From contig NZ_UATM01000032.1 in NCBI RefSeq assembly GCF_900454685.1, positions 124,001-188,000 of the forward strand: 64,000 nucleotides of DNA, in the 5' to 3' direction. The position numbers were made by a program, and so were the translations under genes. This document shows, in pieces, positions 1-64,000 of the stretch. The notes beneath the pieces were generated by a model. It searched no databases and was not told where the DNA came from. It saw only the letters and a list, made by a program, of their open reading frames with translations. Every line of letters begins with the position of its first letter. Position 1 is the first letter of the stretch. Source of the stretch: Peptoniphilus harei. GTDB lineage: Bacteria > Bacillota > Clostridia > Tissierellales > Peptoniphilaceae.

Positions 1-1893
1 TTTTTTATAATCACTTAGACTTAAAGTCGAAGCATTGCCCCAAGTATCTTGGATTTCTAAATCAATATCTCCTTCTATCTCTTCAAAGTTTAAATTTTCT
101 ATATCAAATTGTAAAAACTTTCCACTAGGAATTTTTTCTGTAAACCTAAAGGCATAATTTGAATTTTTATTTGCATCAATAAAAACCCCTGTTGTCTTAG
201 AATTCTTCTCTCCATAATCGTGGCTGTCTTCATAAATTTTTGCCAAGTTGGAGAAATTTATTATTCCTCCGGGGATTGATGTCGTAGTTATGTCATAGTC
301 CTCTTCAAAGTCTGCAAGTTTTATAAAATCCGAATCCATATACCTTGTGTAGTAATTTGTCTCTGGAAGGTCGCCGTACTTGTAAGGACCTTCTTTAAAG
401 ATTTCTCTGTTATAAGTTTTGCCAAAGACATTTTCCAAAAAGTTTAGGGTGTAGATCGAAAGGATCTCTCTTTGCTTATTACCATCAAGGAGTTCTTTTC
501 TATTTAAGAAAAGTCCCTCCCCTGGATCTGCGTCAAAGTCTCCCCAAAGTTTGTTGAAGTTGCCGTGGTTGGCATATCCAAGATAGACTCCAGCCTTAAA
601 ATTATCTTTTTCACCAGAGAAAATTACATTGTCATATAGGAGCATGCCCTCGAATCCATCAACATCTGCGTCATTTGTCCCAGCAATAGTCAAGTAATTT
701 ACATCTCTTAAAATTAAATTTTTGCCTCCTGGTTTATATTGATTATAAGTCGGAGCAACTGTAATTATTCCTTTGATGTCAAAGTCATACTTGTGAGAAA
801 TTTTTCCATCATCTGGATGAAACTTAAGCTCATTAAAGTTATAGGCAATAGCTGCTGCCTCTCCACCTCTTGAATGACCCATTAGGGCAATATTATTCTT
901 GTCAAATCTCTTGTAAAGAACACTGTCTTTATTCCTATTTCTCTTAAAGATATTTTCCATATTTTCAAGAAGAAGAACTGCCCTTGCATCATTTTCATTT
1001 CCAAGACCATAAGACATAAATCCATTTAACATGTTCATGTCCACAGAAACCATTGCAATTCCTCTTTTAGCGAGATAGCGGCCAAGATAATCATAGCCAA
1101 GATAATTTTTTGTTGTGAACCTGTGGTTGCCATGGGCTACAAATAAGACTGGGGCATTCTCCAAGTCTTTTGGAGCGTATATCCTTCCCTTGACTTCTGT
1201 CTTGTTAAGACCCTTGCCAAAGAACTTGTCCCTTATTTTTTTTGTCCTGCCAGAATAATAAACAAAGTCTCTTAAGTTTACTGGGTCGGCTTCATAGTCA
1301 ATGACTTCTACCTTATATCTCTCTGCCTTGCCGGCAATTTTATTTTTTTCTCCCTCAATTTTATAAATTTCTCCAGAATCAAAACCTGGGAAAACCATAA
1401 AATATACTGAAGCGCCCAAGATTATTCCACTTGGCAATAAAAATAAAAGTGCCAACTTTTTCTTATTTCTCCCAAAAGAAATTAAAGATTTTGAAAAAGT
1501 CACAAGGACTATAAAGGCTGCAGCAATAAAAATAATTTCAAAATAGTCTATGTCTACATAATAAAGGCATTCATCATAAAAATATTTTAAACCACATATT
1601 AGCATTCCATAGATGGCAAGATTTTTTGCCCTAACTCTTTTTAAAAGCAAAAATCCTATTTTTAAAACTTGCCAAATAAGAAAGTAGGCAAGATAAAATA
1701 AGACTGCAAGACCTAAGAAGGCCAGGCTCTTTGGAATATTAAAATCCGAAATATAGTAATAAAAAAAGGTGGCAGAAAATAAAGATATTATTGCCACCAT
1801 TATAAGGGCAAAGCCATTGGCCCTGCCAAAATGTCTCTTAAAAAAATTATTAATCTTATTGGAAATTTTAACTAAAAAATTATTTATCTTCAT
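1..1893 (-). CDS. membrane-anchored alpha/beta hydrolase (3' end beyond window)
   Basis: The reading frame is open from an ATG at 1893 to the window edge, so 631 codons of the N-terminal part are seen and the C-terminus is missing. The first ~160 residues hold several hydrophobic segments (about five or six membrane spans). A hydrolase domain follows, with an oxyanion-type stretch VLFVAHGNH and the nucleophile elbow GHSRGGE, Ser about residue 341. This elbow is typical of serine esterases/lipases of the dienelactone hydrolase or PET-hydrolase-like group. The substrate cannot be named. The ATG lies 29 bp after the ricT stop, with an imperfect hairpin (about 1899-1922) in between and no clear ribosome site, so it may be translated by read-through from the operon or start elsewhere. 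Confidence 0.75.
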   Translation of the reverse strand, partial: MKINNFLVKISNKINNFFKRHFGRANGFALIMVAIISLFSATFFYYYISDFNIPKSLAFLGLAVLFYLAYFLIWQVLKIGFLLLKRVRAKNLAIYGMLICGLKYFYDECLYYVDIDYFEIIFIAAAFIVLVTFSKSLISFGRNKKKLALLFLLPSGIILGASVYFMVFPGFDSGEIYKIEGEKNKIAGKAERYKVEVIDYEADPVNLRDFVYYSGRTKKIRDKFFGKGLNKTEVKGRIYAPKDLENAPVLFVAHGNHRFTTKNYLGYDYLGRYLAKRGIAMVSVDMNMLNGFMSYGLGNENDARAVLLLENMENIFKRNRNKDSVLYKRFDKNNIALMGHSRGGEAAAIAYNFNELKFHPDDGKISHKYDFDIKGIITVAPTYNQYKPGGKNLILRDVNYLTIAGTNDADVDGFEGMLLYDNVIFSGEKDNFKAGVYLGYANHGNFNKLWGDFDADPGEGLFLNRKELLDGNKQREILSIYTLNFLENVFGKTYNREIFKEGPYKYGDLPETNYYTRYMDSDFIKLADFEEDYDITTTSIPGGIINFSNLAKIYEDSHDYGEKNSKTTGVFIDANKNSNYAFRFTEKIPSGKFLQFDIENLNFEEIEGDIDLEIQDTWGNASTLSLSDYKK

Positions 1894-1922
1894 AACAAAG
1901 GGGATAAGACCTCATCCTATCC

Positions 1923-2816
1923 CTAATCCCTCTCTAACTCCACTAGTTCTTTTTCATCGTACTCTTCTACATTTAAGTTTCTTGATCCATCTATAAAGGA
2001 CTTGTTAAACTCTCGAGTCCTCTTGATTTCAGAAAGTTCCATATAGACAGTTTCTTTTTCATCATCAACTTCAAACATAACCTTTACAAGTTCTTGTATT
2101 GTATAAGTCGATACAACTGTTCCCTTTCCTCTTTCAGTCCTTACGATCTCACCAGGTCTTGGCATCCTCTTGTTAATACATTCGTAGCCGTCCTGCTCAT
2201 ATTTTAGACAGCACATAAGCCTGCCGCAAATTCCAGAAATTTTTGTTGGGTTAAGACTTAGGTTTTGGTCCTTAGCCATCTTTATTGAAACTGGCGAAAA
2301 CTCACTTAAGAAAGTTGAGCAGCAAGTTGGTCTGCCACAACATCCAAGTCCACCAACATATTTGGCCTCATCACGTACTCCAATTTGTCTAAGCTCTATC
2401 CTAGTCCTAAAGATTGAAGCCAGGTCTCTTACAAGTTCCCTAAAGTCTACTCTTCCATCAGCTGTGAAGTAAAACAATAATTTTGACCTGTCAAAGGTAT
2501 ATTCACAGGAAATTAACTTCATATCAAGTCCATGCTCTTCCACCTTTTGCTCACAAATTATTATTGCTTCCTTGGCCTTATTCCTATTTTCCACATTGAT
2601 ATTTTTATCCTCGTCAGTTGCAAGGCGGATCACAGGTTTTAGTTCTCCCTTGATTGTCTCCTCGTCCACTTCTTTTAAAAGCTCAACTGCTCCAAACTCA
2701 AGGCCCCTCACAGTTTCAACAATAACATAATCTCCAACATTTAAATCTATATCAATGGGATCAAAATAATAGATTTTTCCAGTTCTCTTGAACCTTACTC
2801 CTGCTATTTCTATCAT
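1923..2816 (-). CDS. ricT: PSP1-domain protein RicT (YaaT), Y-complex subunit
   Basis: This 297-residue protein is the YaaT/RicT homologue. In Bacillus it forms the Fe-S-binding Y-complex with RicA and RicF, which modulates RNase Y-dependent mRNA maturation, sporulation and competence. The sequence shows the PSP1 domain with clustered cysteines GCCGRPTCC and CGRLMCCLKYE, the family hallmark used to bind [4Fe-4S] clusters. Its ATG overlaps the holB stop by 4 bp, and the order tmk-darA-holB-ricT matches the Bacillus yaa region. No ricA or ricF partner is in the window. The family assignment is firm; the role in this organism is inferred. Confidence 0.93.
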   Translation of the reverse strand: MIEIAGVRFKRTGKIYYFDPIDIDLNVGDYVIVETVRGLEFGAVELLKEVDEETIKGELKPVIRLATDEDKNINVENRNKAKEAIIICEQKVEEHGLDMKLISCEYTFDRSKLLFYFTADGRVDFRELVRDLASIFRTRIELRQIGVRDEAKYVGGLGCCGRPTCCSTFLSEFSPVSIKMAKDQNLSLNPTKISGICGRLMCCLKYEQDGYECINKRMPRPGEIVRTERGKGTVVSTYTIQELVKVMFEVDDEKETVYMELSEIKRTREFNKSFIDGSRNLNVEEYDEKELVELERD

Positions 2817-3751
2817 CTAATTCCCCCTAAATCTATTAAAAGCTTCTCTATATTTAAATCAAAATTCACATTTTTTTCCTTGCGACCCAGGGCATTAATA
2901 AGGGCATCGTAGGACTCAACTGCCCTATCAATGGACAAGTCTTGGAGCTTCAAGATGTCTAGCTTGTCAATATTTACAACAAGGTCCTCTCTCCCACTCT
3001 TAACATAAACTAAGTCCAGATACCAGACTATCATAAAATTTAAGATTTCCTTAAAATCATCTTTATTGTCTTTAAAAAATTTCATTTCATCAAAAATAAA
3101 CTCTGTCTGCCTTATTACCCTATCAGTCATATTTATTATATCTTCTCTTTTTGATAGGAGCTCAGGATCTTCAGAATATTTTATGGCAAGACTCACATCT
3201 CCATTGGATAGTCTAGAAAAAAGTTTGGCATTCCTAGGAGATACCTTCCTAGAAAGCAAAAATTCTTCAATCCTATCTTGAGTTAAGTCTTGAAATTTTA
3301 AAATCCTACACCTTGAAATAATTGTTGGAAGAATATTTCTCATGTTGCTTGAAATTAAAATTAGGATCAAATAATCCATGGGTTCTTCCAAGGTCTTTAA
3401 GAGGGCATTTTGTCCCTCAGCTGTTACCCTATCGAAGTCATCAATAATAACGATCTTGTGACTCCCAGAAAAGGGTTTTGCAAAAGAATTTTCGATTATC
3501 TCTTCTATATCTTGTTTTTTTATCGTGTCCTTCTTTTGTACCACATAGAGGTCTGCATCTTCAAAGTCGTCAATCCCACTAAAAAATCTTATGCCTTCAG
3601 GATCTTCATTTAAGATGGACCTGGCAAAGTTTTTTGCATGGGAAAATTTACCTATGCCCTTGCTGCCTGAAAAAAGATAGGCATGGCTATATGACTTGTT
3701 TAAAAGATCTCCCTCTAAGCTATTTATTACGGACCTATTCTCTAAAAACAT
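2813..3751 (-). CDS. holB: DNA polymerase III delta' subunit
   Basis: The 312-residue protein is an AAA+ clamp-loader subunit: P-loop GSKGIGKFSHA near residue 30, Walker B-like IVIIDDFDR, sensor 1 region and the SRC motif (TIISRCRIL) used for contacts between clamp-loader subunits. It would work with DnaX and HolA to load the beta clamp. The four-cysteine zinc module usual between P-loop and Walker B in delta' and DnaX is missing; that stretch is short and cysteine-free. The gene starts one base inside the preceding darA-like stop and runs into ricT with an ATGA overlap, so it is translationally coupled in the operon. Confidence 0.93.
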   Translation of the reverse strand: MFLENRSVINSLEGDLLNKSYSHAYLFSGSKGIGKFSHAKNFARSILNEDPEGIRFFSGIDDFEDADLYVVQKKDTIKKQDIEEIIENSFAKPFSGSHKIVIIDDFDRVTAEGQNALLKTLEEPMDYLILILISSNMRNILPTIISRCRILKFQDLTQDRIEEFLLSRKVSPRNAKLFSRLSNGDVSLAIKYSEDPELLSKREDIINMTDRVIRQTEFIFDEMKFFKDNKDDFKEILNFMIVWYLDLVYVKSGREDLVVNIDKLDILKLQDLSIDRAVESYDALINALGRKEKNVNFDLNIEKLLIDLGGIR

Positions 3752-4035
3752 TAAATTCTCTTTGACTCTTCCAAATCAACTACAAAAATTGTAGCCCCAG
3801 AAACCTTAAAGTCCCCTTCTTCCATGTGGACATCTTCAGATTCTGTTTCTTCTTTAAAGATTTCATAAATCCTATCAATTTCATCTTCCTTACAACCTAA
3901 GAGAAGGGTAGTATTTCCTGATTTGAAAAAACCACCAGTTGAGGAAAGTCTAGTTACATAAATGTCTTCATCTAAAAATCTATCTATAAGTCCATCAGTA
4001 TATTTTTCTTGGACTATTGCAATCATCATTTTCAT
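3751..4035 (-). CDS. short DarA/PstA-type c-di-AMP receptor (second copy)
   Basis: This 94-residue PII-like protein belongs to the DarA/PstA (DUF970) family that binds cyclic di-AMP. The core motif is clear: VTRLSSTGGFFKSGNTTLLLG, which carries the TGGF and GN residues that contact the nucleotide in characterised PstA proteins. It lacks the long insert between beta strands (the B-loop) that its upstream paralogue has at about residues 68-95. AGGTGA lies 4 bp before the ATG. It sits 8 bp after its paralogue and overlaps holB by one base. The family is sure; the downstream target is unknown, as it is for the characterised members. Confidence 0.88.
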   Translation of the reverse strand: MKMMIAIVQEKYTDGLIDRFLDEDIYVTRLSSTGGFFKSGNTTLLLGCKEDEIDRIYEIFKEETESEDVHMEEGDFKVSGATIFVVDLEESKRI

Positions 4036-4043
4036 AATATCAC

Positions 4044-4370
4044 CTAAAACCTCTTGAAATCTACAACATTAGTTACAAAAATTGTGGCTCCCCCAACCTT
4101 TACTGTTATAGGCACTGGGATCATGGCTTGACCAGGAATGTTAACTGGTTGGATTGTCCTCTTTACCTCCCTAGTCTTGGAGTTTTCTTCAAGTATTTGC
4201 ATAAACTTGTCAAGTTCTTCATCTTCTATACCTGAAAGGATTGTCACATTTCCCGCCTTTAAAAACCCACCAGTGGAACTAATCTTAGTAACCTTAAAAT
4301 TATTGTCATTAAGATTTTTTATTAGATTTTCGCTGTCCTCATCTTGGACAATTGCGATTACAAGTTTCAC
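4044..4370 (-). CDS. darA: DarA/PstA-type c-di-AMP receptor (first copy)
   Basis: A 108-residue PII-like protein of the DarA/PstA family, the usual length. Residues 25-47 carry VTKISSTGGFLKAGNVTIL, the cyclic di-AMP binding signature, and a flexible B-loop of about 28 residues rich in Val, Ile and Pro precedes the last strand (GGATIFV). Its GTG start overlaps the tmk stop (GTGA), with AGGAAG five bases upstream. The place between tmk and holB is the same as B. subtilis yaaQ/darA. It probably trimerises and reports cyclic di-AMP level by moving the B-loop. Having two adjacent family members is unusual. Confidence 0.9.
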   Translation of the reverse strand: MKLVIAIVQDEDSENLIKNLNDNNFKVTKISSTGGFLKAGNVTILSGIEDEELDKFMQILEENSKTREVKRTIQPVNIPGQAMIPVPITVKVGGATIFVTNVVDFKRF

Positions 4371-4975
4371 AAAATCTTCCTTTCTTTAAGAATCTTCATG
4401 CAGTCGCCGAAGACCTCTTCTATAGTCTGATTCACATCTATAAAATAATAATTTTCTTCTTTTTCTAAATTATTATAGTAGTCCCTTATCTTCTTGTGGA
4501 AGTCATCTCCTTCGCATTCTAACCTGTCGTAGCAGGCTTGGTCCTTCCTCGTTAAGGTAGAGTTATTTGTCCTAAATATAAAAACTATGTCTGGCTTCTT
4601 GCCACCAGTTGCAAAATCATTTATCGCCCTAATGTCCTCTAGTTTTTGTCCCCTAGCATGTCCTTGGTAGGCTAGAGACGATAGGACATATCTCTCACAG
4701 AGAACTGTGGTCCCATCCTCTAAGGCAGGAATAATTTTTTCATAAGTATGCTGAGCTCTTGAAGCAGAGTAAAGTAGGGCTTCTGTCCTCATATCCATTT
4801 CTTTTAAGTCCTTATCCAGGATAATTTCCCTAATTTTTTCTGAAATCCTAGTTCCTCCTGGCTCCCTAGTCTTTATAGTCCTTATATTATTTTTTAAAAG
4901 TTCTTCATATACTAAGTTGCAAATTGTAGACTTACCAGACCCATCTGGACCTTCAAATGTTATAAAAGCGCTCAT
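4367..4975 (-). CDS. tmk: thymidylate kinase
   Basis: The 202-residue kinase converts dTMP to dTDP with ATP. It has the P-loop FEGPDGSGKST, the DR(E)-type TREPGGTRISEKIR motif that binds thymidylate, and a lid region after CERYVLSSLAYQGHARG. The length is normal for bacterial Tmk. The ATG overlaps the stop of the upstream decarboxylase gene by 4 bp and its own stop overlaps the darA start. With ThyX encoded near 43.4 kb, the window supplies two consecutive steps of dTTP synthesis. Confidence 0.96.
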   Translation of the reverse strand: MSAFITFEGPDGSGKSTICNLVYEELLKNNIRTIKTREPGGTRISEKIREIILDKDLKEMDMRTEALLYSASRAQHTYEKIIPALEDGTTVLCERYVLSSLAYQGHARGQKLEDIRAINDFATGGKKPDIVFIFRTNNSTLTRKDQACYDRLECEGDDFHKKIRDYYNNLEKEENYYFIDVNQTIEEVFGDCMKILKERKIL

Positions 4976-6324
4976 CTAACTACCTCAATCATATCTCCTA
5001 AAAGTCCAATGACTTCTATTCCTTCATCTAAAAATTTATCTATTGTCTCAATTATTTCTTCTGTTATTACTTCCCCAAAGGCCACCAAGGGAACTCCTGG
5101 TGGGTAGGCCCCAATAATTTCCTTTGAAATCCTGCCTTTTGCATCTTTATAAGATATTCTCTCTCCCTCACTTAAGAAGGCCTCCTTTGGCAAGAGCCTC
5201 TTTTCTGGAAGGGGAAAGTCTTGGGGAATAATTTTTTTATAAGGACCATCTCCGTAGGATAAAATTGCATCTCTTAAAGTCTCTAGGTCTTCACTTGTGT
5301 TGATAGGAGAAACAATCCCCAGGGCATAGTAAAGGTCTCCCATTTCAAGCCTTATGTCCTTATTTAAAATAAAATCTTCAACCACTTCTTCTCCAGTCAT
5401 GCCAGCTATCCTAAATAAAAACTTCATGGGGTCATTGGCAATTATAGACTGGTGGCTCAAATCTAGGTCATAATTTATTGCATCTTTAAGATTTTTTATT
5501 TCCTCAGTTCTTTTTTTTAATTCACTTCTTCCTTCCCTATCCATGTAAGCAAGACCTGCTTCAATTGAGAGCATGACTAAGTAAGATGGGGAAGTTGTGT
5601 TATAAATATTTATATACTTTAAAAGATCTTCATGAGAAAACCTATCTGTACCCCTGTGAATAAGGGCAGCTTGAGTAAGAGATGGGATCATCTTGTGGGT
5701 TGAATTTATAACAAGGTCAGCACCTGCATCTAAGGCCGAATATTTCTTCAAGTCCGAAAAATAAAGATGGGCTCCGTGAGCCTCGTCAACAATTACTGGA
5801 ATATCTTTTTCATGTAAGATTTCAATAATTTCTTTTAGCTTTAAGATTCCACCAAAATAATTTGGAGAAACCAAAACGCAGGCTGTGATTTTATTTTTCT
5901 CTATTTTTTCTCTAAGTTCATCTAAATCAATGCCAAAATACATGGCACGGTCCTTGTCATAAATTGTATTTAGATAAACTGGGTCCAGGTCATTAAGTAA
6001 AAGGCCATTGTAAATAGACTTGTGGGTGTTTCTCTGTATCAAAACCTTATCCCCTGGTCTAGTAGCCATGGCAATGGCAATGTGAAGGGCTCCTGTGGAC
6101 CCATTTGTTGTCATAAAGGATTCCCTTGAGCCAAAGACCTTGCTAATTTCCTTATGGAGGTCATCTATTACCCAAGATGGATTTAACAAGTTGTCTGTTC
6201 CATAAATTTCTGTCAAATCTCTTTTTATGTCCAAGTCAAAAAAGTCTTTTCCCTTGTGACCTGGCATCCCAAAGGATATTTTATTTTTTACTTCATTTAT
6301 CTTTTCACTTAAAGGCCTCTTCAT
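4972..6324 (-). CDS. Orn/Lys/Arg decarboxylase family PLP enzyme (YaaO-like)
   Basis: A 450-residue fold-type I PLP enzyme of the basic amino-acid decarboxylase family. The cofactor motif is DEAHGAHLYFS followed by NSTHKMIPSLTQAA, where the lysine of STHK forms the Schiff base. GMPGHKG near the N-terminus and YPPGVPL near the C-terminus are further family marks. It is the short form lacking the N-terminal wing domain, as in Bacillus YaaO/SpeA. Substrate (arginine, lysine or ornithine) cannot be decided by eye. AGGAGA lies four bases before the ATG, and a TATAAT hexamer at 6346-6351 on the minus strand suggests the promoter for the whole tmk-holB-ricT operon. Confidence 0.9.
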   Translation of the reverse strand: MKRPLSEKINEVKNKISFGMPGHKGKDFFDLDIKRDLTEIYGTDNLLNPSWVIDDLHKEISKVFGSRESFMTTNGSTGALHIAIAMATRPGDKVLIQRNTHKSIYNGLLLNDLDPVYLNTIYDKDRAMYFGIDLDELREKIEKNKITACVLVSPNYFGGILKLKEIIEILHEKDIPVIVDEAHGAHLYFSDLKKYSALDAGADLVINSTHKMIPSLTQAALIHRGTDRFSHEDLLKYINIYNTTSPSYLVMLSIEAGLAYMDREGRSELKKRTEEIKNLKDAINYDLDLSHQSIIANDPMKFLFRIAGMTGEEVVEDFILNKDIRLEMGDLYYALGIVSPINTSEDLETLRDAILSYGDGPYKKIIPQDFPLPEKRLLPKEAFLSEGERISYKDAKGRISKEIIGAYPPGVPLVAFGEVITEEIIETIDKFLDEGIEVIGLLGDMIEVVR

Positions 6325-6382
6325 CTCTTCTCCTAACTTCTCTTAATTATACTATAATTTGGAGGACTTTAAAAGTTGGGAC

Positions 6383-7363
6383 CTATTTATAAAAGTTCCC
6401 CTTTATGGAAACTTCTCCACTGGAAAGGGTGATTTTCTCTTCTCCTGTGTCGACGATTAGGTTGCCCTTTTCATTAATATCGTAGCCCACAGCAGAGTAC
6501 TTCTTGCCGTTTAATTCAAAGGTCAAGTCCTTGCCGATAACAAGTGAATGAGTCTTGTAGTAATCTATAATTTCTTCGTCGGACCTATTATAATTATTTT
6601 CATAAAAGGCATTTAAGATGGATGATAGAATTTCATTTCTAATTACATCTGTTCCAATATAACCAGCAATATCTTTTAAGTCCTTGAAGCTGTCGTCTTT
6701 TGGCTCATTTACATTTATTCCAATTCCAACAATAACTGATTTTACACTTCTTGACTCAAAGTCTGCATCAAGCTCTGATAGGATTCCACAAATTTTCTTA
6801 CCATTAATAAATAAATCATTGACCCACTTTATTTCTGCTTGCTCGCCCGTTGCTTCTTTAATTCCCTGGGCAACAGAAACGGCAGCCTTAACTGTAATCA
6901 AATCAAAGTATGAAAAGTCAAAGAAGTCCTTTGGATGAAGAACTATGCTAAAGTAAACTCCACTTCCCTTAGGAGATGCGAAGGACTTGCCCGTTCTTCC
7001 CCTGCCACCCTTTTGCATGTCAGAAACTATTACTGTAAAATCTTTGACATCTTGAGAGTAAAGCTTTCTCTTGGCCTCTGTATTTGTTGAGTCAATTTCA
7101 TCAAAGACTATAATATCTATGTCCTTTAACTCTTCTCTTAGTCCCTTTCTTATTCCCTCATCAGAAAGTTTGTCGTCGCTTTCTATGAGCTTATATCCAA
7201 GTTTTGTTTGAGATTCTATTTGAAAGCCTTCTTCTTTTAAATTGTTAATCGCCTTCCAAATGGCAGTTCTTGAAATATTTAATTTTTCTGCCAATTCTTG
7301 ACCAGAAATATAGGAAGCCCTATTTCTTTCTAATTCTTTTAATACTATATCCTTAGTTTTCAA
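6383..7363 (-). CDS. birA: BirA: biotin-protein ligase with HTH repressor domain
   Basis: The 326-residue protein joins an N-terminal winged helix (about residues 1-65, GQELAEKLNISRTAIWKAINNL) to a biotin-protein ligase domain with GGRGRTGKSFASPKGSG, the biotinyl-AMP binding loop, and KWVNDLFINGKKICGIL. It should activate biotin and attach it to carboxylase or decarboxylase subunits, and repress biotin genes when loaded. The start is a TTG with AAGGTGA four bases before it. It reads away from the tRNA-Ser gene and their promoters share the 60-bp gap. Confidence 0.95.
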   Translation of the reverse strand: MKTKDIVLKELERNRASYISGQELAEKLNISRTAIWKAINNLKEEGFQIESQTKLGYKLIESDDKLSDEGIRKGLREELKDIDIIVFDEIDSTNTEAKRKLYSQDVKDFTVIVSDMQKGGRGRTGKSFASPKGSGVYFSIVLHPKDFFDFSYFDLITVKAAVSVAQGIKEATGEQAEIKWVNDLFINGKKICGILSELDADFESRSVKSVIVGIGINVNEPKDDSFKDLKDIAGYIGTDVIRNEILSSILNAFYENNYNRSDEEIIDYYKTHSLVIGKDLTFELNGKKYSAVGYDINEKGNLIVDTGEEKITLSSGEVSIKGNFYK

Positions 7364-7378
7364 TTTATCACCTTATTC

Positions 7379-7407
7379 TTGACATTATTTATTTTCTACT
7401 GTACAAT
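7379..7407 (+). promoter_or_regulatory. strong sigma-A type promoter for tRNA-Ser and SRP RNA
   Basis: A perfect -35 TTGACA (7379-7384), a 17-bp spacer and -10 TACAAT (7402-7407) stand 15 bp before the tRNA 5' end. This is among the best promoter matches in the window, as expected for stable RNA genes. Confidence 0.85.
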
Positions 7408-7422
7408 AAGTTTCTAGGCCGT

Positions 7423-7512
7423 GGAGAGATGTCCGAGAGGTTGAAGGAGCCCGCCTGGAAAGCGAGTATACACGAAAGTGTATCGGGGGTTCGAATCCCC
7501 CTCTCTCCGCCA
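7423..7512 (+). tRNA. tRNA-Ser (anticodon GGA)
   Basis: The 90-nt class II tRNA folds with acceptor stem GGAGAGA/TCTCTCC, discriminator G, encoded CCA (7510-7512), a long variable arm, and a T arm GGGGGTTCGAATCCCCC. The anticodon loop CTGGAAA (7455-7461) places GGA at 7457-7459, reading UCC and UCU serine codons. The anticodon stem has one apparent C-A mismatch (7451 with 7465). The SRP RNA begins at the very next base. Confidence 0.96.
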
Positions 7513-7784
7513 TCGCCATGCTAAGCGGGAAATTAGCGATGTCCTGTACCTGCGATTCGCTACAGCAGGGCTGAATTCCCATTAGAGGATTTTAATTTTG
7601 CAGTCTGCCCCTTATAAGTGGTGTTGATGATTGGGTCCTGCGCAACAGAAACTTGTGAACCGTGTCAGATTTTGATCGAAGCAGCACTAAGCAAGACCTT
7701 TTGTGTGCCGCATGGGTCGCCTAATCTGAGCTAACTGTAAGGGTAACGTGTGAGATTAACTTTCGACTTTGGGTGCATGGCTAC
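7513..7784 (+). ncRNA. ffs: large-type signal recognition particle RNA (SRP RNA, Alu plus S domain)
   Basis: The sequence aligns by eye with the Bacillus scRNA along its length. It has the Alu-domain block (AGCGGGAAATTAGCGATGTCCTG split over 7525-7547), then GTGGTGTTGATGATTGGGTCCTGCGCAAC, the helix 8 symmetric loop halves (GTCAG and GAAGCAGCA), CTAACTGTAAGGGTAACG, and closing stem GCCATGC (7515-7521) with GCATGGC (7775-7781). The RNA would scaffold Ffh for cotranslational membrane targeting. The apical tetraloop usually reads GGAA; here the loop stretch is UUUUGAUCG, so the conserved tetraloop is absent. It is most likely cut from the tRNA transcript by tRNA 3' processing. Confidence 0.93.
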
Positions 7785-7790
7785 ATATTT

Positions 7791-7814
7791 AGTCCCAGTA
7801 ATGGGACTTTTTTT
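7791..7814 (+). terminator. intrinsic terminator after the SRP RNA
   Basis: AGTCCCA (7791-7797) pairs with TGGGACT (7802-7808) around a GTAA loop and is followed by a run of T. It ends the tRNA-SRP transcript and abuts the convergent MurI-like gene. Confidence 0.92.
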
Positions 7815-8538
7815 ATTGCCCTTTTTTAAAAAGTCTAGAAACATTTAAGAGTTCTCTCTCTTTTAGAATTCCTTTTTCCCTTAAATACTTTTCAGCCCTA
7901 GAGTAAAAGGCCCTCTTGGACTCAGTTACATAAAAATAATCCCTTATATAATTTTCCTTCTTATAGGTATAGTCTTCTAAAATCCCATCAACATTGGAAT
8001 AAATTTCTATTTCCAAAACTTTTTTTGCAAAATAATTTATGAAAAAGTCCTTCTTCAAATGAAGACCACTTGAGGCAAGAAAAATCATATTATACTTTGA
8101 AAAATCAAAATCCTTGAAGTATTCGTCAGAGATCATCTTCATTATGTCATCAGCTATTCCATCATTGGCTCCATTTATCAAAAGTGGAACATCTAGATAA
8201 TCTACTGGAGAGTCTGTAAAGTTTTTTAAAGCTCCTTCTTTACAAGTTAATTTTGACCCAAGGCAGAGGATTTTTTTATTCTTTAGCTTTTTCTTTAGGG
8301 CATCTTGACCATAAAAGGCTCTTGATGAATTTTTAAAATAGTTAATGGCATCGAAGTCCATAACTATTATTTTTTTTGCCTTCTTAAAGGACTTCTCCAA
8401 AAATTTTATCCTATCGTCGACCACTTCTCGCCTATAGAGGCCATAATATTCAAATTTATCATCAACATAATAGTTTAAGTAGTCCCTGTGGACTTCGTAA
8501 AGTCCAACAATTCCTGGACCTGTATCAAAAACTGCCAT
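7813..8538 (-). CDS. glutamate racemase-like protein lacking both catalytic cysteines
   Basis: The 241-residue product resembles MurI/RacE in its N-terminus (AVFDTGPGIVGLYEV against IGVxDSGVGGLTV), in the middle (VPLLINGANDG against CPLLVPFVESG) and near the end (FYVTESKRAFYSRAEKYL against FLTTGARDQFAKIADDW). Racemases need a cysteine in ACNT and another in GCTHYP. Here those places read VMDFDAIN and LASSGLHL, so both are gone and racemization is not expected. It could be a regulatory or binding relative. I chose ATG 8538, which has GGTGA five bases upstream, over the GTG at 8547. It overlaps the ispE stop by 14 bp. The call rests on alignment by eye. Confidence 0.6.
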   Translation of the reverse strand: MAVFDTGPGIVGLYEVHRDYLNYYVDDKFEYYGLYRREVVDDRIKFLEKSFKKAKKIIVMDFDAINYFKNSSRAFYGQDALKKKLKNKKILCLGSKLTCKEGALKNFTDSPVDYLDVPLLINGANDGIADDIMKMISDEYFKDFDFSKYNMIFLASSGLHLKKDFFINYFAKKVLEIEIYSNVDGILEDYTYKKENYIRDYFYVTESKRAFYSRAEKYLREKGILKERELLNVSRLFKKGQ

Positions 8539-9370
8539 CTTCCTCACCCACTCTCAACTTATAGGTCTTGTCATAAGTTTTTTTGAAGTGCCTGTAGGCA
8601 TCTTCTAAGTCATTTTTATTTTCAAAAATTCCAAAAATTGTTGCCCCACTCCCACTCATAAGAGGAGCAGAATTAAAGTCCCTCATCTTATTTTTTATGT
8701 CTAAAAGGTCCTTGTGACTTTCAAAAACCACTTCTTCCATTTTATTTTCTAAGACTTCATTTAGTCTTTTTATATCTAAATCATAAAGACCTTGAAGGAC
8801 TTCATCAAAATCTATTCTCCTATCATCTATTTTGATTTTTTCATAGACATCCTTGGTAGACACTCCATAGCCAGGATTAACTATTAGGACATTGTCAAGT
8901 TCTATTGGCTTCACTTTTTCGAGAATTTCTCCAATACCAGAAGCAAGCTTGGTCCCTCCCGTCATCATATAGGTGAAGTCTGCTCCAAGGTTTGAGGATA
9001 ATTTTATCAAATCTTTTTTTGGAATTTTTAAATCGTACAATTCATTTAAGGCGTAAAAAGTCCCAGCTCCATTAGATGTCCCTCCTGCAAGTCCAGCTGC
9101 CAGGGGGATATTTTTTTCTATTTCAACCTTAAAGGGAAGATCTTTTCCTACAAAATCTCTTAGGACAAGGTAGGCCTTGTAAATAAAATTTTCTTTCATA
9201 TCAAAATCAAAATCACCAAGAATTTCAACTTTATCGCTTTTAGAAAATTTCATCTCATCATAAAGGTCTGTCATCACCATTAAAGTTTTTATGTCATGGT
9301 AAGCATTTTCTCTCTTGCCTGTCACGTCGAGAGATAAGTTTAACTTTGCATGGGCTTTCTTCGTAATCAT
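8525..9370 (-). CDS. ispE: 4-diphosphocytidyl-2-C-methyl-D-erythritol kinase
   Basis: The 281-residue GHMP kinase phosphorylates CDP-methylerythritol in the non-mevalonate isoprenoid pathway. Family marks are the N-terminal KAHAKLNLSLDVTGKR, YHDIKTLM, the glycine-rich ATP loop PLAAGLAGGTSNGAG near residue 95, and C-terminal LMSGSGATIFGIF. The length is normal. AGAGGTG precedes the ATG. The downstream gene overlaps its stop, so both are probably cotranscribed. Confidence 0.93.
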   Translation of the reverse strand: MITKKAHAKLNLSLDVTGKRENAYHDIKTLMVMTDLYDEMKFSKSDKVEILGDFDFDMKENFIYKAYLVLRDFVGKDLPFKVEIEKNIPLAAGLAGGTSNGAGTFYALNELYDLKIPKKDLIKLSSNLGADFTYMMTGGTKLASGIGEILEKVKPIELDNVLIVNPGYGVSTKDVYEKIKIDDRRIDFDEVLQGLYDLDIKRLNEVLENKMEEVVFESHKDLLDIKNKMRDFNSAPLMSGSGATIFGIFENKNDLEDAYRHFKKTYDKTYKLRVGEEDGSF

Positions 9371-9575
9371 AAAACACCTCTAAATAATTATAATTCATTG
9401 AGAATATTTTTTCATCTATATAGAAATTTATTATTCCTTCTAAAAATTAAATAAGGACTTTAATATTATAAAATAAAAATATTTTCATAAAGTTATGATA
9501 AATTTTTTAAAAATCTCTTCCATTTCTTTGCTAAAACATTTTCCTTGTATTACAATAAAGTAAGAGGTGATATTT

Positions 9576-10082
9576 ATGGATCTTAAGACCTTAGGTTTAG
9601 ATGAAGCCCTTTTAAAAAGTTTAAAGGACTACATAGATACTTTTGACGACAAGGAAAACAATATTATAAGTATACTCCACTACGCCCAAGATATTTTTGG
9701 CTACCTTCCAAAGGAACTCCAAATTTATATTGCTAGGCTAACTGACCTGCCAGCATCTAGGATCAACGGCATTGTAACTTTTTACTCCTTCTTTAGTGAA
9801 AAGAAAGTTGGAGCCTTTAAGGTGGACGTCTGCCTAGGTACTGCTTGCTTTGTTGATGACAGCAAGACTCTCTTAGATGCCTTTAAGGACCAACTAAAGG
9901 TTGATGAAGATGGACTAAGTCAAGATGGCCTCTTCAATGTCAACTCCATTAGGTGTCTTGGTGCCTGCGGGATTGGTCCTGTTGTAAGAGTAAACGACAA
10001 AATTTACGGCCATGTTAAGCCCCAAGACGTAAAGGAAATTATAAAGGTCCACAGGCAAGAGTTAGAAGAAGCAAAAAAATAG
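9576..10082 (+). CDS. hndA: NuoE-like [2Fe-2S] subunit of the NAD(P)-linked [FeFe] hydrogenase
   Basis: The 168-residue protein is a thioredoxin-fold ferredoxin of the NuoE/HndA family. It has the four cluster ligands in CLGTACF and, about 36 residues on, CLGACGIGP. It accepts or donates electrons between NuoF-like HndC and the other subunits. The start at 9576 is preferred over a GTG at 9567 because AGAGGTGA sits five bases before it. A possible promoter TTGCTA-17 bp-TACAAT (9528-9556) lies just upstream. It heads a four-gene set ending with the catalytic subunit at 13996. Confidence 0.93.
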   Translation: MDLKTLGLDEALLKSLKDYIDTFDDKENNIISILHYAQDIFGYLPKELQIYIARLTDLPASRINGIVTFYSFFSEKKVGAFKVDVCLGTACFVDDSKTLLDAFKDQLKVDEDGLSQDGLFNVNSIRCLGACGIGPVVRVNDKIYGHVKPQDVKEIIKVHRQELEEAKK

Positions 10083-10098
10083 GAAAGAGGAGATTATT

Positions 10099-10488
10099 AT
10101 GGCAAAAATAGATTCCTTAGAAAAACTTCTGGAAATAAAAGAATCTAGGCATCACAAGACCATTCTCCGTGACATAGGAAACATGTCTGACGATGATGTT
10201 ATAGAAATCTTTATTAGGGGAAATGAAAAAGAAAAATATGCGGAGATAGAAAATCTTTTTGACGAGCTCAAGTCCTTTGTGAGGGACAAGGGAATGAGAA
10301 ATTGTAAATTTTTATTTCAAGATGACCCAGACCAAAAGGAGAATTTTAATATAGAAATTTCCTTTAGGGTTAGGACTAATATAAAGTCTAATACTTTAGA
10401 CCTCGCTGATATTAAGGACTTTATCGACCACATTGCATCAATAAAAGATCAAGCCCACAACTATGATAAAGAGGTGGACCATGAATAA
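10099..10488 (+). CDS. HndB-position small subunit without cluster cysteines
   Basis: A 129-residue protein in the place of HndB, the small ferredoxin-like subunit between NuoE- and NuoF-like genes. The N-terminus (KIDSLEKLLEIKE) resembles that of HndB proteins. The expected [2Fe-2S] ligands are absent: only one cysteine (RNCKF) is seen, so it cannot carry that cluster. The rest is mixed charged sequence with predicted strands. AGAGGAGA lies before the ATG and its end overlaps the next start by 8 bp, so it is coupled to HndC. It may now be a structural subunit; homology to HndB is likely but not proven. Confidence 0.65.
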   Translation: MAKIDSLEKLLEIKESRHHKTILRDIGNMSDDDVIEIFIRGNEKEKYAEIENLFDELKSFVRDKGMRNCKFLFQDDPDQKENFNIEISFRVRTNIKSNTLDLADIKDFIDHIASIKDQAHNYDKEVDHE

Positions 10489-12250
10489 CTTGAGATTACA
10501 AATACTAATTTGCAAGGGAACTGGTTGCGTGTCTGCAAGAAGTGACCTTATAAAAGAAAATTTTGACAAGGCCTTAGAAGACTATAAGATTAATGACGTT
10601 GAAGCAATAATAACTGGTTGCTTTGGCTTTTGTGGAGAGGGACCTATTGTCAAGGTGGAACCTGACAATGTCTTCTACACTCACGTCAGCCCAGAGGACG
10701 TAAACGAAATTGTGGCTGATCACATTATTCACGGAAGACCTGTTAAGAGACTTTTATACAGGAATCCAAAGAATAATGAAGTTATCTACAACCAACGTGA
10801 CATGAACTTCTACGGCAAGCAAACTCGTCTTGCTTTAAAAAATTGCGGCAAGATTGATCCAGAAAATATTTACGACTACATATCCTATGACGGTTACCAA
10901 GCTCTTTTCAAAGTTTTAACAGAAATGAGCCCCCAAGATGTAATTGACGTCATTAAGGCATCAGGCCTTCGTGGCCGTGGTGGCGGCGGATTCCCTACTG
11001 GCATCAAGTGGCAAAATACCTACATGAGTCCTGGCGACGAAAAATATATTTTCTGTAACGCCGACGAGGGTGACCCGGGAGCCTTTATGGATAGGTCCAT
11101 ACTTGAAGGTGACCCAAATTCCATTATCGAAGCCATGACTATTGGTGGTTATGCAACTGGTGCAAACCACGGTGTTATTTATATAAGAGCAGAATATCCT
11201 CTTGCCATCCACAGGCTAAAGACAGCTATTGGTCAGGCAAGAAAGTATGGCTTTTTAGGAAGAAATATTTTTAATTCTGGCTTTGATTTTGATATAGAAA
11301 TAAGATACGGGGCTGGCGCCTTTGTATGTGGCGAAGAAACTGCTCTTATCCACTCAGTTGAAGGAAAAAGAGGAGAACCAACAAGAAAGCCACCCTTCCC
11401 TTCAGTTAAGGGTTATATGGGAAAACCAACTACAGTTAATAACGTAGAAACCTATGCCAATATTCCACAAATTATCTTAAGAGGACCAGAGTGGTTTGCC
11501 TCCATGGGTACAGAAAAGTCCAAGGGAACAAAGGTCTTTGCCCTAGCAGGCAAGGTCAACAATGTTGGACTTGTTGAAGTACCTATGGGAATTACTATAA
11601 GAGAAATTGTCTACGACATTGGCGGAGGAATACCAAATGGCAAAAAATTTAAGGCCGTTCAAATTGGTGGACCTTCTGGTGGTATGATTACCAAGGAAAA
11701 TATCGACACTCCAATTGACTACGAAAACCTAAAGGAAATTGGTGCCATGATGGGTTCTGGTGGACTTATAGTCATGGACGAAGACAATGACATGGTGGAC
11801 ATAGCCAAATTCTACCTAGAATTTACCCAAGACGAGTCTTGTGGCAAGTGTACTCCTTGTAGGATTGGAACTAAGAGGCTATTAGAAATGTTGGAAAAAC
11901 TTTTGGACAACAAAGGTTCAGAAGAAGACCTCCAAAAAATCGAAGACCTCTGCCACAACATAATTAACTCAGCAGCTTGTGGACTTGGTCAAACTGCACC
12001 AAACCCAATCCTATCTACAATGAGGTACTTCCCAGACGAATACTTAAAATATGCAAGACGTGAAATGAAAAAATTTTATAAAATTGATAAGGATAAGTGC
12101 GTTGGCTGTCACAAGTGTGCAGGACTTTGTCCAGTTAAGTGCATAAGTGGCGAAGTAAAAGAAAAACACGAGATTGACAAGGAAAAATGTATAGCTTGTG
12201 GAACTTGTGCCAAGGCTTGTCCAGTTAATGCTATAGCCATGGGAAGGTAG
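10481..12250 (+). CDS. hndC: NuoF-like NAD(P)H and FMN-binding hydrogenase subunit
   Basis: The 589-residue subunit has three parts: an N-terminal ferredoxin-like domain with CKGTGCVSA and CFGFCGEGP, the NuoF core with GRGGGGFPTGIKW (FMN/NADH loop) and ECG-type cluster ligands SCGKCTPCR, and a C-terminal pair of [4Fe-4S] motifs, CVGCHKCAGLCPVKC and CIACGTCAKACPVNA. In bifurcating hydrogenases this subunit holds the flavin where NADH and ferredoxin electrons are split. ATG 10481 follows GAGGTGG closely and overlaps the previous stop; an in-frame ATG at 10463 has no ribosome site. Confidence 0.95.
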   Translation: MNNLRLQILICKGTGCVSARSDLIKENFDKALEDYKINDVEAIITGCFGFCGEGPIVKVEPDNVFYTHVSPEDVNEIVADHIIHGRPVKRLLYRNPKNNEVIYNQRDMNFYGKQTRLALKNCGKIDPENIYDYISYDGYQALFKVLTEMSPQDVIDVIKASGLRGRGGGGFPTGIKWQNTYMSPGDEKYIFCNADEGDPGAFMDRSILEGDPNSIIEAMTIGGYATGANHGVIYIRAEYPLAIHRLKTAIGQARKYGFLGRNIFNSGFDFDIEIRYGAGAFVCGEETALIHSVEGKRGEPTRKPPFPSVKGYMGKPTTVNNVETYANIPQIILRGPEWFASMGTEKSKGTKVFALAGKVNNVGLVEVPMGITIREIVYDIGGGIPNGKKFKAVQIGGPSGGMITKENIDTPIDYENLKEIGAMMGSGGLIVMDEDNDMVDIAKFYLEFTQDESCGKCTPCRIGTKRLLEMLEKLLDNKGSEEDLQKIEDLCHNIINSAACGLGQTAPNPILSTMRYFPDEYLKYARREMKKFYKIDKDKCVGCHKCAGLCPVKCISGEVKEKHEIDKEKCIACGTCAKACPVNAIAMGR

Positions 12251-12259
12251 GGATGAATA

Positions 12260-13996
12260 ATGATTAATTGTGTGATAAATGATAAAAAATTACAAGTTAA
12301 GGAAGGAAGCACCATCCTAGAAGCGGCAAAGGAAGTGGGTATTGAAATCCCTACTCTTTGTCATATGAAGCTTCCCAACTTTAATTATGAAAATATGCCT
12401 TCATCATGCAGGATTTGTATGGTAGAAGTTATTGGCAGGCCAAAACTTTGTACTGCCTGTTCCGAAGAAATAACTGAGGGCATGGTAATAAAAACTGACA
12501 CTGTAAAGGCAGTTGAAGCAAGAAGAATAAATTTGGAACTTCTTCTTTCCAACCACCCAAAGGACTGCTTGGTCTGTCCTAAAAATTTAAATTGTGAGCT
12601 TCAAGCACTAGCAGAAAAAATGGGCATAAGAGAAATCGCCTACAAGGGTGACAAGGCAGGTCACAAGGTGGACTCATCATCAGATTCAATTTACAGGAAT
12701 CCCAACAAATGTATTATGTGCAGAAGATGTGAAACTATGTGTAACGAAGTTCAAACTGTGGGAACTCTTGGTGGACTAAACCGTGGCTTTGACGCCATAG
12801 TCTCCCCTGCCTTTAATCTTCCACTGGCTGATTCGTCTTGTACCTTCTGTGGCCAATGTGTGGCAGTTTGCCCAACTGGAGCAATTGTAGAAGTTGATGC
12901 AACTGCAAGAGTCTTTAAAGAAATTAAAAATCCAAGAAAGCACCTTGTAGTCCAAGTTGCCCCATCAATAAGAGTTGCCATAGGAGAACTCTTTGGCATG
13001 GAACCAGGTCAGGTTACGACAGGTAAACTAGTTACAGCCTTGAGAAAACTCGGCTTCGATACAGTTTTCGACACAGACTTTTCAGCAGATTTAACAGTTA
13101 TGGAAGAAGCCAGTGAGCTAGTTGATAGGATTCAAAATGATAAGACTATGCCAATCTTAACATCTTGCTGTCCAGCCTGGGTTAGGTTTATAGAAATGAA
13201 TTATCCAGACATGTTAGATATTCCATCATCATGTAAGTCACCACAAATGATGATGGGGTCAATGGTAAAGACCTATTACGCAGAAAAAACTGGCATACCT
13301 GCCAAGGACATTGTTATGGTTTCAGTTATGCCTTGTACTGCCAAGAAGGCAGAAGCAGACAGGGCTGAACTTGGGTCTAATGATATGAAGGACGTAGACT
13401 ATGTCCTTTCAACAAGAGAACTTGGCAGGATGATAAACTTATATGGAATTGACTTTGAAGGACTTGAAGAGGGAGAATTTGACCAAATCATGGGAGAATC
13501 CTCTGGAGCAGGAACAATATTTGGAACAACAGGTGGCGTAATCGAAGCAGCAATAAGAACTGCATCAGAATGGCTAACTGGAGAAGAGTTAGAAAAAATT
13601 GAATTCCAAGAACTAAGAGGCCTAAAGGGCATAAGGTCAGCAGAAGTTGCTATTGGCGATATGCACCTAAGAGTTGGAATCGCCCATGGACTTGGCAACG
13701 CAAGAAGACTTCTTGATGGTATAAAAGATGGAACTTATAATTTTGATGCCATAGAAATAATGGCTTGTCCAGGTGGATGTATTGGCGGAGGCGGCCAACC
13801 TTACCACCACGGCAAGGAAGAAGTCTTACTTAAGAGACAAAGAGCCCTTTATGAAATAGATAAAAATAAAGAAATAAGAAAGGCTCACGAAAACCCAATG
13901 ATTAAGAAAATATATAAAGACTACTTGGGAAGACCTTATGGAGAAAGAGCCCATAACTTGCTTCATACAAAATATCAAGCTAGAGAAAAGATTTAG
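12260..13996 (+). CDS. hndD: [FeFe] hydrogenase catalytic subunit
   Basis: The 578-residue enzyme makes or oxidises H2. Domains in order: N-terminal [2Fe-2S] domain (CRICMVEV, LCTACS), His-ligated cluster motif HPKDCLVC...NCELQ, two [4Fe-4S] motifs (CIMCRRCETMC, CTFCGQCVAVCPTG), then the H-cluster domain with TSCCPAW (L1), MPCTAKKAEA (L2) and MACPGGCIGGGGQP (L3). All three H-cluster signatures are intact. With HndA and HndC it forms a soluble electron-bifurcating complex coupling NADH and reduced ferredoxin to H2. The HydEFG maturases are not in this window. Confidence 0.97.
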   Translation: MINCVINDKKLQVKEGSTILEAAKEVGIEIPTLCHMKLPNFNYENMPSSCRICMVEVIGRPKLCTACSEEITEGMVIKTDTVKAVEARRINLELLLSNHPKDCLVCPKNLNCELQALAEKMGIREIAYKGDKAGHKVDSSSDSIYRNPNKCIMCRRCETMCNEVQTVGTLGGLNRGFDAIVSPAFNLPLADSSCTFCGQCVAVCPTGAIVEVDATARVFKEIKNPRKHLVVQVAPSIRVAIGELFGMEPGQVTTGKLVTALRKLGFDTVFDTDFSADLTVMEEASELVDRIQNDKTMPILTSCCPAWVRFIEMNYPDMLDIPSSCKSPQMMMGSMVKTYYAEKTGIPAKDIVMVSVMPCTAKKAEADRAELGSNDMKDVDYVLSTRELGRMINLYGIDFEGLEEGEFDQIMGESSGAGTIFGTTGGVIEAAIRTASEWLTGEELEKIEFQELRGLKGIRSAEVAIGDMHLRVGIAHGLGNARRLLDGIKDGTYNFDAIEIMACPGGCIGGGGQPYHHGKEEVLLKRQRALYEIDKNKEIRKAHENPMIKKIYKDYLGRPYGERAHNLLHTKYQAREKI

Positions 13997-14256
13997 GGGA
14001 AAAGTATTTTAAAAGCTTCGCTTTTATAAATCTTATAAAGAGTTTTCTTTAAGAATTTTTTGTAAAGCTAAGCTTTACTATTTATCTATTGGAGGGGACT
14101 TAGGGCGTTTCGATTCGCCCTTGTCCCCTCCAAACCTCCCCTTAACACCCCCAACGACCTGGCAGGGGCCTTTGCCAGCAACCCCGAGCGGCAGCCATCC
14201 TAAAAATTCAAAACTTGCTCGCTACAAACTTTTACAAACTTAAAAAAATTTATCAA

Positions 14257-14287
14257 TAGAGTCAGAGAATATCTGACTCTATTTTTT
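14257..14287 (+). terminator. intrinsic terminator inside the hairpin element
   Basis: TAGAGTCAGA (14257-14266) pairs with TCTGACTCTA (14272-14281) around a five-base loop, followed by six T. It would stop rightward transcription from the hydrogenase operon. Confidence 0.75.
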
Positions 14288-14512
14288 ATTTGCGAGCTTC
14301 GCGTGAACCTAATCAACTCAAAGTTCGCTTCGCTCCTTTTCGCTGTAAGGTTCATCGGCTGAGCAATAAATTGCTCAAGCACATTGAATTTTTTACGGCT
14401 GACTTGCCTTACGGGGTTTTTCACCTTTAGTTCACAGTTTTACCATTACACAGATTAGAATTTATCTTAAGTTACTTTAACCAACCTAACTATCCAAATT
14501 AAGTTTTGCATC

Positions 14513-14543
14513 AAAAAAAGCTTAATCAGTATCGATTAAGCTT
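14513..14543 (-). terminator. intrinsic terminator for leftward transcripts
   Basis: Perfect 10-bp arms AAGCTTAATC (14518-14527) and GATTAAGCTT (14534-14543) are followed on the minus strand by seven T (A run 14513-14519). It would end transcripts coming from the ABC exporter operon. Confidence 0.75.
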
Positions 14544-14956
14544 TATATTTTTACAACTTTCTATTTAATTATAACTTTACAGCTTTTCATGATTCATAAA
14601 GAAACTATGACTTAATAATTAGTTGTAAAGTTACAAATTTTTATAACTTTATAACTAAAATCAACTTTAGGTTTAAACCGTGAGCTGATAAAGTGCATAT
14701 AATGAGCAAAAAAATTGGTTATGCGTTAAAAATTTTCAACTGTTTGAATTCGCGAAGCGAATGAGTTTTGAAAATTTAGCATGACCGATTTTTTTGGACT
14801 CAACGTACGTGGGGTGAAGGGGGTGGCTTGGAGGGGCAAGGGGCCTCACGATGCCCCTAAGCCCCTCCAATATTGATTCGTAAAGCTCAGCTTTACAAAA
14901 GATTAATTAAAGATCAAATCTTAAATATTGATTCTAAAAGCGAAGCTTTTACTCCC

Positions 14957-15721
14957 TCAGCTTACTGAAATCCTACTCTTATGCATATAATAAACCCCAA
15001 TAAACAAGGCTATTGTTTCTAAAAGCATTGGAATTAGTATTCCTATTCCCATCCCCCTCATAAACACATCTCCATTATTTAGGAAGAGTTCAATATTAGT
15101 AAATAAGTCTAATTTATCTAAGCCATATAGAACTGCTCCTTCTATCATTCCTAGTCCTATATAAACAAGGACTGGTCCACCAAATCCAAATCTTCTAAAT
15201 TTTTTTCCACCGCCAAATGTCACTGCGAAGATTATTCCAATGATGTTGTTAAATAAAAACATTAGAACCCAAGCAACAAGCACTAATATGTTTCTTATTC
15301 CAACTTCATTTATTAGCTCATTTATATCTGCCCAAGTTATATATATTACTCCACCATCAACAGATGGAACAAACATAAATAGGAAACAAATTAATCCTAC
15401 ATAAATTGAATAGATAATAAACATTATAAGATAATATAAAAATCTTGAAAAAGTTTTTGCTGAAGGACTTATTGGTGTTGATTCATAAAATAAGGCACTG
15501 TCGCCAAAGAACATATTGTAGTCGCCAACTATAACTGTTATAGCTGCTGCCATGTAACCAAACATTAGCGCCATCATGCCTAAAACAAATGCACTGTCTC
15601 CAATTGAATGATTAACATTTGAAAATAATAATCCAAAAATAATTAGGGCTACTGGCAAGACTGGAATAAACCAATTATTTTTAAAGTGATTTCTTATTTG
15701 ATGTCCAAGTAATTTTCCCAT
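14957..15721 (-). CDS. ABC-2 type membrane permease
   Basis: A 254-residue membrane protein with about six hydrophobic segments, encoded just after an ABC ATPase with a 1-bp overlap. The pattern (short cytosolic start GKLLGHQIRNHFKNNW, then spans) fits ABC-2 exporters of the YtrC/D and bacitracin-type families governed by YtrA-like GntR repressors. The exported substrate is unknown; such systems often respond to cell-wall antibiotics. The stop lies 7 bp from the right edge of the hairpin element. Confidence 0.75.
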   Translation of the reverse strand: MGKLLGHQIRNHFKNNWFIPVLPVALIIFGLLFSNVNHSIGDSAFVLGMMALMFGYMAAAITVIVGDYNMFFGDSALFYESTPISPSAKTFSRFLYYLIMFIIYSIYVGLICFLFMFVPSVDGGVIYITWADINELINEVGIRNILVLVAWVLMFLFNNIIGIIFAVTFGGGKKFRRFGFGGPVLVYIGLGMIEGAVLYGLDKLDLFTNIELFLNNGDVFMRGMGIGILIPMLLETIALFIGVYYMHKSRISVS

Positions 15722-16407
15722 TAAAATACCTCCGTAAAGTAGTCTTCTATACTCATATTTTCTTCACTTCTTATTTCATCTACTGTCTTGTTGAGGGTAA
15801 TCTTGCCTTCTGAAAGGAAGAGGACCCTATCAAGGAGTGGCTCAATTTGATTTATTAAATGAGTGGATAAAATAATTAGAGAGTCTTCTTCAAAATTATC
15901 TAAAATAGTTTGGATTATGGCCTTTCTCGCTGAAGGATCAACTCCAGAAATGGGTTCGTCTAAGAGGAAGATCTCTGCCCTTCTTGAAAGACTTAGGGCA
16001 ATTTGCATTTTTTCCCTCATACCTTTACTCATTTCCTTGACCTTGGCTCCTTGAGGAAGTTTAAATTCTTCGTAAATCCTATAAAATTTATCTTCGTCAA
16101 AGTCCTTGAAGAATTTCTTGTAAGTTCTCACAACTTCCTTTACTGAAAGTTTGTCGCTAAGAGAAAACTTATCTGGTTGGTAGGATAAAATTTCTGCTGT
16201 CTTGTAAGAAATTTCTTCTCCATCTATGATTACACTTCCCTTGTAGGTTTTTTCTAGACCTGCAAGGATCCTAAGTAGGGTTGACTTACCTGCCCCGTTG
16301 GGGCCAACTAGGCCCACAATTTGTCCCTTATCAAGTTCTAGGTTTAGGTCGTCAAGGACCTTATTCTTGTAGCCCATATTTAAATTTTTTATCTCTAGCT
16401 TGCTCAT
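15721..16407 (-). CDS. ABC transporter ATPase (YtrB-like)
   Basis: A 228-residue ATPase with Walker A GPNGAGKST near residue 36, a degenerate signature MSKGMREKMQIALSL, Walker B IFLLDEPISGVDP and the H-loop STH. It energises the adjacent ABC-2 permease. ATG 16407 has GGAGGG four bases upstream and overlaps the GntR stop (ATGA); the TTG at 16419 is less likely. The KGMR signature is common in this exporter subfamily. Confidence 0.9.
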   Translation of the reverse strand: MSKLEIKNLNMGYKNKVLDDLNLELDKGQIVGLVGPNGAGKSTLLRILAGLEKTYKGSVIIDGEEISYKTAEILSYQPDKFSLSDKLSVKEVVRTYKKFFKDFDEDKFYRIYEEFKLPQGAKVKEMSKGMREKMQIALSLSRRAEIFLLDEPISGVDPSARKAIIQTILDNFEEDSLIILSTHLINQIEPLLDRVLFLSEGKITLNKTVDEIRSEENMSIEDYFTEVF

Positions 16408-16763
16408 ACTTCCCTCCAATATTTATCTAAAAGTTCCAGTGATTTTTCCTTTGTCATCTTGAGTTCTTCTGCAACTAATATTAAATCGTCGCAGGACCTA
16501 TAAAAGGCACCCTTTGCAATTTCTTCTATTAGTTCTTCGTCATCTGTTATAAATCTGCCGCTAGTCCTATTTGACTTGGCAAGGCCCTCTCTCTCAAGTT
16601 CCTGCAAGGCCCTTTGGACTGTGTTGGGGTTGACCCCATAGGCTTGGGCAAGGTTTCTAACAGTTTCCATCTTCTCTCCACTTTTCCACTCTCCGCTTGA
16701 AATCTTTAATTTAAAATCTTCAAGGAGCTGGATGTAGATGGGTCTGTTGTTATCAAATTCCAT
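16404..16763 (-). CDS. GntR-family repressor, YtrA subfamily
   Basis: The 119-residue regulator has an N-terminal winged helix (PIYIQLLEDFKLKISSGEWKSGEKMETVRNLAQAYGVNPNTVQRALQELEREGL, in pieces) and the short two-helix C-terminus of the YtrA subfamily instead of a large effector domain. It leads the exporter operon, so autorepression is likely. A TTGTA/TACAA inverted site lies at the probable start of transcription (16915-16936). Confidence 0.9.
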   Translation of the reverse strand: MEFDNNRPIYIQLLEDFKLKISSGEWKSGEKMETVRNLAQAYGVNPNTVQRALQELEREGLAKSNRTSGRFITDDEELIEEIAKGAFYRSCDDLILVAEELKMTKEKSLELLDKYWREV

Positions 16764-16914
16764 ATTTACCTCCTTTTTAGATCCACTTTTGAATAATTTT
16801 TTATTTAAAAGTCCTCATCTCTTTTATATTAAGTAAATTTTTAATTTCATATTCAATCTCAATTTCTTATTTCTTTAAAAATTTTTAATAAAGTGCAAGA
16901 TACTTTTTGTATTG

Positions 16915-16936
16915 TTGTATCAACTCCTTAGTACAA
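16915..16936 (-). promoter_or_regulatory. candidate GntR/YtrA operator
   Basis: TTGTA (16915-16919) and TACAA (16932-16936) form an inverted repeat with a 12-bp centre. On the minus strand the site covers about +1 to +20 after the -10 box of the exporter operon. This placement suits autorepression; the match to a GntR site is inferred. Confidence 0.5.
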
Positions 16937-16941
16937 TAGTT

Positions 16942-16970
16942 ATTATATACAAGCTTTTTTATTTTTGCAA
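16942..16970 (-). promoter_or_regulatory. sigma-A type promoter of the GntR-ABC exporter operon
   Basis: On the minus strand -35 TTGCAA (16970-16965), a 17-bp spacer and -10 TATAAT (16947-16942). The leader to the GntR start is about 170 nt. Confidence 0.7.
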
Positions 16971-17113
16971 GACTTTTTATTAAAAATTTTTAAATTTATA
17001 AAGTATATTGTTTTTCTTAAGCTAAACTTGTAAACCTAGAGATTTTAAAATTTTTGTGAAAATCTTTTCATTTTTCATAGGTTCATAGAGGCTTTTTAAT
17101 TCTACCAACTTCC

Positions 17114-17142
17114 TTTACTTCGAATTTTTATAGTGCTATCAT
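17114..17142 (+). promoter_or_regulatory. putative promoter of the AspT-like transporter
   Basis: TTTACT (17114-17119), 17 bp, TATCAT (17137-17142), placed 35 bp before the start codon. The rest of the 16764-17177 gap is AT-rich, and beyond the two divergent promoters and the operator I see nothing in it. Confidence 0.45.
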
Positions 17143-17177
17143 AAAAAACCTAGGGAAGAATTATAAGGAGGTATTAT

Positions 17178-18308
17178 ATGAATGAATTATTAATCATATT
17201 TTTGATAATGGTCTTGGGTTACGCCCTTGGTCATGTTAACTTTTTTGGAATAAAATTTGGTGCATCGGCAATTTTAATTGTGGCCCTCTTCTTTGGTCAC
17301 TTTGGCTTTACTGTTCCAAAGTTCTTGGCTAAGATTGGCCTTGTGCTTTTCCTTGCACCTATTGGTCTAATGGCAGGTCCAAGTTTTATGGCAAACATCA
17401 AGAAGAATGGACTTTCCTTTTTGGCAATTTCTTTTATCACAGTTGCTATTGGAGGGATTTTAATTGTATTAGTATCTAAGTTCTTTGACATTGATCTAGC
17501 CCTATCAATGGGACTTGCAACTGGAGCCATGACTTCAACATCAATGCTTGGTACAGTAAAGAGTCTTACTACATCAAGCTTACCTGGTGTTGGCTATGGA
17601 ATTGCTTATGCCTTCGGTGTTGTTGGCGTTGTACTTATTGTTCAACTTATGCCAAAAATTTTAAAGGTCGATGTTGATGAAGAAATTAATAAATTAGTTT
17701 TACCAAAAGACAATCCAAATCTAAATAAAAAGGATGTTGGAAATTTAATTAATTTTGAAAAAAATGGACTCTTTCCAGTAGCTCTTGCTTCAACTCTTGG
17801 CATCCTACTTGGTTCAATTAAGATTCCTATAGGAAGCGTAAGCCTTTCACTTGGAGCAGGTGGTGGCGCTTTAATCGCTGGTCTTGTACTTGGTCACTAT
17901 GGAATACTTGGCAGGATTAACTTAGTTGTTTCTAACGAGAGACTTTCTCTTGTTCGTGACCTTGGTCTTGCCTTCTTCTTATTAGAGTCAGGCGTTAGTG
18001 CAGGAACAGGTTTTGTTGAAGTTGTAAGTCAATATGGAATAAAATTATTTTTTGCAGGAGTTATCTTAACACTTGTGCCTGCACTTATTTCACTTTTTGT
18101 TTCTTACAAGGTCTTCAAGCTACCACTTTTTGCAGCCCTTGGTGCCACAACTGGATCAATGACTTCTGCCCCATCTCTTGGAGCTTTACTCCAAGTTACT
18201 AATGGGGACGACAAGGTTTCATCGTTCTATGCAGCCACACAACCAACTGCAACAGTTATGATGGTATTCTTGCCACAGATAATTAACATCTTCTTCCCAG
18301 TGAGTTAA
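17178..18308 (+). CDS. AspT/YidE/YbjL-family membrane transporter
   Basis: The 376-residue protein has about ten hydrophobic segments in two halves that look like the duplicated Asp-Al exchanger fold. Each half contains a glycine-rich, threonine/serine-rich stretch, GLATGAMTSTSMLGT and LGATTGSMTSAPSLGAL, the family signature. The central TrkA-C domains of AspT and YidE are missing; a short hydrophilic linker (about residues 160-190) replaces them. Aspartate/alanine or dicarboxylate exchange is possible but the substrate is not known. AAGGAGG precedes the ATG. Confidence 0.8.
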   Translation: MNELLIIFLIMVLGYALGHVNFFGIKFGASAILIVALFFGHFGFTVPKFLAKIGLVLFLAPIGLMAGPSFMANIKKNGLSFLAISFITVAIGGILIVLVSKFFDIDLALSMGLATGAMTSTSMLGTVKSLTTSSLPGVGYGIAYAFGVVGVVLIVQLMPKILKVDVDEEINKLVLPKDNPNLNKKDVGNLINFEKNGLFPVALASTLGILLGSIKIPIGSVSLSLGAGGGALIAGLVLGHYGILGRINLVVSNERLSLVRDLGLAFFLLESGVSAGTGFVEVVSQYGIKLFFAGVILTLVPALISLFVSYKVFKLPLFAALGATTGSMTSAPSLGALLQVTNGDDKVSSFYAATQPTATVMMVFLPQIINIFFPVS

Positions 18309-18335
18309 TATTAAAAAATTATAAAGACACAAAAA

Positions 18336-18374
18336 AATCCCAAGCTGAATTTATTTTCAACTTGGGATTTTTTT
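18336..18374. terminator. bidirectional intrinsic terminator
   Basis: AATCCCAAGCTGAA pairs with TTCAACTTGGGATT (one mismatch), with A and T runs on either side. It lies between the converging AspT-like gene and the V-ATPase operon and can serve both. Confidence 0.9.
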
Positions 18375-18389
18375 ATTATCTTATTTATT

Positions 18390-19016
18390 TTATTCTACTT
18401 TTCTATTCTTTTTATTTTTTACCTTCTTAAGTCTAAAGAAGTCTTCTCTTTCTTTTTCCGCCAAAATTTCTTCGATCTCTCTAATAATACTTTTGTACTT
18501 AGGTATTTGAATCTTGTCAAGGGCATTGGCTCTCTTGGCAGTCTTTTTTATTTCATTGGCAAGCCTAAAGACAGAAGTTTCTATCTCGGCAAGCTCATAG
18601 ATGACAGGAAGAATTTCTGAAATATTTATCTTTGCCCTGTCAAAGGCTGCATTAGATTGGTGGAGGGAATAGTCTGCCCTAGCACTGGGCTTTTCATATT
18701 TTATTTTTGGAAGCTCTAGCCCCATAACTGAACGTGAAATAATTTCGTAGTCCTTTTCTAGTGGAGCTGACTCTCCCATATCTTTTAGGGACAAGGCTCC
18801 CATAGATATAGTTGCCATTACAAGTTCAGAGTAAGACTTATCAAACTTTTCTTCTATTTCATCCTGTAAGGCCTTGGCATTTTTATTTAAGTCCATCATT
18901 TCCTTTATAAGGACTGTCCTCTTCTTGTCAAGAAGGTCATAACCCTTCTCAGCAAGGACGAGGGCATTTTTTGATGCAATTAAATTTGCCTTAGTAGGTG
19001 TTACCTTAATCGCCAT
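18390..19016 (-). CDS. ntpD: V-type ATP synthase subunit D (central stalk)
   Basis: The 208-residue coiled-coil rotor shaft of the V1 part. The N-terminal [34 protein letters not shown] is the classic subunit D signature, followed by a long antiparallel coiled coil. ATG 19016 with AGGTGA five bases ahead is preferred to the GTG at 19025; it overlaps the subunit B stop. Last gene of the V-ATPase operon, ending beside a terminator. Confidence 0.96.
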
Positions 19017-20397
19017 TCTTATCACCTAGATGTTTTTCTTTTAACTTAGGATCAATTCTATCAATCATTTGACTTGGAAGAATCTTTAGCAGTTCCCAAC
19101 CTAAATCTAGGGTTTCTTCAATGTCTCTATTTTCATTTTGGTCTTGAGTTAAGAATCTCTTTTCAAACTCTTCGCCAAATTTTAAAATTAATTTTTCGTC
19201 ATCTGATATATCATCTTCACCAATAATTTGGGCGAGGGCCCTAGTTTCCTGTACCTTTGAGTAGGATGCAAAAAGTTGTGATGATAGGTCTGGATGATCT
19301 TCTCTTGTATAACCTTCTCCAATGCCGTCCTTCATAAGTCTTGACAGTGAAGGAAGGACATCAATTGGTGGATAAACTCCCTTGGAGAATAAGTCACGAC
19401 TTACTACAATTTGACCTTCAGTGATGTAACCTGTAAGGTCAGGGATCGGGTGGGTGATATCATCATTAGGCATTGTCAAAATTGGGATAAGAGTTACAGA
19501 TCCGTCGCTATCCTTAATCATACCTGCCCTTTCATAAAGAGCTGCAAGGTCTGAATAAAGGTGACCTGGATAGCCCTTTCTTGATGGAACTTCTTCTCTT
19601 GAAGATGAAACTTCTCTTAGGGCTTCTGCATAGGATGTTATATCTGTCATAATTACAAGAACTTGCATGTTCTTTTCAAAGGCAAGGTACTCTGCTGCAG
19701 TAAGGGCACACTTAGGTGCAATAAGTCTTTCCATAATTGGGTCATCAGCATAGTTGATATACATAACAACCTTGTCGATTACACCAGAATTTTTAAAACT
19801 TTCCCTAAAGAAGTCAGCTTCATCGTGCTTTACGCCAATTGCAGCAAAGACAATGGCAAAGTTATTTTCTCCGCCCTCGTCTGCAATCTTAGCTTGTCTT
19901 ACAATTTGGGCAGCAACTTCGTTGTGAGGAAGTCCTGATCCTGAAAAAATTGGAAGTTTTTGTCCCCTGATAAGGGTCATTAGTCCATCTATAGAAGAGA
20001 TACCTGTTTGGATAAAGTTCCTTGGGTATTCTCTTGCTGATGGGTTAATTGGTCTACCATTTATGTTGTAAACATCCTTTGAATAAATGGCACCTCCCTT
20101 GTCAATTGGGACTGCTGTACCATTAAATACCCTTCCCAAGATATCTGATGAAAGTGGTATTTCAAAAGGGTGGGCAGAGAATTCTACCTTTGTATTTTTT
20201 GTTGATACGCCAAGGTTGTTGCCAAATACTTGGACAATTGCCCTGTCTTCATCGATTTTTATAACTTGACCAATTTCAGATCTCTTGCCGTCTTTTGAGA
20301 TAATTTTTACAACTTCACCATAGCTAACTCTGTGAAGATTTGAAAGTTCTAGTAGGGATCCTTCAATTCTATCAAGTGTTAAATATTCTTTTTTCAT
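19006..20397 (-). CDS. ntpB: V-type ATP synthase subunit B (non-catalytic)
   Basis: The 463-residue subunit alternates with A in the V1 hexamer. It carries [15 protein letters not shown] where a canonical P-loop is degenerate (SGSGLPHN), as known for B subunits, plus [22 protein letters not shown]. The ATG overlaps the subunit A stop by 4 bp. Length and order (A-B-D) match bacterial V-ATPase operons. Confidence 0.97.
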
Positions 20398-22175
20398 TCT
20401 ACATCACCATAAGTTGAGGCAAGCTCTACATAAAAGTCGTTAATTTCATTGTTCAAGCTCACAAATTTCTTTAAGTTTTCGTTTTCTATATCGTACTTCA
20501 TGTTGATTACTTTTCCATAAAGTTTGTTGTTCTTAATTACAGAAATAGGAATCTTTAGCTTTAATGCTTCCTTTCCTCTTTCGTATAAATTGTCTATAGT
20601 CTTTAACATTTCAAATTGCTTTTCAAGTGGCACAAAGGTGTCAATTGGGTTAAAGGCATTTTGTTGTAAGAATCCAACTTTTACGACACGACAAATTTCA
20701 AGGACAAGTCTTTCTTCGTCGGGAAGGACGTCTTCACCAACAAGCATAACTATTTCATTTAACTTGGCTTCCTTGTGAAGAAGGTCAAGATATTTAATTC
20801 TTAGGTCTGGCAAGTCCCCATCAAGTCTCATGTCGTAATAGTTTTTAAGAAGTGGGATGTAACCTGAGTAAGAGTTCATCCAGTTTATAGCTGGATAGTG
20901 CCTTGAGTAGGCTAGTTCCTTGTCAAGTGCCAAGAATACATTGACAAACCTCTTTGTGTTTTCTGTAACTGGTTCAGAGAAGTCACCACCTGCTGGAGAG
21001 ACTGCACCAATAAGAGTTACAGATCCTTCAGCTCCTGAAAGGGTATTTACATAACCTGCCCTTTCATAGAAACCTGCAATTCTTGATGGAAGATAAGCAG
21101 GGTAACCTTCTTCGGCTGGCATTTCTTCTAGACGACCAGAAATTTCACGAAGAGCTTCTGCCCAACGAGAAGTTGAGTCACCCATTAGGGCAACGTGATA
21201 GCCCATGTCCCTAAAGTATTCTGCCATAGTTACACCAGTGTAAATTGATGCTTCACGGGCAGCTACTGGCATGTTAGAAGTGTTGGCAATAAGGATTGTC
21301 CTATCCATTAGTGCCTTGCCAGTGTTAGGGTCAATTAGTTGTGGGAAGTCTTCCAAAACTTCTGTCATTTCGTTACCACGTTCACCACAACCAATGTAGA
21401 TAATGATGTCGGCGTCACAATACTTGGCAATTTGGTGCTGAGTCATTGTCTTTCCAGTACCAAATCCTCCTGGAACAGCAGTAGTTCCACCCTTGGCAAT
21501 TGGAAAGAAAACATCGAAGACTCTTTGACCAGTTACAAGTAACTTGTCAATGGGAAGTCTTTCCTTAACTGGTCTTGGAATTCTTACTGGCCAGTTTTGG
21601 TACATCTTAACTTCATTTATCTTTCCAAATTCGTCCTTAACCTTTAAGAGGACTGTCTCTATATTGTATTTGCCATCATCAAGAATTTTTACAACTTCAC
21701 CAGACACATCTGGAGGAATCATAACCTTGTGAGTGATGATATCTGTTTCAGGAACTTCAGCAAAAATTTGTCCTCCATGAACTTTGTCGTGAAGTTTTAC
21801 CTTGAAACTTACATCCCATAATTTTTCTTCATCAAGAGAAATAAGTCCAATACCTTCTGGCATAAAAGACCCGTGTTCCTTTTTTATAGATTCAAGTGGT
21901 CTCTCTATACCATCGAAGATACCTCTTATCATCCCAGGTCCAAGCTTTACAGAAAGTGGTGCTCCTGTTGAGATAATATCTTCGTCACGTCTTAGGCCTT
22001 CGGTTTCTTCATAAACTTGAACAGTGCCTAGGTCTCCGTCAATAGAAATAACTTCTCCAATTAATTTTTTCTCACCAACTAGGACCATCTCTCTAATCTT
22101 GTAGTCAGCCATGTTTTTGCCAATTACAACAGGTCCGTCAACTGATTTAATCTTCGCTCTTTCCAATGACTTCAC
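20394..22175 (-). CDS. ntpA: V-type ATP synthase catalytic subunit A
   Basis: The 593-residue catalytic subunit has the P-loop [14 protein letters not shown], the A-specific non-homologous insert, catalytic Glu in GERGNEM, and [32 protein letters not shown]. Two starts are possible: GTG 22175 (AAAGGA five bases upstream) or TTG 22166 (AGGGGTGA five bases upstream); both overlap the end of subunit E. It hydrolyses or makes ATP coupled to ion flow through the I/K part. Confidence 0.97.
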
Positions 22176-22788
22176 CCCTTTCCTTTAGTCTTTCATGTAG
22201 CATTGATCCAATTTCATATTTCATGTCGTCAAGTTTATTCTTTAGAGAAAGGTTGATGTTGTAAGTTTTGTTGATATCAGACACAATGAAACCACCAAGG
22301 TGGTATTCATATAGCTGGTCAATCTTAAGTTCAACTCCTTTTTCCTCTGCAATTTCCTTAAACTTGTCCACTAATTCTTTTTTCTCATCATCTTTTACAT
22401 AAAGGTAGATAGCCTCTTCATCTATTTCATCTAAAATATCTCTAAAGCTTTCAACTTCTTTTTCTACATATTCATCTGTCTTTGTAAATTCTAAGAGTTT
22501 TTCTGAAAGGGTTTCAAGAAGTTCATTTAGTAGCTTTTCATCTTCTTCAAGAAATAGGACCCTCTTTTGTTCTTCAACAGAGGCAATAAGTTCATATCCC
22601 CTTCTCTTGGCAAGATTGACCCTCCTATCAACAAAGGCCTTTTCGTCTTCTTCAAGAGACTTTAGCTTTTCTTCAAGGATCTTTGCTGCCTTTTCTCCTT
22701 CTTCCTTTATTCTTCTTTCACACTCTTCTTTTTGCTTTAGAAAAACAATTTTGTTGAATATGGCAATTTTGTTTTCAAGTAAAATCAT
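22147..22788 (-). CDS. ntpE: V-type ATP synthase subunit E (peripheral stalk)
   Basis: A 213-residue protein with a long N-terminal coiled coil rich in Glu and Lys and a C-terminal globular part (VSDINKTYNINLSLKNKLDDM), as in E subunits that pair with subunit H/G to form the stator. The order K-F-E-A-B-D around it supports the call even though sequence conservation is weak. Confidence 0.88.
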   Translation of the reverse strand: MILLENKIAIFNKIVFLKQKEECERRIKEEGEKAAKILEEKLKSLEEDEKAFVDRRVNLAKRRGYELIASVEEQKRVLFLEEDEKLLNELLETLSEKLLEFTKTDEYVEKEVESFRDILDEIDEEAIYLYVKDDEKKELVDKFKEIAEEKGVELKIDQLYEYHLGGFIVSDINKTYNINLSLKNKLDDMKYEIGSMLHERLKERGEVIGKSED

Positions 22789-23103
22789 TTAATCACCTAC
22801 AGCTTTCACACCAACAGATTCTCTGACGTATTTTAAAATAAAGTCATCTTCCATCTTGCCGTCGAGGTCTGGGATAGTTACCACTAGGGGAAGGTCGCCA
22901 GATAATTTAAAGTCTAGGACCTCCTCTTTTATTTCCTTAAAAGAAGAATAAGTTAGGATAATTATTCCAATGTCCTCTTCCTTGGTGTAAGACTTAAAAT
23001 TTTTTAAAAGTTCAGATCTGTTATTACATTTAACAGACCTTACGCCAGCTAGGCGAAGGCCGTTAATAATATCGTCATTTGATGTTAAAAGAATTGATCT
23101 CAT
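22789..23103 (-). CDS. ntpG: V-type ATP synthase subunit F
   Basis: A 104-residue Rossmann-like protein (ILLTSNDDIINGLRLAGVRSVKC, then DIGIIILTYSSFKEI) typical of the F subunit that binds the central stalk; Enterococcus nomenclature calls it NtpG. It lies between K and E, with a 1-bp overlap with K. Confidence 0.9.
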   Translation of the reverse strand: MRSILLTSNDDIINGLRLAGVRSVKCNNRSELLKNFKSYTKEEDIGIIILTYSSFKEIKEEVLDFKLSGDLPLVVTIPDLDGKMEDDFILKYVRESVGVKAVGD

Positions 23104-23522
23104 TATAGTCTTCCAAGAATCATAATTGAAATGATAAGACCATAAATAGCAATACCTTCTGCAAGTCCTAGATAAATCATTGATTTACCAAGAATGTTAG
23201 GATCTTCTGATACAGCTCCAATTGCTGCAGAACCTACATTAGAAACGGCAACCCCAGCACCTAGTGAAGCAAGACCTGTTGAAAGACCTGCTGCTAAGAA
23301 GCCTAGTCCGTTTCCACCTGTTGGAGCAGCTGCAGCTGATGCCATTTGTGGAACTAGAGAAATAAGACCAAATACAAAAACTGGTGCAAAAACAAATAGG
23401 TTTAATTTCATAAAGGCACGGGCAAATTTTCTGTTTTTGTCTGTTCCCTTATAAATAAAATAAAAACCTGAAACTACCATTGAAAATACTGTTAAAACTC
23501 CTAAAATAATTATTTTTTCCAT
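23103..23522 (-). CDS. ntpK: V-type ATP synthase rotor subunit K (c-ring)
   Basis: A 139-residue membrane protein. An N-terminal span (residues 4-23) and a second hydrophobic stretch (40-58) precede one glycine-rich c-type hairpin (72-137) with the ion-binding Glu122 in GLAEGIAIYG. It is thus smaller than the 16-kDa two-hairpin NtpK of Enterococcus. The hairpin lacks the Gln and the Ser/Thr next to Glu that mark Na+ rings (V at the Gln place, G-I after Glu), so H+ coupling is inferred. ATG 23522 with AAGGAG is chosen over the start at 23540. Confidence 0.92.
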   Translation of the reverse strand: MEKIIILGVLTVFSMVVSGFYFIYKGTDKNRKFARAFMKLNLFVFAPVFVFGLISLVPQMASAAAAPTGGNGLGFLAAGLSTGLASLGAGVAVSNVGSAAIGAVSEDPNILGKSMIYLGLAEGIAIYGLIISIMILGRL

Positions 23523-23536
23523 TATTAAACTCCTTA

Positions 23537-25486
23537 TCAATAAACTTTGTCGGCTTTAAATAATTCGCCGTCACCACTATAATACTTACTAAACATTTCA
23601 TAATACTCAAGTCTAAGAGATTGAATAAATACAATAAGACCTTCTAGACCAAGGATTAGGATATTGCCGAAAATTAAGACTGCAATATTTCCTCCCCTTG
23701 AACCAAGCATTTCCCCAAGAGTTTTAAAGGCCAGGAACAAACCAACGTGGTTTATTGCAAAGGCACCAACCCTTATAAAAGAAATAATTGAAGACATGGT
23801 AGAGAGAAGGGCTTCCAAGAGTCCAAAGGAGGACTCAATATAATAGTCTGAAGCAGATTCTTCTGGCTCTTTCTTAAATAAAAGCTTAAGAATAGGCCTC
23901 TTTAATAGCATGATCACAAGAGATCCAAGTAAAATTCCTATAGAAATATTCTTAGGAAGAGGAGCAGATCCTCCCATTACGGAAATACCTATATTGATCA
24001 TGGCTATAAAAATTAGGACTCCCAAGAATCCTTCCTTTGCAAAGAAGGCTTCATCAGGTCTACCACTTTTTAATCTATTGTAAATACCAATACCATAGGC
24101 TATGGCAAGTAAAATAATGCCGAAGTAAATGGCCGTTACAAGTGTGCCATTGATGTCTTCAAAGGGTCTAAACCAAATAGCAGGAATAATCTCTTCCAAG
24201 CCAAAGACTGACCCATACATTAAACCAAAGAACATTGAAGAGGCTCCCATTCTAAGTAGAAGTCCACCAAAGTCCTTGTTCTTCTTAGCTAAGATTAGTC
24301 CAGCAACTGCAAATACTGCCCCTTGACCTAAGTCGCCAAACATTGCACCAAAAAGAATCATGTAGGTAATTCCAAAAATCACTGTTGGGTCAAACTCCCC
24401 ATATGCTGGAGTGCCATACATGTTAATTAATAGCTCAAAGGGCTTGAAAAAATTTGCATTTTTAAGCTTTGTAGGTGTCTTCTTACTTCCTTCCTTAGGA
24501 TCAAAGTATTCAATATCAATATCCTCGTACTTAGATAGCTTTTCTTCTAATTTTTTTGTATCGCTAACTCCAATCCAACCTGAAAGATAAAAATACTTAT
24601 TTGACCTAAGCATATATTTCTTTGCTTTTTCAATTTCTTCATAAGAGAGCATGTGGGCAAGGCTTGTCCTTAGCTCTTCATTCATGGATTCTAAAAGATT
24701 TTTCTTATATTCCTCAATTTCAAAAATCTTTCTCTTTACATTTTCTTCCTCTTCTTCAAGATTCTTGAAAATTAAGCTAGCAGTACCTTCAACATTTTCG
24801 CCAAGAAGGTCAACTTCTGTGAAGTTTAGACTATTTAGGACCCTGTTAATATCCTTTTCAGTTTCCTTTGGATATATAACAAGGAAAAGTTCCCTATTGT
24901 CAACTGTTCCTGTGTGATAAATCATAGCGAGGATATTTCCATAATTTTTCTTTAGTCTAGCCCTGGCATCCTTGTCTAGGAAGCCAAACCTAGTGTTAAA
25001 ATATTTTAAGTCAGCAATATCCTTAAGATCTATATCAACATTTTTAAAAAGTTCATAGTTTTCCTTTAGGGTGTCTAAAATCTTTAGGCTTTCCTTTGTA
25101 TTTTCATACTCGTCCATTTTTTTACTTATATTTTTGACAAAGGAATCCACATCTTCATTTACATCAATTTTTTCAAAATACTTGTCCTCAATTTTGTCAA
25201 TGCCAAGAAATTCCATGATTTCTTCTGCTTTTTTTGCACTGACCTTGTGGGACTCATCTTCTTCAATAGGTTCAATATAATTAAGCTCAAGATTTCTCTC
25301 TAGGTTCTTTTCTAGATTCTTTTCATCATCTAGACTGAAGACAAACTTGTTCTCTTCAATATTTGTCTCAGCAGACATAAATTGCATACATTTCAAATTT
25401 AAAATATCCAAAATGATGGAATCCATATCTTGAATATCGCCCATTATATTGGCGACCTTCATTCTTTCAACGGCCAACTTCTTCAC
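23537..25486 (-). CDS. ntpI: V-type ATP synthase subunit I (membrane stator, a-type)
   Basis: The 649-residue subunit has a cytosolic half with coiled coils (1-340) and a membrane half of about seven or eight spans. The conserved arginine region is in SSIISFIRVGAFAINHVGL, followed by LEGLIVFIQSLRLEYYEMFSKYY, both strong family marks. It provides the ion half-channels against the K ring. The start is a GTG inside the end of subunit C; ATG 25462 is an alternative. Confidence 0.96.
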   Translation of the reverse strand: MKKLAVERMKVANIMGDIQDMDSIILDILNLKCMQFMSAETNIEENKFVFSLDDEKNLEKNLERNLELNYIEPIEEDESHKVSAKKAEEIMEFLGIDKIEDKYFEKIDVNEDVDSFVKNISKKMDEYENTKESLKILDTLKENYELFKNVDIDLKDIADLKYFNTRFGFLDKDARARLKKNYGNILAMIYHTGTVDNRELFLVIYPKETEKDINRVLNSLNFTEVDLLGENVEGTASLIFKNLEEEEENVKRKIFEIEEYKKNLLESMNEELRTSLAHMLSYEEIEKAKKYMLRSNKYFYLSGWIGVSDTKKLEEKLSKYEDIDIEYFDPKEGSKKTPTKLKNANFFKPFELLINMYGTPAYGEFDPTVIFGITYMILFGAMFGDLGQGAVFAVAGLILAKKNKDFGGLLLRMGASSMFFGLMYGSVFGLEEIIPAIWFRPFEDINGTLVTAIYFGIILLAIAYGIGIYNRLKSGRPDEAFFAKEGFLGVLIFIAMINIGISVMGGSAPLPKNISIGILLGSLVIMLLKRPILKLLFKKEPEESASDYYIESSFGLLEALLSTMSSIISFIRVGAFAINHVGLFLAFKTLGEMLGSRGGNIAVLIFGNILILGLEGLIVFIQSLRLEYYEMFSKYYSGDGELFKADKVY

Positions 25487-26474
25487 TTTCCTTTCTATCG
25501 ACGATCATATATTTTAATTTTTCTTCTTTACTTAGGCCAAACCTAGTAGCTTCCAAAATTCTTTCAATGTTTTCAATTTCAGAATCCAAAAGAATTAAGA
25601 AGCTCATAAATTTTCCAATCCCATCTGTCCTTCTAAAATTCTTGTTTGCAATAGAATACATTAGCCTTTTAGAAGTCCTTCCAGTTCTTATAACCCTACC
25701 ATCGGCAAAAAGAATAGAGTACTTAGACTTTTTAATCTCTTCTTCAAATTCTTCTTCATCAATATAAGATAGGTGGAGGAGCTTTTCAGAATTGTAGTTA
25801 CCACCAAAAATGGTAAAGTTGAAAATTTCTTCTGGTGAAATATCATAATACTTCTTGGCCCTGTATATCCAGATAATATTTAATAAATCTATCTTGACTC
25901 CAAAGATCTTTTTGAACTCGTCCCTATCAGCCTTTGACAAAGACTTTATTGACTCAGTCAAGTTCCTGTAATAGTACTTGTCAAGATTCATCTCAATGGA
26001 AAAAAGGGAATCCTCATCTCTTGATGACTTGTAGTTCTTCATGTAGTCGTAATAAGGCGTGTCCTTTAAATTATCTATAAAAGATTCAAAGCTTTCTTCC
26101 TTAAAGGGAATATTTCTTCCATTTATTACTAATTTTTCAACCCTAGGCTCCTTATTCATCCTTAGGGCCCTCAAGATTTTTACAATTTTTTCTACCTTTT
26201 CTCTTTCCATGTAGGCCTTGATAAAGTCTGAGTACTTACCGGGCAAAAATCCTTGAAGTTTTTTTACTTGTCTTCTTCTGTAATCTTGCAAAAACTCTTC
26301 AATTTCATAAATATCTGAAAAGGAATCTATATTTGGAAATTTCTTTTCCTTTAAGTAAGAGAGACAAAATCTGACATTGTCGCCCTCTGCCATATTTACA
26401 AAGTCTTCGTAGACCAAAAAGTCCGAATACATTTTTAAAATCTTAGCATTTAAAGCCTTTAGACCTTCAAACAT
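25467..26474 (-). CDS. ntpC: V-type ATP synthase subunit C (d-type)
   Basis: A 335-residue, mostly helical protein of the V-ATPase C/d family, which links the central stalk to the membrane rotor. It shows recurring NIIWIYRAKKYYDISPEEI-type helices typical of the three-lobed fold. ATG 26474 follows AAGGGA and overlaps the preceding stop by 8 bp; a TTG at 26489 is rejected. Position between H and I matches known operons. Confidence 0.9.
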   Translation of the reverse strand: MFEGLKALNAKILKMYSDFLVYEDFVNMAEGDNVRFCLSYLKEKKFPNIDSFSDIYEIEEFLQDYRRRQVKKLQGFLPGKYSDFIKAYMEREKVEKIVKILRALRMNKEPRVEKLVINGRNIPFKEESFESFIDNLKDTPYYDYMKNYKSSRDEDSLFSIEMNLDKYYYRNLTESIKSLSKADRDEFKKIFGVKIDLLNIIWIYRAKKYYDISPEEIFNFTIFGGNYNSEKLLHLSYIDEEEFEEEIKKSKYSILFADGRVIRTGRTSKRLMYSIANKNFRRTDGIGKFMSFLILLDSEIENIERILEATRFGLSKEEKLKYMIVDRKESEEVGR

Positions 26475-26790
26475 TGGAGTCCCTTCCAATCAATTTATCA
26501 AAGGCAACTCTTATTAGGTCGTCAGAATTTTTTTCATAAAAAGCTTCTATTTCTTCTAGATTTTTTTGATTTTCTTTCCTAAGATCATCGGCCTTATTTT
26601 CAAAGTCTCTTAAAATCTCATCGCTTTTCTCCTTGCCAAGGAGTTTTGACTTTTCTATTGATTCATTTTCAAGATCTGTTAACTTTTCTCGCAGGTCTTT
26701 TTTTATTTCTTCTATTTCTTTATCAGTATTTTCGACAAGTTCTCTGGTTTTTTTATCTATTGCCAAAATACTATCTATACTTTCTTTCAA
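26467..26790 (-). CDS. V-type ATP synthase subunit H/G-like coiled-coil stator subunit
   Basis: A 107-residue, almost wholly coiled-coil protein (Lys/Glu/Leu-rich) at the head of the operon, where the E partner (NtpF/AhaH) usually lies. The frame reads upstream to 26823, but the TATAAT box at 26829-26834 places transcription start near 26822, so that start is not usable. TTG 26790 with GGTGA five bases before it is the likely start. Sequence identity in such coiled coils is low and the call rests on position and form. Confidence 0.75.
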   Translation of the reverse strand: MKESIDSILAIDKKTRELVENTDKEIEEIKKDLREKLTDLENESIEKSKLLGKEKSDEILRDFENKADDLRKENQKNLEEIEAFYEKNSDDLIRVAFDKLIGRDSNV

Positions 26791-26828
26791 AAATATCACC
26801 ACTCTTTTTATTTCCTTGTGCAATTCTC

Positions 26829-26856
26829 ATTATATTACTTTCAGTTTCTAATTCAA
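26829..26856 (-). promoter_or_regulatory. promoter of the V-ATPase operon
   Basis: On the minus strand -35 TTGAAT (26856-26851), a 16-bp spacer and -10 TATAAT (26834-26829). The leader before the TTG start is only about 30 nt. Between 26857 and 27101 I see only AT-rich sequence and no gene. Confidence 0.75.
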
Positions 26857-27101
26857 GGGCTTTATAGGAGTTTGAAATATTTCACATTTCTATCACATTC
26901 CATATATTGAAAATTTATTCTCCTTTGTGAAAATCTCTTTCATTAGTTTTTAATAATAAATAATTTTCTTCTTATTTATCTTCTTTGGGATTCTCATAAT
27001 ATCCCATTTCTTGGCCTGTAAAATTGAATTTTTAAAATTCAAAAATTTTGTTTACAAAACTCTAATTCTTATACTAAGGACTACTCGTTAATAATAAGTG
27101 A

Positions 27102-27772
27102 AAAGCTAATAGATTTTTTAAGTTTATTCTCATAAGTATTAGATTTAAAAAAGTACCTAACAAGGAGAGACAAGGTGTTAAGTTTTTTGTAAGTGATATG
27201 TCCAATACCTTTAAGTCTGTCAAGAATAGATTCTTTAAGAATTCTATTCATATAGTTGATAGGTATCATTTCATTAGACAAGTTTCATGGGCTTTAGAGA
27301 ATGTTAGAAAGAGAATTCAAAAGGATATTTCTTCTAAGCTAAGAAAGTATTTTAAGAAAAGTAGGAGCCTATTTATAAAACCTGCTTCTAAGCTAACAAC
27401 TGACCAAGCTAAAGATGTTTCTTTAATGCTTGGTTTTGTGAAGATTTAAAATTAGCATATAGGTTAAAAGAATTATTTTACTGTGTGCCCTGTTGGTACC
27501 AATATGTTCTTACTCAACCCAATAGAGTTAGAGCCACTAAATCTTTAAGAGAATGGATAAAAAGAGCTGAGGAATCTAATTTAAAAGAATTTAAATCTTG
27601 TACCACTGCTTTTAAGAAATGGTTTGATGAAATATGTAACTCTTTTGATTATCCTTGGTCTAATGGTCCACTTGAAGTTACTCACACTAAGATAAAGACT
27701 TTAAAGAGAAATTGTTTTGGTATGAAAAATTTCAATTTGTTTAGAAAAAGAATTATGTTTGCTTGTAAGTAG
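27102..27772 (+). pseudogene. ISL3-type transposase remnant, truncated and frameshifted
   Basis: The frame reads from about 27102 without a proper start and holds the DDE core: VKFFVSDMSNTF with a catalytic Asp, then SIHIVDRYHFIRQVSWALENVRKRI. A frame change near 27437-27447, explained by loss of one T from a T run (LGF then CEDLKLAYRLKELFYCVPCWYQY), leads into the C-terminal part with YPWSNGPLEVTHTKIKTLKRNCFGMKNFNLFRKRIM, whose Glu is the last DDE residue. The N-terminal half with its zinc-finger/HTH is missing. The C-terminal motif is that of ISL3 transposases. It cannot be active. Confidence 0.8.
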
Positions 27773-27946
27773 TGATAGGAAAACAGAAAAATTCCGTAAA
27801 ACCCCTAGTAGTTTTATTTGCTATGTTTATTTTTAGTAGTTTTTTATTGTTTTAGAATTGATAGTTTAATTAGCGTCTAAGTATTGATTTTTAAATGAAA
27901 AGAGAGACTCGAATTAACGAGTCTCCCCAATATTTGACATAGAGCC
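27102..27946 (+). mobile_element. ISL3-type insertion sequence remnant, left copy
   Basis: This is the 3' part of an insertion sequence, with the transposase remnant followed by 170 bp of non-coding tail and a right end that on the complementary strand starts GGCTCTATGTCAAATATTGG, a typical ISL3 terminal repeat. Just inside the end lies a hairpin GAGACTCG-AATTAA-CGAGTCTC (27904-27925). The right end stops 4 bp from the stop codon of the FtsX gene at 27951. No left terminal repeat is seen, so the left edge is uncertain. Confidence 0.75.
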
Positions 27947-27950
27947 TATT

Positions 27951-29153
27951 TTAATCATTATCTCTTTGCATCAATAATAATTCTACTTTATTTATTTTAT
28001 TAATAGCAATAATTGAAGATATTGGTCCTAACAAGGTTCCTAAAATTATTACTATTATTAACATTAAAATCATAAGGAATATATTCGGTCTTAAAAAAGG
28101 CATATTCAAAAGTGATGAAAATACATTATTGAAAGTTATACTTAAAACAAAGGAAAGCACAGAACCTATGACTGCACCTGTACCATTAATTAGCATAGAT
28201 TCAATAAGAACTACTTCACTGAGTTTTTTCTTTGTTGCTCCTAATATCCTTATGGTTGCAAATTCTCTTTTCCTTTCCTTAACTGATAAGGTATTTACAA
28301 GACTTAAAATAAAAAAAGCTAGTATCCAAATCAAAGCTATCAATATATACACATACACAAGCATGTTTTTTGCTGAATCTGAAACTTGTGTCATTATTTT
28401 TCTTGGCAATAAAGGATACACTTTTTCTTTTTTAAATTCTTCTTTAATAAGTTTTTGAATTGTTTTTGGATCTTTGTTTTTTTCAACTTTTACTAAAATA
28501 GAAGATATATCATCTTTTCTTGCCACCGGATGATTAATTATCTTTTCATATTCCTTGGCTAATCTATGAGTTTCTTCTATTGTCATAAAAACTGAATTAT
28601 CAAAACCCATGCCAGTTTTTGCAAGCCTACCTCTTATATCAAATTCTTGATTAAAAAATTTAACCTTATGATTAATATCCCCCACAATGTTAGCACCTAC
28701 AACAACTTGCCCAGCTTTAATTGGAGTTTTAATCTGTTTTTCAAGCCAAGGTTTAACGCTAAAGTCATCAGAAAAGTCAATTCCTATAACTTGAATGGGA
28801 AAAGAACAGCATCCAGCAGAAAGTGTAGCTAGATAAACTTGACCACAGGCTTTTTCAACTCCTGGTATTTTTTTTACTCTATTTAATATATCCTTGTCAA
28901 AAAAGAATGTATTAGGTTCTCCCCTTAATATTGCACCTGTAATTTTGGAATCATAACCTTCTGGGACTACTATAATGTCTGCTCCCATCCTATCTGATAG
29001 AGATTTCATGCCGTTTTTAAGAGAAAAAATTATAAATGATGACATGAATAATATAAAAGTTAAAATTCCTACAAGTAAAATCAAGGTAATTGACCTTGCC
29101 TTTTTATTTTCTATATTCTTTTTTGCTAAATTAACTGTGTATAAATCTTTCAT
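27951..29153 (-). CDS. FtsX/MacB-type ABC permease (last gene of iron island)
   Basis: A 400-residue permease with one N-terminal span (residues 17-40), a large extracytoplasmic MacB-like domain, and three C-terminal spans with KERKREFATIRILGATKKKLSEVVLIES, the FtsX signature. Start overlaps the FMN-binding gene stop (TAATG). Its ATPase could be the adjacent LolD-like one or the one at 36.1 kb. The extracytoplasmic part has a CCSFP stretch. The IS remnant ends 4 bp after its stop codon, so a few C-terminal residues may derive from an insertion event. Confidence 0.85.
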   Translation of the reverse strand: MKDLYTVNLAKKNIENKKARSITLILLVGILTFILFMSSFIIFSLKNGMKSLSDRMGADIIVVPEGYDSKITGAILRGEPNTFFFDKDILNRVKKIPGVEKACGQVYLATLSAGCCSFPIQVIGIDFSDDFSVKPWLEKQIKTPIKAGQVVVGANIVGDINHKVKFFNQEFDIRGRLAKTGMGFDNSVFMTIEETHRLAKEYEKIINHPVARKDDISSILVKVEKNKDPKTIQKLIKEEFKKEKVYPLLPRKIMTQVSDSAKNMLVYVYILIALIWILAFFILSLVNTLSVKERKREFATIRILGATKKKLSEVVLIESMLINGTGAVIGSVLSFVLSITFNNVFSSLLNMPFLRPNIFLMILMLIIVIILGTLLGPISSIIAINKINKVELLLMQRDND

Positions 29154-29578
29154 TATTTTGCATCAGCAAGAGCATTGTTGCAAGCTTCAATAAATTGCTT
29201 GTAGGTTTCTGTTGCCCCCGAAATAACGTCCACTCCTTCAGGGCTTCCTTTTTCCACTAATCTATCTGGGTATGACTTTGCAAGATTTATAGCTTGTTGG
29301 GCAATCTTATATAGTCCTTCATTTTGGCTTTGACCATAAGATTCATCCTTTTCTTTTCCATCTCCATCAATGTTTTGCATTGTGCAAGATTCAATCTTAT
29401 TGTCTTTAACACTTATATCCACTTTTACAAGTCCGCCTCTTTCATCTTTGGCAGATTCTCCATGATATGTGCCGTCCTTATAGCTTACGCTTGGAGCTTC
29501 TTCTTTTTTATCTCCTCCACAAGCAACTAGGACAAGCCCCAAAGATAAAATTATTAATGCATTTAAAATTTTTCTCAT
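29153..29578 (-). CDS. FMN-binding domain lipoprotein
   Basis: The 141-residue protein has a lipoprotein signal (LGLVLVACGG, Cys20) and one FMN-binding domain with DVISGATETYKQF, which fits the D-x-x-(S/T)-G-A-T motif where ApbE attaches FMN to threonine. It should be an extracytoplasmic electron carrier anchored at the membrane. It lies between the ATPase and an FtsX permease, with 4-bp and 1-bp overlaps. In related P19 clusters of Campylobacter this place is held by thioredoxin-like proteins. No apbE is in the window. Confidence 0.88.
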   Translation of the reverse strand: MRKILNALIILSLGLVLVACGGDKKEEAPSVSYKDGTYHGESAKDERGGLVKVDISVKDNKIESCTMQNIDGDGKEKDESYGQSQNEGLYKIAQQAINLAKSYPDRLVEKGSPEGVDVISGATETYKQFIEACNNALADAK

Positions 29579-30294
29579 ATAAACTCCTTAAGTTTTTCGT
29601 CTTTTATTGTAGAATCAAGAACAGGTCTTTTTCTTTTCATTTTTTCTTCTTTTGTAATCTTACCATGTTCAAGAGTTATCATTCTTTCAGATTCTTCACC
29701 GACTTCAGGGTCGTGAGTTACAACAATAATTGTTGAACCTGCATTGTGAAGTTTTTCAAATATGTCAAGAACTATATATTCATTCTTTTCATCCAAATTT
29801 CCCGTAGGTTCATCAGCCAAAAGTATAGCAGGATGATTGATAAGAGCTCTAGCTATACATACTCTTTGTTGTTCCCCACCTGATAATTGGTTGGGTAAGT
29901 GCTTGGCTCTATCAGCAAGACCTACTGCAGCCAAAGCTTCCATTGCTTCTTGTGCATCTGGCATAGAATGATAATATTGTGACATCATTACATTTTCCAA
30001 AGCACTTAAATAATTAACTAAATGAAATTGTTGGAAAATAAGTCCTATCTTATCCCTTCTAATAACTGTTAGTTCCTTAGGTGATTTTTTTGCTATATCT
30101 TCACCATCCAAAATAACTTCGCCAAGTGAAGGTTTATCCATGGCACCAATAATATTCATCATTGTTGTTTTACCAGAACCTGATGGACCCATTATAGAAA
30201 TCCATTCGCCCTTTTCTACACTTAAATTGATTTTGTCAAGGGCTTTAAGTTCACCATAAATTTTTGAAACATCTACGAGTTTTAATATATCCAT
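29575..30294 (-). CDS. LolD/MacB-type ABC ATPase of the iron island
   Basis: A 239-residue ATPase with Walker A GPSGSGKTT, signature LSGGEQQRVCIARAL, Walker B ILLADEPTGNLD and H-loop VTHD. The subfamily pairs with FtsX-type permeases that do mechanical work rather than classic import. It follows two such permeases directly and its stop overlaps the lipoprotein start. The C-terminus has about 20 extra basic residues. Confidence 0.93.
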   Translation of the reverse strand: MDILKLVDVSKIYGELKALDKINLSVEKGEWISIMGPSGSGKTTMMNIIGAMDKPSLGEVILDGEDIAKKSPKELTVIRRDKIGLIFQQFHLVNYLSALENVMMSQYYHSMPDAQEAMEALAAVGLADRAKHLPNQLSGGEQQRVCIARALINHPAILLADEPTGNLDEKNEYIVLDIFEKLHNAGSTIIVVTHDPEVGEESERMITLEHGKITKEEKMKRKRPVLDSTIKDEKLKEFI

Positions 30295-30305
30295 AAAATT
30301 CCTTT

Positions 30306-31454
30306 CTATTCTCCACGAAGCACTAAAGCTGGATCAATATCAACAGTTTTAGATACTGGTATTAAAGATGCAACTATAGTTATTACTATACAGACAATAA
30401 TTGTCATAGGTACTAAAAGAGGCAAGAAACTTACCTTTCTAGCAAATACCGAAATACTTACTCTATTGGCAAATATATATCCTAATGCAACGCCTAAAAG
30501 TCCACCAAAAACCCCCAAAAATGCTCCTTCACCTAAAAAATCAACAATTACTGACGAATTTGTGGCGCCCAAAGCTTTCTTAAGACCTATTTCTTTACGC
30601 CTTTCAGTTACAACAGCCATCATTGTTGTGGATACACATATCATCATTATGAATAATACTATTATCGTTACAATGAAGACAAGAGCTTGTAATTTATTCA
30701 AAACTATATCTTGTGAGGCGGTAACTCTTTTTACCATTTGTGGAGTTAGAGATCCATCCTTTTGTGAAATATTTGATACTATTTTTGAAAGTTCATTTTG
30801 TTCAGCTTCTACTGAATATTCTACGACATCATAATTTTTGTCTTTAACAAGCTGTGAAATATCATCAATACCCATAAAAATAAGTTCTTCTTCTTTACCG
30901 CCTGTTGTTACAACTCCTGAAACAACAAAATTAGTATCTATAGAACCTTCTCCATTAACTTTGGGAGTATTTATAATAATTTTATCTCCTTCTTTTAATT
31001 CCAAAGCCTTTGAAACTTCATTACCTATTAAAACTTCTCTTGGTTTTTCAGGCCATGACCCATCAATAAGCCAGTATGGAGAATTTTCTTTCGCTCCCTT
31101 TAAATCTGTACCTGCAAGCATATAAGGTTGTTCATTAATTTTTGCATTTGTATAAATATAGGGTGCCTGACCGACAAGCTTTCCCGATGGAATTAACGAT
31201 TTAATTTCATCTAACTGTTCATTGGTAATTTTTTTATCAGGGTTAGTGGGAATTACCAACATATTTGCACCATAAGACCTAAACTCCTTACCCATTTGTC
31301 TAGGAATATCATAGTAAATAGTAACAAGTCCTGAAATAATTGTTGCTCCCATAGCTATAGCAAGTAGTGCTGTTAACATTCTTGCACGTCTCCTTGCCAA
31401 GGAAGTCATTATCATTTTTAAGTAAAATTTATTTTTACTTTGTTTATCTGCCAT
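30306..31454 (-). CDS. FtsX/MacB-type ABC permease (second of the pair)
   Basis: A 382-residue permease: N-terminal span after SLARRRARMLTALLAIAMGATI, extracytoplasmic MacB domain, and three C-terminal spans with TERRKEIGLKKALGATNSSVIVDFLGEGAFLG. Homologues are Cj1661/Cj1662-type proteins of P19 iron clusters. GGAGGT precedes the ATG, which overlaps the upstream permease stop by 11 bp. It probably heterodimerises with the next gene's product. Confidence 0.9.
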   Translation of the reverse strand: MADKQSKNKFYLKMIMTSLARRRARMLTALLAIAMGATIISGLVTIYYDIPRQMGKEFRSYGANMLVIPTNPDKKITNEQLDEIKSLIPSGKLVGQAPYIYTNAKINEQPYMLAGTDLKGAKENSPYWLIDGSWPEKPREVLIGNEVSKALELKEGDKIIINTPKVNGEGSIDTNFVVSGVVTTGGKEEELIFMGIDDISQLVKDKNYDVVEYSVEAEQNELSKIVSNISQKDGSLTPQMVKRVTASQDIVLNKLQALVFIVTIIVLFIMMICVSTTMMAVVTERRKEIGLKKALGATNSSVIVDFLGEGAFLGVFGGLLGVALGYIFANRVSISVFARKVSFLPLLVPMTIIVCIVITIVASLIPVSKTVDIDPALVLRGE

Positions 31455-32727
31455 GTAGTACCTCCGTTGGATTTAAATTCAAAAGGTATCTTATAGCTGG
31501 TATTGAACCCAATATTGTAACAAGAATAATAAGTATTGCTACAATAGGAACTACCATAGCTGTTGGAGCTATTGCTGAGCCAAAAACTGTTAGACCAATA
31601 ATCTGAGTAAGTAGCAGACCAACACCGTAACCTATAACTGTTCCAAATATCGCTGTCAAAATTATTTCCACAAGAATTATACCAATTATTCTTCCATTTG
31701 ACGCCCCTATAGCTTTTTGAAGTCCAATTTCATTAGATCTTTCCATTACAGATGCTGTAATAAGATTAGAAATACCAAAGCCTGAACCAATCAAAGTTAA
31801 TACTGTAATTAAAACCATAAGAAGAGTAGTCTTATTTAAAATATCTCCTTCACTTTCTGCAACTTGGCGAATTGGCTTAGCTACAGAATCAGTCATTACT
31901 TCTGTTATTTGATAACAAATAGCAGAAACATAAGCTGTACAATACCATACTTCCCATTCCTTAATAGTTAAAGATAGTGGGTTTTTGGCAGCCTTTCTTG
32001 CTAAGTCATTGTCTGGTGTAGTAAGAGCTGATACTTCAACTTTATTTACAACTCCAGTAACTCCAGCAAATTCTTGTGCTGTTTTTAAAGTAGCATATAT
32101 AAATGCATCTTCATCAGAACCTGATGAGAAAATACCCTTAACTTTTAATTTTTTGTTTAAATTATTGCTTTTTAGTTGGATTTCATCACCAACTTTAAAT
32201 CCATTTCTGTCTGCAAAAATCTTTCCAAGCATAACTGAATCGCTATCATTTTCTGATAACCACTCGCCTTGAACTTCCCACCAGTTTTTAAGTCTAATCA
32301 TACCAGTATCAACTGATTCTCCAGTAGGCAAATCCATATGATTATTAAACCATGTTCCTACCATCTTAGTATGTTTAGAATCATTATTATAAGAAACCCA
32401 AGTGTTAAGATATGGCGTATAGTCTACAATATTGTAAGCCCAAAAAATAGTTTTAATGTTAGGAAGTTCTGATTCCTTTAAATATTTTTGAACCTGCCCC
32501 TCTTTTTCTTGCATGCCATACAAATCATCAAGAAGGGAAGCTTCCTTAGGCAATACATTAATATTGGCTCCATAGGTCTTTAATTCTTGATTAACTTTAT
32601 CTCCAACACCGAGCATGGTATTTAACATTGAAGTGGCAAGAGAAGCTCCGAGGGCAACTGTAAATGCAATAAGAGCCATCTTTCCCTTTTGTCTAAAAAG
32701 TGCTCCTTTAACTATTCTCCAAAACAT
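31444..32727 (-). CDS. FtsX/MacB-type ABC permease (first of the pair)
   Basis: A 427-residue permease with the same layout as its neighbour: N-terminal span (residues 15-35), large extracytoplasmic domain, and FtsX core ERSNEIGLQKAIGASNGRIIGIILVEIILT near the end with three spans. GGAGGG precedes the ATG. In Campylobacter the equivalent pair lies downstream of P19 and the DUF2318 protein, which matches here. Confidence 0.9.
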   Translation of the reverse strand: MFWRIVKGALFRQKGKMALIAFTVALGASLATSMLNTMLGVGDKVNQELKTYGANINVLPKEASLLDDLYGMQEKEGQVQKYLKESELPNIKTIFWAYNIVDYTPYLNTWVSYNNDSKHTKMVGTWFNNHMDLPTGESVDTGMIRLKNWWEVQGEWLSENDSDSVMLGKIFADRNGFKVGDEIQLKSNNLNKKLKVKGIFSSGSDEDAFIYATLKTAQEFAGVTGVVNKVEVSALTTPDNDLARKAAKNPLSLTIKEWEVWYCTAYVSAICYQITEVMTDSVAKPIRQVAESEGDILNKTTLLMVLITVLTLIGSGFGISNLITASVMERSNEIGLQKAIGASNGRIIGIILVEIILTAIFGTVIGYGVGLLLTQIIGLTVFGSAIAPTAMVVPIVAILIILVTILGSIPAIRYLLNLNPTEVLHGR

Positions 32728-32735
32728 AAGCCCTC

Positions 32736-34019
32736 CTACTTAAATACATAAGACAATGCGTCAAGATCCTTTGGCGCAATCTTTATCTTTTTATCATGGA
32801 CAATGTATGGGAAAGGTATCGGGTTACATCCACCCTTAAAACCTATTGTACCCCTATTCATTACAACGTCGCACAACTTACAAATAACATCATCGCCTCT
32901 TTCAAAATATCCAGATGGACCACATATCTCGCAGGCATCAAGTACAACTCCATAGGAACCTTCTGATTTTTTAATGCAGAAAAATCTCATTTGTGCACCA
33001 TCCTTTGCCTTATACAAATATCTGTGCAAATGCATATCCTCTAAGCTACTTAAAGGAATAACAATCATTCCATTTTCAGTTTGATAATCTTCAGGTGGTG
33101 AAAGGACCTGTTCCTTATTAGCATATGCCTTTCCAACCGTTAATGAAAAAGTATTAATAAATAGAACGGCAAGGAAAAAAATTGCCCAATGTCTTTTATT
33201 CTTCATTCTATACTTTATTTTTCTTAACTGAGCCCTATTGCTATATTCTTCATTAACTTTAATATTTTGCTTATATAAAATTACTGGAATAGCTATCATA
33301 ATTAACATTGTTGCAAATAAAAACACATTTTCGTGATTAGCTATAAATGCAATAACTCTAAAAAAGTTAACATTTCTAGGAATGATTCCTTTAGAATAAA
33401 ACCTTTGAATTATGATATTAAATTGGCTGATACCTGAACATATCAAGCTCAAAAAAACAATAATCTTTAAGATTTTACCTTCAAGTTTAACGGAGGACTT
33501 ATATATGGCAAGTCCTGATAAAATCATCATGATTATCCCAAAAACAAAGCCTAAAATCCTAAAAAGTACAATAGTTGAAACAGCACTTTCGCCATAATAT
33601 ACAAATTTGTTTGATTGGTTAAATACATATGGTAAATAATAAAAACACATTCCTACAAGATAAACAACAACCGATGCTGAAATGAAATTATCATAAATTT
33701 TAGCATTTATCTTATCTTCAAATATCATAAAAATTAATATTAAAAATACCGAGATAACTATGGGCACCATAGACCAGAAATTCAATTCTGTCCTATTAAT
33801 AAAATTAGGTATATTTCTTATAATTATTGAAACAATTGCTGCAATTATCCCTAAAATTAAAGAAATTATAATAACATGCTTTTTATATTTACTTTCTTTA
33901 GTTATATAATAGGCAAGCATTAAAGAAATCATTAGAGAAAAGGCTATTCCCGCCTCCATAACTTTAATAAAAATTTTTAAAATAATTTCACCCCCGATAA
34001 ATGTATATAAGGGGAACAT
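32736..34019 (-). CDS. DUF2318 membrane protein with extracytoplasmic CxxC domain
   Basis: The 427-residue protein has about eight membrane spans, then a C-terminal extracytoplasmic DUF2318 domain (residues 310-427) with CEICGPSGYF and CKLCDVVMN, two CxxC pairs that may bind metal or do redox chemistry. It is a fixed member of P19/FTR1 ferrous-iron clusters. The ATG has AAGGGGA five bases upstream, but the ribosome site and the ATG lie in a strong hairpin (34006-34033). A GTG downstream at about 33988 with its own GGGGGTGA-like region is an alternative. Confidence 0.85.
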   Translation of the reverse strand: MFPLYTFIGGEIILKIFIKVMEAGIAFSLMISLMLAYYITKESKYKKHVIIISLILGIIAAIVSIIIRNIPNFINRTELNFWSMVPIVISVFLILIFMIFEDKINAKIYDNFISASVVVYLVGMCFYYLPYVFNQSNKFVYYGESAVSTIVLFRILGFVFGIIMMILSGLAIYKSSVKLEGKILKIIVFLSLICSGISQFNIIIQRFYSKGIIPRNVNFFRVIAFIANHENVFLFATMLIMIAIPVILYKQNIKVNEEYSNRAQLRKIKYRMKNKRHWAIFFLAVLFINTFSLTVGKAYANKEQVLSPPEDYQTENGMIVIPLSSLEDMHLHRYLYKAKDGAQMRFFCIKKSEGSYGVVLDACEICGPSGYFERGDDVICKLCDVVMNRGTIGFKGGCNPIPFPYIVHDKKIKIAPKDLDALSYVFK

Positions 34020-34033
34020 GAATTCCCCTTATA
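34006..34033 (-). promoter_or_regulatory. hairpin covering the ribosome site of the DUF2318 gene
   Basis: TATAAGGGGAA (34006-34016) and TTCCCCTTATA (34023-34033) form a perfect 11-bp stem. On the mRNA the Shine-Dalgarno is in one arm and the AUG (34019-34017) in the six-base loop. There is no U run, so it is not an ordinary terminator. It probably tunes translation or mRNA ends within the operon. Confidence 0.6.
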
Positions 34034-34055
34034 AATATTATAAATTTTTAAAACT

Positions 34056-34721
34056 TTACCATTGTGGTCCGTTCCATTCGAAGTCAGTCCATTCTGCAAC
34101 AAGTGGTTCTGTCCAGAATCTACCTGTTACACCAGTTTCTTTATCTACGTGTAGTAAGTAGTCATTACCTGGTGCAGTAACTTCAAATTTTACATTATAA
34201 ACGCCAACACCTTCGTCAAATTTAACATTTGCACCATAGTGTGGACCATCAGATGCGTTCATTGGCATGAAGGCTACTTCTTGAACATGGTCTGAACCTT
34301 CCTTTTGTAAATAAGCTTTTACTTGTAACCATGGAACGAAATCACCAACACCATAACCTAATGTCGCACCTTCTTGTGATGCTGTAATGTCAGCTTCAAT
34401 ATGGCAATCAGCTTCTTCTTTAGGAATTGAGTTTCCTGCTGGTTCCATATCTACTGGTTGGAAATATACACCTGAGATTACTAGAGGTCCTTCAGTATGA
34501 TCATCGCCAATTGGAAATTCTTCAAATCCTGCATCTTCTCCTGGAGCTGCAGCTTTTGCATCTCCTGTTTCTTTTTTGTTTTCTTCAGCTGGTGTTTTTT
34601 CTTCTGTAGAAGTTTTAGCTGTATTATTAGCTTTTGTATCTTCTTTTTTACCACAAGCTGTAAACATTAATGCACACACAAGCGTCATAACAACAAGAAA
34701 TAAACTTTTCTTTTTTAACAT
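34056..34721 (-). CDS. P19-family iron-binding lipoprotein (Tp34/FetP type)
   Basis: A 221-residue lipoprotein (signal with LMFTACGKK, Cys about 23), a low-complexity Lys/Glu/Ala linker, then the P19/Tp34 beta-sandwich. Metal ligand candidates are in DDHTEGP, the Met of VDMEP, CHIEADI and SDGPHYGANV, as in P19/FetP, which bind copper and iron and hand iron to the FTR1 permease. Start overlaps the FTR1 gene stop by 7 bp. The lipid anchor replaces the periplasmic location used in Gram-negative relatives. Confidence 0.9.
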   Translation of the reverse strand: MLKKKSLFLVVMTLVCALMFTACGKKEDTKANNTAKTSTEEKTPAEENKKETGDAKAAAPGEDAGFEEFPIGDDHTEGPLVISGVYFQPVDMEPAGNSIPKEEADCHIEADITASQEGATLGYGVGDFVPWLQVKAYLQKEGSDHVQEVAFMPMNASDGPHYGANVKFDEGVGVYNVKFEVTAPGNDYLLHVDKETGVTGRFWTEPLVAEWTDFEWNGPQW

Positions 34722-36067
34722 AATACCCTCCTATTTTTTTCTTGGCTGGCTTCAAGCTCAGCTCTAATTTTTTTGTTTCTATTATTTTGATAGATAACAG
34801 AAACAATGGTTACTACTAATAGAATAATTTGTGGAATAAGATTTTCATACCTATCGTATATACCTATAACTTCAGCAGACCATCCATTCATCCAAGGAAC
34901 TACAGTTCTGCCAATTACATCTGCTTCTTGTAATTCTCCTATGCCCTTTCCTAAGAAAGACAAGCAAAGTATAAACATTAGCCAAGAAGTAAATGTAAAG
35001 AATGGTTTTAATGGTAGCCTTACAGAAACTTTAGCAATTAAATAATATACAATTGCAAGTATTATCGCGGCAACTAAAAGTCCAATCCACATATGCATCG
35101 GATTATCAGAAATGCCTGTTCTCATACCTTGGAAAAACAAAATAAGTTCTGCACCCTCTCTTGCTACTGCTAAGAATGAAGTGAAAGATAAGGCAAAATA
35201 ATTACCCTTGGAAACAGATTGTTCAACTTTGTTTTTAATGTATCTATTCCAAACTTCAACTTCAGATTTAGAAAGCATCCAATTGGATACATAAAATAGT
35301 ACGATAACAGCAAGAAACATCGCAATTCCTTCGAATATTTCTTGCCCCATTCCAGACTCAACTTCTCCCACTGTATTGGCGATGATATTAAATACTCCAG
35401 CTAGGACTGCTGAAAAAACAATGCCTAGCAAGGCTCCAATATATACACCTTTTAAATAAATTCTATTATTAGTCTTTGATAAATATGCAGCAATGGCAGC
35501 TACAACTAAAATGGCTTCAAGTCCTTCACGAAGTGTAAGTCCAAGAACTGCAAAAAATGTACCATATCTTTTTAGCAGCTCTCCCAACAATTGACCTGTT
35601 GAAAGGCTATTTGCATCTTCTTGACTTTGACCACTGGACTTAGAATCTCCAGAGGTTCCATCAAGAGTATGGGCATCTTCATGAAGATAAGTTATAAGTG
35701 CATCAATTTCATCTTTAACTTCTTTTGGATCTGCATCTTCTTTGATAGAATTTTTTGCTCTGTAAAATTGATGTTCAACCATTGAACCCCTTTGGCCTGA
35801 AATTGCAGACATAGTTGTTTTTTCAAATCCAATTTTTTCATAGAATTTAAAGTAAGCAACATTAACTGCATCTGTGGCTGCTTTTTTAGCATCCTTATCT
35901 CCAGGCTTGTAAACTTCCACAGCTTTTTGTAAATGTTCTGACATAGCATCAGCGACTTCAACCCAGTTAGCATAATTTGTTTCTGCTGCAAAAGCAGGCA
36001 TGAAAGTGAGGCTAATCATGATTACTATCATTGCGAAAATGCTAGCCCTTTTCTTTAATAAATTCAT
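34715..36067 (-). CDS. FTR1-family iron permease with N-terminal extracytoplasmic domain
   Basis: The 450-residue protein starts with a signal peptide (LLKKRASIFAMIVIMISLTFMPAFA), then an extracytoplasmic helical domain of about 130 residues with ISGQRGSMVEHQFYRAKNS, then seven spans of the FTR1 permease. Both REGLE-type iron motifs are present: LREGLEAILV and AREGAELILFF. It should take up iron delivered or oxidised outside the cell. ATG 36067 follows AGAGGGA; the longer frame to 36112 is rejected. Confidence 0.92.
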   Translation of the reverse strand: MNLLKKRASIFAMIVIMISLTFMPAFAAETNYANWVEVADAMSEHLQKAVEVYKPGDKDAKKAATDAVNVAYFKFYEKIGFEKTTMSAISGQRGSMVEHQFYRAKNSIKEDADPKEVKDEIDALITYLHEDAHTLDGTSGDSKSSGQSQEDANSLSTGQLLGELLKRYGTFFAVLGLTLREGLEAILVVAAIAAYLSKTNNRIYLKGVYIGALLGIVFSAVLAGVFNIIANTVGEVESGMGQEIFEGIAMFLAVIVLFYVSNWMLSKSEVEVWNRYIKNKVEQSVSKGNYFALSFTSFLAVAREGAELILFFQGMRTGISDNPMHMWIGLLVAAIILAIVYYLIAKVSVRLPLKPFFTFTSWLMFILCLSFLGKGIGELQEADVIGRTVVPWMNGWSAEVIGIYDRYENLIPQIILLVVTIVSVIYQNNRNKKIRAELEASQEKNRRVLC

Positions 36068-36069
36068 CT

Positions 36070-36747
36070 CTATCCCTCTTTTTTTATTAAACTTCCATCT
36101 TCCATTTGGCAAAGCGTATTGCCATATTTTAAAATATCAAGCTCATGAGTAACTATAATAAGTGCAGTACCTTTAGAATTTATTTTTTTTAATAAATCCA
36201 TTATCTCCATAGTAGTATTTTTATCCAAATCACTTGTAGGCTCATCTAAAATCAAAAGTTCCGGCGAATTAATCATAGATCTGGCTATCAGCACTCTTTT
36301 TAGCTCTCCTCCAGATAAATTTTTAGGAAAATCATCTTTCAAATGCAAAATTCCCATCTCATCAAGAAGCATAGCTGCTTTTTCATAAGCAGAGTCATCT
36401 CTTTTAAATAGATAATAAGGAAGAGACACATTCTCTAAAACATTTAAATTTGGAAGTGTTCCTAGACTTTGTGGCACAAAACCTATGACTTCATTCCTAT
36501 ATTTGCTAATTTCTCTATCAGAAAAATCACTCATATCTTTGCCCTTAGCAAAAATTTTACCTTCAGTCGGTTTTAATAAACCAGACAAAAGATTTAAAAA
36601 AGTTGACTTCCCAGAACCACTTCTGCCAATTATATTGACAAAATCTCCCTCCTCCAAGGTAAAGTTTACATTTTTAACTGCAAAAAGTGTATTAGAACCT
36701 CTCTTAAAACTCTTGCTTAAATTTTCAGTTTTAATTATTGATTCCAT
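36070..36747 (-). CDS. LolD-type ABC ATPase at the head of the iron island
   Basis: A 225-residue ATPase with Walker A GRSGSGKST, signature LSGGELKRVLIARSM, Walker B LLILDEPTSDLD and H-loop VTHE. ATG 36747 overlaps the DUF4418 stop (TAATG). It is a second ATPase, apart from the one at 29.6 kb; the single extra FtsX permease at the operon's far end could be its partner. Confidence 0.9.
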   Translation of the reverse strand: MESIIKTENLSKSFKRGSNTLFAVKNVNFTLEEGDFVNIIGRSGSGKSTFLNLLSGLLKPTEGKIFAKGKDMSDFSDREISKYRNEVIGFVPQSLGTLPNLNVLENVSLPYYLFKRDDSAYEKAAMLLDEMGILHLKDDFPKNLSGGELKRVLIARSMINSPELLILDEPTSDLDKNTTMEIMDLLKKINSKGTALIIVTHELDILKYGNTLCQMEDGSLIKKEG

Positions 36748-37142
36748 TATGAATTTCTTTCTTTCATACAATAATAAATATTAGCTAAAACCAATATGCC
36801 TGACAACAATGTGCAAAATGGAATGGTTTTTGCTCTGCAAGCCATATCAGCTTTCATGCATCCACCAATAAGTACATGAGCGTTTAGTATCTCTAAAATA
36901 CCAATTGCTATATTTGAAATAGATAATCCTAAAGATATTTTTGAATCTTTAACTACAATAAGAATGATTGCTAATACTAAAATGACTGCGCCAATACCCA
37001 TAGTCATATTTCCCATCCAATGGCATTTCATGAACATCCCATTTTCCATAGGAGGACAAACTGGTGTTATAAATTTTGGTGCAAGCACTAACAAGAGACC
37101 TATAATAGCAGAAATATATCCTAAAATCTTTTTTCTACTCAT
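36747..37142 (-). CDS. DUF4418 four-span membrane protein
   Basis: A 131-residue membrane protein with four spans. It has conserved cysteine/methionine-rich extracytoplasmic loops, TPVCPPMENGMFMKCHWMGNM and GGCMKADMACRAKTIPFC, typical of DUF4418. These Cys/Met/His clusters suggest metal contact. The function is unknown; the family often neighbours FtsX-type ABC genes. It is the first gene of the iron island. Confidence 0.8.
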   Translation of the reverse strand: MSRKKILGYISAIIGLLLVLAPKFITPVCPPMENGMFMKCHWMGNMTMGIGAVILVLAIILIVVKDSKISLGLSISNIAIGILEILNAHVLIGGCMKADMACRAKTIPFCTLLSGILVLANIYYCMKERNS

Positions 37143-37211
37143 TTTAATTATCCTTTCTACTTATCTTTATTGATGACATTGTAATATAAAAACGTGTTTA
37201 TATTTTTTTGA

Positions 37212-37236
37212 AAATTACATTAATTAAATGTAATTT
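37212..37236. promoter_or_regulatory. inverted repeat in the leader of the iron island
   Basis: Perfect 9-bp arms AAATTACAT (37212-37220) and ATGTAATTT (37228-37236) lie between the candidate promoter and the DUF4418 gene. It may be a second operator or an RNA hairpin. Confidence 0.45.
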
Positions 37237-37249
37237 GGTAATTAATATC

Positions 37250-37273
37250 ATTTAATAATCATTTTTAATTATA
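37250..37273 (-). promoter_or_regulatory. candidate promoter -10 and Fur-like site of the iron island
   Basis: On the minus strand TATAAT (37273-37268) is followed 3 bp on by AAATGATTATTAAAT (37264-37250). The same order is seen before feoA, where the site reads AAATGATAATCAAAT. TGATAAT-like halves are typical of Fur boxes. No good -35 is seen. Confidence 0.5.
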
Positions 37274-37325
37274 GTATGTAATTTTATTAAATTTTTATAA
37301 GATTTTCTTAAAATATATTTAATAA

Positions 37326-37693
37326 AATTTAAAAGAATTTAGATCTTGTGTCACTGCTTTTAATAAGTGGTTTGATGAAATATGCAATTCTTTTGACTAT
37401 CCTTGGTCTAATGGTCCACTTGAAGGTACTCATACTAAGATAAAGACTTTAAAGAGAAATTGTTTTGGTATGAAAAACTTCAATTTGTTTAGAAAAAGAA
37501 TTATGTTTGCTTGTAAGTAATGATGGGAAAACAGGAAAATTCCGCAAAACCCCTAGGAGTTTTGTTTCTATGCTCATTTTTAAAGTTTTTTAGTTGTTTT
37601 AGGATTGATAGTTTAATTAGCGTCTAAGTGTTGATTTTTAAATGAAAAGAGAGACTCGAGTTAACGAGTCTCCCCAATATTTGACATAGAGCC
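37326..37693 (+). mobile_element. ISL3-type insertion sequence remnant, right copy
   Basis: These 368 bp match 27578-27946 closely and in the same orientation. They encode the transposase C-terminus (WSNGPLEGTHTKIKTLKRN to the stop) followed by the same non-coding tail, the same GAGACTCG/CGAGTCTC hairpin and the same right end (gacatagagcc). The start of the match is abrupt. Together with the left copy it brackets the 9.4-kb iron island as direct repeats. Confidence 0.8.
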
Positions 37694-37722
37694 AAAAAGA
37701 ATACTCCCTAAGAAGTATTCTT
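37694..37722 (-). terminator. terminator of the feo operon
   Basis: AAGAATACT (37697-37705) and AGTATTCTT (37714-37722) pair; on the minus strand a T run follows. It touches the end of the IS remnant. Confidence 0.8.
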
Positions 37723-37728
37723 CAAAAA

Positions 37729-37875
37729 TTATTTTTCTATTTCATGACTTGGACAAGCTGTGTGACAAGAGTCACATCCACAGCCGCATCCATCTTTTTT
37801 ACTAAAAACTCTTTTTAATGCAAGTGCAAGTGCAAGAATAATTACTAGACCAATAACAATATTAATTGGATTCAT
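37729..37875 (-). CDS. FeoB-associated Cys-rich membrane protein
   Basis: A 48-residue protein: one N-terminal span (NIVIGLVIILALALAL), then a short cytosolic tail with many cysteines (KKDGCGCGCDSCHTACPSH). This is the typical FeoB-associated small protein. Its ATG overlaps the feoB end by 14 bp. It may help FeoB bind iron or sense redox state. Confidence 0.85.
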   Translation of the reverse strand: MNPINIVIGLVIILALALALKRVFSKKDGCGCGCDSCHTACPSHEIEK

Positions 37876-40024
37876 ACTTTACCACCTCGTCATTTTCCTT
37901 GTTTGAAAAATTTTTATTTTCAAGCTTTGACCTATCCTTCCTAAAGAGTAAATATCCGTAGATAAATAATACTACTACTGCAAGACCTGTCATCAGGTTA
38001 AAGGATCCGCCTTCGATTACTCTTCCAAATTGGTAAATCATAAAGGCAACTGTGTAAGAGAAAAGTAATTGGTAACCAATTGCTAGTCCAAACCACTTAT
38101 TTGAACCCATTTCTTCTTTTATTGCTCCCGTTGCTGCAAAGCAAGGAACTGTAAGTTGATTAAAGAAGACAAAGGCAAAGGCTGATGCCACAGAGAATTT
38201 AGAAGCTACAAGAGCAACCATGCTGGAATCCTCTGCTCCAACTTCTCCTATACCTGCAAGAACTCCATAAGTTCCTACTACAATTTCTTTGGCAACTAGG
38301 CCAAGGATTGTAGCAACACTTGCCATCCAATCTCCAAATCCAAGTGGAGCAAAGATTGGTGCAATAATTTTACCAAATCCTGCTAAAATTGAATCTTCTG
38401 GATCTGCATTGAAATCCACGAAGTGTCCATCAAGGGAGATAGATTTTAATAAGAAGACTGCAACTGTTGCAAGAAGGATTACTGTACCTGCCTTAACAAT
38501 AAAGGCCTTACATCTAAACCAAGTTGCTTTGAAAATATTTCTTGCACTTGGCATATGATATTCAGGAAGTTCCATTACAAAAGGTGCAGGATCTCCTGAG
38601 AAGTACTTAGTCTTCTTTAAGATTATACCTGAAACAACTACTGCCATTATCCCTCCGAAGTACCAAATAGGTGCGTACCACCAGCTGCCACCTAAGAAGG
38701 CAGCAAACATGGCAATAACATCAAGCTTTGCACCACATGGCATGAAAGAGGCAGTCATTATTGTCATCCTTCTGTCGTTGTCTGACTCAATTGTCCTTGT
38801 TCCCATAATGGCAGGAACTGAACAACCTGTTCCCATAAGAATTGGAATGAAAGACTTACCTGATAGACCAAACTTTCTAAATACCCTGTCTAGGATAAAG
38901 GCAATTCTTGACATATAACCAATATCTTCAAGGATTGCAATAAATAGGAATAAAACTGCAATTACTGGTAAGAAACCAAGTACAGCCCCAACACCAGCAA
39001 TAATACCATCAACTAATAGTGATGTTAAAAATTCTGATGTGCCAGCATTTTCCAAAAATCCTCTAAAGTTTTCGCCAATAATTTCTGTGAAGAAAACGTC
39101 ATTTACCCAGTCAGTCACTGGACCTCCAACGAAGTTAATGGCAATTATATAAACAAGAGTTATAACTCCAACAAAAATTGGGATTGAAAGGAATCTGTTT
39201 GTGACTATCCTGTCGATTTTGTCAGAAGTTGTCATTCCCTTTCTTCCCTTTTTCACGGTGTCCTTTGTAACATTCGAAACAAAGTTGTACCTTCCGTCTG
39301 TGATAATTCCCTCTCCGTCGTCGTCATACTTTTCTTCAGCTTCTTCTATTATTTCTTCAAGCCTTCTAGTTTCCTTGCCGTAAAGTGGAAACTCTTTCAT
39401 TATTTTTTCATCTTGCTCAAATAACTTAACTGCAAGCCATCTCTTAGCAGGATTGTCCTTGATAACAGAAAATTCTTCGATTTCTTTTATATATTTTTCT
39501 ACATCTTCTTCAAACTCTTGATAAGTCATCTTCTTTTGACCTGCAACAGACTTGGCAGTTTCAATTAACTTATCAATGTTTTCATTTTTAAGAGCAGAAA
39601 TCTCAACAATTTTACAACCAAGATCTTTTTCTAACTTCTTAATGTCAATGAAGTCGTTGTTCTTTCTCACAACATCCATCATGTTTAGGGCAATCACAAC
39701 AGGGATTCCCAGTTCAAGCAGTTGAGTTGCTAAAAATAAGTTTCTTTCGATATTTGTTGCGTCAACAACATCTATAATTACATCAGGTCTTTCATTTACA
39801 AGATAGTCCCTTGATACAACTTCTTCCAAAGTGTAGGGAGAAAGGGAATAAATTCCCGGCAAATCTGTAAAGTGAACTTCTTTATCTTTTTTATACTTAC
39901 CAGTCTTTTGTTCAACAGTTACCCCTGGCCAGTTACCAACATATTGGTTGGAACCAGTTAAACTGTTGAAAAGCGTGGACTTACCACTATTGGGATTACC
40001 GGCAAGTGCAATAGTTATTGCCAT
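37862..40024 (-). CDS. feoB: ferrous iron transporter FeoB
   Basis: The 720-residue transporter has an N-terminal G domain (GNPNSGKST, GVTVEQKTG, DLPGIYSL, ALNMMD), a helical linker domain, then a membrane part with two Gate regions (MGTGCSVPAIMGTRT and the C-terminal half). It imports Fe2+ in a GTP-dependent manner. AAAGGAGG precedes the ATG. Preceded by two feoA genes and followed by the small Cys-rich gene in one operon. Confidence 0.97.
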   Translation of the reverse strand: MAITIALAGNPNSGKSTLFNSLTGSNQYVGNWPGVTVEQKTGKYKKDKEVHFTDLPGIYSLSPYTLEEVVSRDYLVNERPDVIIDVVDATNIERNLFLATQLLELGIPVVIALNMMDVVRKNNDFIDIKKLEKDLGCKIVEISALKNENIDKLIETAKSVAGQKKMTYQEFEEDVEKYIKEIEEFSVIKDNPAKRWLAVKLFEQDEKIMKEFPLYGKETRRLEEIIEEAEEKYDDDGEGIITDGRYNFVSNVTKDTVKKGRKGMTTSDKIDRIVTNRFLSIPIFVGVITLVYIIAINFVGGPVTDWVNDVFFTEIIGENFRGFLENAGTSEFLTSLLVDGIIAGVGAVLGFLPVIAVLFLFIAILEDIGYMSRIAFILDRVFRKFGLSGKSFIPILMGTGCSVPAIMGTRTIESDNDRRMTIMTASFMPCGAKLDVIAMFAAFLGGSWWYAPIWYFGGIMAVVVSGIILKKTKYFSGDPAPFVMELPEYHMPSARNIFKATWFRCKAFIVKAGTVILLATVAVFLLKSISLDGHFVDFNADPEDSILAGFGKIIAPIFAPLGFGDWMASVATILGLVAKEIVVGTYGVLAGIGEVGAEDSSMVALVASKFSVASAFAFVFFNQLTVPCFAATGAIKEEMGSNKWFGLAIGYQLLFSYTVAFMIYQFGRVIEGGSFNLMTGLAVVVLFIYGYLLFRKDRSKLENKNFSNKENDEVVKYESN

Positions 40025-40025
40025 C

Positions 40026-40265
40026 TTAATCCTCCTTTTCTATCTCTTCGACAGAAATCAGTTCAGCATCAGCTCGTCTTAGGCTGAGCTCGTAATTTCT
40101 TATATTAATTTGAATAGGGTCACCTAGGGGTGCAACCTTTCTTATGTAAATTTCTGCATTTTTTGTTATACCCATGTCCATAATCCTTCTCTTTAGAGGA
40201 CCTGTACCATTAATTTTTTTAACTATATAGTATTTTCCCACTACTGCATCTTTTAAAGTTTGCAA
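40026..40265 (-). CDS. feoA: FeoA-domain protein (second)
   Basis: A 79-residue SH3-like FeoA protein (KINGTGPLKRRIMDMGITKNAEIYIRKVAPLGDPIQINIRNYELSLRRADAELI, read in pieces) with the canonical PLGDPI and LRRxDA motifs. It is thought to bind FeoB and support GTP-driven uptake. TTG start with AGGAGATG five bases before; ends 1 bp before feoB. Confidence 0.92.
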   Translation of the reverse strand: MQTLKDAVVGKYYIVKKINGTGPLKRRIMDMGITKNAEIYIRKVAPLGDPIQINIRNYELSLRRADAELISVEEIEKED

Positions 40266-40267
40266 GC

Positions 40268-40531
40268 TTACATCTCCTCTACCATAATTTTTTTCGCTAT
40301 GTCTTTACCAATTGCAACTCTTGCATCCTTAATGGAAACAATTAAGTTGCCGTCATTTTCATTTACAACTTTTATAACTGCGCCCTTAACAAAACCGAGA
40401 TTTGCCAGGTGAGACTCTGTTACATCACTGTTCCTAAGAGTCTTAACCCTTAAAATTTTAAAATTTACATTTAAGGGAGCCATTAATAAGCTAAGCATTT
40501 GATCACTCGTTTCTAATTTATATAAATTCAT
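40268..40531 (-). CDS. FeoA-domain protein (first)
   Basis: An 87-residue FeoA-like protein (APLNVNFKILRVK, LANLGFVKGAVIKVVNENDGNLIVSIKDARVAIGKDIAKKIMV), more divergent than the next copy. No clear ribosome site precedes ATG 40531; an internal ATG at 40498 would give the usual 76-residue length. It ends 2 bp before the second FeoA gene. Tandem feoA genes are common in Clostridia. Confidence 0.85.
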   Translation of the reverse strand: MNLYKLETSDQMLSLLMAPLNVNFKILRVKTLRNSDVTESHLANLGFVKGAVIKVVNENDGNLIVSIKDARVAIGKDIAKKIMVEEM

Positions 40532-40552
40532 TAAACTTAAATCAATATTTGA

Positions 40553-40581
40553 ATTTGATTATCATTTGCTTAATTATTATA
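40553..40581 (-). promoter_or_regulatory. candidate promoter -10 and Fur-like site of feo
   Basis: On the minus strand TATAAT (40581-40576) is followed by AAATGATAATCAAAT (40567-40553), containing the palindrome TGATAATCA. It lies 22-36 bp before the first feoA start. The arrangement matches that before the P19/FTR1 island. Confidence 0.55.
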
Positions 40582-41110
40582 ACATAGGTAATTGAAAATT
40601 TAAATCAATTCCCCAATTTTTTTAAAAAATTGAATATTTTTAAGATTGAGAATATTTTTGATTTCTCTTTCTTATGTTGCCTTGTATATTATAATTTTCT
40701 TTTTTTTATTGGCCAATATAATAGAAGAATTTTAATAAGAAAGGCTCGTTTATTTTTTGTTAGATAGTAAATTTTAGTAATTTCTTTAATTTTTATTGCC
40801 TGATAAATTTTTATAATCTATTTGAATTCTATTACTTAATAATTTCTTATAGCTTATTTGAACTCTATGGCCTAATGAATTTTTAATTCTAATAGCCTTA
40901 CTAATACTTGCAGGGCCATAAACTTTTACAAGTTTATAAAAATTTGTGACCTTGTATTTTTTATTAACTCTATAAGCCTTAATAGGTCTATAATTTTTTA
41001 TAACTTACCTATTATTTAAAGCTCAAACTTTTTTACTGTGTCACTTGTCTTTTCTAAGTCCATAATTGTTTACGACTTCATAATTTTTATATCAAAGAAA
41101 ATATTCCAAT
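40582..41110. other. AT-rich intergenic region without genes
   Basis: No open frame with a ribosome site is seen. From about 40740 to 41000 the sequence contains degenerate repeats of a unit resembling TTATAGCTTATTTGAACTCT with ATGGCCTAATGAATTTT; two neighbouring units start near 40812 and 40850. Their meaning is unclear. Confidence 0.5.
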
Positions 41111-41135
41111 AAAAAAAGACAGCCTCTCGACTGTC
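41111..41135 (-). terminator. intrinsic terminator after the SH3 protein gene
   Basis: GACAG (41118-41122) pairs with CTGTC (41131-41135); seven T follow on the minus strand. Confidence 0.75.
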
Positions 41136-41144
41136 AAATTTTTA

Positions 41145-42158
41145 TTATTTTGCTTCTCCATTTAAGGTTCTGTAACTTATCCATCCATTACCTACATTAC
41201 ACCAAGTTCTTCCATCAGCTCTTCTTGTGTCGTAAACGTAAACTGGGTCTCCCTTATGAAGAACATAAGAGATAGTGTAGGCAAATCCTGGCCCACTTCT
41301 CACATTGGCCTTGCCTGAGGTTACAAATTGATAAGTGCCAATAAGACTTGATACTTCACGGTTTTGAAGCTTTTTTATTTGAGTTTCTAACTCATCAGCT
41401 CTTGCCTTTTGCTTTGTGGCTTCACTTTCTTCTTGAGCCTTCTTTTCGTTGTTTGTCTTTTCAAGATTTATATCTTCAAGCATTTTTTTAAAGTCTGCGT
41501 TTTCGGGATCAAGAGCTATATATTCGTTTAACCTATTGATGGCCCCGTCATAATTTTTGCTGGATTTTAACTGATTTATTTCTGCCTTCATTCCAGCGTA
41601 GTTCTTTTCAATAAGGGCATCAACTTTTTCTCTTAAGTCATCGTCTTCTTCCACTTGAATATCCTTTAGGTTGGCAAGTGAAGCTTCATAGTCTCTAGCC
41701 TCATATTTTTTATTGGCCTTATTTAGAAGGTCTTTATTTTCTAAGATTTTGTCAATATTGTTAATTTCATCTAAGTACTCTTTCTTAGAAGACTTTTCAT
41801 AAAGTTGGCTAAATTTTTCTCTGGCTTCCTTATAATTTTTGGCCTCAAGATTAGCCCTTGCAGATGCCTCAAGTTTTGAGTATTTGTATTTGCTAAATCC
41901 AAAATTAAATATTAGGGAAAAAGCCAATAGTCCAACAACTACTAAGCCAAAAACTAATCCCTTTTGCTTAAGGCTCATGGAGTCATCTTTGAAGGAATTA
42001 TTATTTACTATTTTATCATGGTCTTCTTCATAATAATCCTGCTTATTTTTTATTATTTCTGTTTTAGAAAAATCACTTTCTTCTCTCAAATCGTGACCAC
42101 ATTCCATACAAAATAAAGCATCTTCCTTATTTTCTTTTCCACAATTTTTGCACTTCAT
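41145..42158 (-). CDS. zinc-ribbon, transmembrane, TPR-like and SH3-domain protein
   Basis: The 337-residue protein has an N-terminal zinc ribbon (CKNCGKENKEDALFCMECG), a charged stretch, one span (residues 68-90), about 180 residues of helical/TPR-like coiled coil (NYKEAREKFSQLYEKSS, NYDGAINRLNEYIALDPENADF) and a C-terminal bacterial SH3 domain with ANVRSGPGFAYTISYVLHKGDPVYVY. The topology places the zinc ribbon inside and SH3 outside, where it may bind the wall. Function is unknown; cell-envelope sensing or scaffolding is possible. GGAGGT precedes the ATG. Confidence 0.8.
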   Translation of the reverse strand: MKCKNCGKENKEDALFCMECGHDLREESDFSKTEIIKNKQDYYEEDHDKIVNNNSFKDDSMSLKQKGLVFGLVVVGLLAFSLIFNFGFSKYKYSKLEASARANLEAKNYKEAREKFSQLYEKSSKKEYLDEINNIDKILENKDLLNKANKKYEARDYEASLANLKDIQVEEDDDLREKVDALIEKNYAGMKAEINQLKSSKNYDGAINRLNEYIALDPENADFKKMLEDINLEKTNNEKKAQEESEATKQKARADELETQIKKLQNREVSSLIGTYQFVTSGKANVRSGPGFAYTISYVLHKGDPVYVYDTRRADGRTWCNVGNGWISYRTLNGEAK

Positions 42159-42168
42159 CTTAAACCTC

Positions 42169-42714
42169 CTAACTATTCTTTTTCGTCATATCATGTTTTA
42201 ATTTCTTGAGCTTATGAATTATATCTTCATCAAGGGTTGTAACCCTTTCTTCCTTTAGTTTCTTGGCCACGTAGTTCACCTTATTTTTAGAATTATTCAC
42301 TTCAGCTTCAAGCTCTCTTGCTGAAATCCTAGTTCCACCACGAGATAAAATTATCTGCTGCTCTACATTGTCGCTTGTAGCTACCCGAACATTGGTGAGC
42401 TTGCCTATTTCATCAAGTTGCCTCTCAATATAGTGGTCTGCCGTTTCAAATTCCTTGGTAAAGATTACATCAATCCCATCTCTCTTGTAGGTCTTGCCGC
42501 CAGATTTTTTCACCAAGTAGGCATCAAAGACTAGGATGATGTGCTCCTTTGTCGTGTGAGAAAATTCAATCATAGTGTCTATTAATTCATTTCTCGCATC
42601 TTCAAGAGATACATTTTTTAATTCAATTAAGGATTGCCAAGAATTTATTATATTGTATCCATCGACAAAGAGATAATTTACATCCCTTCTGTACCTACTC
42701 TTTCGCCTTCTCAT
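42169..42714 (-). CDS. rae1: NYN-domain endoribonuclease (YacP/Rae1)
   Basis: The 181-residue PIN-like NYN protein has FVDGYNIINSW with its catalytic Asp, LVFDAY and TKEFETADHYIERQL with further acidic residues. In B. subtilis Rae1 is a ribosome-associated ribonuclease cutting in the A site, and its gene follows rlmB as it does here. The N-terminus is basic (RRRKSRYRR). Confidence 0.88.
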   Translation of the reverse strand: MRRRKSRYRRDVNYLFVDGYNIINSWQSLIELKNVSLEDARNELIDTMIEFSHTTKEHIILVFDAYLVKKSGGKTYKRDGIDVIFTKEFETADHYIERQLDEIGKLTNVRVATSDNVEQQIILSRGGTRISARELEAEVNNSKNKVNYVAKKLKEERVTTLDEDIIHKLKKLKHDMTKKNS

Positions 42715-42726
42715 TTTTATACTCTG

Positions 42727-43434
42727 TTATCTTCTAATCTCATACATGACAATTGCTGCTGCTACTGATGCGTTAAGTGAGTCGAAGTCAGAAAAATTTG
42801 GAATAGTTATAATCTTGTCGGAATTTTTCAAAATATTTTTTGAAACTCCCTTGCCCTCGTTGCCTATAACTATAGCTGCCTTGCCAGAGAAGTCGCATTC
42901 CCTTATGTCTTCTCCCTCAAGGTCTGTTGCATATATCCAAAAACCTGCTTCCTTTAACTTGTCAATGGATTGAGAAATATTTGAAACCTTGCAGACATCA
43001 ATATCATAAATTGCTCCAGCAGAAGATTTTACCACAGTGTCATTTACTGTTGCGGCCCTCCTGTTGGGGAAGATTATGGCATCAACCCCAAAGAAGTTGG
43101 AACTTCTTGCAATGGCTCCAAAATTGTGAGGATCTTCTATCTTATCTAAGATGAAAATTCTCGCATCTTCCTTGTCTTCCAATTTTCTTATTAGGTCCTC
43201 AAGTTCAATATATTCAAAGTCACTTACAAGGGCCACTACTGCTTGGTGGTTTTTTGTGCCAGCAAGTTCTTCTAGCTTTTCATTGTCACTTGTAACTGCA
43301 GGGATCCTTGCATCTCTAGCCATGCCAAGGATTTTCTTTATAGATCCACTAGCATTTTTCCCTACATAAATTTTTTCTACTTCTTTATTTTTAATGGCCT
43401 CCATAACTGGGCCTCTTCCGTATATATATTTCAT
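42727..43434 (-). CDS. rlmB: 23S rRNA (guanosine-2'-O-)-methyltransferase, RlmB/TrmH family
   Basis: A 235-residue SPOUT methyltransferase with an N-terminal substrate-binding domain ([21 protein letters not shown]) and the three SPOUT motifs: [32 protein letters not shown] and [25 protein letters not shown] overlaps the thyX stop by 4 bp. It would methylate G in the peptidyl-transferase area of 23S rRNA. Confidence 0.94.
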
Positions 43435-44192
43435 TTTAAATTCTTAAACTTCTCTCTAATTTCCTTTGCCTTGCCGCAAGTCATCTTTCCTTCAGGACAT
43501 GGTCCACTTACACAAGCCGGTCCTTGGTCCCTAAATAATAGTGGGGCAACTTCTTTTACTTCTTTTAGCATTTCTGTTGCAAGTTCTCTTATTTCCCATT
43601 GGGCCCTTTCACAACATCTCACTGTGAAGAAGTGTCTTAGAGTCCTAACATTCATTGTGACAACAATTTTTGTCTCACAAGCATTAGGGAAGACATACCT
43701 TGCATCTTCTATGGACATTTTTTCCACAGACTTCCTTGCCTTGGCTTCATCCATTCCTTCCTCTATTAAAGGTCTTGCATTTTCTTCTACTAATATGTCA
43801 ACTAACTTGTCGTAGTCCTCTTGATCCCTCTTCATTGCCTCTATAAAAACTTTTTTTGCTTCCTCATTTTTTTCTATTTGAGGTGGAATAATATATTCAA
43901 AGGAATCAAGCTTTACATACCTTTGGGATTGTTGTGAATAGGAGGCAAGTCTGTGTCTTACAAGTTGATGAGTAAGGGTCCTTGAAACTCCTTCTATTGC
44001 AAAGGTAAAGCTAACGTGTTCTAGTGGAGATAAGTGAGAAAAAGACATAAGTCTATCTAAAAACTTTTCTGTAGATTCCTCTGTCAAATTTTCTGTAATC
44101 TCTTCAACACCAACTCTTGAATAGCAAAGTTTTGCAGCTGCAGCAATGGTCTTGTCTGGATCCATTGTGTGCGAAATAATTTTTACCTTCAT
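43431..44192 (-). CDS. thyX: flavin-dependent thymidylate synthase
   Basis: The 253-residue enzyme makes dTMP from dUMP using FAD, NADPH and methylene-THF. The ThyX signature [14 protein letters not shown] is intact (RHRxxSxxxxSxRY), preceded by [19 protein letters not shown]. The C-terminus has a [15 protein letters not shown] stretch. The gene lies inside the cysS-mrnC-rlmB-rae1 series, overlapping both neighbours by 4 bp; in Bacillus nothing is there. Confidence 0.96.
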
Positions 44193-44596
44193 CCTATCAT
44201 CTCCTTAAATAAGTCCCTAATCCTATCGTATCTCTTTAAGAGGTAGAGATAGCCATAAAGGGCCTCAACTCCAGTTGCAATCCTGTAGTCAATTGGATCT
44301 GCGTTCTTTGGCACTGTGTGAGACTTGGCATTTCGTCCCCTCTTAAAAATCCTATATTCATCTTCTGTCAAGAGGTCTTCTATTTTTTCAAAAAGCTCTC
44401 TTTGGCCCTTGGCCCTGACATATTTTATGCTTTCCCTGTGAAGCTTGTTGGGGTTCTTTCTCAAATCTAGGATTTCACTCCTGACTAAGATTTCAAAACA
44501 AGCATCACCTATGTAAGCTAGGGCAAGGGGACTTAGTTCCCTTACCTCAGCTTCACTATAATTTTTAACTTCTAAAAAATTTAAATTCTCTTCCAA
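44189..44596 (-). CDS. mrnC: Mini-ribonuclease III
   Basis: A 135-residue RNase III catalytic domain without a dsRNA-binding domain: [19 protein letters not shown] with catalytic acid residues, KYVRAKGQ, and the second motif [31 protein letters not shown]. In Bacillus it matures 23S rRNA ends. The TTG start has GAAGTGG six bases upstream and overlaps the cysS end by 16 bp. Confidence 0.94.
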
Positions 44597-45978
44597 GTTG
44601 TTCCACTTCTCGTATCTTCTATTTCAATGCCCATGTTCTTCAACTCATCACGAATTTCATCAGCCCTAGCGAAGTCCTTGTTCTTCCTAGCCTCATTTCT
44701 TTCCTTGATAAGTTCTTCTATATCATTTGATATTTCTTCTCTTTCTTCTTCCATAATTCCAAGAACCTTAGTTAGTTTCTTTAAAAGCTCTAAGGATTTT
44801 TCTAGGATTTCTTTGGAAGAATTTTCGTCTAAGTTTAAGTTAATGTCCTTAACTAAGTCAAAGATTGCTGTAATTGCATCAGCTGTATTTAGGTCGTCTT
44901 CCATAGCTGATTCAAATTTTTCAATATGCTTGTCATAACCCTTTAATAAGGCTTCTTCATCTTCTGTCATTTTTTCTACAGAAGTTTTTTCTATAGCATC
45001 TTCAAGCTTGTACTTTGCGTTGTAAAGTCTCTTGCTTGAATTTTTTGTCTGTTCCATTACTTCTCTTGAGAAATTAATTGGTGAACGGTATTGAGTTGTC
45101 AAAAGGAAAAATCTCAAGACTTCTAGGTCAAACTCTTGGGAGATTTCCCTAACTGTGAAGAAGTTGCCCTTAGATTTTGACATCTTTTCATTATCAACAG
45201 TTATCATTCCATTGTGAAGCCAGTAGTTGGCGAAGGGAACGTCGTTGCAAGTTTCTGATTGAGCAATTTCATTTTCATGGTGAGGGAATTGTAGGTCCTC
45301 GCCACCTGTGTGGATGTCTATGTTGTCGCCAATAATAGTCTTGGCCATTACAGAACACTCGATGTGCCAGCCAGGTCTCCCTTCTCCCCAAGGTGCTTTC
45401 CAGAAGGGTTCTCCTTCTTTTTTATTCTTCCAAAGGGCAAAGTCTTGCGGATTTTTCTTATTATCATTTACATCAACCCTGTGGCCAGAGATTAGGTCTT
45501 CAAGATTTTTTCTTGAAAGTTTTCCATAGTCCTTGGCGTGACTAATGTCAAAGTAAACATCACCATTGGACACATAAGCTGCACCCTTGTCTACAAGAGT
45601 TTGAATAAAATCAATAATTTCATCAATGTGTTCAGTCGCCCTTGGATTTATAGTTTCATAGTCATAAAGGTGGAGGCCACCTGCATCCTTTTTAAATTCT
45701 TTTATATATCTTTCGGCAATATCAGAAACCTTAACACCTTCATCATTTGCCTTGTTAATCATCTTGTCGTCAATATCTGTGAAGTTAACTACAAACTTAA
45801 CCTTCATCCCCTTGTAGTCAAAGTACCTTCTCAAGGTATCAAATACAACAAGAGGTCTTGCGTTACCAACGTGAATAAAGTTGTAAACAGTTGGGCCACA
45901 GTTGTAGATTCCAACTTCGCCCTCCTTAATTGGCACAAAGTCTTCTTTTTTTCTCGTTAGAGTATTGTATAATTTCAT
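44581..45978 (-). CDS. cysS: cysteinyl-tRNA synthetase
   Basis: The 465-residue class I synthetase has zinc-site YNCGPTVY, the HIGH-type FIHVGNARP, zinc ligands WHIECSVMA and HHENEIAQ, and EKMSKSKGN (KMSKS). ATG 45978 is chosen because AGGAGG lies four bases before it; the frame extends upstream to 46005 but with no ribosome site. A hairpin with a U run (45993-46015) lies directly before the ribosome site, so read-through or a local promoter is needed. Confidence 0.96.
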   Translation of the reverse strand: MKLYNTLTRKKEDFVPIKEGEVGIYNCGPTVYNFIHVGNARPLVVFDTLRRYFDYKGMKVKFVVNFTDIDDKMINKANDEGVKVSDIAERYIKEFKKDAGGLHLYDYETINPRATEHIDEIIDFIQTLVDKGAAYVSNGDVYFDISHAKDYGKLSRKNLEDLISGHRVDVNDNKKNPQDFALWKNKKEGEPFWKAPWGEGRPGWHIECSVMAKTIIGDNIDIHTGGEDLQFPHHENEIAQSETCNDVPFANYWLHNGMITVDNEKMSKSKGNFFTVREISQEFDLEVLRFFLLTTQYRSPINFSREVMEQTKNSSKRLYNAKYKLEDAIEKTSVEKMTEDEEALLKGYDKHIEKFESAMEDDLNTADAITAIFDLVKDINLNLDENSSKEILEKSLELLKKLTKVLGIMEEEREEISNDIEELIKERNEARKNKDFARADEIRDELKNMGIEIEDTRSGTTWKRI

Positions 45979-45992
45979 AAATCCTCCTATAA

Positions 45993-46015
45993 AAAAACGC
46001 CTCATTTGAGACGAT
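45993..46015 (-). terminator. terminator or attenuator between NUDIX and cysS
   Basis: On the minus strand CGTCTC-AAAT-GAGGCG (46015-46000) is followed by seven U just before the cysS ribosome site; it overlaps the NUDIX stop codon. There is no room for a T-box leader. Confidence 0.7.
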
Positions 46016-46503
46016 TATATACCTCTGAAAAATTTTTCGTAGTAATCAAGTCCAATAAAAGTTTTGTCTTCAACCATTTTTTGAATCTTTTCCACGCTGG
46101 CTATGTCAACATCCATAACCTCTTCCTCCTGCATGACTATTTCATCAAGAGAAACATTTTTACGCACTAGAAAAATATAAAATATTGTGTTTTTTTCAGT
46201 GATTATCCTCTTGAGCTTGAGCTCATCTTCTCTTATATCGATGCCAAGCTCTTCCTTAAATTCACGTACCATGCCCTCTTTGGGAGTCTCTCTAGATATA
46301 ACAGACCCACCTGCAGAGCAATACCACATGCCAGCAAAGGATTTTTTGCTAAGAGACCTTCTCTGGATAATAAAATTTCCATCATCTCTTAAAATCCAAC
46401 CCTCAACTATAAGGTGGTAATCACTATTTCTAAGACGCTGTCCTTTTCTTATGACCCGTCTCTTCCATTTTCCATTTTTATCATATACATCCCAATATTC
46501 CAC
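46015..46503 (-). CDS. NUDIX hydrolase
   Basis: A 162-residue NUDIX protein with the full box GGSVISRETPKEGMVREFKEELGI (G-x5-E-x7-RE-x2-EE-x-G). The N-terminal EYWDVYDKNGKWKRRVIRKG resembles the isopentenyl-diphosphate isomerase-like/YfcD subgroup, so a diphosphate substrate is likely but unnamed. GTG 46503 is chosen, with AGGAG seven bases upstream; the ATG at 46518 would put that ribosome site inside the gene. Confidence 0.85.
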   Translation of the reverse strand: MEYWDVYDKNGKWKRRVIRKGQRLRNSDYHLIVEGWILRDDGNFIIQRRSLSKKSFAGMWYCSAGGSVISRETPKEGMVREFKEELGIDIREDELKLKRIITEKNTIFYIFLVRKNVSLDEIVMQEEEVMDVDIASVEKIQKMVEDKTFIGLDYYEKFFRGI

Positions 46504-46611
46504 GACAAAACTCCTCATAGTTATTTTACACTATTTAGGCTTGTTTTTAAAGATTATGAAGACTTTATTTAAGTAAAATCTGCTCTCTTATTAAGAATAT
46601 TTTTGCAAAAT

Positions 46612-46637
46612 AAAAAAGTGGAATTTTTCATCCACTT
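46612..46637 (-). terminator. terminator after the staygreen-like gene
   Basis: AAGTGGA (46616-46622) pairs with TCCACTT (46631-46637); T run follows on the minus strand. It closes the catalase-downstream operon. Confidence 0.8.
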
Positions 46638-46641
46638 AATC

Positions 46642-47115
46642 TTAAATATTTTTTAAAGACTTATAATCAAATCCTTTTCTATATTCTACAAAAGTCCCAT
46701 CTTCTTTATAGACATAATCTCTTAGGGTTTTTTCTACAAGTCTTATATTAAATTTTTCATCTTTGGAATTATAAATTTCCTTTACATAAATATCTGTATC
46801 AGAAAATTTTAATTTTCTCTCAGCCTTTACCATTGCAAGAAGAGAGTTTTGTAAATGTTCTTTAAAAATTATAAATCTTGCCTTTGTTGAAAATTTTGAG
46901 TTTTCATTGTCTAAAAAACATTCAAAAACAAAGTACTCATCTTCCCAATATCCAAAAACCTCATCCTTTTCCTCGCTCATTGTAAAATCATCTAGACTAT
47001 CAACTATGTCGACGAAAAGTTCTCCTGTCTCATCATCATGAGAAAGTATGTATTTCCTTTTTTTTAATTCTAAATCTTTTACACAATCTTTTTCGATAAC
47101 TTTTAAATTTTTCAT
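46642..47115 (-). CDS. possible staygreen-like domain protein
   Basis: A 157-residue soluble protein. KRKYILSHDDETGELFVDI resembles the start of staygreen proteins (RYTLTHSDxTGxLFLxI), followed by DEVFGYWEDEYFVFECFLDNENSKFSTKARFIIFKEHLQNSLLAM, comparable to the RDEVxAEW...HVHVSGG...FRYxIFxxELPxVLxA block. Plant staygreen is a chlorophyll Mg-dechelatase, and some bacterial homologues act on chlorophyll; what bacterial versions in anaerobes do is unknown. The ATG overlaps the ECF-like gene stop by 4 bp. The match is by eye and needs a profile search. Confidence 0.45.
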   Translation of the reverse strand: MKNLKVIEKDCVKDLELKKRKYILSHDDETGELFVDIVDSLDDFTMSEEKDEVFGYWEDEYFVFECFLDNENSKFSTKARFIIFKEHLQNSLLAMVKAERKLKFSDTDIYVKEIYNSKDEKFNIRLVEKTLRDYVYKEDGTFVEYRKGFDYKSLKNI

Positions 47116-47639
47116 GCTCTAACAATCCTTTTTGAAAAGATTTCTAAGGTATATCTAGAAGCAAGGTATCCAATAAAATATATTACAATTGTGACTATAA
47201 GAGTTGGAATAATTCCTGCTTGGACAAATCTAGATTGTGGTACAAAAATTTTTACTATAAAAAAGGAAGTCCACACGCCAAAAGCACTTTTTGTTGGTAC
47301 TGAATAGTATATATTTCTGTCCTTATTATAATTTTTAAAGACTATTAAGGTTAAAATATCACTTAAGACTCCGCTCGCTAGTCCAGCCAAGGCTCCAAAG
47401 ACAGAAAACCTAAGCATATAAATGGCATAGCACAAGGAAATTAAGGACACAGTTCCAATTTTTCTAGTTTTTAAAATTGTTGCTGTATATATAAAGGCAA
47501 AGGCTGGCGCTGTCGTAAGCACTCTTGATGATGGTATTGGTAAACTCAAGGATATTGTATAAAGAATTTTACCAACAACAATCATAATGGCCAGAGAAAG
47601 GCCCATTAAAACCCAATCTTTCACTCTAAATTTTTTCAT
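47112..47639 (-). CDS. ECF S-component-like membrane protein
   Basis: A 175-residue membrane protein with five or six spans. The N-terminal pattern (charged start, span, LPIPSSRVLTTAPAFAFIYTATIL, then LRFSVFGALAGLASGVLSDIL) fits substrate-binding S components of ECF vitamin transporters, possibly the folate/MptD-like group. No EcfA or EcfT is nearby, so it would use a shared module. AGGTGA precedes the ATG; it overlaps the staygreen-like gene and starts 1 bp after the radical SAM gene. Confidence 0.65.
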   Translation of the reverse strand: MKKFRVKDWVLMGLSLAIMIVVGKILYTISLSLPIPSSRVLTTAPAFAFIYTATILKTRKIGTVSLISLCYAIYMLRFSVFGALAGLASGVLSDILTLIVFKNYNKDRNIYYSVPTKSAFGVWTSFFIVKIFVPQSRFVQAGIIPTLIVTIVIYFIGYLASRYTLEIFSKRIVRA

Positions 47640-48623
47640 CTAATCACCTAAAACACAATAATTATCAAATTCTAAATAATCTCCAGTGTTTGCAAAAGCC
47701 CTGGCCCTACATCCACCACAAATATTATTAAAATTACAAGTTCTACACCTTCCCTTATAGGATGAAGGATCCCTAAGTTTTTTAAAGACTTCGCTATTAT
47801 TCCAAATATTATAAAAAGAATCTTCTTTTACATTGCCGGCCTCTACTTCTGCATAGGGACAGATATTTACCCTGCCATCGTAGACCAAGCTGCAATAACT
47901 TGTACCTGCAATACAAGACTTTTTAACTCTTGGGTCTAAATTTAATTTTTTAGCCAAGACAGTTGATTGGGGTGCACAAGTTGGCTTTATAAATAAGTCT
48001 GACTCATACTCCAAAACTTTTTTAATAGCTTCTGTGTACTCTTCCTTTGTTAGGTAAACATTTTCTAAGTTTTTCCCCCTGCCTGTCATAACTAAGAATA
48101 GAACATGGACTGAAGATGCTCCCAGCTCACTTGCAAAATCTAAAAGACTCTCTATTTCCTTCAAATTAATTTTAGAGATAGTGGTGTTAATCTGAAACTT
48201 AACCTCATTTTCCTTTAAAATCTCTATGCCTCTCATGGTTTCATCAAAGGCCCCCTCGTATCCCCTAAAGGAATCGTGAACATTTTTGTCCCTTGAGTCT
48301 ATAGAAATAGCAACTGATCTTATATATTTTTTTATAAGTCCTATGTTGTCTTCATTTATAAGGGTCCCATTAGTGCCCAAGCAAGTATAAAGTCCTAGGC
48401 TAGAAGCAAATTCTGCAAGTTCAAAAATATCCTCTCTCATTAGTGGTTCTCCACCACTTAATTTGAGCATATTAAAGCCAGCTTTTTTTATATCCCTAAA
48501 GACTTCCTTTGCCTCTTCAGTAGATAACTCATCTGACAAATCCACATCTTCTTTAGAATTCCTATAGCAGTGTTCACAGTAGAGGTTGCATTTTTTTGTA
48601 ACATTATAAGATACAATTTTCAT
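47640..48623 (-). CDS. radical SAM/SPASM protein of the AhbC/AhbD/NirJ-like group
   Basis: A 327-residue radical SAM enzyme with CNLYCEHC (C12, C16, C19) binding the SAM cluster, KLSGGEPLMREDIFELAEFASS, and a C-terminal SPASM domain with CIAGTSYCSLVYDGRVNICPY and CRTCNFNNICGGC for auxiliary clusters. The internal PTCAPQ stretch recalls heme-d1/siroheme-pathway radical SAM proteins (NirJ, AhbC, AhbD); peptide-modifying maturases are the alternative, but no short peptide gene is seen here. AGGAGG precedes the ATG. It lies 72 bp after the catalase gene, with a hairpin between. Confidence 0.8.
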   Translation of the reverse strand: MKIVSYNVTKKCNLYCEHCYRNSKEDVDLSDELSTEEAKEVFRDIKKAGFNMLKLSGGEPLMREDIFELAEFASSLGLYTCLGTNGTLINEDNIGLIKKYIRSVAISIDSRDKNVHDSFRGYEGAFDETMRGIEILKENEVKFQINTTISKINLKEIESLLDFASELGASSVHVLFLVMTGRGKNLENVYLTKEEYTEAIKKVLEYESDLFIKPTCAPQSTVLAKKLNLDPRVKKSCIAGTSYCSLVYDGRVNICPYAEVEAGNVKEDSFYNIWNNSEVFKKLRDPSSYKGRCRTCNFNNICGGCRARAFANTGDYLEFDNYCVLGD

Positions 48624-48645
48624 TTTTCTTATAACCTCCTAAAGA

Positions 48646-48669
48646 AATTGCCTCATAAAAGAGGCAATT
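48646..48669 (-). terminator. hairpin between katA and the radical SAM gene
   Basis: AATTGCCTC (48646-48654) and GAGGCAATT (48661-48669) form a perfect 9-bp stem. The U run on the minus strand is weak (TTTCTTT), so it may be a partial terminator allowing read-through. Confidence 0.6.
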
Positions 48670-48695
48670 CCAATATTATTTAATTTATTTTCTTA

Positions 48696-50417
48696 TCAAA
48701 GTAGATATGGGTCATCTTCCCAAGCAATTAATGTTGTTGGGTCTTCGGCATTTGTATCTCTTCCTTCAGGTGGAAGGTCTTTTGCAGATTCTGGTTCAGC
48801 AGGATCTGTTGGATAATTTAGGTCAGCATCTCTTGCATTTAATTTTTCCCATTCTTCACGAGATTTTGGCGCCTTCATTTCTAAATCAACTGTATCTATA
48901 TCAATTCCAAGTGCCTTTGCAACTCCCTTTCCATATTCTGGGTCAGCTGCATAGCAGTTTCTAATATATCTGTGCTTGATTTGCATAGTTGAGTCGCCCA
49001 TATTTCTTGCAGTATTTTCAAATAAAACTAATTTTTGCTCATCAGTCATCCTGTTGAAAAGCATACCTGGTTGAGTGAAGTAGTCGCTATCGTCTGCCCT
49101 GTAGTCATATCTCTTAGTTTCTCCACCCTTGTCATGTGGTATTTCTAGATCTGGATGATCTTGCCAGCCACCGTAAGAGTTTGGTCTGTAGTGGAGTTCT
49201 GCGCCCTTGTTGCCGTCTACTCTCATTTGTCCATCTCTGTGGTAGTCATGAGGATTCTTCACACCTTGTGGTGAGTTAACAGGAATTTGGTGGTGGTTAA
49301 CTCCAAGTCTATATCTTTGGGCATCTGAATAGAAGAAGGCCCTAGCTTGAAGAACCCTATCTGGTGAAAGTGCGATTCCTGGCACAATATTTGCCGGTGA
49401 AAAGGCAACTTGTTCAACATCTTGGAAGAAGTTGTCTGGATATTTATTTAAAACATATTCTCCTACAGGAATTAGTGGATAGTCTTCCTTTAGCCACATC
49501 TTTGTTAGGTCGAAAGGATTTGTTGGGTGCTTTTCAGCTTGTTCTTCTGTCATAACTTGGATGTACATCTTCCACTTTGGATAGTTGCCATTTTCAATAG
49601 CTTCATATAGGTCACGTCCAGAAGATTCCCTGTCCTTACCATTTACCATTTCAGCTTCTTGGTCAGTGTAGTTTAGGATACCTTGTTGGCTTCTAAAGTG
49701 GAACTTAACCCAAACTCTTGTGCCTTCTTCGTTATACATGGAGTAAGTGTGTGAACCAAATCCGTGCATATACCTAAAGGAAGAAGGAATACCCCTGTCA
49801 CTATTTATTATAGTCGTTTGTAGTAGTGATTCTGGTAGTGATGACCAGTAGTCAAAGTTTGTATTAGGAGATCTAAGGTGAGACTTAGGGTCTCTCTTAA
49901 CTGCGTGGTTTAAATCGATAAACTTCATTGGGTCTCTAAAGAAGAAGACAGGTGTGTTGTTACCAACTACGTCCCAGTTACCATCTTCTGTATAAAATCT
50001 AACTGCAAAACCACGAATGTCACGTTCTGCATCAGCTGCACCACGTTCACCAGCAACAGTTGACATTCTTGAGAAGACCTTGCACTTGTTTCCAACCTTG
50101 CTAAAAATTTTGGCCTTAGTGTATTTTGTGATGTCATGAGTTACTGTGAATTCACCCCAGGCACCCCAGCCCTTGGCGTGCATCCTTCTTTCAGGAATAA
50201 CTTCCCTGTTGAAGTGAGCATGCTTTTCAAATAACCAAAGGTCTTGGACTGAAAGGTGACCATCCATACCTGCAGTCATGGAGTCTTCGTCGTTGTCGAC
50301 TAGTTGTCCACCTGCACGTCTTAATTCTGGATCATCAACATTTTGATTCCTACTAGGTATTGGGTCCCCTGATTTATTTTTTGCTGTTGGGTCCATTTTT
50401 TTCTTGTCGTCTGCCAT
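48696..50417 (-). CDS. katA: heme catalase
   Basis: The 573-residue monofunctional catalase carries the distal His region [17 protein letters not shown], the Asn region [30 protein letters not shown], and the proximal heme ligand region [14 protein letters not shown] with Arg and Tyr. It splits H2O2 in the cytosol. Length exceeds small clade 3 enzymes because of N- and C-terminal extensions (the C-terminus is rich in Pro, Asp, Glu). Catalase is unusual in this group of anaerobes and needs heme, which they commonly cannot make. AAGGAGG precedes the ATG. Confidence 0.96.
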
Positions 50418-50473
50418 TATTTACCTCCTTAAAAGTTAAAAGTTTAAGTACTTATTCAGTTAACACTTACCCA

Positions 50474-50501
50474 ATTTTATCTTCTCTATTCTATTAAGTA
50501 A
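50474..50501 (-). promoter_or_regulatory. possible katA promoter
   Basis: On the minus strand TTACTT (50501-50496), 16 bp, TAAAAT (50479-50474), about 57 bp before the katA start. No clear PerR site is seen. Confidence 0.35.
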
Positions 50502-50547
50502 GTAGTAAATTTTATTTATATATTAAAATTTTTAAAAAAACTCATTT

Positions 50548-50575
50548 TTGACAAAGCACAAGATTTTCCTATAGA
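50548..50575 (+). promoter_or_regulatory. promoter of the BCCT transporter gene
   Basis: TTGACA (50548-50553), 16 bp, TATAGA (50570-50575), 39 bp before the start codon. Confidence 0.6.
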
Positions 50576-50614
50576 CTATTAAGGTATGAAAATTTTTAGA
50601 AAAGGAGAATTAAT

Positions 50615-52168
50615 ATGAAAAAAGAAATTTTAAAAGAACACTTTGTATATTTTTTGTCCTTAGGATTATTATCTGTACTTGTTTTACTTGGAATTATAAT
50701 ACCAGAACCCTTCCAAAGACTTACAGAATTTTTAAGAGATAAGATTACAGTAAATTTTGGTTGGTTTTATCTTTTATTGGTGACTGGAATTTTGATTTTC
50801 TGTGTCTTCTTAATCCTAAGTCCCATAGGACAAATTAGGTTGGGAAGTCCTAACTCAGAACCAGAGCACGACTCCATGTCTTGGATTGCCATGATGTTCT
50901 CTGCAGGAATGGGAATTGGACTTGTCTTCTACGGAGCAGCCGAACCCCTAAGTCACTTCGCAGTGATGACACCTCTTGCACCAAAGGGAAGTCAAGAAGC
51001 CTTAGCCGATGCCTTTAGGTTTACCTTCTTCCATTGGGGTATCCATGCCTGGGCAGTCTATGCCATTATTGGACTGGCTCTTGCCTACTTTGGCTTTAGG
51101 AAGCAAGAAAAATATCTACTCTCAGTTACACTTAAACCCCTTCTTGGTGACCGTGCCAATGGATGGATAGGTAAGGTGATTGACACCATAACAATCGTAG
51201 CTACTGTGATAGGTGTTGCCACAACTCTTGGCTTTGGAGCCATGCAAATTAATGGCGGTCTATCCTATCTTTTTGGAATTCCAAATAACATTGTGACTCA
51301 AACAATAATAATCGTGATAACTACGGCCCTTTTCGTAATGTCTGCCATGTCAGGCCTTGGCAAAGGAGTGAAAATTCTTTCTAATGTCAACTTGATCTTG
51401 GCCATAGGTCTTCTTGCAGTTGCCATAGTTGTTGGACCAACAGTAAGGATCTTTGACAACATGACAGATTCAATTGGAGCCTATCTCCAAAACTTCTTTA
51501 GGATGAGCTTTAGATCAGCTGCCTTTGATGGGACTAAGCGTGGTTGGATAAATTCTTGGACAATTTTCTACTGGGCTTGGTGGATCTCTTGGTCACCCTT
51601 TGTTGGAGTTTTCATTGCGAGAATTTCTAAAGGAAGAACAATTCGTGAATTCTTGACAGTTGTCCTTCTAATTCCAACTCTACTTAGTATCCTTTGGTTC
51701 TCAACTTTTGGAACTCTATCAACTAGCTTGCAGGATGCTGGAATAAATCTTTCAGAATTTGCCACAGAAGAAGTTCTCTTTGCGACATTTAATAATTATC
51801 TTGGAGGAAACATCCTATCCTTCATAGCAATAATTTTGGTCTCAACATTTTTTATAACTTCAGCAGACTCCGCCACTTACGTCTTGGCAATGCTGTCTGA
51901 AAATGGAAACCTCCTTCCATCAAATAGGAAGAAGGTTATTTGGGGAATACTTCTTTCAGCAATAGCCATTGTTTTATTATTTTCCGGTGGTCTTGCAGCC
52001 CTTGAAAATACACTTATAATTGTTGCCCTTCCCTTCTCAGTGGTTATGATCTTTGTTATGATTTCCCTCTTGAAGGAATTAAACCACGAGAAGAAGAAAA
52101 TGGGACTAAAGATAAGGCCAGAGACATTGCCAGAAGAAGGAGAACCCTTCAAATCCTATGACGATTGA
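50615..52168 (+). CDS. BCCT-family betaine/choline/carnitine transporter
   Basis: The 517-residue carrier has twelve predicted spans and the BCCT core: SWIAMMFSAGMGIGLVFYGAAEPLSHF, FHWGIHAWAVYAIIGLALAYF, and FYWAWWISWSPFVGVFIARISKGRTIREF with the Trp-rich substrate box. It takes up a quaternary ammonium compound, with Na+ or H+ symport or by exchange; which substrate cannot be told. AAAGGAG precedes the ATG. The C-terminal cytosolic tail is short. Confidence 0.93.
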   Translation: MKKEILKEHFVYFLSLGLLSVLVLLGIIIPEPFQRLTEFLRDKITVNFGWFYLLLVTGILIFCVFLILSPIGQIRLGSPNSEPEHDSMSWIAMMFSAGMGIGLVFYGAAEPLSHFAVMTPLAPKGSQEALADAFRFTFFHWGIHAWAVYAIIGLALAYFGFRKQEKYLLSVTLKPLLGDRANGWIGKVIDTITIVATVIGVATTLGFGAMQINGGLSYLFGIPNNIVTQTIIIVITTALFVMSAMSGLGKGVKILSNVNLILAIGLLAVAIVVGPTVRIFDNMTDSIGAYLQNFFRMSFRSAAFDGTKRGWINSWTIFYWAWWISWSPFVGVFIARISKGRTIREFLTVVLLIPTLLSILWFSTFGTLSTSLQDAGINLSEFATEEVLFATFNNYLGGNILSFIAIILVSTFFITSADSATYVLAMLSENGNLLPSNRKKVIWGILLSAIAIVLLFSGGLAALENTLIIVALPFSVVMIFVMISLLKELNHEKKKMGLKIRPETLPEEGEPFKSYDD

Positions 52169-52220
52169 TAATTTATTTAGTTCATTTCTCAATAATTAAA
52201 TAAATAACATTATGAGAGCA

Positions 52221-52260
52221 AAAAGACACCTTCATTTTTATTGAAGATGTCTTTTATTTT
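52221..52260 (+). terminator. terminator of the BCCT gene, overlapping the next -35
   Basis: AAAAGACACCTTCA pairs with TGAAGATGTCTTTT (one mismatch) around a short T-rich loop, then ATTTTG. The TTGAAG in its right arm also serves as -35 of the next promoter. Confidence 0.7.
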
Positions 52261-52268
52261 GCTATAAT
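52241..52268 (+). promoter_or_regulatory. promoter of the small membrane protein gene
   Basis: TTGAAG (52241-52246), 16 bp, TATAAT (52263-52268). The -10 covers the ATG at 52267, which therefore cannot be the start of translation. Confidence 0.65.
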
Positions 52269-52287
52269 GAAAGCAAGAGGTGGTAAT

Positions 52288-52740
52288 TTGGATTTTCAAA
52301 GAGTATTTTTAATTGTATTTTTATTGGGATTTATTTCTATAAATTTTATTCTGCCAAGATTTAATAAAAGAATAGATGAGTTAGATACAATTGCAACAAA
52401 TATTCAGTTTACCTGTATGTTGTTTGCCTTGCTCTTAGATCAAAATATAATCTATTACATAATTTTACTTCTTGGGCTTCATATTAACACCTACAATAGT
52501 AAGGTCAAAAGTCTTAAACCAATCTTTCTTGAACTTATCATTGTAATTATCTTGCCCCTACTTACTATTTTTGATTTAGGCAGCTTTGGTCCTTCTTCTG
52601 TATTTTACTTAACAAGACCTACTGATATTTATCTAGGACTCCTAATTACTGGACTTGTTTTCTTCTTAAACCTATATAAGTTTTCAAAGCTTGAAGCTGT
52701 TAATAAAAATATTTCATTAGCTTTCTTTTACTTAATTTAA
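52288..52740 (+). CDS. small membrane protein of unknown function
   Basis: About 150 residues with four or five hydrophobic segments (RVFLIVFLLGFISINFIL, FTCMLFALLLDQNIIYYIILLLGL, FLELIIVIILPLLTIF, LGLLITGLVFFLNLY). I do not recognise the family. TTG 52288 follows AGAGGTGG; the earlier ATG 52267 lies in the promoter. Single-gene unit closed by a terminator at 52798-52843. Confidence 0.55.
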   Translation: MDFQRVFLIVFLLGFISINFILPRFNKRIDELDTIATNIQFTCMLFALLLDQNIIYYIILLLGLHINTYNSKVKSLKPIFLELIIVIILPLLTIFDLGSFGPSSVFYLTRPTDIYLGLLITGLVFFLNLYKFSKLEAVNKNISLAFFYLI

Positions 52741-52797
52741 TTCTCTATGCCGAAAATTATTTTTTGATTTTTGAGTCTTTAAAATAAAAATTTTATA

Positions 52798-52843
52798 AAA
52801 AAAAATGCTGCTTGTAATTATTATTTACAAACAGCATTTTTTT
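52798..52843. terminator. bidirectional terminator
   Basis: AAATGCTGCTTGTAA pairs with TTTACAAACAGCATTT with A and T runs on both sides, between convergent genes. Confidence 0.85.
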
Positions 52844-52926
52844 GTCTTTTTAATTTTTTCCTATTCAAGTGAATAATAAATTTGGAATCAAAAAGGCAGC
52901 TTAATTTCATTGAAGATGTCTTTTTT

Positions 52927-54621
52927 TTAACGACCGCCACCGCCGCCTCCACCGAAGGATCCTCCTCCGCCTCCTACGGAAGTCGCTCCTCCAACTCCTG
53001 CGTTGGCAAAACCAGATCCACTTTGATAAGATTGGTTTAATTTTTTGGAGAAATTTCTCGTTGCTAATATGTGTGTATTGTAAAGTGCATAGTTATTGAC
53101 ATAAGCTGGATATGCCTTTGCTCCTTCTACAAACTCCTTGTCCAAGAAGAAGATTGATGAATAAATTAGATATTCTTCCCACTTTTCAAAGTCAACTTCT
53201 TCTGTAACTTGGTCAAGATTGTCTTTTAAATAATTTTTAAATTTAATTAGGTTTTCGTAGAGAACCTTGCCCTTTTCAGTAACTCTTAATTCCTTGCCAG
53301 TCCTTCTTGATCCTAGGAATTTCTTTTCATAAGTGTAGTCTTCAAGGTATCCTCCCTCTCTTAGATTTCTAATGGAAGAAGTTTCAAATTCTTCGTAATA
53401 ATTTTCCATTTCTTTTCTATGTTTTCTCACATATTTTTTGAAGCCTTTTGCTGTGATGTATTCCTCATCATTTTCTTCTTTGGCTGCAAAAATCATTTCA
53501 AATAATTCTTCTTCCATTGGTCCCATGTTTTCAGGACTTTTCAAAATTTTTATCTTGTTGTCGGCATAGCCCTTGCCCTCTTCTATAAATTCAATAGATC
53601 CTTCAAGGCTCCATTTCAAAATAAAGGCGTTGATATAATTGCCAACTAGGTCACTTGTAACAAGGTAGGCTTGACCTATGAAGTAATACAAGTCTTCCAT
53701 TGGTCCATCATAGGGTAGGTCCTTGTAGTACTCTCCCTTTAAGTCCTTAATTGTTGGAAGTTCTTTTTTATTTTGGATTTTTCTCTTGTTAAAGGATAGG
53801 CTTACAGCTCTTGCTACAAAATAAATTACTGCCGCTACTCCTGCAAAGACTCCTCCAAGTGCAGCTTTTTCTCCCCTAGACATAGGTTTTTGGTAGGCCT
53901 GACCTTCATTGTTTTCCCAGTCTGAACCCTTGGCTGCTATGTTGGCATAGTCATTAAAATTTTTGTCGATCTTGTAAGCAGTGTTGAAGTAGCCCTTTGG
54001 AAATTTTAGCATGACTGTTGCATAATCAACATAATCTGTTGATTTCATTTGGATTACGCCATCTACATTGTGAATTTCGCCCTCAAGACCAAAACCCCAC
54101 ATTTCTACATCTTTAAAGTCTTCAAAACCCCTGATGTTAATTTCGATATTCTCTGGCTTTGGGTCAAAGTTACCACCCACGAAATTAAAGAAAACCATGT
54201 CAGCATCATTTAGTCCCACAACAAGGGGATTTATTGTGTAGGACAAGTTGTAGGTGTTATCCTTAAATTCACTTATCCCCCAAGTGAGTTCAACTTGGCC
54301 CTCCTTGTCAATCCTTCCATAGTGGTAGGCCTTGTCCTCAAAGGACTGGTCAATATCCCAAGGATTTTTTTCTGTGAAGTCTCTTCCAAGGGCATTGACA
54401 GAAAAATTTTCAATCTTTATGCCTTGCAAGTTTTCGATCCTCTTGTATCTCTCTGTGTAATCTTTGTTGTCTTCATTTATTTGCCAAACTTCCTTTACCT
54501 TGGCAACTCCATCTTTATCTATGTCCGCATCAATTTTTATAGTTTTAAAATCTTCTGCAAATACAAGTACAGGTAGGAGGACAAATAAAATTGTGAGTTT
54601 AAATAAATTTTTTATTTTCAT
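52927..54621 (-). CDS. DUF2207 membrane protein with glycine-rich tail
   Basis: The 564-residue protein has a signal peptide (KLTILFVLLPVLVFA), an extracytoplasmic DUF2207 beta domain (about 20-240, with WQINEDNKDYTERYKRIENLQGIKI and LTWGISEFKDNTYNLSYTI), one span (residues 248-270), a cytosolic region with repeated winged-helix-like segments, and a C-terminal glycine/serine-rich tail (GGGGGSFGGGG). The family is widespread in Bacillota and its role is unknown. AAGGAG precedes the ATG. It is probably monocistronic. Confidence 0.85.
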   Translation of the reverse strand: MKIKNLFKLTILFVLLPVLVFAEDFKTIKIDADIDKDGVAKVKEVWQINEDNKDYTERYKRIENLQGIKIENFSVNALGRDFTEKNPWDIDQSFEDKAYHYGRIDKEGQVELTWGISEFKDNTYNLSYTINPLVVGLNDADMVFFNFVGGNFDPKPENIEINIRGFEDFKDVEMWGFGLEGEIHNVDGVIQMKSTDYVDYATVMLKFPKGYFNTAYKIDKNFNDYANIAAKGSDWENNEGQAYQKPMSRGEKAALGGVFAGVAAVIYFVARAVSLSFNKRKIQNKKELPTIKDLKGEYYKDLPYDGPMEDLYYFIGQAYLVTSDLVGNYINAFILKWSLEGSIEFIEEGKGYADNKIKILKSPENMGPMEEELFEMIFAAKEENDEEYITAKGFKKYVRKHRKEMENYYEEFETSSIRNLREGGYLEDYTYEKKFLGSRRTGKELRVTEKGKVLYENLIKFKNYLKDNLDQVTEEVDFEKWEEYLIYSSIFFLDKEFVEGAKAYPAYVNNYALYNTHILATRNFSKKLNQSYQSGSGFANAGVGGATSVGGGGGSFGGGGGGGR

Positions 54622-54933
54622 GTCACAGCTCCTTTATCTTTTCTAACTTTAGGATATAACTTTTCTTAGCAAACTTCAATTTTGCCTTTAATAAAATCTC
54701 TGTTACTAAATTCTAAGAATTATTTACCTTTATTCTTTCTTTACCCTAAAATGTTAATTTTTTATACATTAAGTTCTTTAAAAAGTTTTTTAAAATTTTT
54801 AATAATTATTTATATGATTTTAAAGAAAATTTTAATCTTTTAAATATATCCATCTTATTTATAAAATCTTTTACATTCAACTTCTCTTAATTTTTTATTT
54901 ATAACTGGTAAACAATTTTATAATAATTTTCAT
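54622..54933. other. AT-rich intergenic region without genes
   Basis: It should hold the leftward promoter of the DUF2207 gene, but I see no strong -35/-10 pair and no gene. Confidence 0.4.
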
Positions 54934-54967
54934 AAAAAAAAAAGAAGCTACCAAAGAGGTAACTTCT
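54934..54967 (-). terminator. terminator of the histidine-degradation operon
   Basis: AGAAGCTACC (54943-54952) pairs with GGTAACTTCT (54958-54967), one mismatch; a long T run follows on the minus strand. Confidence 0.88.
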
Positions 54968-54973
54968 AAAAAT

Positions 54974-56317
54974 TTATAATTCTTTAAGATATTTCTTTAA
55001 TAATTTGTATGAAGCTTCTTCATCAACAGTAGAAATTAGTCCAGCTGATGACAGGATATAATCCTTATCTAAATAACACTTTACGTCCCTGTTAATTAGA
55101 TATTTCTCATCTAAGTCCCTAATGGCTGATAGGATCTTCTTTGGATCATCAGAGTTGATGAGTGATCCTCCAGTTCCAATAAACATCTCTGCCGGTCTCA
55201 AATCTTTTCCATACTGTTCATAAATGGTTCTAGTAGGTGTCTTAATTTTTTTTATGTGGCCAACGTGTCTCATAAGTGTAGTATGAGTTGCTATATAACA
55301 CAAGGCATTGTCAAAGAAGAGGTCCTCTTCATTGTCTGGAATGTAGTTAGTATGGTTAAAGCGAAATTCAGTTTTTTCCTTCGCATCTTTTATTCCAAAC
55401 TTTAGGAAGGGTTCATCGCCAACTGACTCATAAAGAGCAGTAGCAGAATACCTCATACCCATATCGCCTTCCACAGTTCTCTTTTCATAGGGCTCATCAA
55501 TAGGAGGTGAGATGACATTTTCTTCTCCATAATAAGTTTTCCCTATGGAATGGATGTCCGTAGTTGCCCCGCCAATGTCTACAGATAATATAACCTTATC
55601 CAAGTGTTTGGCATAGACAGACATGGCCTTTTGAACTGCAGCTGGAGTTGGCAAGAGTATTTCAAAATCTTGGCTTAGTAAATCAATCCCCTTGGCATGG
55701 GCAATTGTCTTAATAAAAAGATCTCCAATTGTCTTTCTAAGAGGCCTGTAATTTATTGTGTTTGTCGTTGGCATTACATTTTCAGTGAAGTCACAAGGGA
55801 CATCAGCCTTGTTAAAGATGTCCCTTATTTCTTCATGAGTATCAATGTTTCCTGCCACAACTACAGGTGTCTTAACAGAACCCTTTGCAAGTTTCTTTGC
55901 ATTGTAGATTATGTTGTCCCTGTTGCCGTGGTCAGTTCCACCACATAAGACTATGATATCGGCGCCAGCAGATTTTATTTCTTCCACTTGCTCATCCTTG
56001 AGTTCGTAGGAATAAACATCTAAAATCCTAGCACCACTTGATAATGACGCAAGTCTTGCAGCGTCAGTAGTGAGGCTTTTTGAAAAACCAATAGCTATAA
56101 CCTTTAGTCCTCCTGATGCTGAAGAGCAACCTAAAATTTTATCATATTTAACATCAGAGATTTCCCTTAGCTTTTTGTAAGCCTTGTTAAAGCCCTCTCT
56201 AACGTCAGTCTCCACAGTAGTATAACTTGAAGCACCTGCCAAAATTACATTTTTACTTGTATCCACTAAATGCAACTTTGTATAAGTTGATCCAACATCG
56301 ACTAAAAGATAAATCAT
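54974..56317 (-). CDS. glmL: GlmL/MutL-family ATPase (mutase-associated)
   Basis: The 447-residue protein has the ASKHA ATPase fold: VDVGSTYTKLHLVD (phosphate 1), VDIGGATTDIHSIG (phosphate 2) and a late GTGGSLINSD (adenosine). This is the MutL/GlmL family that accompanies B12-dependent glutamate mutase (and relatives), probably as a reactivating or chaperone factor. No glmS or glmE gene is in the window. ATG overlaps the fchA stop by 4 bp, tying it to the operon that yields glutamate from histidine. Confidence 0.9.
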   Translation of the reverse strand: MIYLLVDVGSTYTKLHLVDTSKNVILAGASSYTTVETDVREGFNKAYKKLREISDVKYDKILGCSSASGGLKVIAIGFSKSLTTDAARLASLSSGARILDVYSYELKDEQVEEIKSAGADIIVLCGGTDHGNRDNIIYNAKKLAKGSVKTPVVVAGNIDTHEEIRDIFNKADVPCDFTENVMPTTNTINYRPLRKTIGDLFIKTIAHAKGIDLLSQDFEILLPTPAAVQKAMSVYAKHLDKVILSVDIGGATTDIHSIGKTYYGEENVISPPIDEPYEKRTVEGDMGMRYSATALYESVGDEPFLKFGIKDAKEKTEFRFNHTNYIPDNEEDLFFDNALCYIATHTTLMRHVGHIKKIKTPTRTIYEQYGKDLRPAEMFIGTGGSLINSDDPKKILSAIRDLDEKYLINRDVKCYLDKDYILSSAGLISTVDEEASYKLLKKYLKEL

Positions 56318-56940
56318 GCTAATTTTTCATCTACCACTTTCATAATTTCTGCGTGATTCTTTTCAACAATCTTTCTTGTAGCATCCATTTTTTCTTCAAG
56401 TTCGTGTCTGTAATCTTGATCCTTAAGTGAGTTAAGGTTGATGATTACATTTAAGAATGCTCCGTGAACTGCAGCTTCAATGTTTAATAGAGCTACTGCT
56501 ACGTCAGTGATTGCATTAGAGTTACCTTTTTCAGCAAGTTCTCTTGCATAGTCATATAATTCAGTAACTTTCATTCCAAGTCCAAGAGGTACTTCAATTG
56601 CATTTCTGTATCCTTCTTGAATTTTTTCTGATCTTGCAGCCTTTTCTTCTTCAGTTTCCTTTGGAAGTTTCATAGCGTCCATAACTCCGTTGAAAGAGTT
56701 TGCGTCTTTGTCGATTCCATCAACAAATTCGTCCTTGTATTTTACAAGTTCAGCTTGAATTTCTTCCATTCTGTCAGAAACGTCCATATATTTTTTCTTG
56801 CCAACAGTTAAACCTGCAACCATTGCAAGTAGTGAAGCTGCCATTGATGCGTTTAGTGCAGCAATAGATCCACCACCAGGTGCTGGTGAATCTGAAGCAG
56901 TTTCGTCTGCGAATTCTACTATATTTAAATCTTTAAGCAT
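56314..56940 (-). CDS. fchA: formiminotetrahydrofolate cyclodeaminase
   Basis: The 208-residue helical enzyme converts 5-formimino-THF to methenyl-THF and ammonia. It has the typical FADETASDSPAPGGGSIAALNASMAASLLAMVAGLTVGKKKY, seen here in several adjoining motifs, and SNAITDVAVALLNIEAAVHGAFLNVIINL. It comes directly after fhs and takes the product of FtcD. Confidence 0.95.
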   Translation of the reverse strand: MLKDLNIVEFADETASDSPAPGGGSIAALNASMAASLLAMVAGLTVGKKKYMDVSDRMEEIQAELVKYKDEFVDGIDKDANSFNGVMDAMKLPKETEEEKAARSEKIQEGYRNAIEVPLGLGMKVTELYDYARELAEKGNSNAITDVAVALLNIEAAVHGAFLNVIINLNSLKDQDYRHELEEKMDATRKIVEKNHAEIMKVVDEKLA

Positions 56941-56955
56941 TTTTCCTCCTGTGAA

Positions 56956-58635
56956 TTAGAATAATCCTGTGATAACGCCGTCGTTATCAATATCCATCTT
57001 GTTAGCAGCTGGTACTTTTGGAAGTCCTGGCATAACCATGATGTTAGATGTTTGAACAACTATGAAGCCTGCTCCTGCAGAAACTCTTACATCTTGAATT
57101 TCAATATCAAAGTCTGTAGGTGCTCCAACTATATTCTTATCATCAGTGAATGAGAATTGTGTCTTAGCAATACAGATAGGAAGTTTGTCAAGACCCATTT
57201 CTTCAAGTTTCTTAACTTGTTTTTTAGCAGCTGTTGTAAAGTTAGCTTGTCTACCTCTGTAGATTTCTTTAACAATTGTGTTTACTTTATCAACAATGCT
57301 GTCATTTTCATCATAAAGTGGCTTGAAGTTAGTTTTTTCTTCATCAATAAGTTCAACAACTTTATGTGCAAGATCTTCAGCACCTTCGCCACCCTTAGCG
57401 AAACATTCACAAAGTGAAATCTTAACTCCTAATTCAGCACAAAGTTCTTCTAATTTTGCAATTTCTCCTTCAGTATCGTCTGCAAATCTGTTAATTGCAA
57501 CAATTGCTGGAACTCCAAATTTTCTAACATTTTCAACGTGACGTCTTAAGTTAGCAAACCCTTTTTCAAGAGCTTCGATATTTTCAGCTTTTAATTCTTT
57601 TTTATCTACTCCACCGTGCATCTTAAGAGCTCTAATTGTAGCAACAATTACAACTGCATCTGGAGCAAGACCAGCTTTTCTACATTTAATGTCCATGAAT
57701 TTTTCAGCACCTAAGTCAGCACCGAATCCAGCTTCTGTAACTGCATAATCACTTGTAGCAAGTGCAAGTTTAGTAGCTAGGATTGAGTTACATCCATGAG
57801 CAATGTTAGCGAAAGGTCCACCGTGAATAAATGCTGGTGTATTTTCAAGAGTTTGTACCATATTTGGTTTTAATGCATCTTTAAGAAGCATTGCTACTGC
57901 ACCTTGGATTTCAAGATCAGCAACTGTTACTGGATTACCATCAAGATTATATCCTATAACCATCTTAGCTATTCTGTTCTTTAAGTCTTCGATGCTTTCT
58001 GCTAGACAAAGAACTGCCATGATTTCAGAAGCTACTGTTATCATGAAGTGGTCTTCTCTTGGGAATCCATCAGCTTTTTTACCAAGAGAAATAACAACAT
58101 TTCTAAGAGATCTGTCGTTCATGTCGATAACTCTCTTCCAAGTGATTTGTCTAGAGTCAATTCTTAAAGCATTTCCTTGGTGGATGTGGTTATCAATACA
58201 AGCTGAAATAAGATTATTTGCAGCTGTCATTGCGTGAAGGTCTCCTGTGAAGTGAAGGTTAATATCTTCCATAGGAACTACTTGTGAGTATCCACCACCT
58301 GCAGCTCCACCCTTAACACCAAATACTGGTCCAAGAGATGGTTCACGAAGTGCTACGGCAGATTTCTTTCCAATTCTATTAAGACCTTGAGTAAGACCAA
58401 TAGAAACTGTTGACTTACCTTCACCTGCTGGTGTTGGAGAAATAGCAGAAACAAGAATTAATTTACCATTTTCATTGTTTTCTTCAATTCTCTTAATTGC
58501 ATCCCAAGAAATCTTAGTTTTATATTTACCATATTGTTCAAGATCGTCTTTTTCAAATCCTATTTTTGCAGCTACCTCTTCAATAGGTAACATTGTAGCT
58601 TCGTCAGCTATTTGTATATCTGTTTTAAATCCCAT
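56956..58635 (-). CDS. fhs: formate-tetrahydrofolate ligase
   Basis: The 559-residue enzyme has the ATP loop [39 protein letters not shown], and [20 protein letters not shown], all strongly conserved. In this operon it probably runs towards formate and ATP, using formyl-THF derived from the formimino group. Fhs starts 9 bp after the ftcD stop. Confidence 0.97.
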
Positions 58636-58644
58636 GTTATTTTA

Positions 58645-59538
58645 TTACTCCTCAATTAAAAGTGTTTCTAGAACTTGTTCTGGTTTAAAGTCTTCAATTT
58701 GCATGTAGTAAGCTGCTGAATCAACAAGAGCTTGTAGTGGAAGAAGTCCAATAAGTTCTGTGTTTACAACACTTACTCCGTATCTCTTAGCTTCAGATCT
58801 AATCATTTCAAGTGCTTGGTAAATTGCAGTTTTTTCGAAGTTAACAAGGTTCATTGATACTTGAACTTGGCCTTTTTCTTCTAGAGCAAGTCCAATACCT
58901 TTAACGAATCTTAGTCCTCCACCAATGTGACGAACTTTTTTAGCAATTGCTTGAGCAACTTCTAATCTGTCAGTATTTAAGTTTACGTTAAATGCAATTA
59001 GGTGGAATCTTGCAGCAACACCTGTAACACCTGATTTAGCGTTCATTTCTTGTGGACCAAAGTCAGGTTTCCATTCTTCTTCCTTAATTTTGTCGAAGAA
59101 TGCTTCGTATTGTCCCTTTCTAACCTTAGCAAGGTTCTTTCTTTCAGGAGTAGTTGCAGCATCTTCATATAGGTAAACAGGAATTCCCATTTCTCCTATA
59201 GCTTTACCAACTTTATTAGCGTATCCAACACAATCTTCAGTTGTAACTTCTGTTACTGGAACAAAAGGTATAACGTCAACTGCTCCCATTCTTGGGTGAG
59301 CTCCTTCGTGTTTAGACATATCGATAATTTCAGAAGCAACCTTTACAGATTCAAGTACTGCATCGATAACAGCTTCTGGTTCACCAATTACTTCAACAAC
59401 AAGTCTGTTGTGGTCAGCATCTGGTTGGTAGTCGATTAATTTAACATTTTCTTTTGCTCTAAAACATTCAGTGATTTTTTCAACTTTCTCAAGGTCTCTA
59501 CCTTCAGAATAGTTTGGAATACACATTACTCTTTTCAA
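58645..59538 (-). CDS. ftcD: glutamate formimidoyltransferase
   Basis: The 297-residue transferase moves the formimino group from N-formiminoglutamate to THF, leaving glutamate. Marks are VMCIPNYSEGRDLEKVE at the N-terminus, SKHEGAHPRMGAVDVIPFVPV and HIGGGLRFVKGIGLALEE. It is the stand-alone transferase without the cyclodeaminase domain, which is encoded separately by fchA. AGGAGG precedes the ATG; a TATAAT-like stretch in the gap after hutH could be a second promoter. Confidence 0.96.
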   Translation of the reverse strand: MKRVMCIPNYSEGRDLEKVEKITECFRAKENVKLIDYQPDADHNRLVVEVIGEPEAVIDAVLESVKVASEIIDMSKHEGAHPRMGAVDVIPFVPVTEVTTEDCVGYANKVGKAIGEMGIPVYLYEDAATTPERKNLAKVRKGQYEAFFDKIKEEEWKPDFGPQEMNAKSGVTGVAARFHLIAFNVNLNTDRLEVAQAIAKKVRHIGGGLRFVKGIGLALEEKGQVQVSMNLVNFEKTAIYQALEMIRSEAKRYGVSVVNTELIGLLPLQALVDSAAYYMQIEDFKPEQVLETLLIEE

Positions 59539-59613
59539 TTAATTTTCCTCCTAAATATAGATTACTTATAGCTTTTTCTTTCCTTTTATATTATATATGA
59601 TTTTTCCTTATTA

Positions 59614-61152
59614 TTAAAGTTCTACAACTTTTTCTACTTCTTCAAGAAGTTTTCCAGTGTTAATAAGTTCTTGAGCTTTTTCAAGTTCTTCGTAGATTTC
59701 GATTGTCTTATCTTCTTCTATTACTGCAACTTGTTTTCTAATTACTTCGTGAGCAACTTTTGTTCCCTTACCAAGTTCAAACTTGTTGTCTTCCATTTCC
59801 ATTCTGAAGTCAAGTGCTTGAGCAGCTATCATAAGTTCAGTAGTTAGGATTCTAGCTGTGTTCTTAACAACTTCTCTTGCTTTTCTTGATGCCCAGTTAC
59901 CCATAGAAACGAAGTCTTCTTGGTTTTCACAAGATGTTATTGAGTCAACACTTGCTGGGTGAGATAAAGTTTTGTTTTCTGATGCTAAAGCAGCTGCTGC
60001 ATATTGAGTGATCATGAAACCAGAGTTTAGACCAGGGTGTTTAACTAAGAATGAAGGCATTCCAGAAAGTGTAGTGTTAACCATTCTTTCAATTCTTCTT
60101 TCAGAAACGTTACCTAGTTCAGAAACTGCAATTGCTAAGAAATCAAATGGTTGTGCCATTAATTCTCCGTGGAAGTTACCACCAGAAATTACCTTACCAT
60201 CGTGAGTGATGATTGGGTTATCAGTTGCAGAGTTAAGTTCGATTTCAACTTTTTCTTTAACATATTCAAGAGTGTCTTTAGAAGCACCGTGAATTTGTGG
60301 CATACATCTAAATGTGTAAGCATCTTGTACTCTAAGTTCAGCTGTGTGAGTTACATAAGTTGAACCTTCAAGAATATTTCTTAAGTTTTCAGCAGTCTTA
60401 AGTGATCCTGCGTGTGGTCTAATTGTGTGAAGTTCTTCCCAGAATGCGTCGATGATTCCTCTAGCAGATTCTGTAGCCATAGCTCCTGCGATATCAGCAA
60501 TCTTAGAAAGTTTAAGTGCATCGTAAGTTGCAAGTGCTCCAGTTGCTGTAAGAACTGTTGTACCGTTAATAAGTGCAAGTCCTTCTTTAGCTGCAAGTGC
60601 AATTGGTTTTAAGCCAGCTTTTTCCATAGCTTCTTTACCTTGAAGAAGTTCGCCTTCGTAGTAAGCTTTTCCAAGTCCAAGCATTGGAAGAACCATGTGT
60701 GCAAGTGGTGCTAAGTCACCAGAAGCTCCAAGAGATCCTTTTTCAGGAATAAATGGAACTACATTTCTATTTAACATTTCAAGAAGTAATTCAATAGTAG
60801 ATAGTCTAATACCAGAAACACCCTTTAATAGAGAGTTGATTCTAATAAGCATAACTGCTCTTACTTCATCTTCAGGAAGTGGGTTACCAAATCCAGCAGC
60901 GTGAGTTCTAATAATATTTTCTTGAAGTTGAGCTGAATCTTCTTTAGAGATACTTACTCTTGATAGAGAACCAAAACCTGTATTGATTCCGTAAACAACT
61001 CTTTCTTCTTCAACGATTTCTTCTACATATTCTCTTGATTTGTTTACATCAGCGATTGCTTTGTCATCAATTTCTACTTTTACGTGGTCTCTAGATACAG
61101 CTACTAATTGTTCAAGATCTAGATCGTTACCTGTTAATACTACTTTGTTCAT
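59614..61152 (-). CDS. hutH: histidine ammonia-lyase
   Basis: The 512-residue lyase turns histidine to urocanate and ammonia. The MIO cofactor triad Ala-Ser-Gly is in GSLGASGDLAPLAHM, with NPIITHDGKVISGGNFHGE and SCENQEDFVSMG further on. Urocanase (hutU) and imidazolonepropionase (hutI) are not in this window, so the pathway is completed elsewhere. First gene of the operon, with a strong promoter and a near-palindrome upstream. Confidence 0.97.
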   Translation of the reverse strand: MNKVVLTGNDLDLEQLVAVSRDHVKVEIDDKAIADVNKSREYVEEIVEEERVVYGINTGFGSLSRVSISKEDSAQLQENIIRTHAAGFGNPLPEDEVRAVMLIRINSLLKGVSGIRLSTIELLLEMLNRNVVPFIPEKGSLGASGDLAPLAHMVLPMLGLGKAYYEGELLQGKEAMEKAGLKPIALAAKEGLALINGTTVLTATGALATYDALKLSKIADIAGAMATESARGIIDAFWEELHTIRPHAGSLKTAENLRNILEGSTYVTHTAELRVQDAYTFRCMPQIHGASKDTLEYVKEKVEIELNSATDNPIITHDGKVISGGNFHGELMAQPFDFLAIAVSELGNVSERRIERMVNTTLSGMPSFLVKHPGLNSGFMITQYAAAALASENKTLSHPASVDSITSCENQEDFVSMGNWASRKAREVVKNTARILTTELMIAAQALDFRMEMEDNKFELGKGTKVAHEVIRKQVAVIEEDKTIEIYEELEKAQELINTGKLLEEVEKVVEL

Positions 61153-61265
61153 AATTGTACTCCCTTTCTTTTAATACATTGCATCTTACTTACTAATTCA
61201 AAAGAAATATTAAAGATGAAATATCAAATCATCTTTTGAAAAAGTAGTTGCCAAAATTTCTACAC

Positions 61266-61286
61266 TTGCATGGAAAGTCCTTGCAA
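61266..61286 (-). promoter_or_regulatory. near-palindromic candidate operator before hutH
   Basis: Arms TTGCA.GGA (61266-61274) and TCC.TGCAA (61278-61286) form a 21-bp dyad starting about 10 nt after the expected transcription start. It may bind a histidine-responsive regulator or fold in the mRNA. Confidence 0.45.
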
Positions 61287-61301
61287 ATGTTTTCTAACTA
61301 G

Positions 61302-61330
61302 ATTTTATTCTAAATATAAATCATTGTCAA
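61302..61330 (-). promoter_or_regulatory. promoter of the hutH operon
   Basis: On the minus strand TTGACA (61330-61325), 17 bp, TAAAAT (61307-61302). The leader is about 140 nt. From 61331 to 61538 the sequence is AT-rich with no gene seen. Confidence 0.8.
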
Positions 61331-61538
61331 TAATTTTGGAGAAAATAAAACTCTATCGACATAAAAAATACAATATTTTAATACGTTTTCTTGATAATCT
61401 ATTTCTTAGATTGCACGATGTTATGTAATTTATTATCTTTTTTAAATTTTCCTTAATTTATTTAATACTTTTGTGAAAAAACTTTAAATTAAATTAATTA
61501 TTAGTTTTAATCTATGAATTTCTAGAAGTTTATAAAAT

Positions 61539-61566
61539 AAAAAATGACTTAGTCTCCTAAGTCATT
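61539..61566 (-). terminator. terminator after the 69-residue membrane protein gene
   Basis: AATGACTTAG (61543-61552) pairs perfectly with CTAAGTCATT (61557-61566); T run on the minus strand. Confidence 0.85.
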
Positions 61567-61574
61567 AATATTCC

Positions 61575-61784
61575 TTAATCTTTTTTTATTAATCCAAAGA
61601 CTATTAGCCCCACTGAAAGAATAAAGGCAATCACTAGTGTGAAGTCATCTTTAAGGTAATTAATTAAATTGTTTTGATAAGACGATGTCATCTTCAAATC
61701 AAAAAGTGGCATAAAGTGTAAAAATATTATTAATAAAACTGTCAATACTACGCCTGTAATTATGTATTTATCCCTAGCTTTCAT
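61575..61784 (-). CDS. small two-span membrane protein
   Basis: A 69-residue protein with two hydrophobic segments (YIITGVVLTVLLIIFLHFM and FTLVIAFILSVGLIVFGLI) and a lysine-rich end. I do not recognise it. GGAGAAAATAA precedes the ATG and a terminator follows its stop. Confidence 0.55.
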   Translation of the reverse strand: MKARDKYIITGVVLTVLLIIFLHFMPLFDLKMTSSYQNNLINYLKDDFTLVIAFILSVGLIVFGLIKKD

Positions 61785-61854
61785 TTATTTTCTCCTTTTT
61801 TGTTATTAAATATCCTCCCACAACTTTCTTAGCATTTCCCTCTGATATTTCTCT

Positions 61855-62460
61855 TCAATTTTTATGTATTTCAAAGTCATAGTGATTTATCTCAGGGAAA
61901 AGACTCAGGCTTGCAAAAGTTTTTCTTTCTACTTTTATATCAAGATCCAAGTCAATTTTATTTTCTTTCTCCACATCGAAGCCCAGGGCATTGGAAATTA
62001 TTTTTGAATCAAGGTGGATGTCTGCCATATAATCATTTTTTAGAATCCTTTCTCCAATTTTAATTTCAGTTTCTTCTTCCTTTCTATTGTCACATATTGA
62101 CTCATAAACATCTGGCCCACTAAATTCTATTGCGCCTCTAACTTCTGAAATATTTTCAATTGTATAGCCTTCTTTATTCTTAACTCCTTCTTCGATATAA
62201 TCATCCTTATCAAGTAGTCTTATGTGTTTTATATCTGCAATTTCATAGCCAAGACTCTCTTCCATTTGTTTCTTTTTATCACTTGGCACTTCTAAAATTT
62301 CAAAATTTTTATTGCCCTTGTCTTCATTTAAATTTAGTTCTTCTTGCTTATGAACTTTTGAGCCTTCAGTATAGGACTTGTAGGCAGTCCTTCCAAGAAA
62401 GACTAGGCTTAAAAATATAAGTGCAAAGAGAATTATTAAGTTTTTCATCAAGCACTTCAT
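61855..62460 (-). CDS. secreted or membrane-anchored protein of unknown function
   Basis: The 201-residue protein has one N-terminal hydrophobic segment (NLIILFALIFLSLVFLG) that could be an uncleaved anchor or signal, then a charged, mostly beta-like extracytoplasmic part. No family is recognised. AAGGAGGG lies six bases before ATG 62460. It is separated from both neighbours by gaps with terminators. Confidence 0.6.
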   Translation of the reverse strand: MKCLMKNLIILFALIFLSLVFLGRTAYKSYTEGSKVHKQEELNLNEDKGNKNFEILEVPSDKKKQMEESLGYEIADIKHIRLLDKDDYIEEGVKNKEGYTIENISEVRGAIEFSGPDVYESICDNRKEEETEIKIGERILKNDYMADIHLDSKIISNALGFDVEKENKIDLDLDIKVERKTFASLSLFPEINHYDFEIHKN

Positions 62461-62563
62461 TGTAGTCCCTCCTTAAAATAATTATATCATCACAAAACAA
62501 TTTAAAATTAAAAATTTTCTATAACTTAAAAATTATTAGCACATCAAAGATAAAAATTCCAAT

Positions 62564-62595
62564 AAAAAATGACCTAGTCTTAGCTAAGTCATTTT
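62564..62595 (-). terminator. terminator of the amino-acid ABC transporter operon
   Basis: AAAATGACCTAG pairs with CTAAGTCATTTT (one mismatch), T run on the minus strand. Its sequence resembles the terminator at 61539-61566. Confidence 0.8.
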
Positions 62596-62615
62596 GATTA
62601 AAATTTATTAATTTA

Positions 62616-63338
62616 TTAAAGAACCTTTCCTAAGAAGTCTTTGGTCCTATAGTTTTGAGGGTTTCCAAAAATTTCTTCTGGACTTCCCTCTTCAACAATG
62701 TAGCCTCCGTCCATAAATAAAATTCTGTCACCAACTTCTCTTGCAAAACCCATCTCGTGAGTAACAACTACCATGGTCATTCCTTCCTTTGCAAGGTCCT
62801 TCATTATATCTAGGACTTCCCCAACCATTTCTGGGTCAAGGGCTGACGTTGGTTCGTCAAAAAGCATTACCTTTGGATTCATGGCAAGGGCTCTTGCTAT
62901 TGCTATCCTTTGTTTTTGTCCTCCTGATAGGGACTTCGGAAAAGACTCAGCCTTGTCTGGCAGTCCAACTCTTGCAAGAAGTTCTCTTGCTTTTTCTTCT
63001 GCCTTACTTTTTTCCATTTTCTTTACAAGTGTTGGTGCAAGTGTAATATTGTCTAAGATGTTTAGGTTGTTAAAGAGGTTAAAGGATTGGAATACCATTC
63101 CCATTTCTTCACGAACCTTATTTATGTCCACTTCCTTTGAAGTTATTTCTTCATCATCTACAAAGATCTTGCCACTTGTTGGAGTTTCCAAAAGATTTAA
63201 GCATCTCAAAAAAGTTGACTTACCTGAACCTGATGGTCCAATTACAACTACAACTTCACCATCTTTTATTTCTTGATCTATTCCCTTTAGAACTTCAAGT
63301 TCTCCAAAGGATTTTGTAAGATTTTCTACCTTAATCAT
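62616..63338 (-). CDS. polar amino-acid ABC transporter ATPase (GlnQ type)
   Basis: The 240-residue ATPase has Walker [10 protein letters not shown], signature [17 protein letters not shown], Walker [15 protein letters not shown] and H-loop [11 protein letters not shown], the standard pattern of GlnQ/HisP ATPases. It works with the permease whose end overlaps its start by 8 bp; the binding protein is expected just beyond the window. Substrate could be histidine, glutamine or another polar amino acid. Confidence 0.95.
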
Positions 63339-63996
63339 TTGAAAGTCTCCTTTCTAGTCTACCCATGGCCTTTGAAAGACTGAAGGTCATGATGAAGTAG
63401 ATGCAGGCTGTAAATATAAAGGGTCTTACTAATTCAAAAGTTCCCGATGAAATACTTTTACCTGCGTACATTAATTCTCCAACTCCTACTGTATAAGTAA
63501 TTGATGATTCCTTAATAAGTGTTATAAATTCATTTACTAGGGCTGGAAGAATATTTTTTATTGCCTGTGGCATAATAATCTTTCTCATTGCTTGCTTTTC
63601 GTTAAGTCCAAGGGACCTGGCAGCTTCCATTTGTCCAAAGTCAACTGAACTAATTCCTGATCTAATAATTTCTGCAATATAGGCTGCAGAGTTTAGTGAT
63701 ATAGAAAGAGCACACAAGAACATTGGCGCTGTCAATATTGTGAATTGCTCTGGAATAATTTTCTTAAGCCCAAAGTAAACTATCATTATTTGTACAAGCA
63801 TTGGTGTTCCTCTTACGATTTCGATGTAGATGCTTGACAAGATATTTAAAATTTTTATTTTTGATGTTTTCATTAGAGCAAGAATTATGCCAAGAGTAAA
63901 ACCTAGAAGGACGCCAATTATTGAAAGCTCAATAGTTGTTATGGCACCATTTAAGTAAGTTGGCAGGTATCTCTCTATGAAAGCAAATTGATTCAT
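63331..63996 (-). CDS. polar amino-acid ABC transporter permease (HisM/GlnP type)
   Basis: A 221-residue permease with about five spans, N-terminal [19 protein letters not shown] and the EAA loop [34 protein letters not shown] typical of the family. The ATG at 63996 is 4 bp from the window edge, so its ribosome site is not visible and an upstream start cannot be excluded. Being next to hutH, uptake of histidine is attractive but only inferred. Confidence 0.93.
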
Positions 63997-64000
63997 AATT

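Follow-up and report, generated by a model that had tools for sequence, protein, structure and literature searches.

The three genes directly downstream of katA in the window, a 64,000 nucleotide stretch of the Peptoniphilus harei genome, probably form a heme-salvage operon, in which a coproporphyrin-type tetrapyrrole is imported and converted to heme and its metal is handled by a Staygreen-family protein. The ECF S-component, energised by an ECF module encoded elsewhere in the genome, would import a coproporphyrin-type tetrapyrrole shed by other organisms, and the AhbD-like radical SAM enzyme (rSAM) would finish it by turning iron-coproporphyrin III into heme b. The Staygreen protein would act on the metal centre, most likely by removing a wrong metal (e.g. 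Zn or Mg) or by aiding its swap for iron. The analysis establishes the families and predicted folds of the proteins, the descent of the rSAM from AhbD and its motif, the repeated occurrence of the set, the lack of genes for tetrapyrrole synthesis and the presence of heme-protein neighbours. In this scheme we infer the transport, which molecule is taken up, what reaction follows and, most of all, the role of Staygreen.

The four genes lie where a sequence-only reading had placed them, with three tightly coupled behind katA, and this is confirmed by their coordinates (Table 1) and gaps. There are 72 bp between katA and the rSAM gene, the rSAM and ECF-S genes abut, and the ECF-S and Staygreen genes overlap by 4 bp. 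Each of the seven katA-rSAM gaps that were folded, one of them next to a broken copy (L037), contains a hairpin with an energy between -14 and -19 kcal/mol, and the stem sequences differ. In a pattern scan, terminator-like sites were found at four operon ends versus 2.9 expected, which is no clear excess.

Table 1. Features of the katA locus in the window
Feature	Position	Strand	Basis
katA, heme catalase, 573 aa	48696..50417	minus	Pfam Catalase 579 bits and Catalase-rel
AhbD/NirJ2-type radical SAM/SPASM enzyme, 327 aa, putative heme b synthase	47640..48623	minus	Profiles, motif, tree
ECF S-component-like putative importer subunit, 175 aa	47112..47639	minus	AlphaFold model, structural matches, helix-1 motif
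Staygreen-family protein, 157 aa, putative porphyrin metal handler	46642..47115	minus	PF12638, model versus 7y5y, aspartates
Hairpin between katA and the rSAM gene, possibly a leaky terminator or an attenuator	48644..48671	minus	Folding
Terminator-like hairpin ending the proposed operon	46616..46637	minus	Pattern scan

The radical SAM enzyme and tetrapyrrole synthesis in its carriers

The rSAM matches the Pfam profiles Radical_SAM (94 bits) and SPASM (37.5 bits), and its highest-scoring NCBIfam models are TIGR04055 (NirJ2; 361 bits) and TIGR04545 (AhbD; 321 bits). Both scores are below the cut-off of 500, a point that counts against the salvage model. L112, which has AhbA/B/C neighbours, is likewise under 500 (328 bits on TIGR04545, 382 on TIGR04055) and, together with L119 (599 bits), L118 (590) and L096 (466), is one of the Bacillota enzymes encoded beside AhbA/B and AhbC that also score best on NirJ2. 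The radical SAM CX3CX2C motif is found in the window rSAM as C12-X3-C16-X2-C19. The PTCAPQ stretch remarked on in the sequence-only reading is present, and the full AhbD SPASM motif, CX20-33CX17CX36-37CX2CX5CX2CX17-35C (PMC10452713), begins at its cysteine, C216. The window rSAM has the exact spacing (C216, C237, C255, C293, C296, C302, C305 and C323), and the full motif is present in 11/11 intact ECF-linked named relatives versus 0/14 AhbC relatives.

In a tree of 37 chosen sequences, the ECF-linked enzymes are nested among mostly Bacillota AhbD (97/93) and AhbC is separate (100/99). A single clade of all ECF-linked sequences was rejected (p 0.001) because L112 falls inside, a result that goes against the salvage model. 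When the 34 rSAM relatives that score over 250 bits and have no ECF-S gene were examined, AhbA/B-like matches were found in the same locus for 30, in 28 cases in a separate frame. This indicates that the rSAM is of the AhbD lineage, with the importer replacing the upstream enzymes. The earlier comparison with the heme-pathway enzymes NirJ, AhbC and AhbD stands for the AhbD/NirJ2 grouping, but not for AhbC or NirJ, which were rejected (about 200 bits or less, and the complete motif is missing from all 14 AhbC relatives). A peptide maturase identity was also rejected, as maturase profiles reach 153 bits or less, far below NirJ2 and AhbD, and the tree and neighbourhoods are those of AhbD. AhbD works on the propionates of iron-coproporphyrin III (PMC3942049), and we propose from its sequence that the window rSAM converts this compound to heme b.

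HemB and HemC are both absent from 10/11 genomes with an intact trio (rSAM, ECF-S and Staygreen) or an intact rSAM and ECF-S pair, and the known route to tetrapyrroles would thus be closed to most carriers. In G052 the trio occurs alongside HemB and HemC, which speaks against salvage. Ferrochelatase (PF00762) was found in 0/15 genomes, and AhbA/B in one of the 15 (the canonical G003) and in none of the 11 trio or pair genomes. In the window's genome PF00490, PF17805 and PF01379 were all unmatched, so AhbA/B and the tetrapyrrole pathway that would mark a siroheme-dependent pathway were not found there. A need for heme beyond the cell's own synthesis, as had been suggested, agrees with the presence of a heme catalase and the absence of HemB and HemC in most carriers. 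However, HemB is missing from 180/249 genomes of the order, and as its absence is so frequent it is compatible with the salvage reading but not specific to it.

Recurrence of the gene set and its neighbours

Counting the window's genome, 8/249 genomes of the order carry the intact trio; they span two families, with one of the eight outside the window's family. Three named genomes beyond the 249, including Alkaliphilus and Clostridium brassicae, also have the set. As it recurs in this way, the gene order is not due to chance. Three more of the 249 genomes have the rSAM and ECF-S pair without a Staygreen gene, and these pairs weigh against the salvage model.

In the family, katA is directly upstream in 6/7 intact trios. 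Overall, 9/14 intact trios or pairs lie next to katA or a cytochrome c assembly gene, with ResB/CcsA in place of catalase in G185, G175 and G176, and the expectation that the set occurs with heme-protein genes was borne out. In the stretch read, a heme-protein neighbour was not found for the remaining 5/14 (G037, G245, L110, L111 and L113; for L110 the contig does not cover the upstream side), which also tells against the model. Two congeners, G133 and G141, have katA but neither the trio nor HemB. Hence, katA does not depend on the trio, another observation unfavourable to salvage. The trio is also missing from 53 of the family's 61 genomes with a catalase, which likewise weighs against the model. 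Within the genus, the trio is present in 5/7 genomes with katA and 0/7 without (Fisher p 0.021, not corrected for relatedness), a modest association. As the cytochrome c assembly neighbours of G185, G175 and G176 show, the gene set is not tied to catalase alone. The original suggestion that it imports and remodels a tetrapyrrole for catalase is supported by the protein families and the neighbours but not in its restriction to catalase, and the joint function is one that we infer.

The ECF S-like and Staygreen-family proteins

No Pfam or NCBIfam profile matched the ECF-S-like protein over cut-off. Its best Pfam S-component profile was ECF-ribofla_trS (E 0.078, 13.4 bits versus a cut-off of 26.7), and among ten ECF-S members Trep_Strep gave a best E of 1.4e-5 in three and ECF-ribofla_trS a best E of 0.013 in three. 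The AlphaFold model has six helices (pLDDT 81), and seven of the nine best VIA-align matches were S-components or a chain of an ECF complex (Z 12.9 to 8.5, 151-166 residues aligned), in a range (Z under about 13) that is weak for helical proteins. With Foldseek, the model had no match that reached E 0.001 (best 5edl, E 0.41), and the ECF-S sequence profile had 0 matches in the PDB. An AxxxA-type small-residue motif in helix 1 is a trait of S-components. In all 12 aligned ECF-S proteins, position 1 of the motif is A or G and position 5 is A (strict AxxxA in 4/12, GxxxA in the window protein). The earlier ECF S-like call was thus upheld, the predicted fold being best matched by ECF S-components, and EcfT (PF02361) is present in 15/15 genomes. 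We propose that the protein binds a coproporphyrin-type tetrapyrrole.

FMN_bind genes were found near three distant ECF-S homologues (G406, G361 and G310), and these neighbours also count against the salvage model. With the riboflavin profile matches, weak and under cut-off, they would suit an ECF importer for a flavin or a vitamin, and an rSAM with another substrate, that merely adjoin catalase and share no function. However, the same three genes recur in the same order in two families and three named genomes, beside catalase or ResB/CcsA in 9/14 cases, and such a coincidence is hardly credible. Other distant ECF-S homologues adjoin catalase (G466) or lie within a cytochrome c552-ResB-CcsA cluster (G451), neighbours that favour the salvage model. 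Both of these genomes carry HemB and an AhbC/AhbD-like pair and hence may make their own heme, a further point against salvage. They also suit a different reading: ready-made heme would enter through the ECF-S protein and then be altered or broken down by the AhbD-like and Staygreen-like enzymes, e.g. to free its iron or to yield a modified heme. A heme ECF importer has been described (PMC7299338), as has removal of metal from tetrapyrroles by a Staygreen homologue (PMC8531759). However, the AhbD step on the propionates of iron-coproporphyrin III would be useless for imported heme b (PMC3942049), and the rSAM is nested among enzymes with AhbA/B in their loci. We consider import of finished heme unlikely.

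That the third protein belongs to the Staygreen family, as its sequence pattern had suggested, was established by profile (PF12638, 54.3 bits versus a gathering cut-off of 27) and by predicted fold. The only PDB match to the model at E 0.001 or better was 7y5y, a solved Staygreen protein (E 1.1e-9, TM 0.71/0.74). The equivalents of the catalytic D34 and D62 are D28 and D51 in the window protein, and are invariant in 17/17 and 10/10 aligned proteins. Family membership and the retained aspartates would also fit a set that processes chlorophyll breakdown products or other Mg tetrapyrroles from food or plants, Staygreen taking out magnesium first, and the characterised bacterial homologue is described as acting on chlorophyll a and its derivatives (PMC8531759, PMC11006732). 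This is highly improbable, as the informative neighbours are heme-protein genes, the rSAM is AhbD-like, isoleucine replaces T29 of the chlorophyll-active homologue, and pairs without Staygreen exist. Alternatively, the Staygreen-like protein could be a heme or porphyrin carrier that passes the product to catalase without metal chemistry. Its gene is the last in the katA-headed set, and its absence from three pairs suggests that a metal step may be dispensable, but the invariance of two aspartates essential in the characterised homologue makes a pure carrier improbable.

Staygreen homologues are reported to be common in non-photosynthetic bacteria, and the available portion of that report names no cellular role for them (PMC8531759). 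Among standard Staygreen genes from elsewhere in the order, outside the family, five (L038, L039, L043, L046 and L047) were read in context, and their surroundings contained nothing informative on function. The katA locus offers a concrete candidate role, open to test, beside heme proteins. We tentatively suggest that the Staygreen proteins of non-photosynthetic bacteria might be porphyrin metal-exchange enzymes of heme salvage, here exchanging Zn or another metal of imported coproporphyrin for iron in place of ferrochelatase, and that the plant chlorophyll dechelatase might descend from such a heme-side function.

Implications and comparison with known systems

Salvage as proposed would be a short route to heme without the upstream classical or siroheme pathway, in which the porphyrin of others is imported and completed by an anaerobic enzyme. 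As acnes strains are described as making porphyrins (PMC7913060), porphyrin cross-feeding on body surfaces is open to test. If the proposal is true, a lone AhbD is no proof of a heme pathway, a caution for annotators.

The rSAM resembles AhbD (TIGR04545) and NirJ2 (TIGR04055) in length, radical SAM and full SPASM spacing, best profile scores and tree position. It differs in its coupling to an ECF S-component, its scores under the cut-offs, and its setting in a genome without AhbA/B, most carriers also lacking HemB and HemC. The Staygreen protein shares its fold, its profile, both aspartates (D34 and D62) and R26, Y28, H32 and T36 with AbSGR-h (PDB 7y5y), as that protein is described (PMC8531759), but is only 27% identical to it in the structural alignment, has isoleucine for T29 and lies in a heme-protein gene context.

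The closest parallel for import is LhaSTA of Staphylococcus lugdunensis, for which ECF import of a heme-type molecule via an S-component is reported (PMC7299338); for the window set the same is proposed. However, the S-component gene here stands alone, with no adjacent T or A genes, and is linked to a heme-synthesis-type enzyme. Histidine is absent from the window S-like protein and seven others of the 12 aligned ECF-S proteins. For the use of foreign porphyrins, coproporphyrins and zinc methylphyrins are growth factors for a Leucobacter in work cited in PMC11139205 and PMC6868719, although one Leucobacter is described as unresponsive to supplied coproporphyrins (PMC6868719). By the account of these papers this organism is an actinobacterium, unlike that of the window, but it too is a heme-dependent bacterium, and one supplied with the coproporphyrins or zinc methylphyrins of another.

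The genes behind katA and their radical SAM enzyme

In this 2.17 Mb genome (99.8% complete, 3.5% contamination), the three genes behind katA, here called the trio, either abut or overlap by 4 bp, and 72 bp separate katA from the first of them, rSAM.

Features of the katA locus in the window
Feature	Position	Strand	Place in the set
katA	48696-50417	minus	first gene of the set
hairpin	48644-48671	minus	katA-rSAM gap
radical SAM gene (rSAM)	47640-48623	minus	next after katA
ECF-S-like gene	47112-47639	minus	between rSAM and Staygreen-like gene
Staygreen-like gene	46642-47115	minus	last of the trio
NUDIX gene, then cysS			downstream of Staygreen-like gene

The rSAM product contains Radical_SAM and SPASM domains (Pfam). 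Its top NCBIfam models were NirJ2 (TIGR04055, 361 bits) and the heme b synthase AhbD (TIGR04545, 321 bits), both of which missed the cut-off of 500, and the AhbC and NirJ models reached only about 190-200 bits. NirJ2 was also the top model for Bacillota control enzymes with AhbA/B and AhbC neighbours (loci L119, 599 bits; L118, 590; L096, 466; L112, 382), and AhbD was the best (427 bits) for a Desulfovibrionaceae control (L134). The window protein exactly matches the full AhbD SPASM cysteine spacing described in PMC10452713 (C216, C237, C255, C293, C296, C302, C305 and C323). The PTCAPQ stretch to which the sequence-only reading had pointed supplies the first of these eight cysteines, C216. 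The full spacing was present in all 11 intact ECF-linked relatives at named loci, in 32/34 other AhbD-like relatives scoring >250 bits and in none of the 14 AhbC relatives. In a 37-row tree the ECF-linked rSAMs were nested within mostly Bacillota AhbD (support 97/93), the L112 enzyme, which has AhbA/B/C neighbours, fell among them, and a single clade of ECF-linked rSAMs was rejected (p 0.001). This topology suggests that an AhbD was uncoupled from its own pathway and then paired with an importer; this may have happened repeatedly, or been reversed in one case.

A hairpin was found in all seven katA-rSAM gaps that were folded (the window, L031, L032, L033, L035, L036 and L037), with a stem that varies in sequence and no long T-run. 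By eye, a hairpin with a T-run comes after katA in the congeneric genomes G133 and G141. These patterns would fit leaky termination after katA and ahead of the trio; the gap hairpin may also be an attenuator that sets how much catalase is expressed relative to the heme-supply genes. A similar palindrome was seen by eye upstream of the trio at L034, which has no adjacent katA.

Distribution and biosynthetic background

When a genome collection was scanned with a ten-row rSAM alignment, 61 loci were returned. The trio was intact at nine: four in Peptoniphilus, two in Anaerococcus, and one each in HGW-Firmicutes-7, Alkaliphilus sp. NP8 and Clostridium brassicae. The P. timonensis locus (L109), where the first few rSAM residues differ, was included here, as the remainder of the protein is complete. 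Two loci (L114 and L115) have rSAM and the ECF-S gene without Staygreen, here called the pair. L147 (3125-4415), in an Anaerococcus MAG with HemB and HemC, is a broken copy in which rSAM is split, the ECF gene has been lost, the remnant is fused to the Staygreen-like gene and one radical-SAM cysteine is altered. AhbA/B-like matches were present at 30 of the 34 loci with no ECF-S gene and an rSAM above 250 bits, in a frame of their own at 28 loci and in the long frame of rSAM itself at two (L128 and L139), and were not found at the other four (L134, L135, L142 and L144). The remaining 15 loci, with a lower-scoring or split rSAM, were left out of this count.

A survey of 249 whole genomes of the order, which shares nine trio, pair or broken records with the named loci, found Staygreen in 28 and rSAM (E <=1e-80) in 12. 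The trio is intact in the window's genome (G000), G135, G139, G143, G144, G037 and G052, all of one family, and in G185 from a different family. Pairs are present in G175, G176 and G245, and as no Staygreen match was found anywhere in these three genomes, Staygreen is not always needed. G003 carries a canonical AhbC-AhbD-AhbA/B set and G051 a broken copy.

Immediately upstream of six of the seven intact trios in the window's family, and of the broken copy in G051, is katA; the catalase gene of G037 lies away from the trio. The trio in G185 is preceded by resB and ccsA. Ahead of the pair in G176 lie a multiheme cytochrome gene, resB, ccsA and a YgbA_NO gene; the YgbA_NO gene recurs ahead of the pair in G175, together with a cut ccsA. 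Overall, 9/14 intact trios or pairs have a heme-protein neighbour; none was found in the stretch read for G037, G245, L110 (which begins at a contig end), L111 and L113. At L093 (10877-11218) and L094 (9657-9962), ccsA and rSAM are separated by a gene of the YgbA_NO family (nitrous oxide-stimulated promoter family). G133 and G141 (loci L097 and L098) have katA-NUDIX-cysS with neither trio nor HemB, a clear-cut case of trio presence versus absence at one site, and by our own count 53/61 catalase-bearing genomes of the family lack the trio. Other heme sources therefore exist, and both observations speak against a strict tie between trio and katA.

HemB (PF00490) and HemC (PF01379) are missing from 10 of the 11 trio or pair genomes, and both are present in G052. 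As HemB is missing from 180/249 genomes of the order, its lack indicates need rather than specificity. Among the genomes tested, AhbA/B (PF17805) was found in G003 only; ferrochelatase (PF00762) was absent from all 15 and EcfT (PF02361) present in 15/15. An AhbD-like enzyme in a cell unable to make its substrate needs that substrate to be imported, and an ECF S-component could supply it.

The ECF-S-like protein

All Pfam profiles stay below cut-off for the window ECF-S-like protein. Its AlphaFold model (12 rows) has six helices (pLDDT 81), and seven of the best nine VIA-align rows, headed by 5edl (Z 12.9, 166 aligned residues), were ECF S-components or an ECF complex chain; the remaining two were ammonia monooxygenase. 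The helix-1 A/GxxxA motif is present in 12/12 aligned proteins, R39 and R59 are invariant, and the window protein contains no histidine.

Among 391 genomes drawn from the class, eight ECF-S matches were found at a threshold of E 1e-10, and six of these were new, distant homologues. One lies directly before catalase in G466 (L173), and another, in G451 (L177), is clustered with a cytochrome c552-family protein, ResB, CcsA and a NIR_SIR-domain protein. As both genomes have HemB and two adjacent AhbD/AhbC-like genes elsewhere, the wider family accompanies heme proteins in some genomes, not only in those without synthesis. FMN_bind-domain genes are near the homologues in G406, G361 and G310 (L174, L175 and L176), a branch whose substrate may differ, and the G440 homologue is near neither gene type. 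The cargo, whether heme, precursors or other compounds, may vary by branch. Near the ECF-S gene at both L111 (4499-5218) and L177 (6867-8228), inspection by eye showed look-alike membrane proteins whose N-terminal stretch is of heavy-metal type.

A possible salvage route and the Staygreen protein

In the route we favour, a coproporphyrin-type tetrapyrrole would be imported, Staygreen would adjust its metal, AhbD-type decarboxylation would yield heme b, and katA or cytochromes would be loaded with it. The substrate of AhbD is iron-coproporphyrin III (PMC3942049), an ECF-type heme importer is already known (PMC7299338), and coproporphyrin cross-feeding is reported for one Leucobacter (cited in PMC11139205 and PMC6868719), with no response to coproporphyrin in a second (PMC6868719). 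A search of open-licence papers, covering part of the matches, returned none linking Staygreen to AhbD or an ECF importer, and the papers listed by one such search made no mention of Peptoniphilus.

The window protein matches the Staygreen profile (Pfam) at 54.3 bits against a cut-off of 27, and relatives at L110, L111, L113 and L048 score 82-92 bits. G185 holds both a standard and a trio-type Staygreen gene (L047 and L048), which makes direct comparison possible. The model (pLDDT 88.8) had a single PDB match at E <=0.001, the Anaerolineae protein 7y5y (E 1.1e-9, TM 0.71/0.74). Two aspartates are essential in the solved Anaerolineae protein, according to PMC8531759; their counterparts, D28 and D51, are invariant across all aligned rows. 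R26, Y28, H32 and T36 of the 7y5y protein are also retained in the window protein, and removal or exchange of a porphyrin metal would fit these residues and the missing ferrochelatase. At the position of T29 of the 7y5y protein the window protein has isoleucine. Glutamine replaces E63 in the relatives at L110 and L113, an exchange that the characterised Staygreen enzyme tolerates without losing activity.
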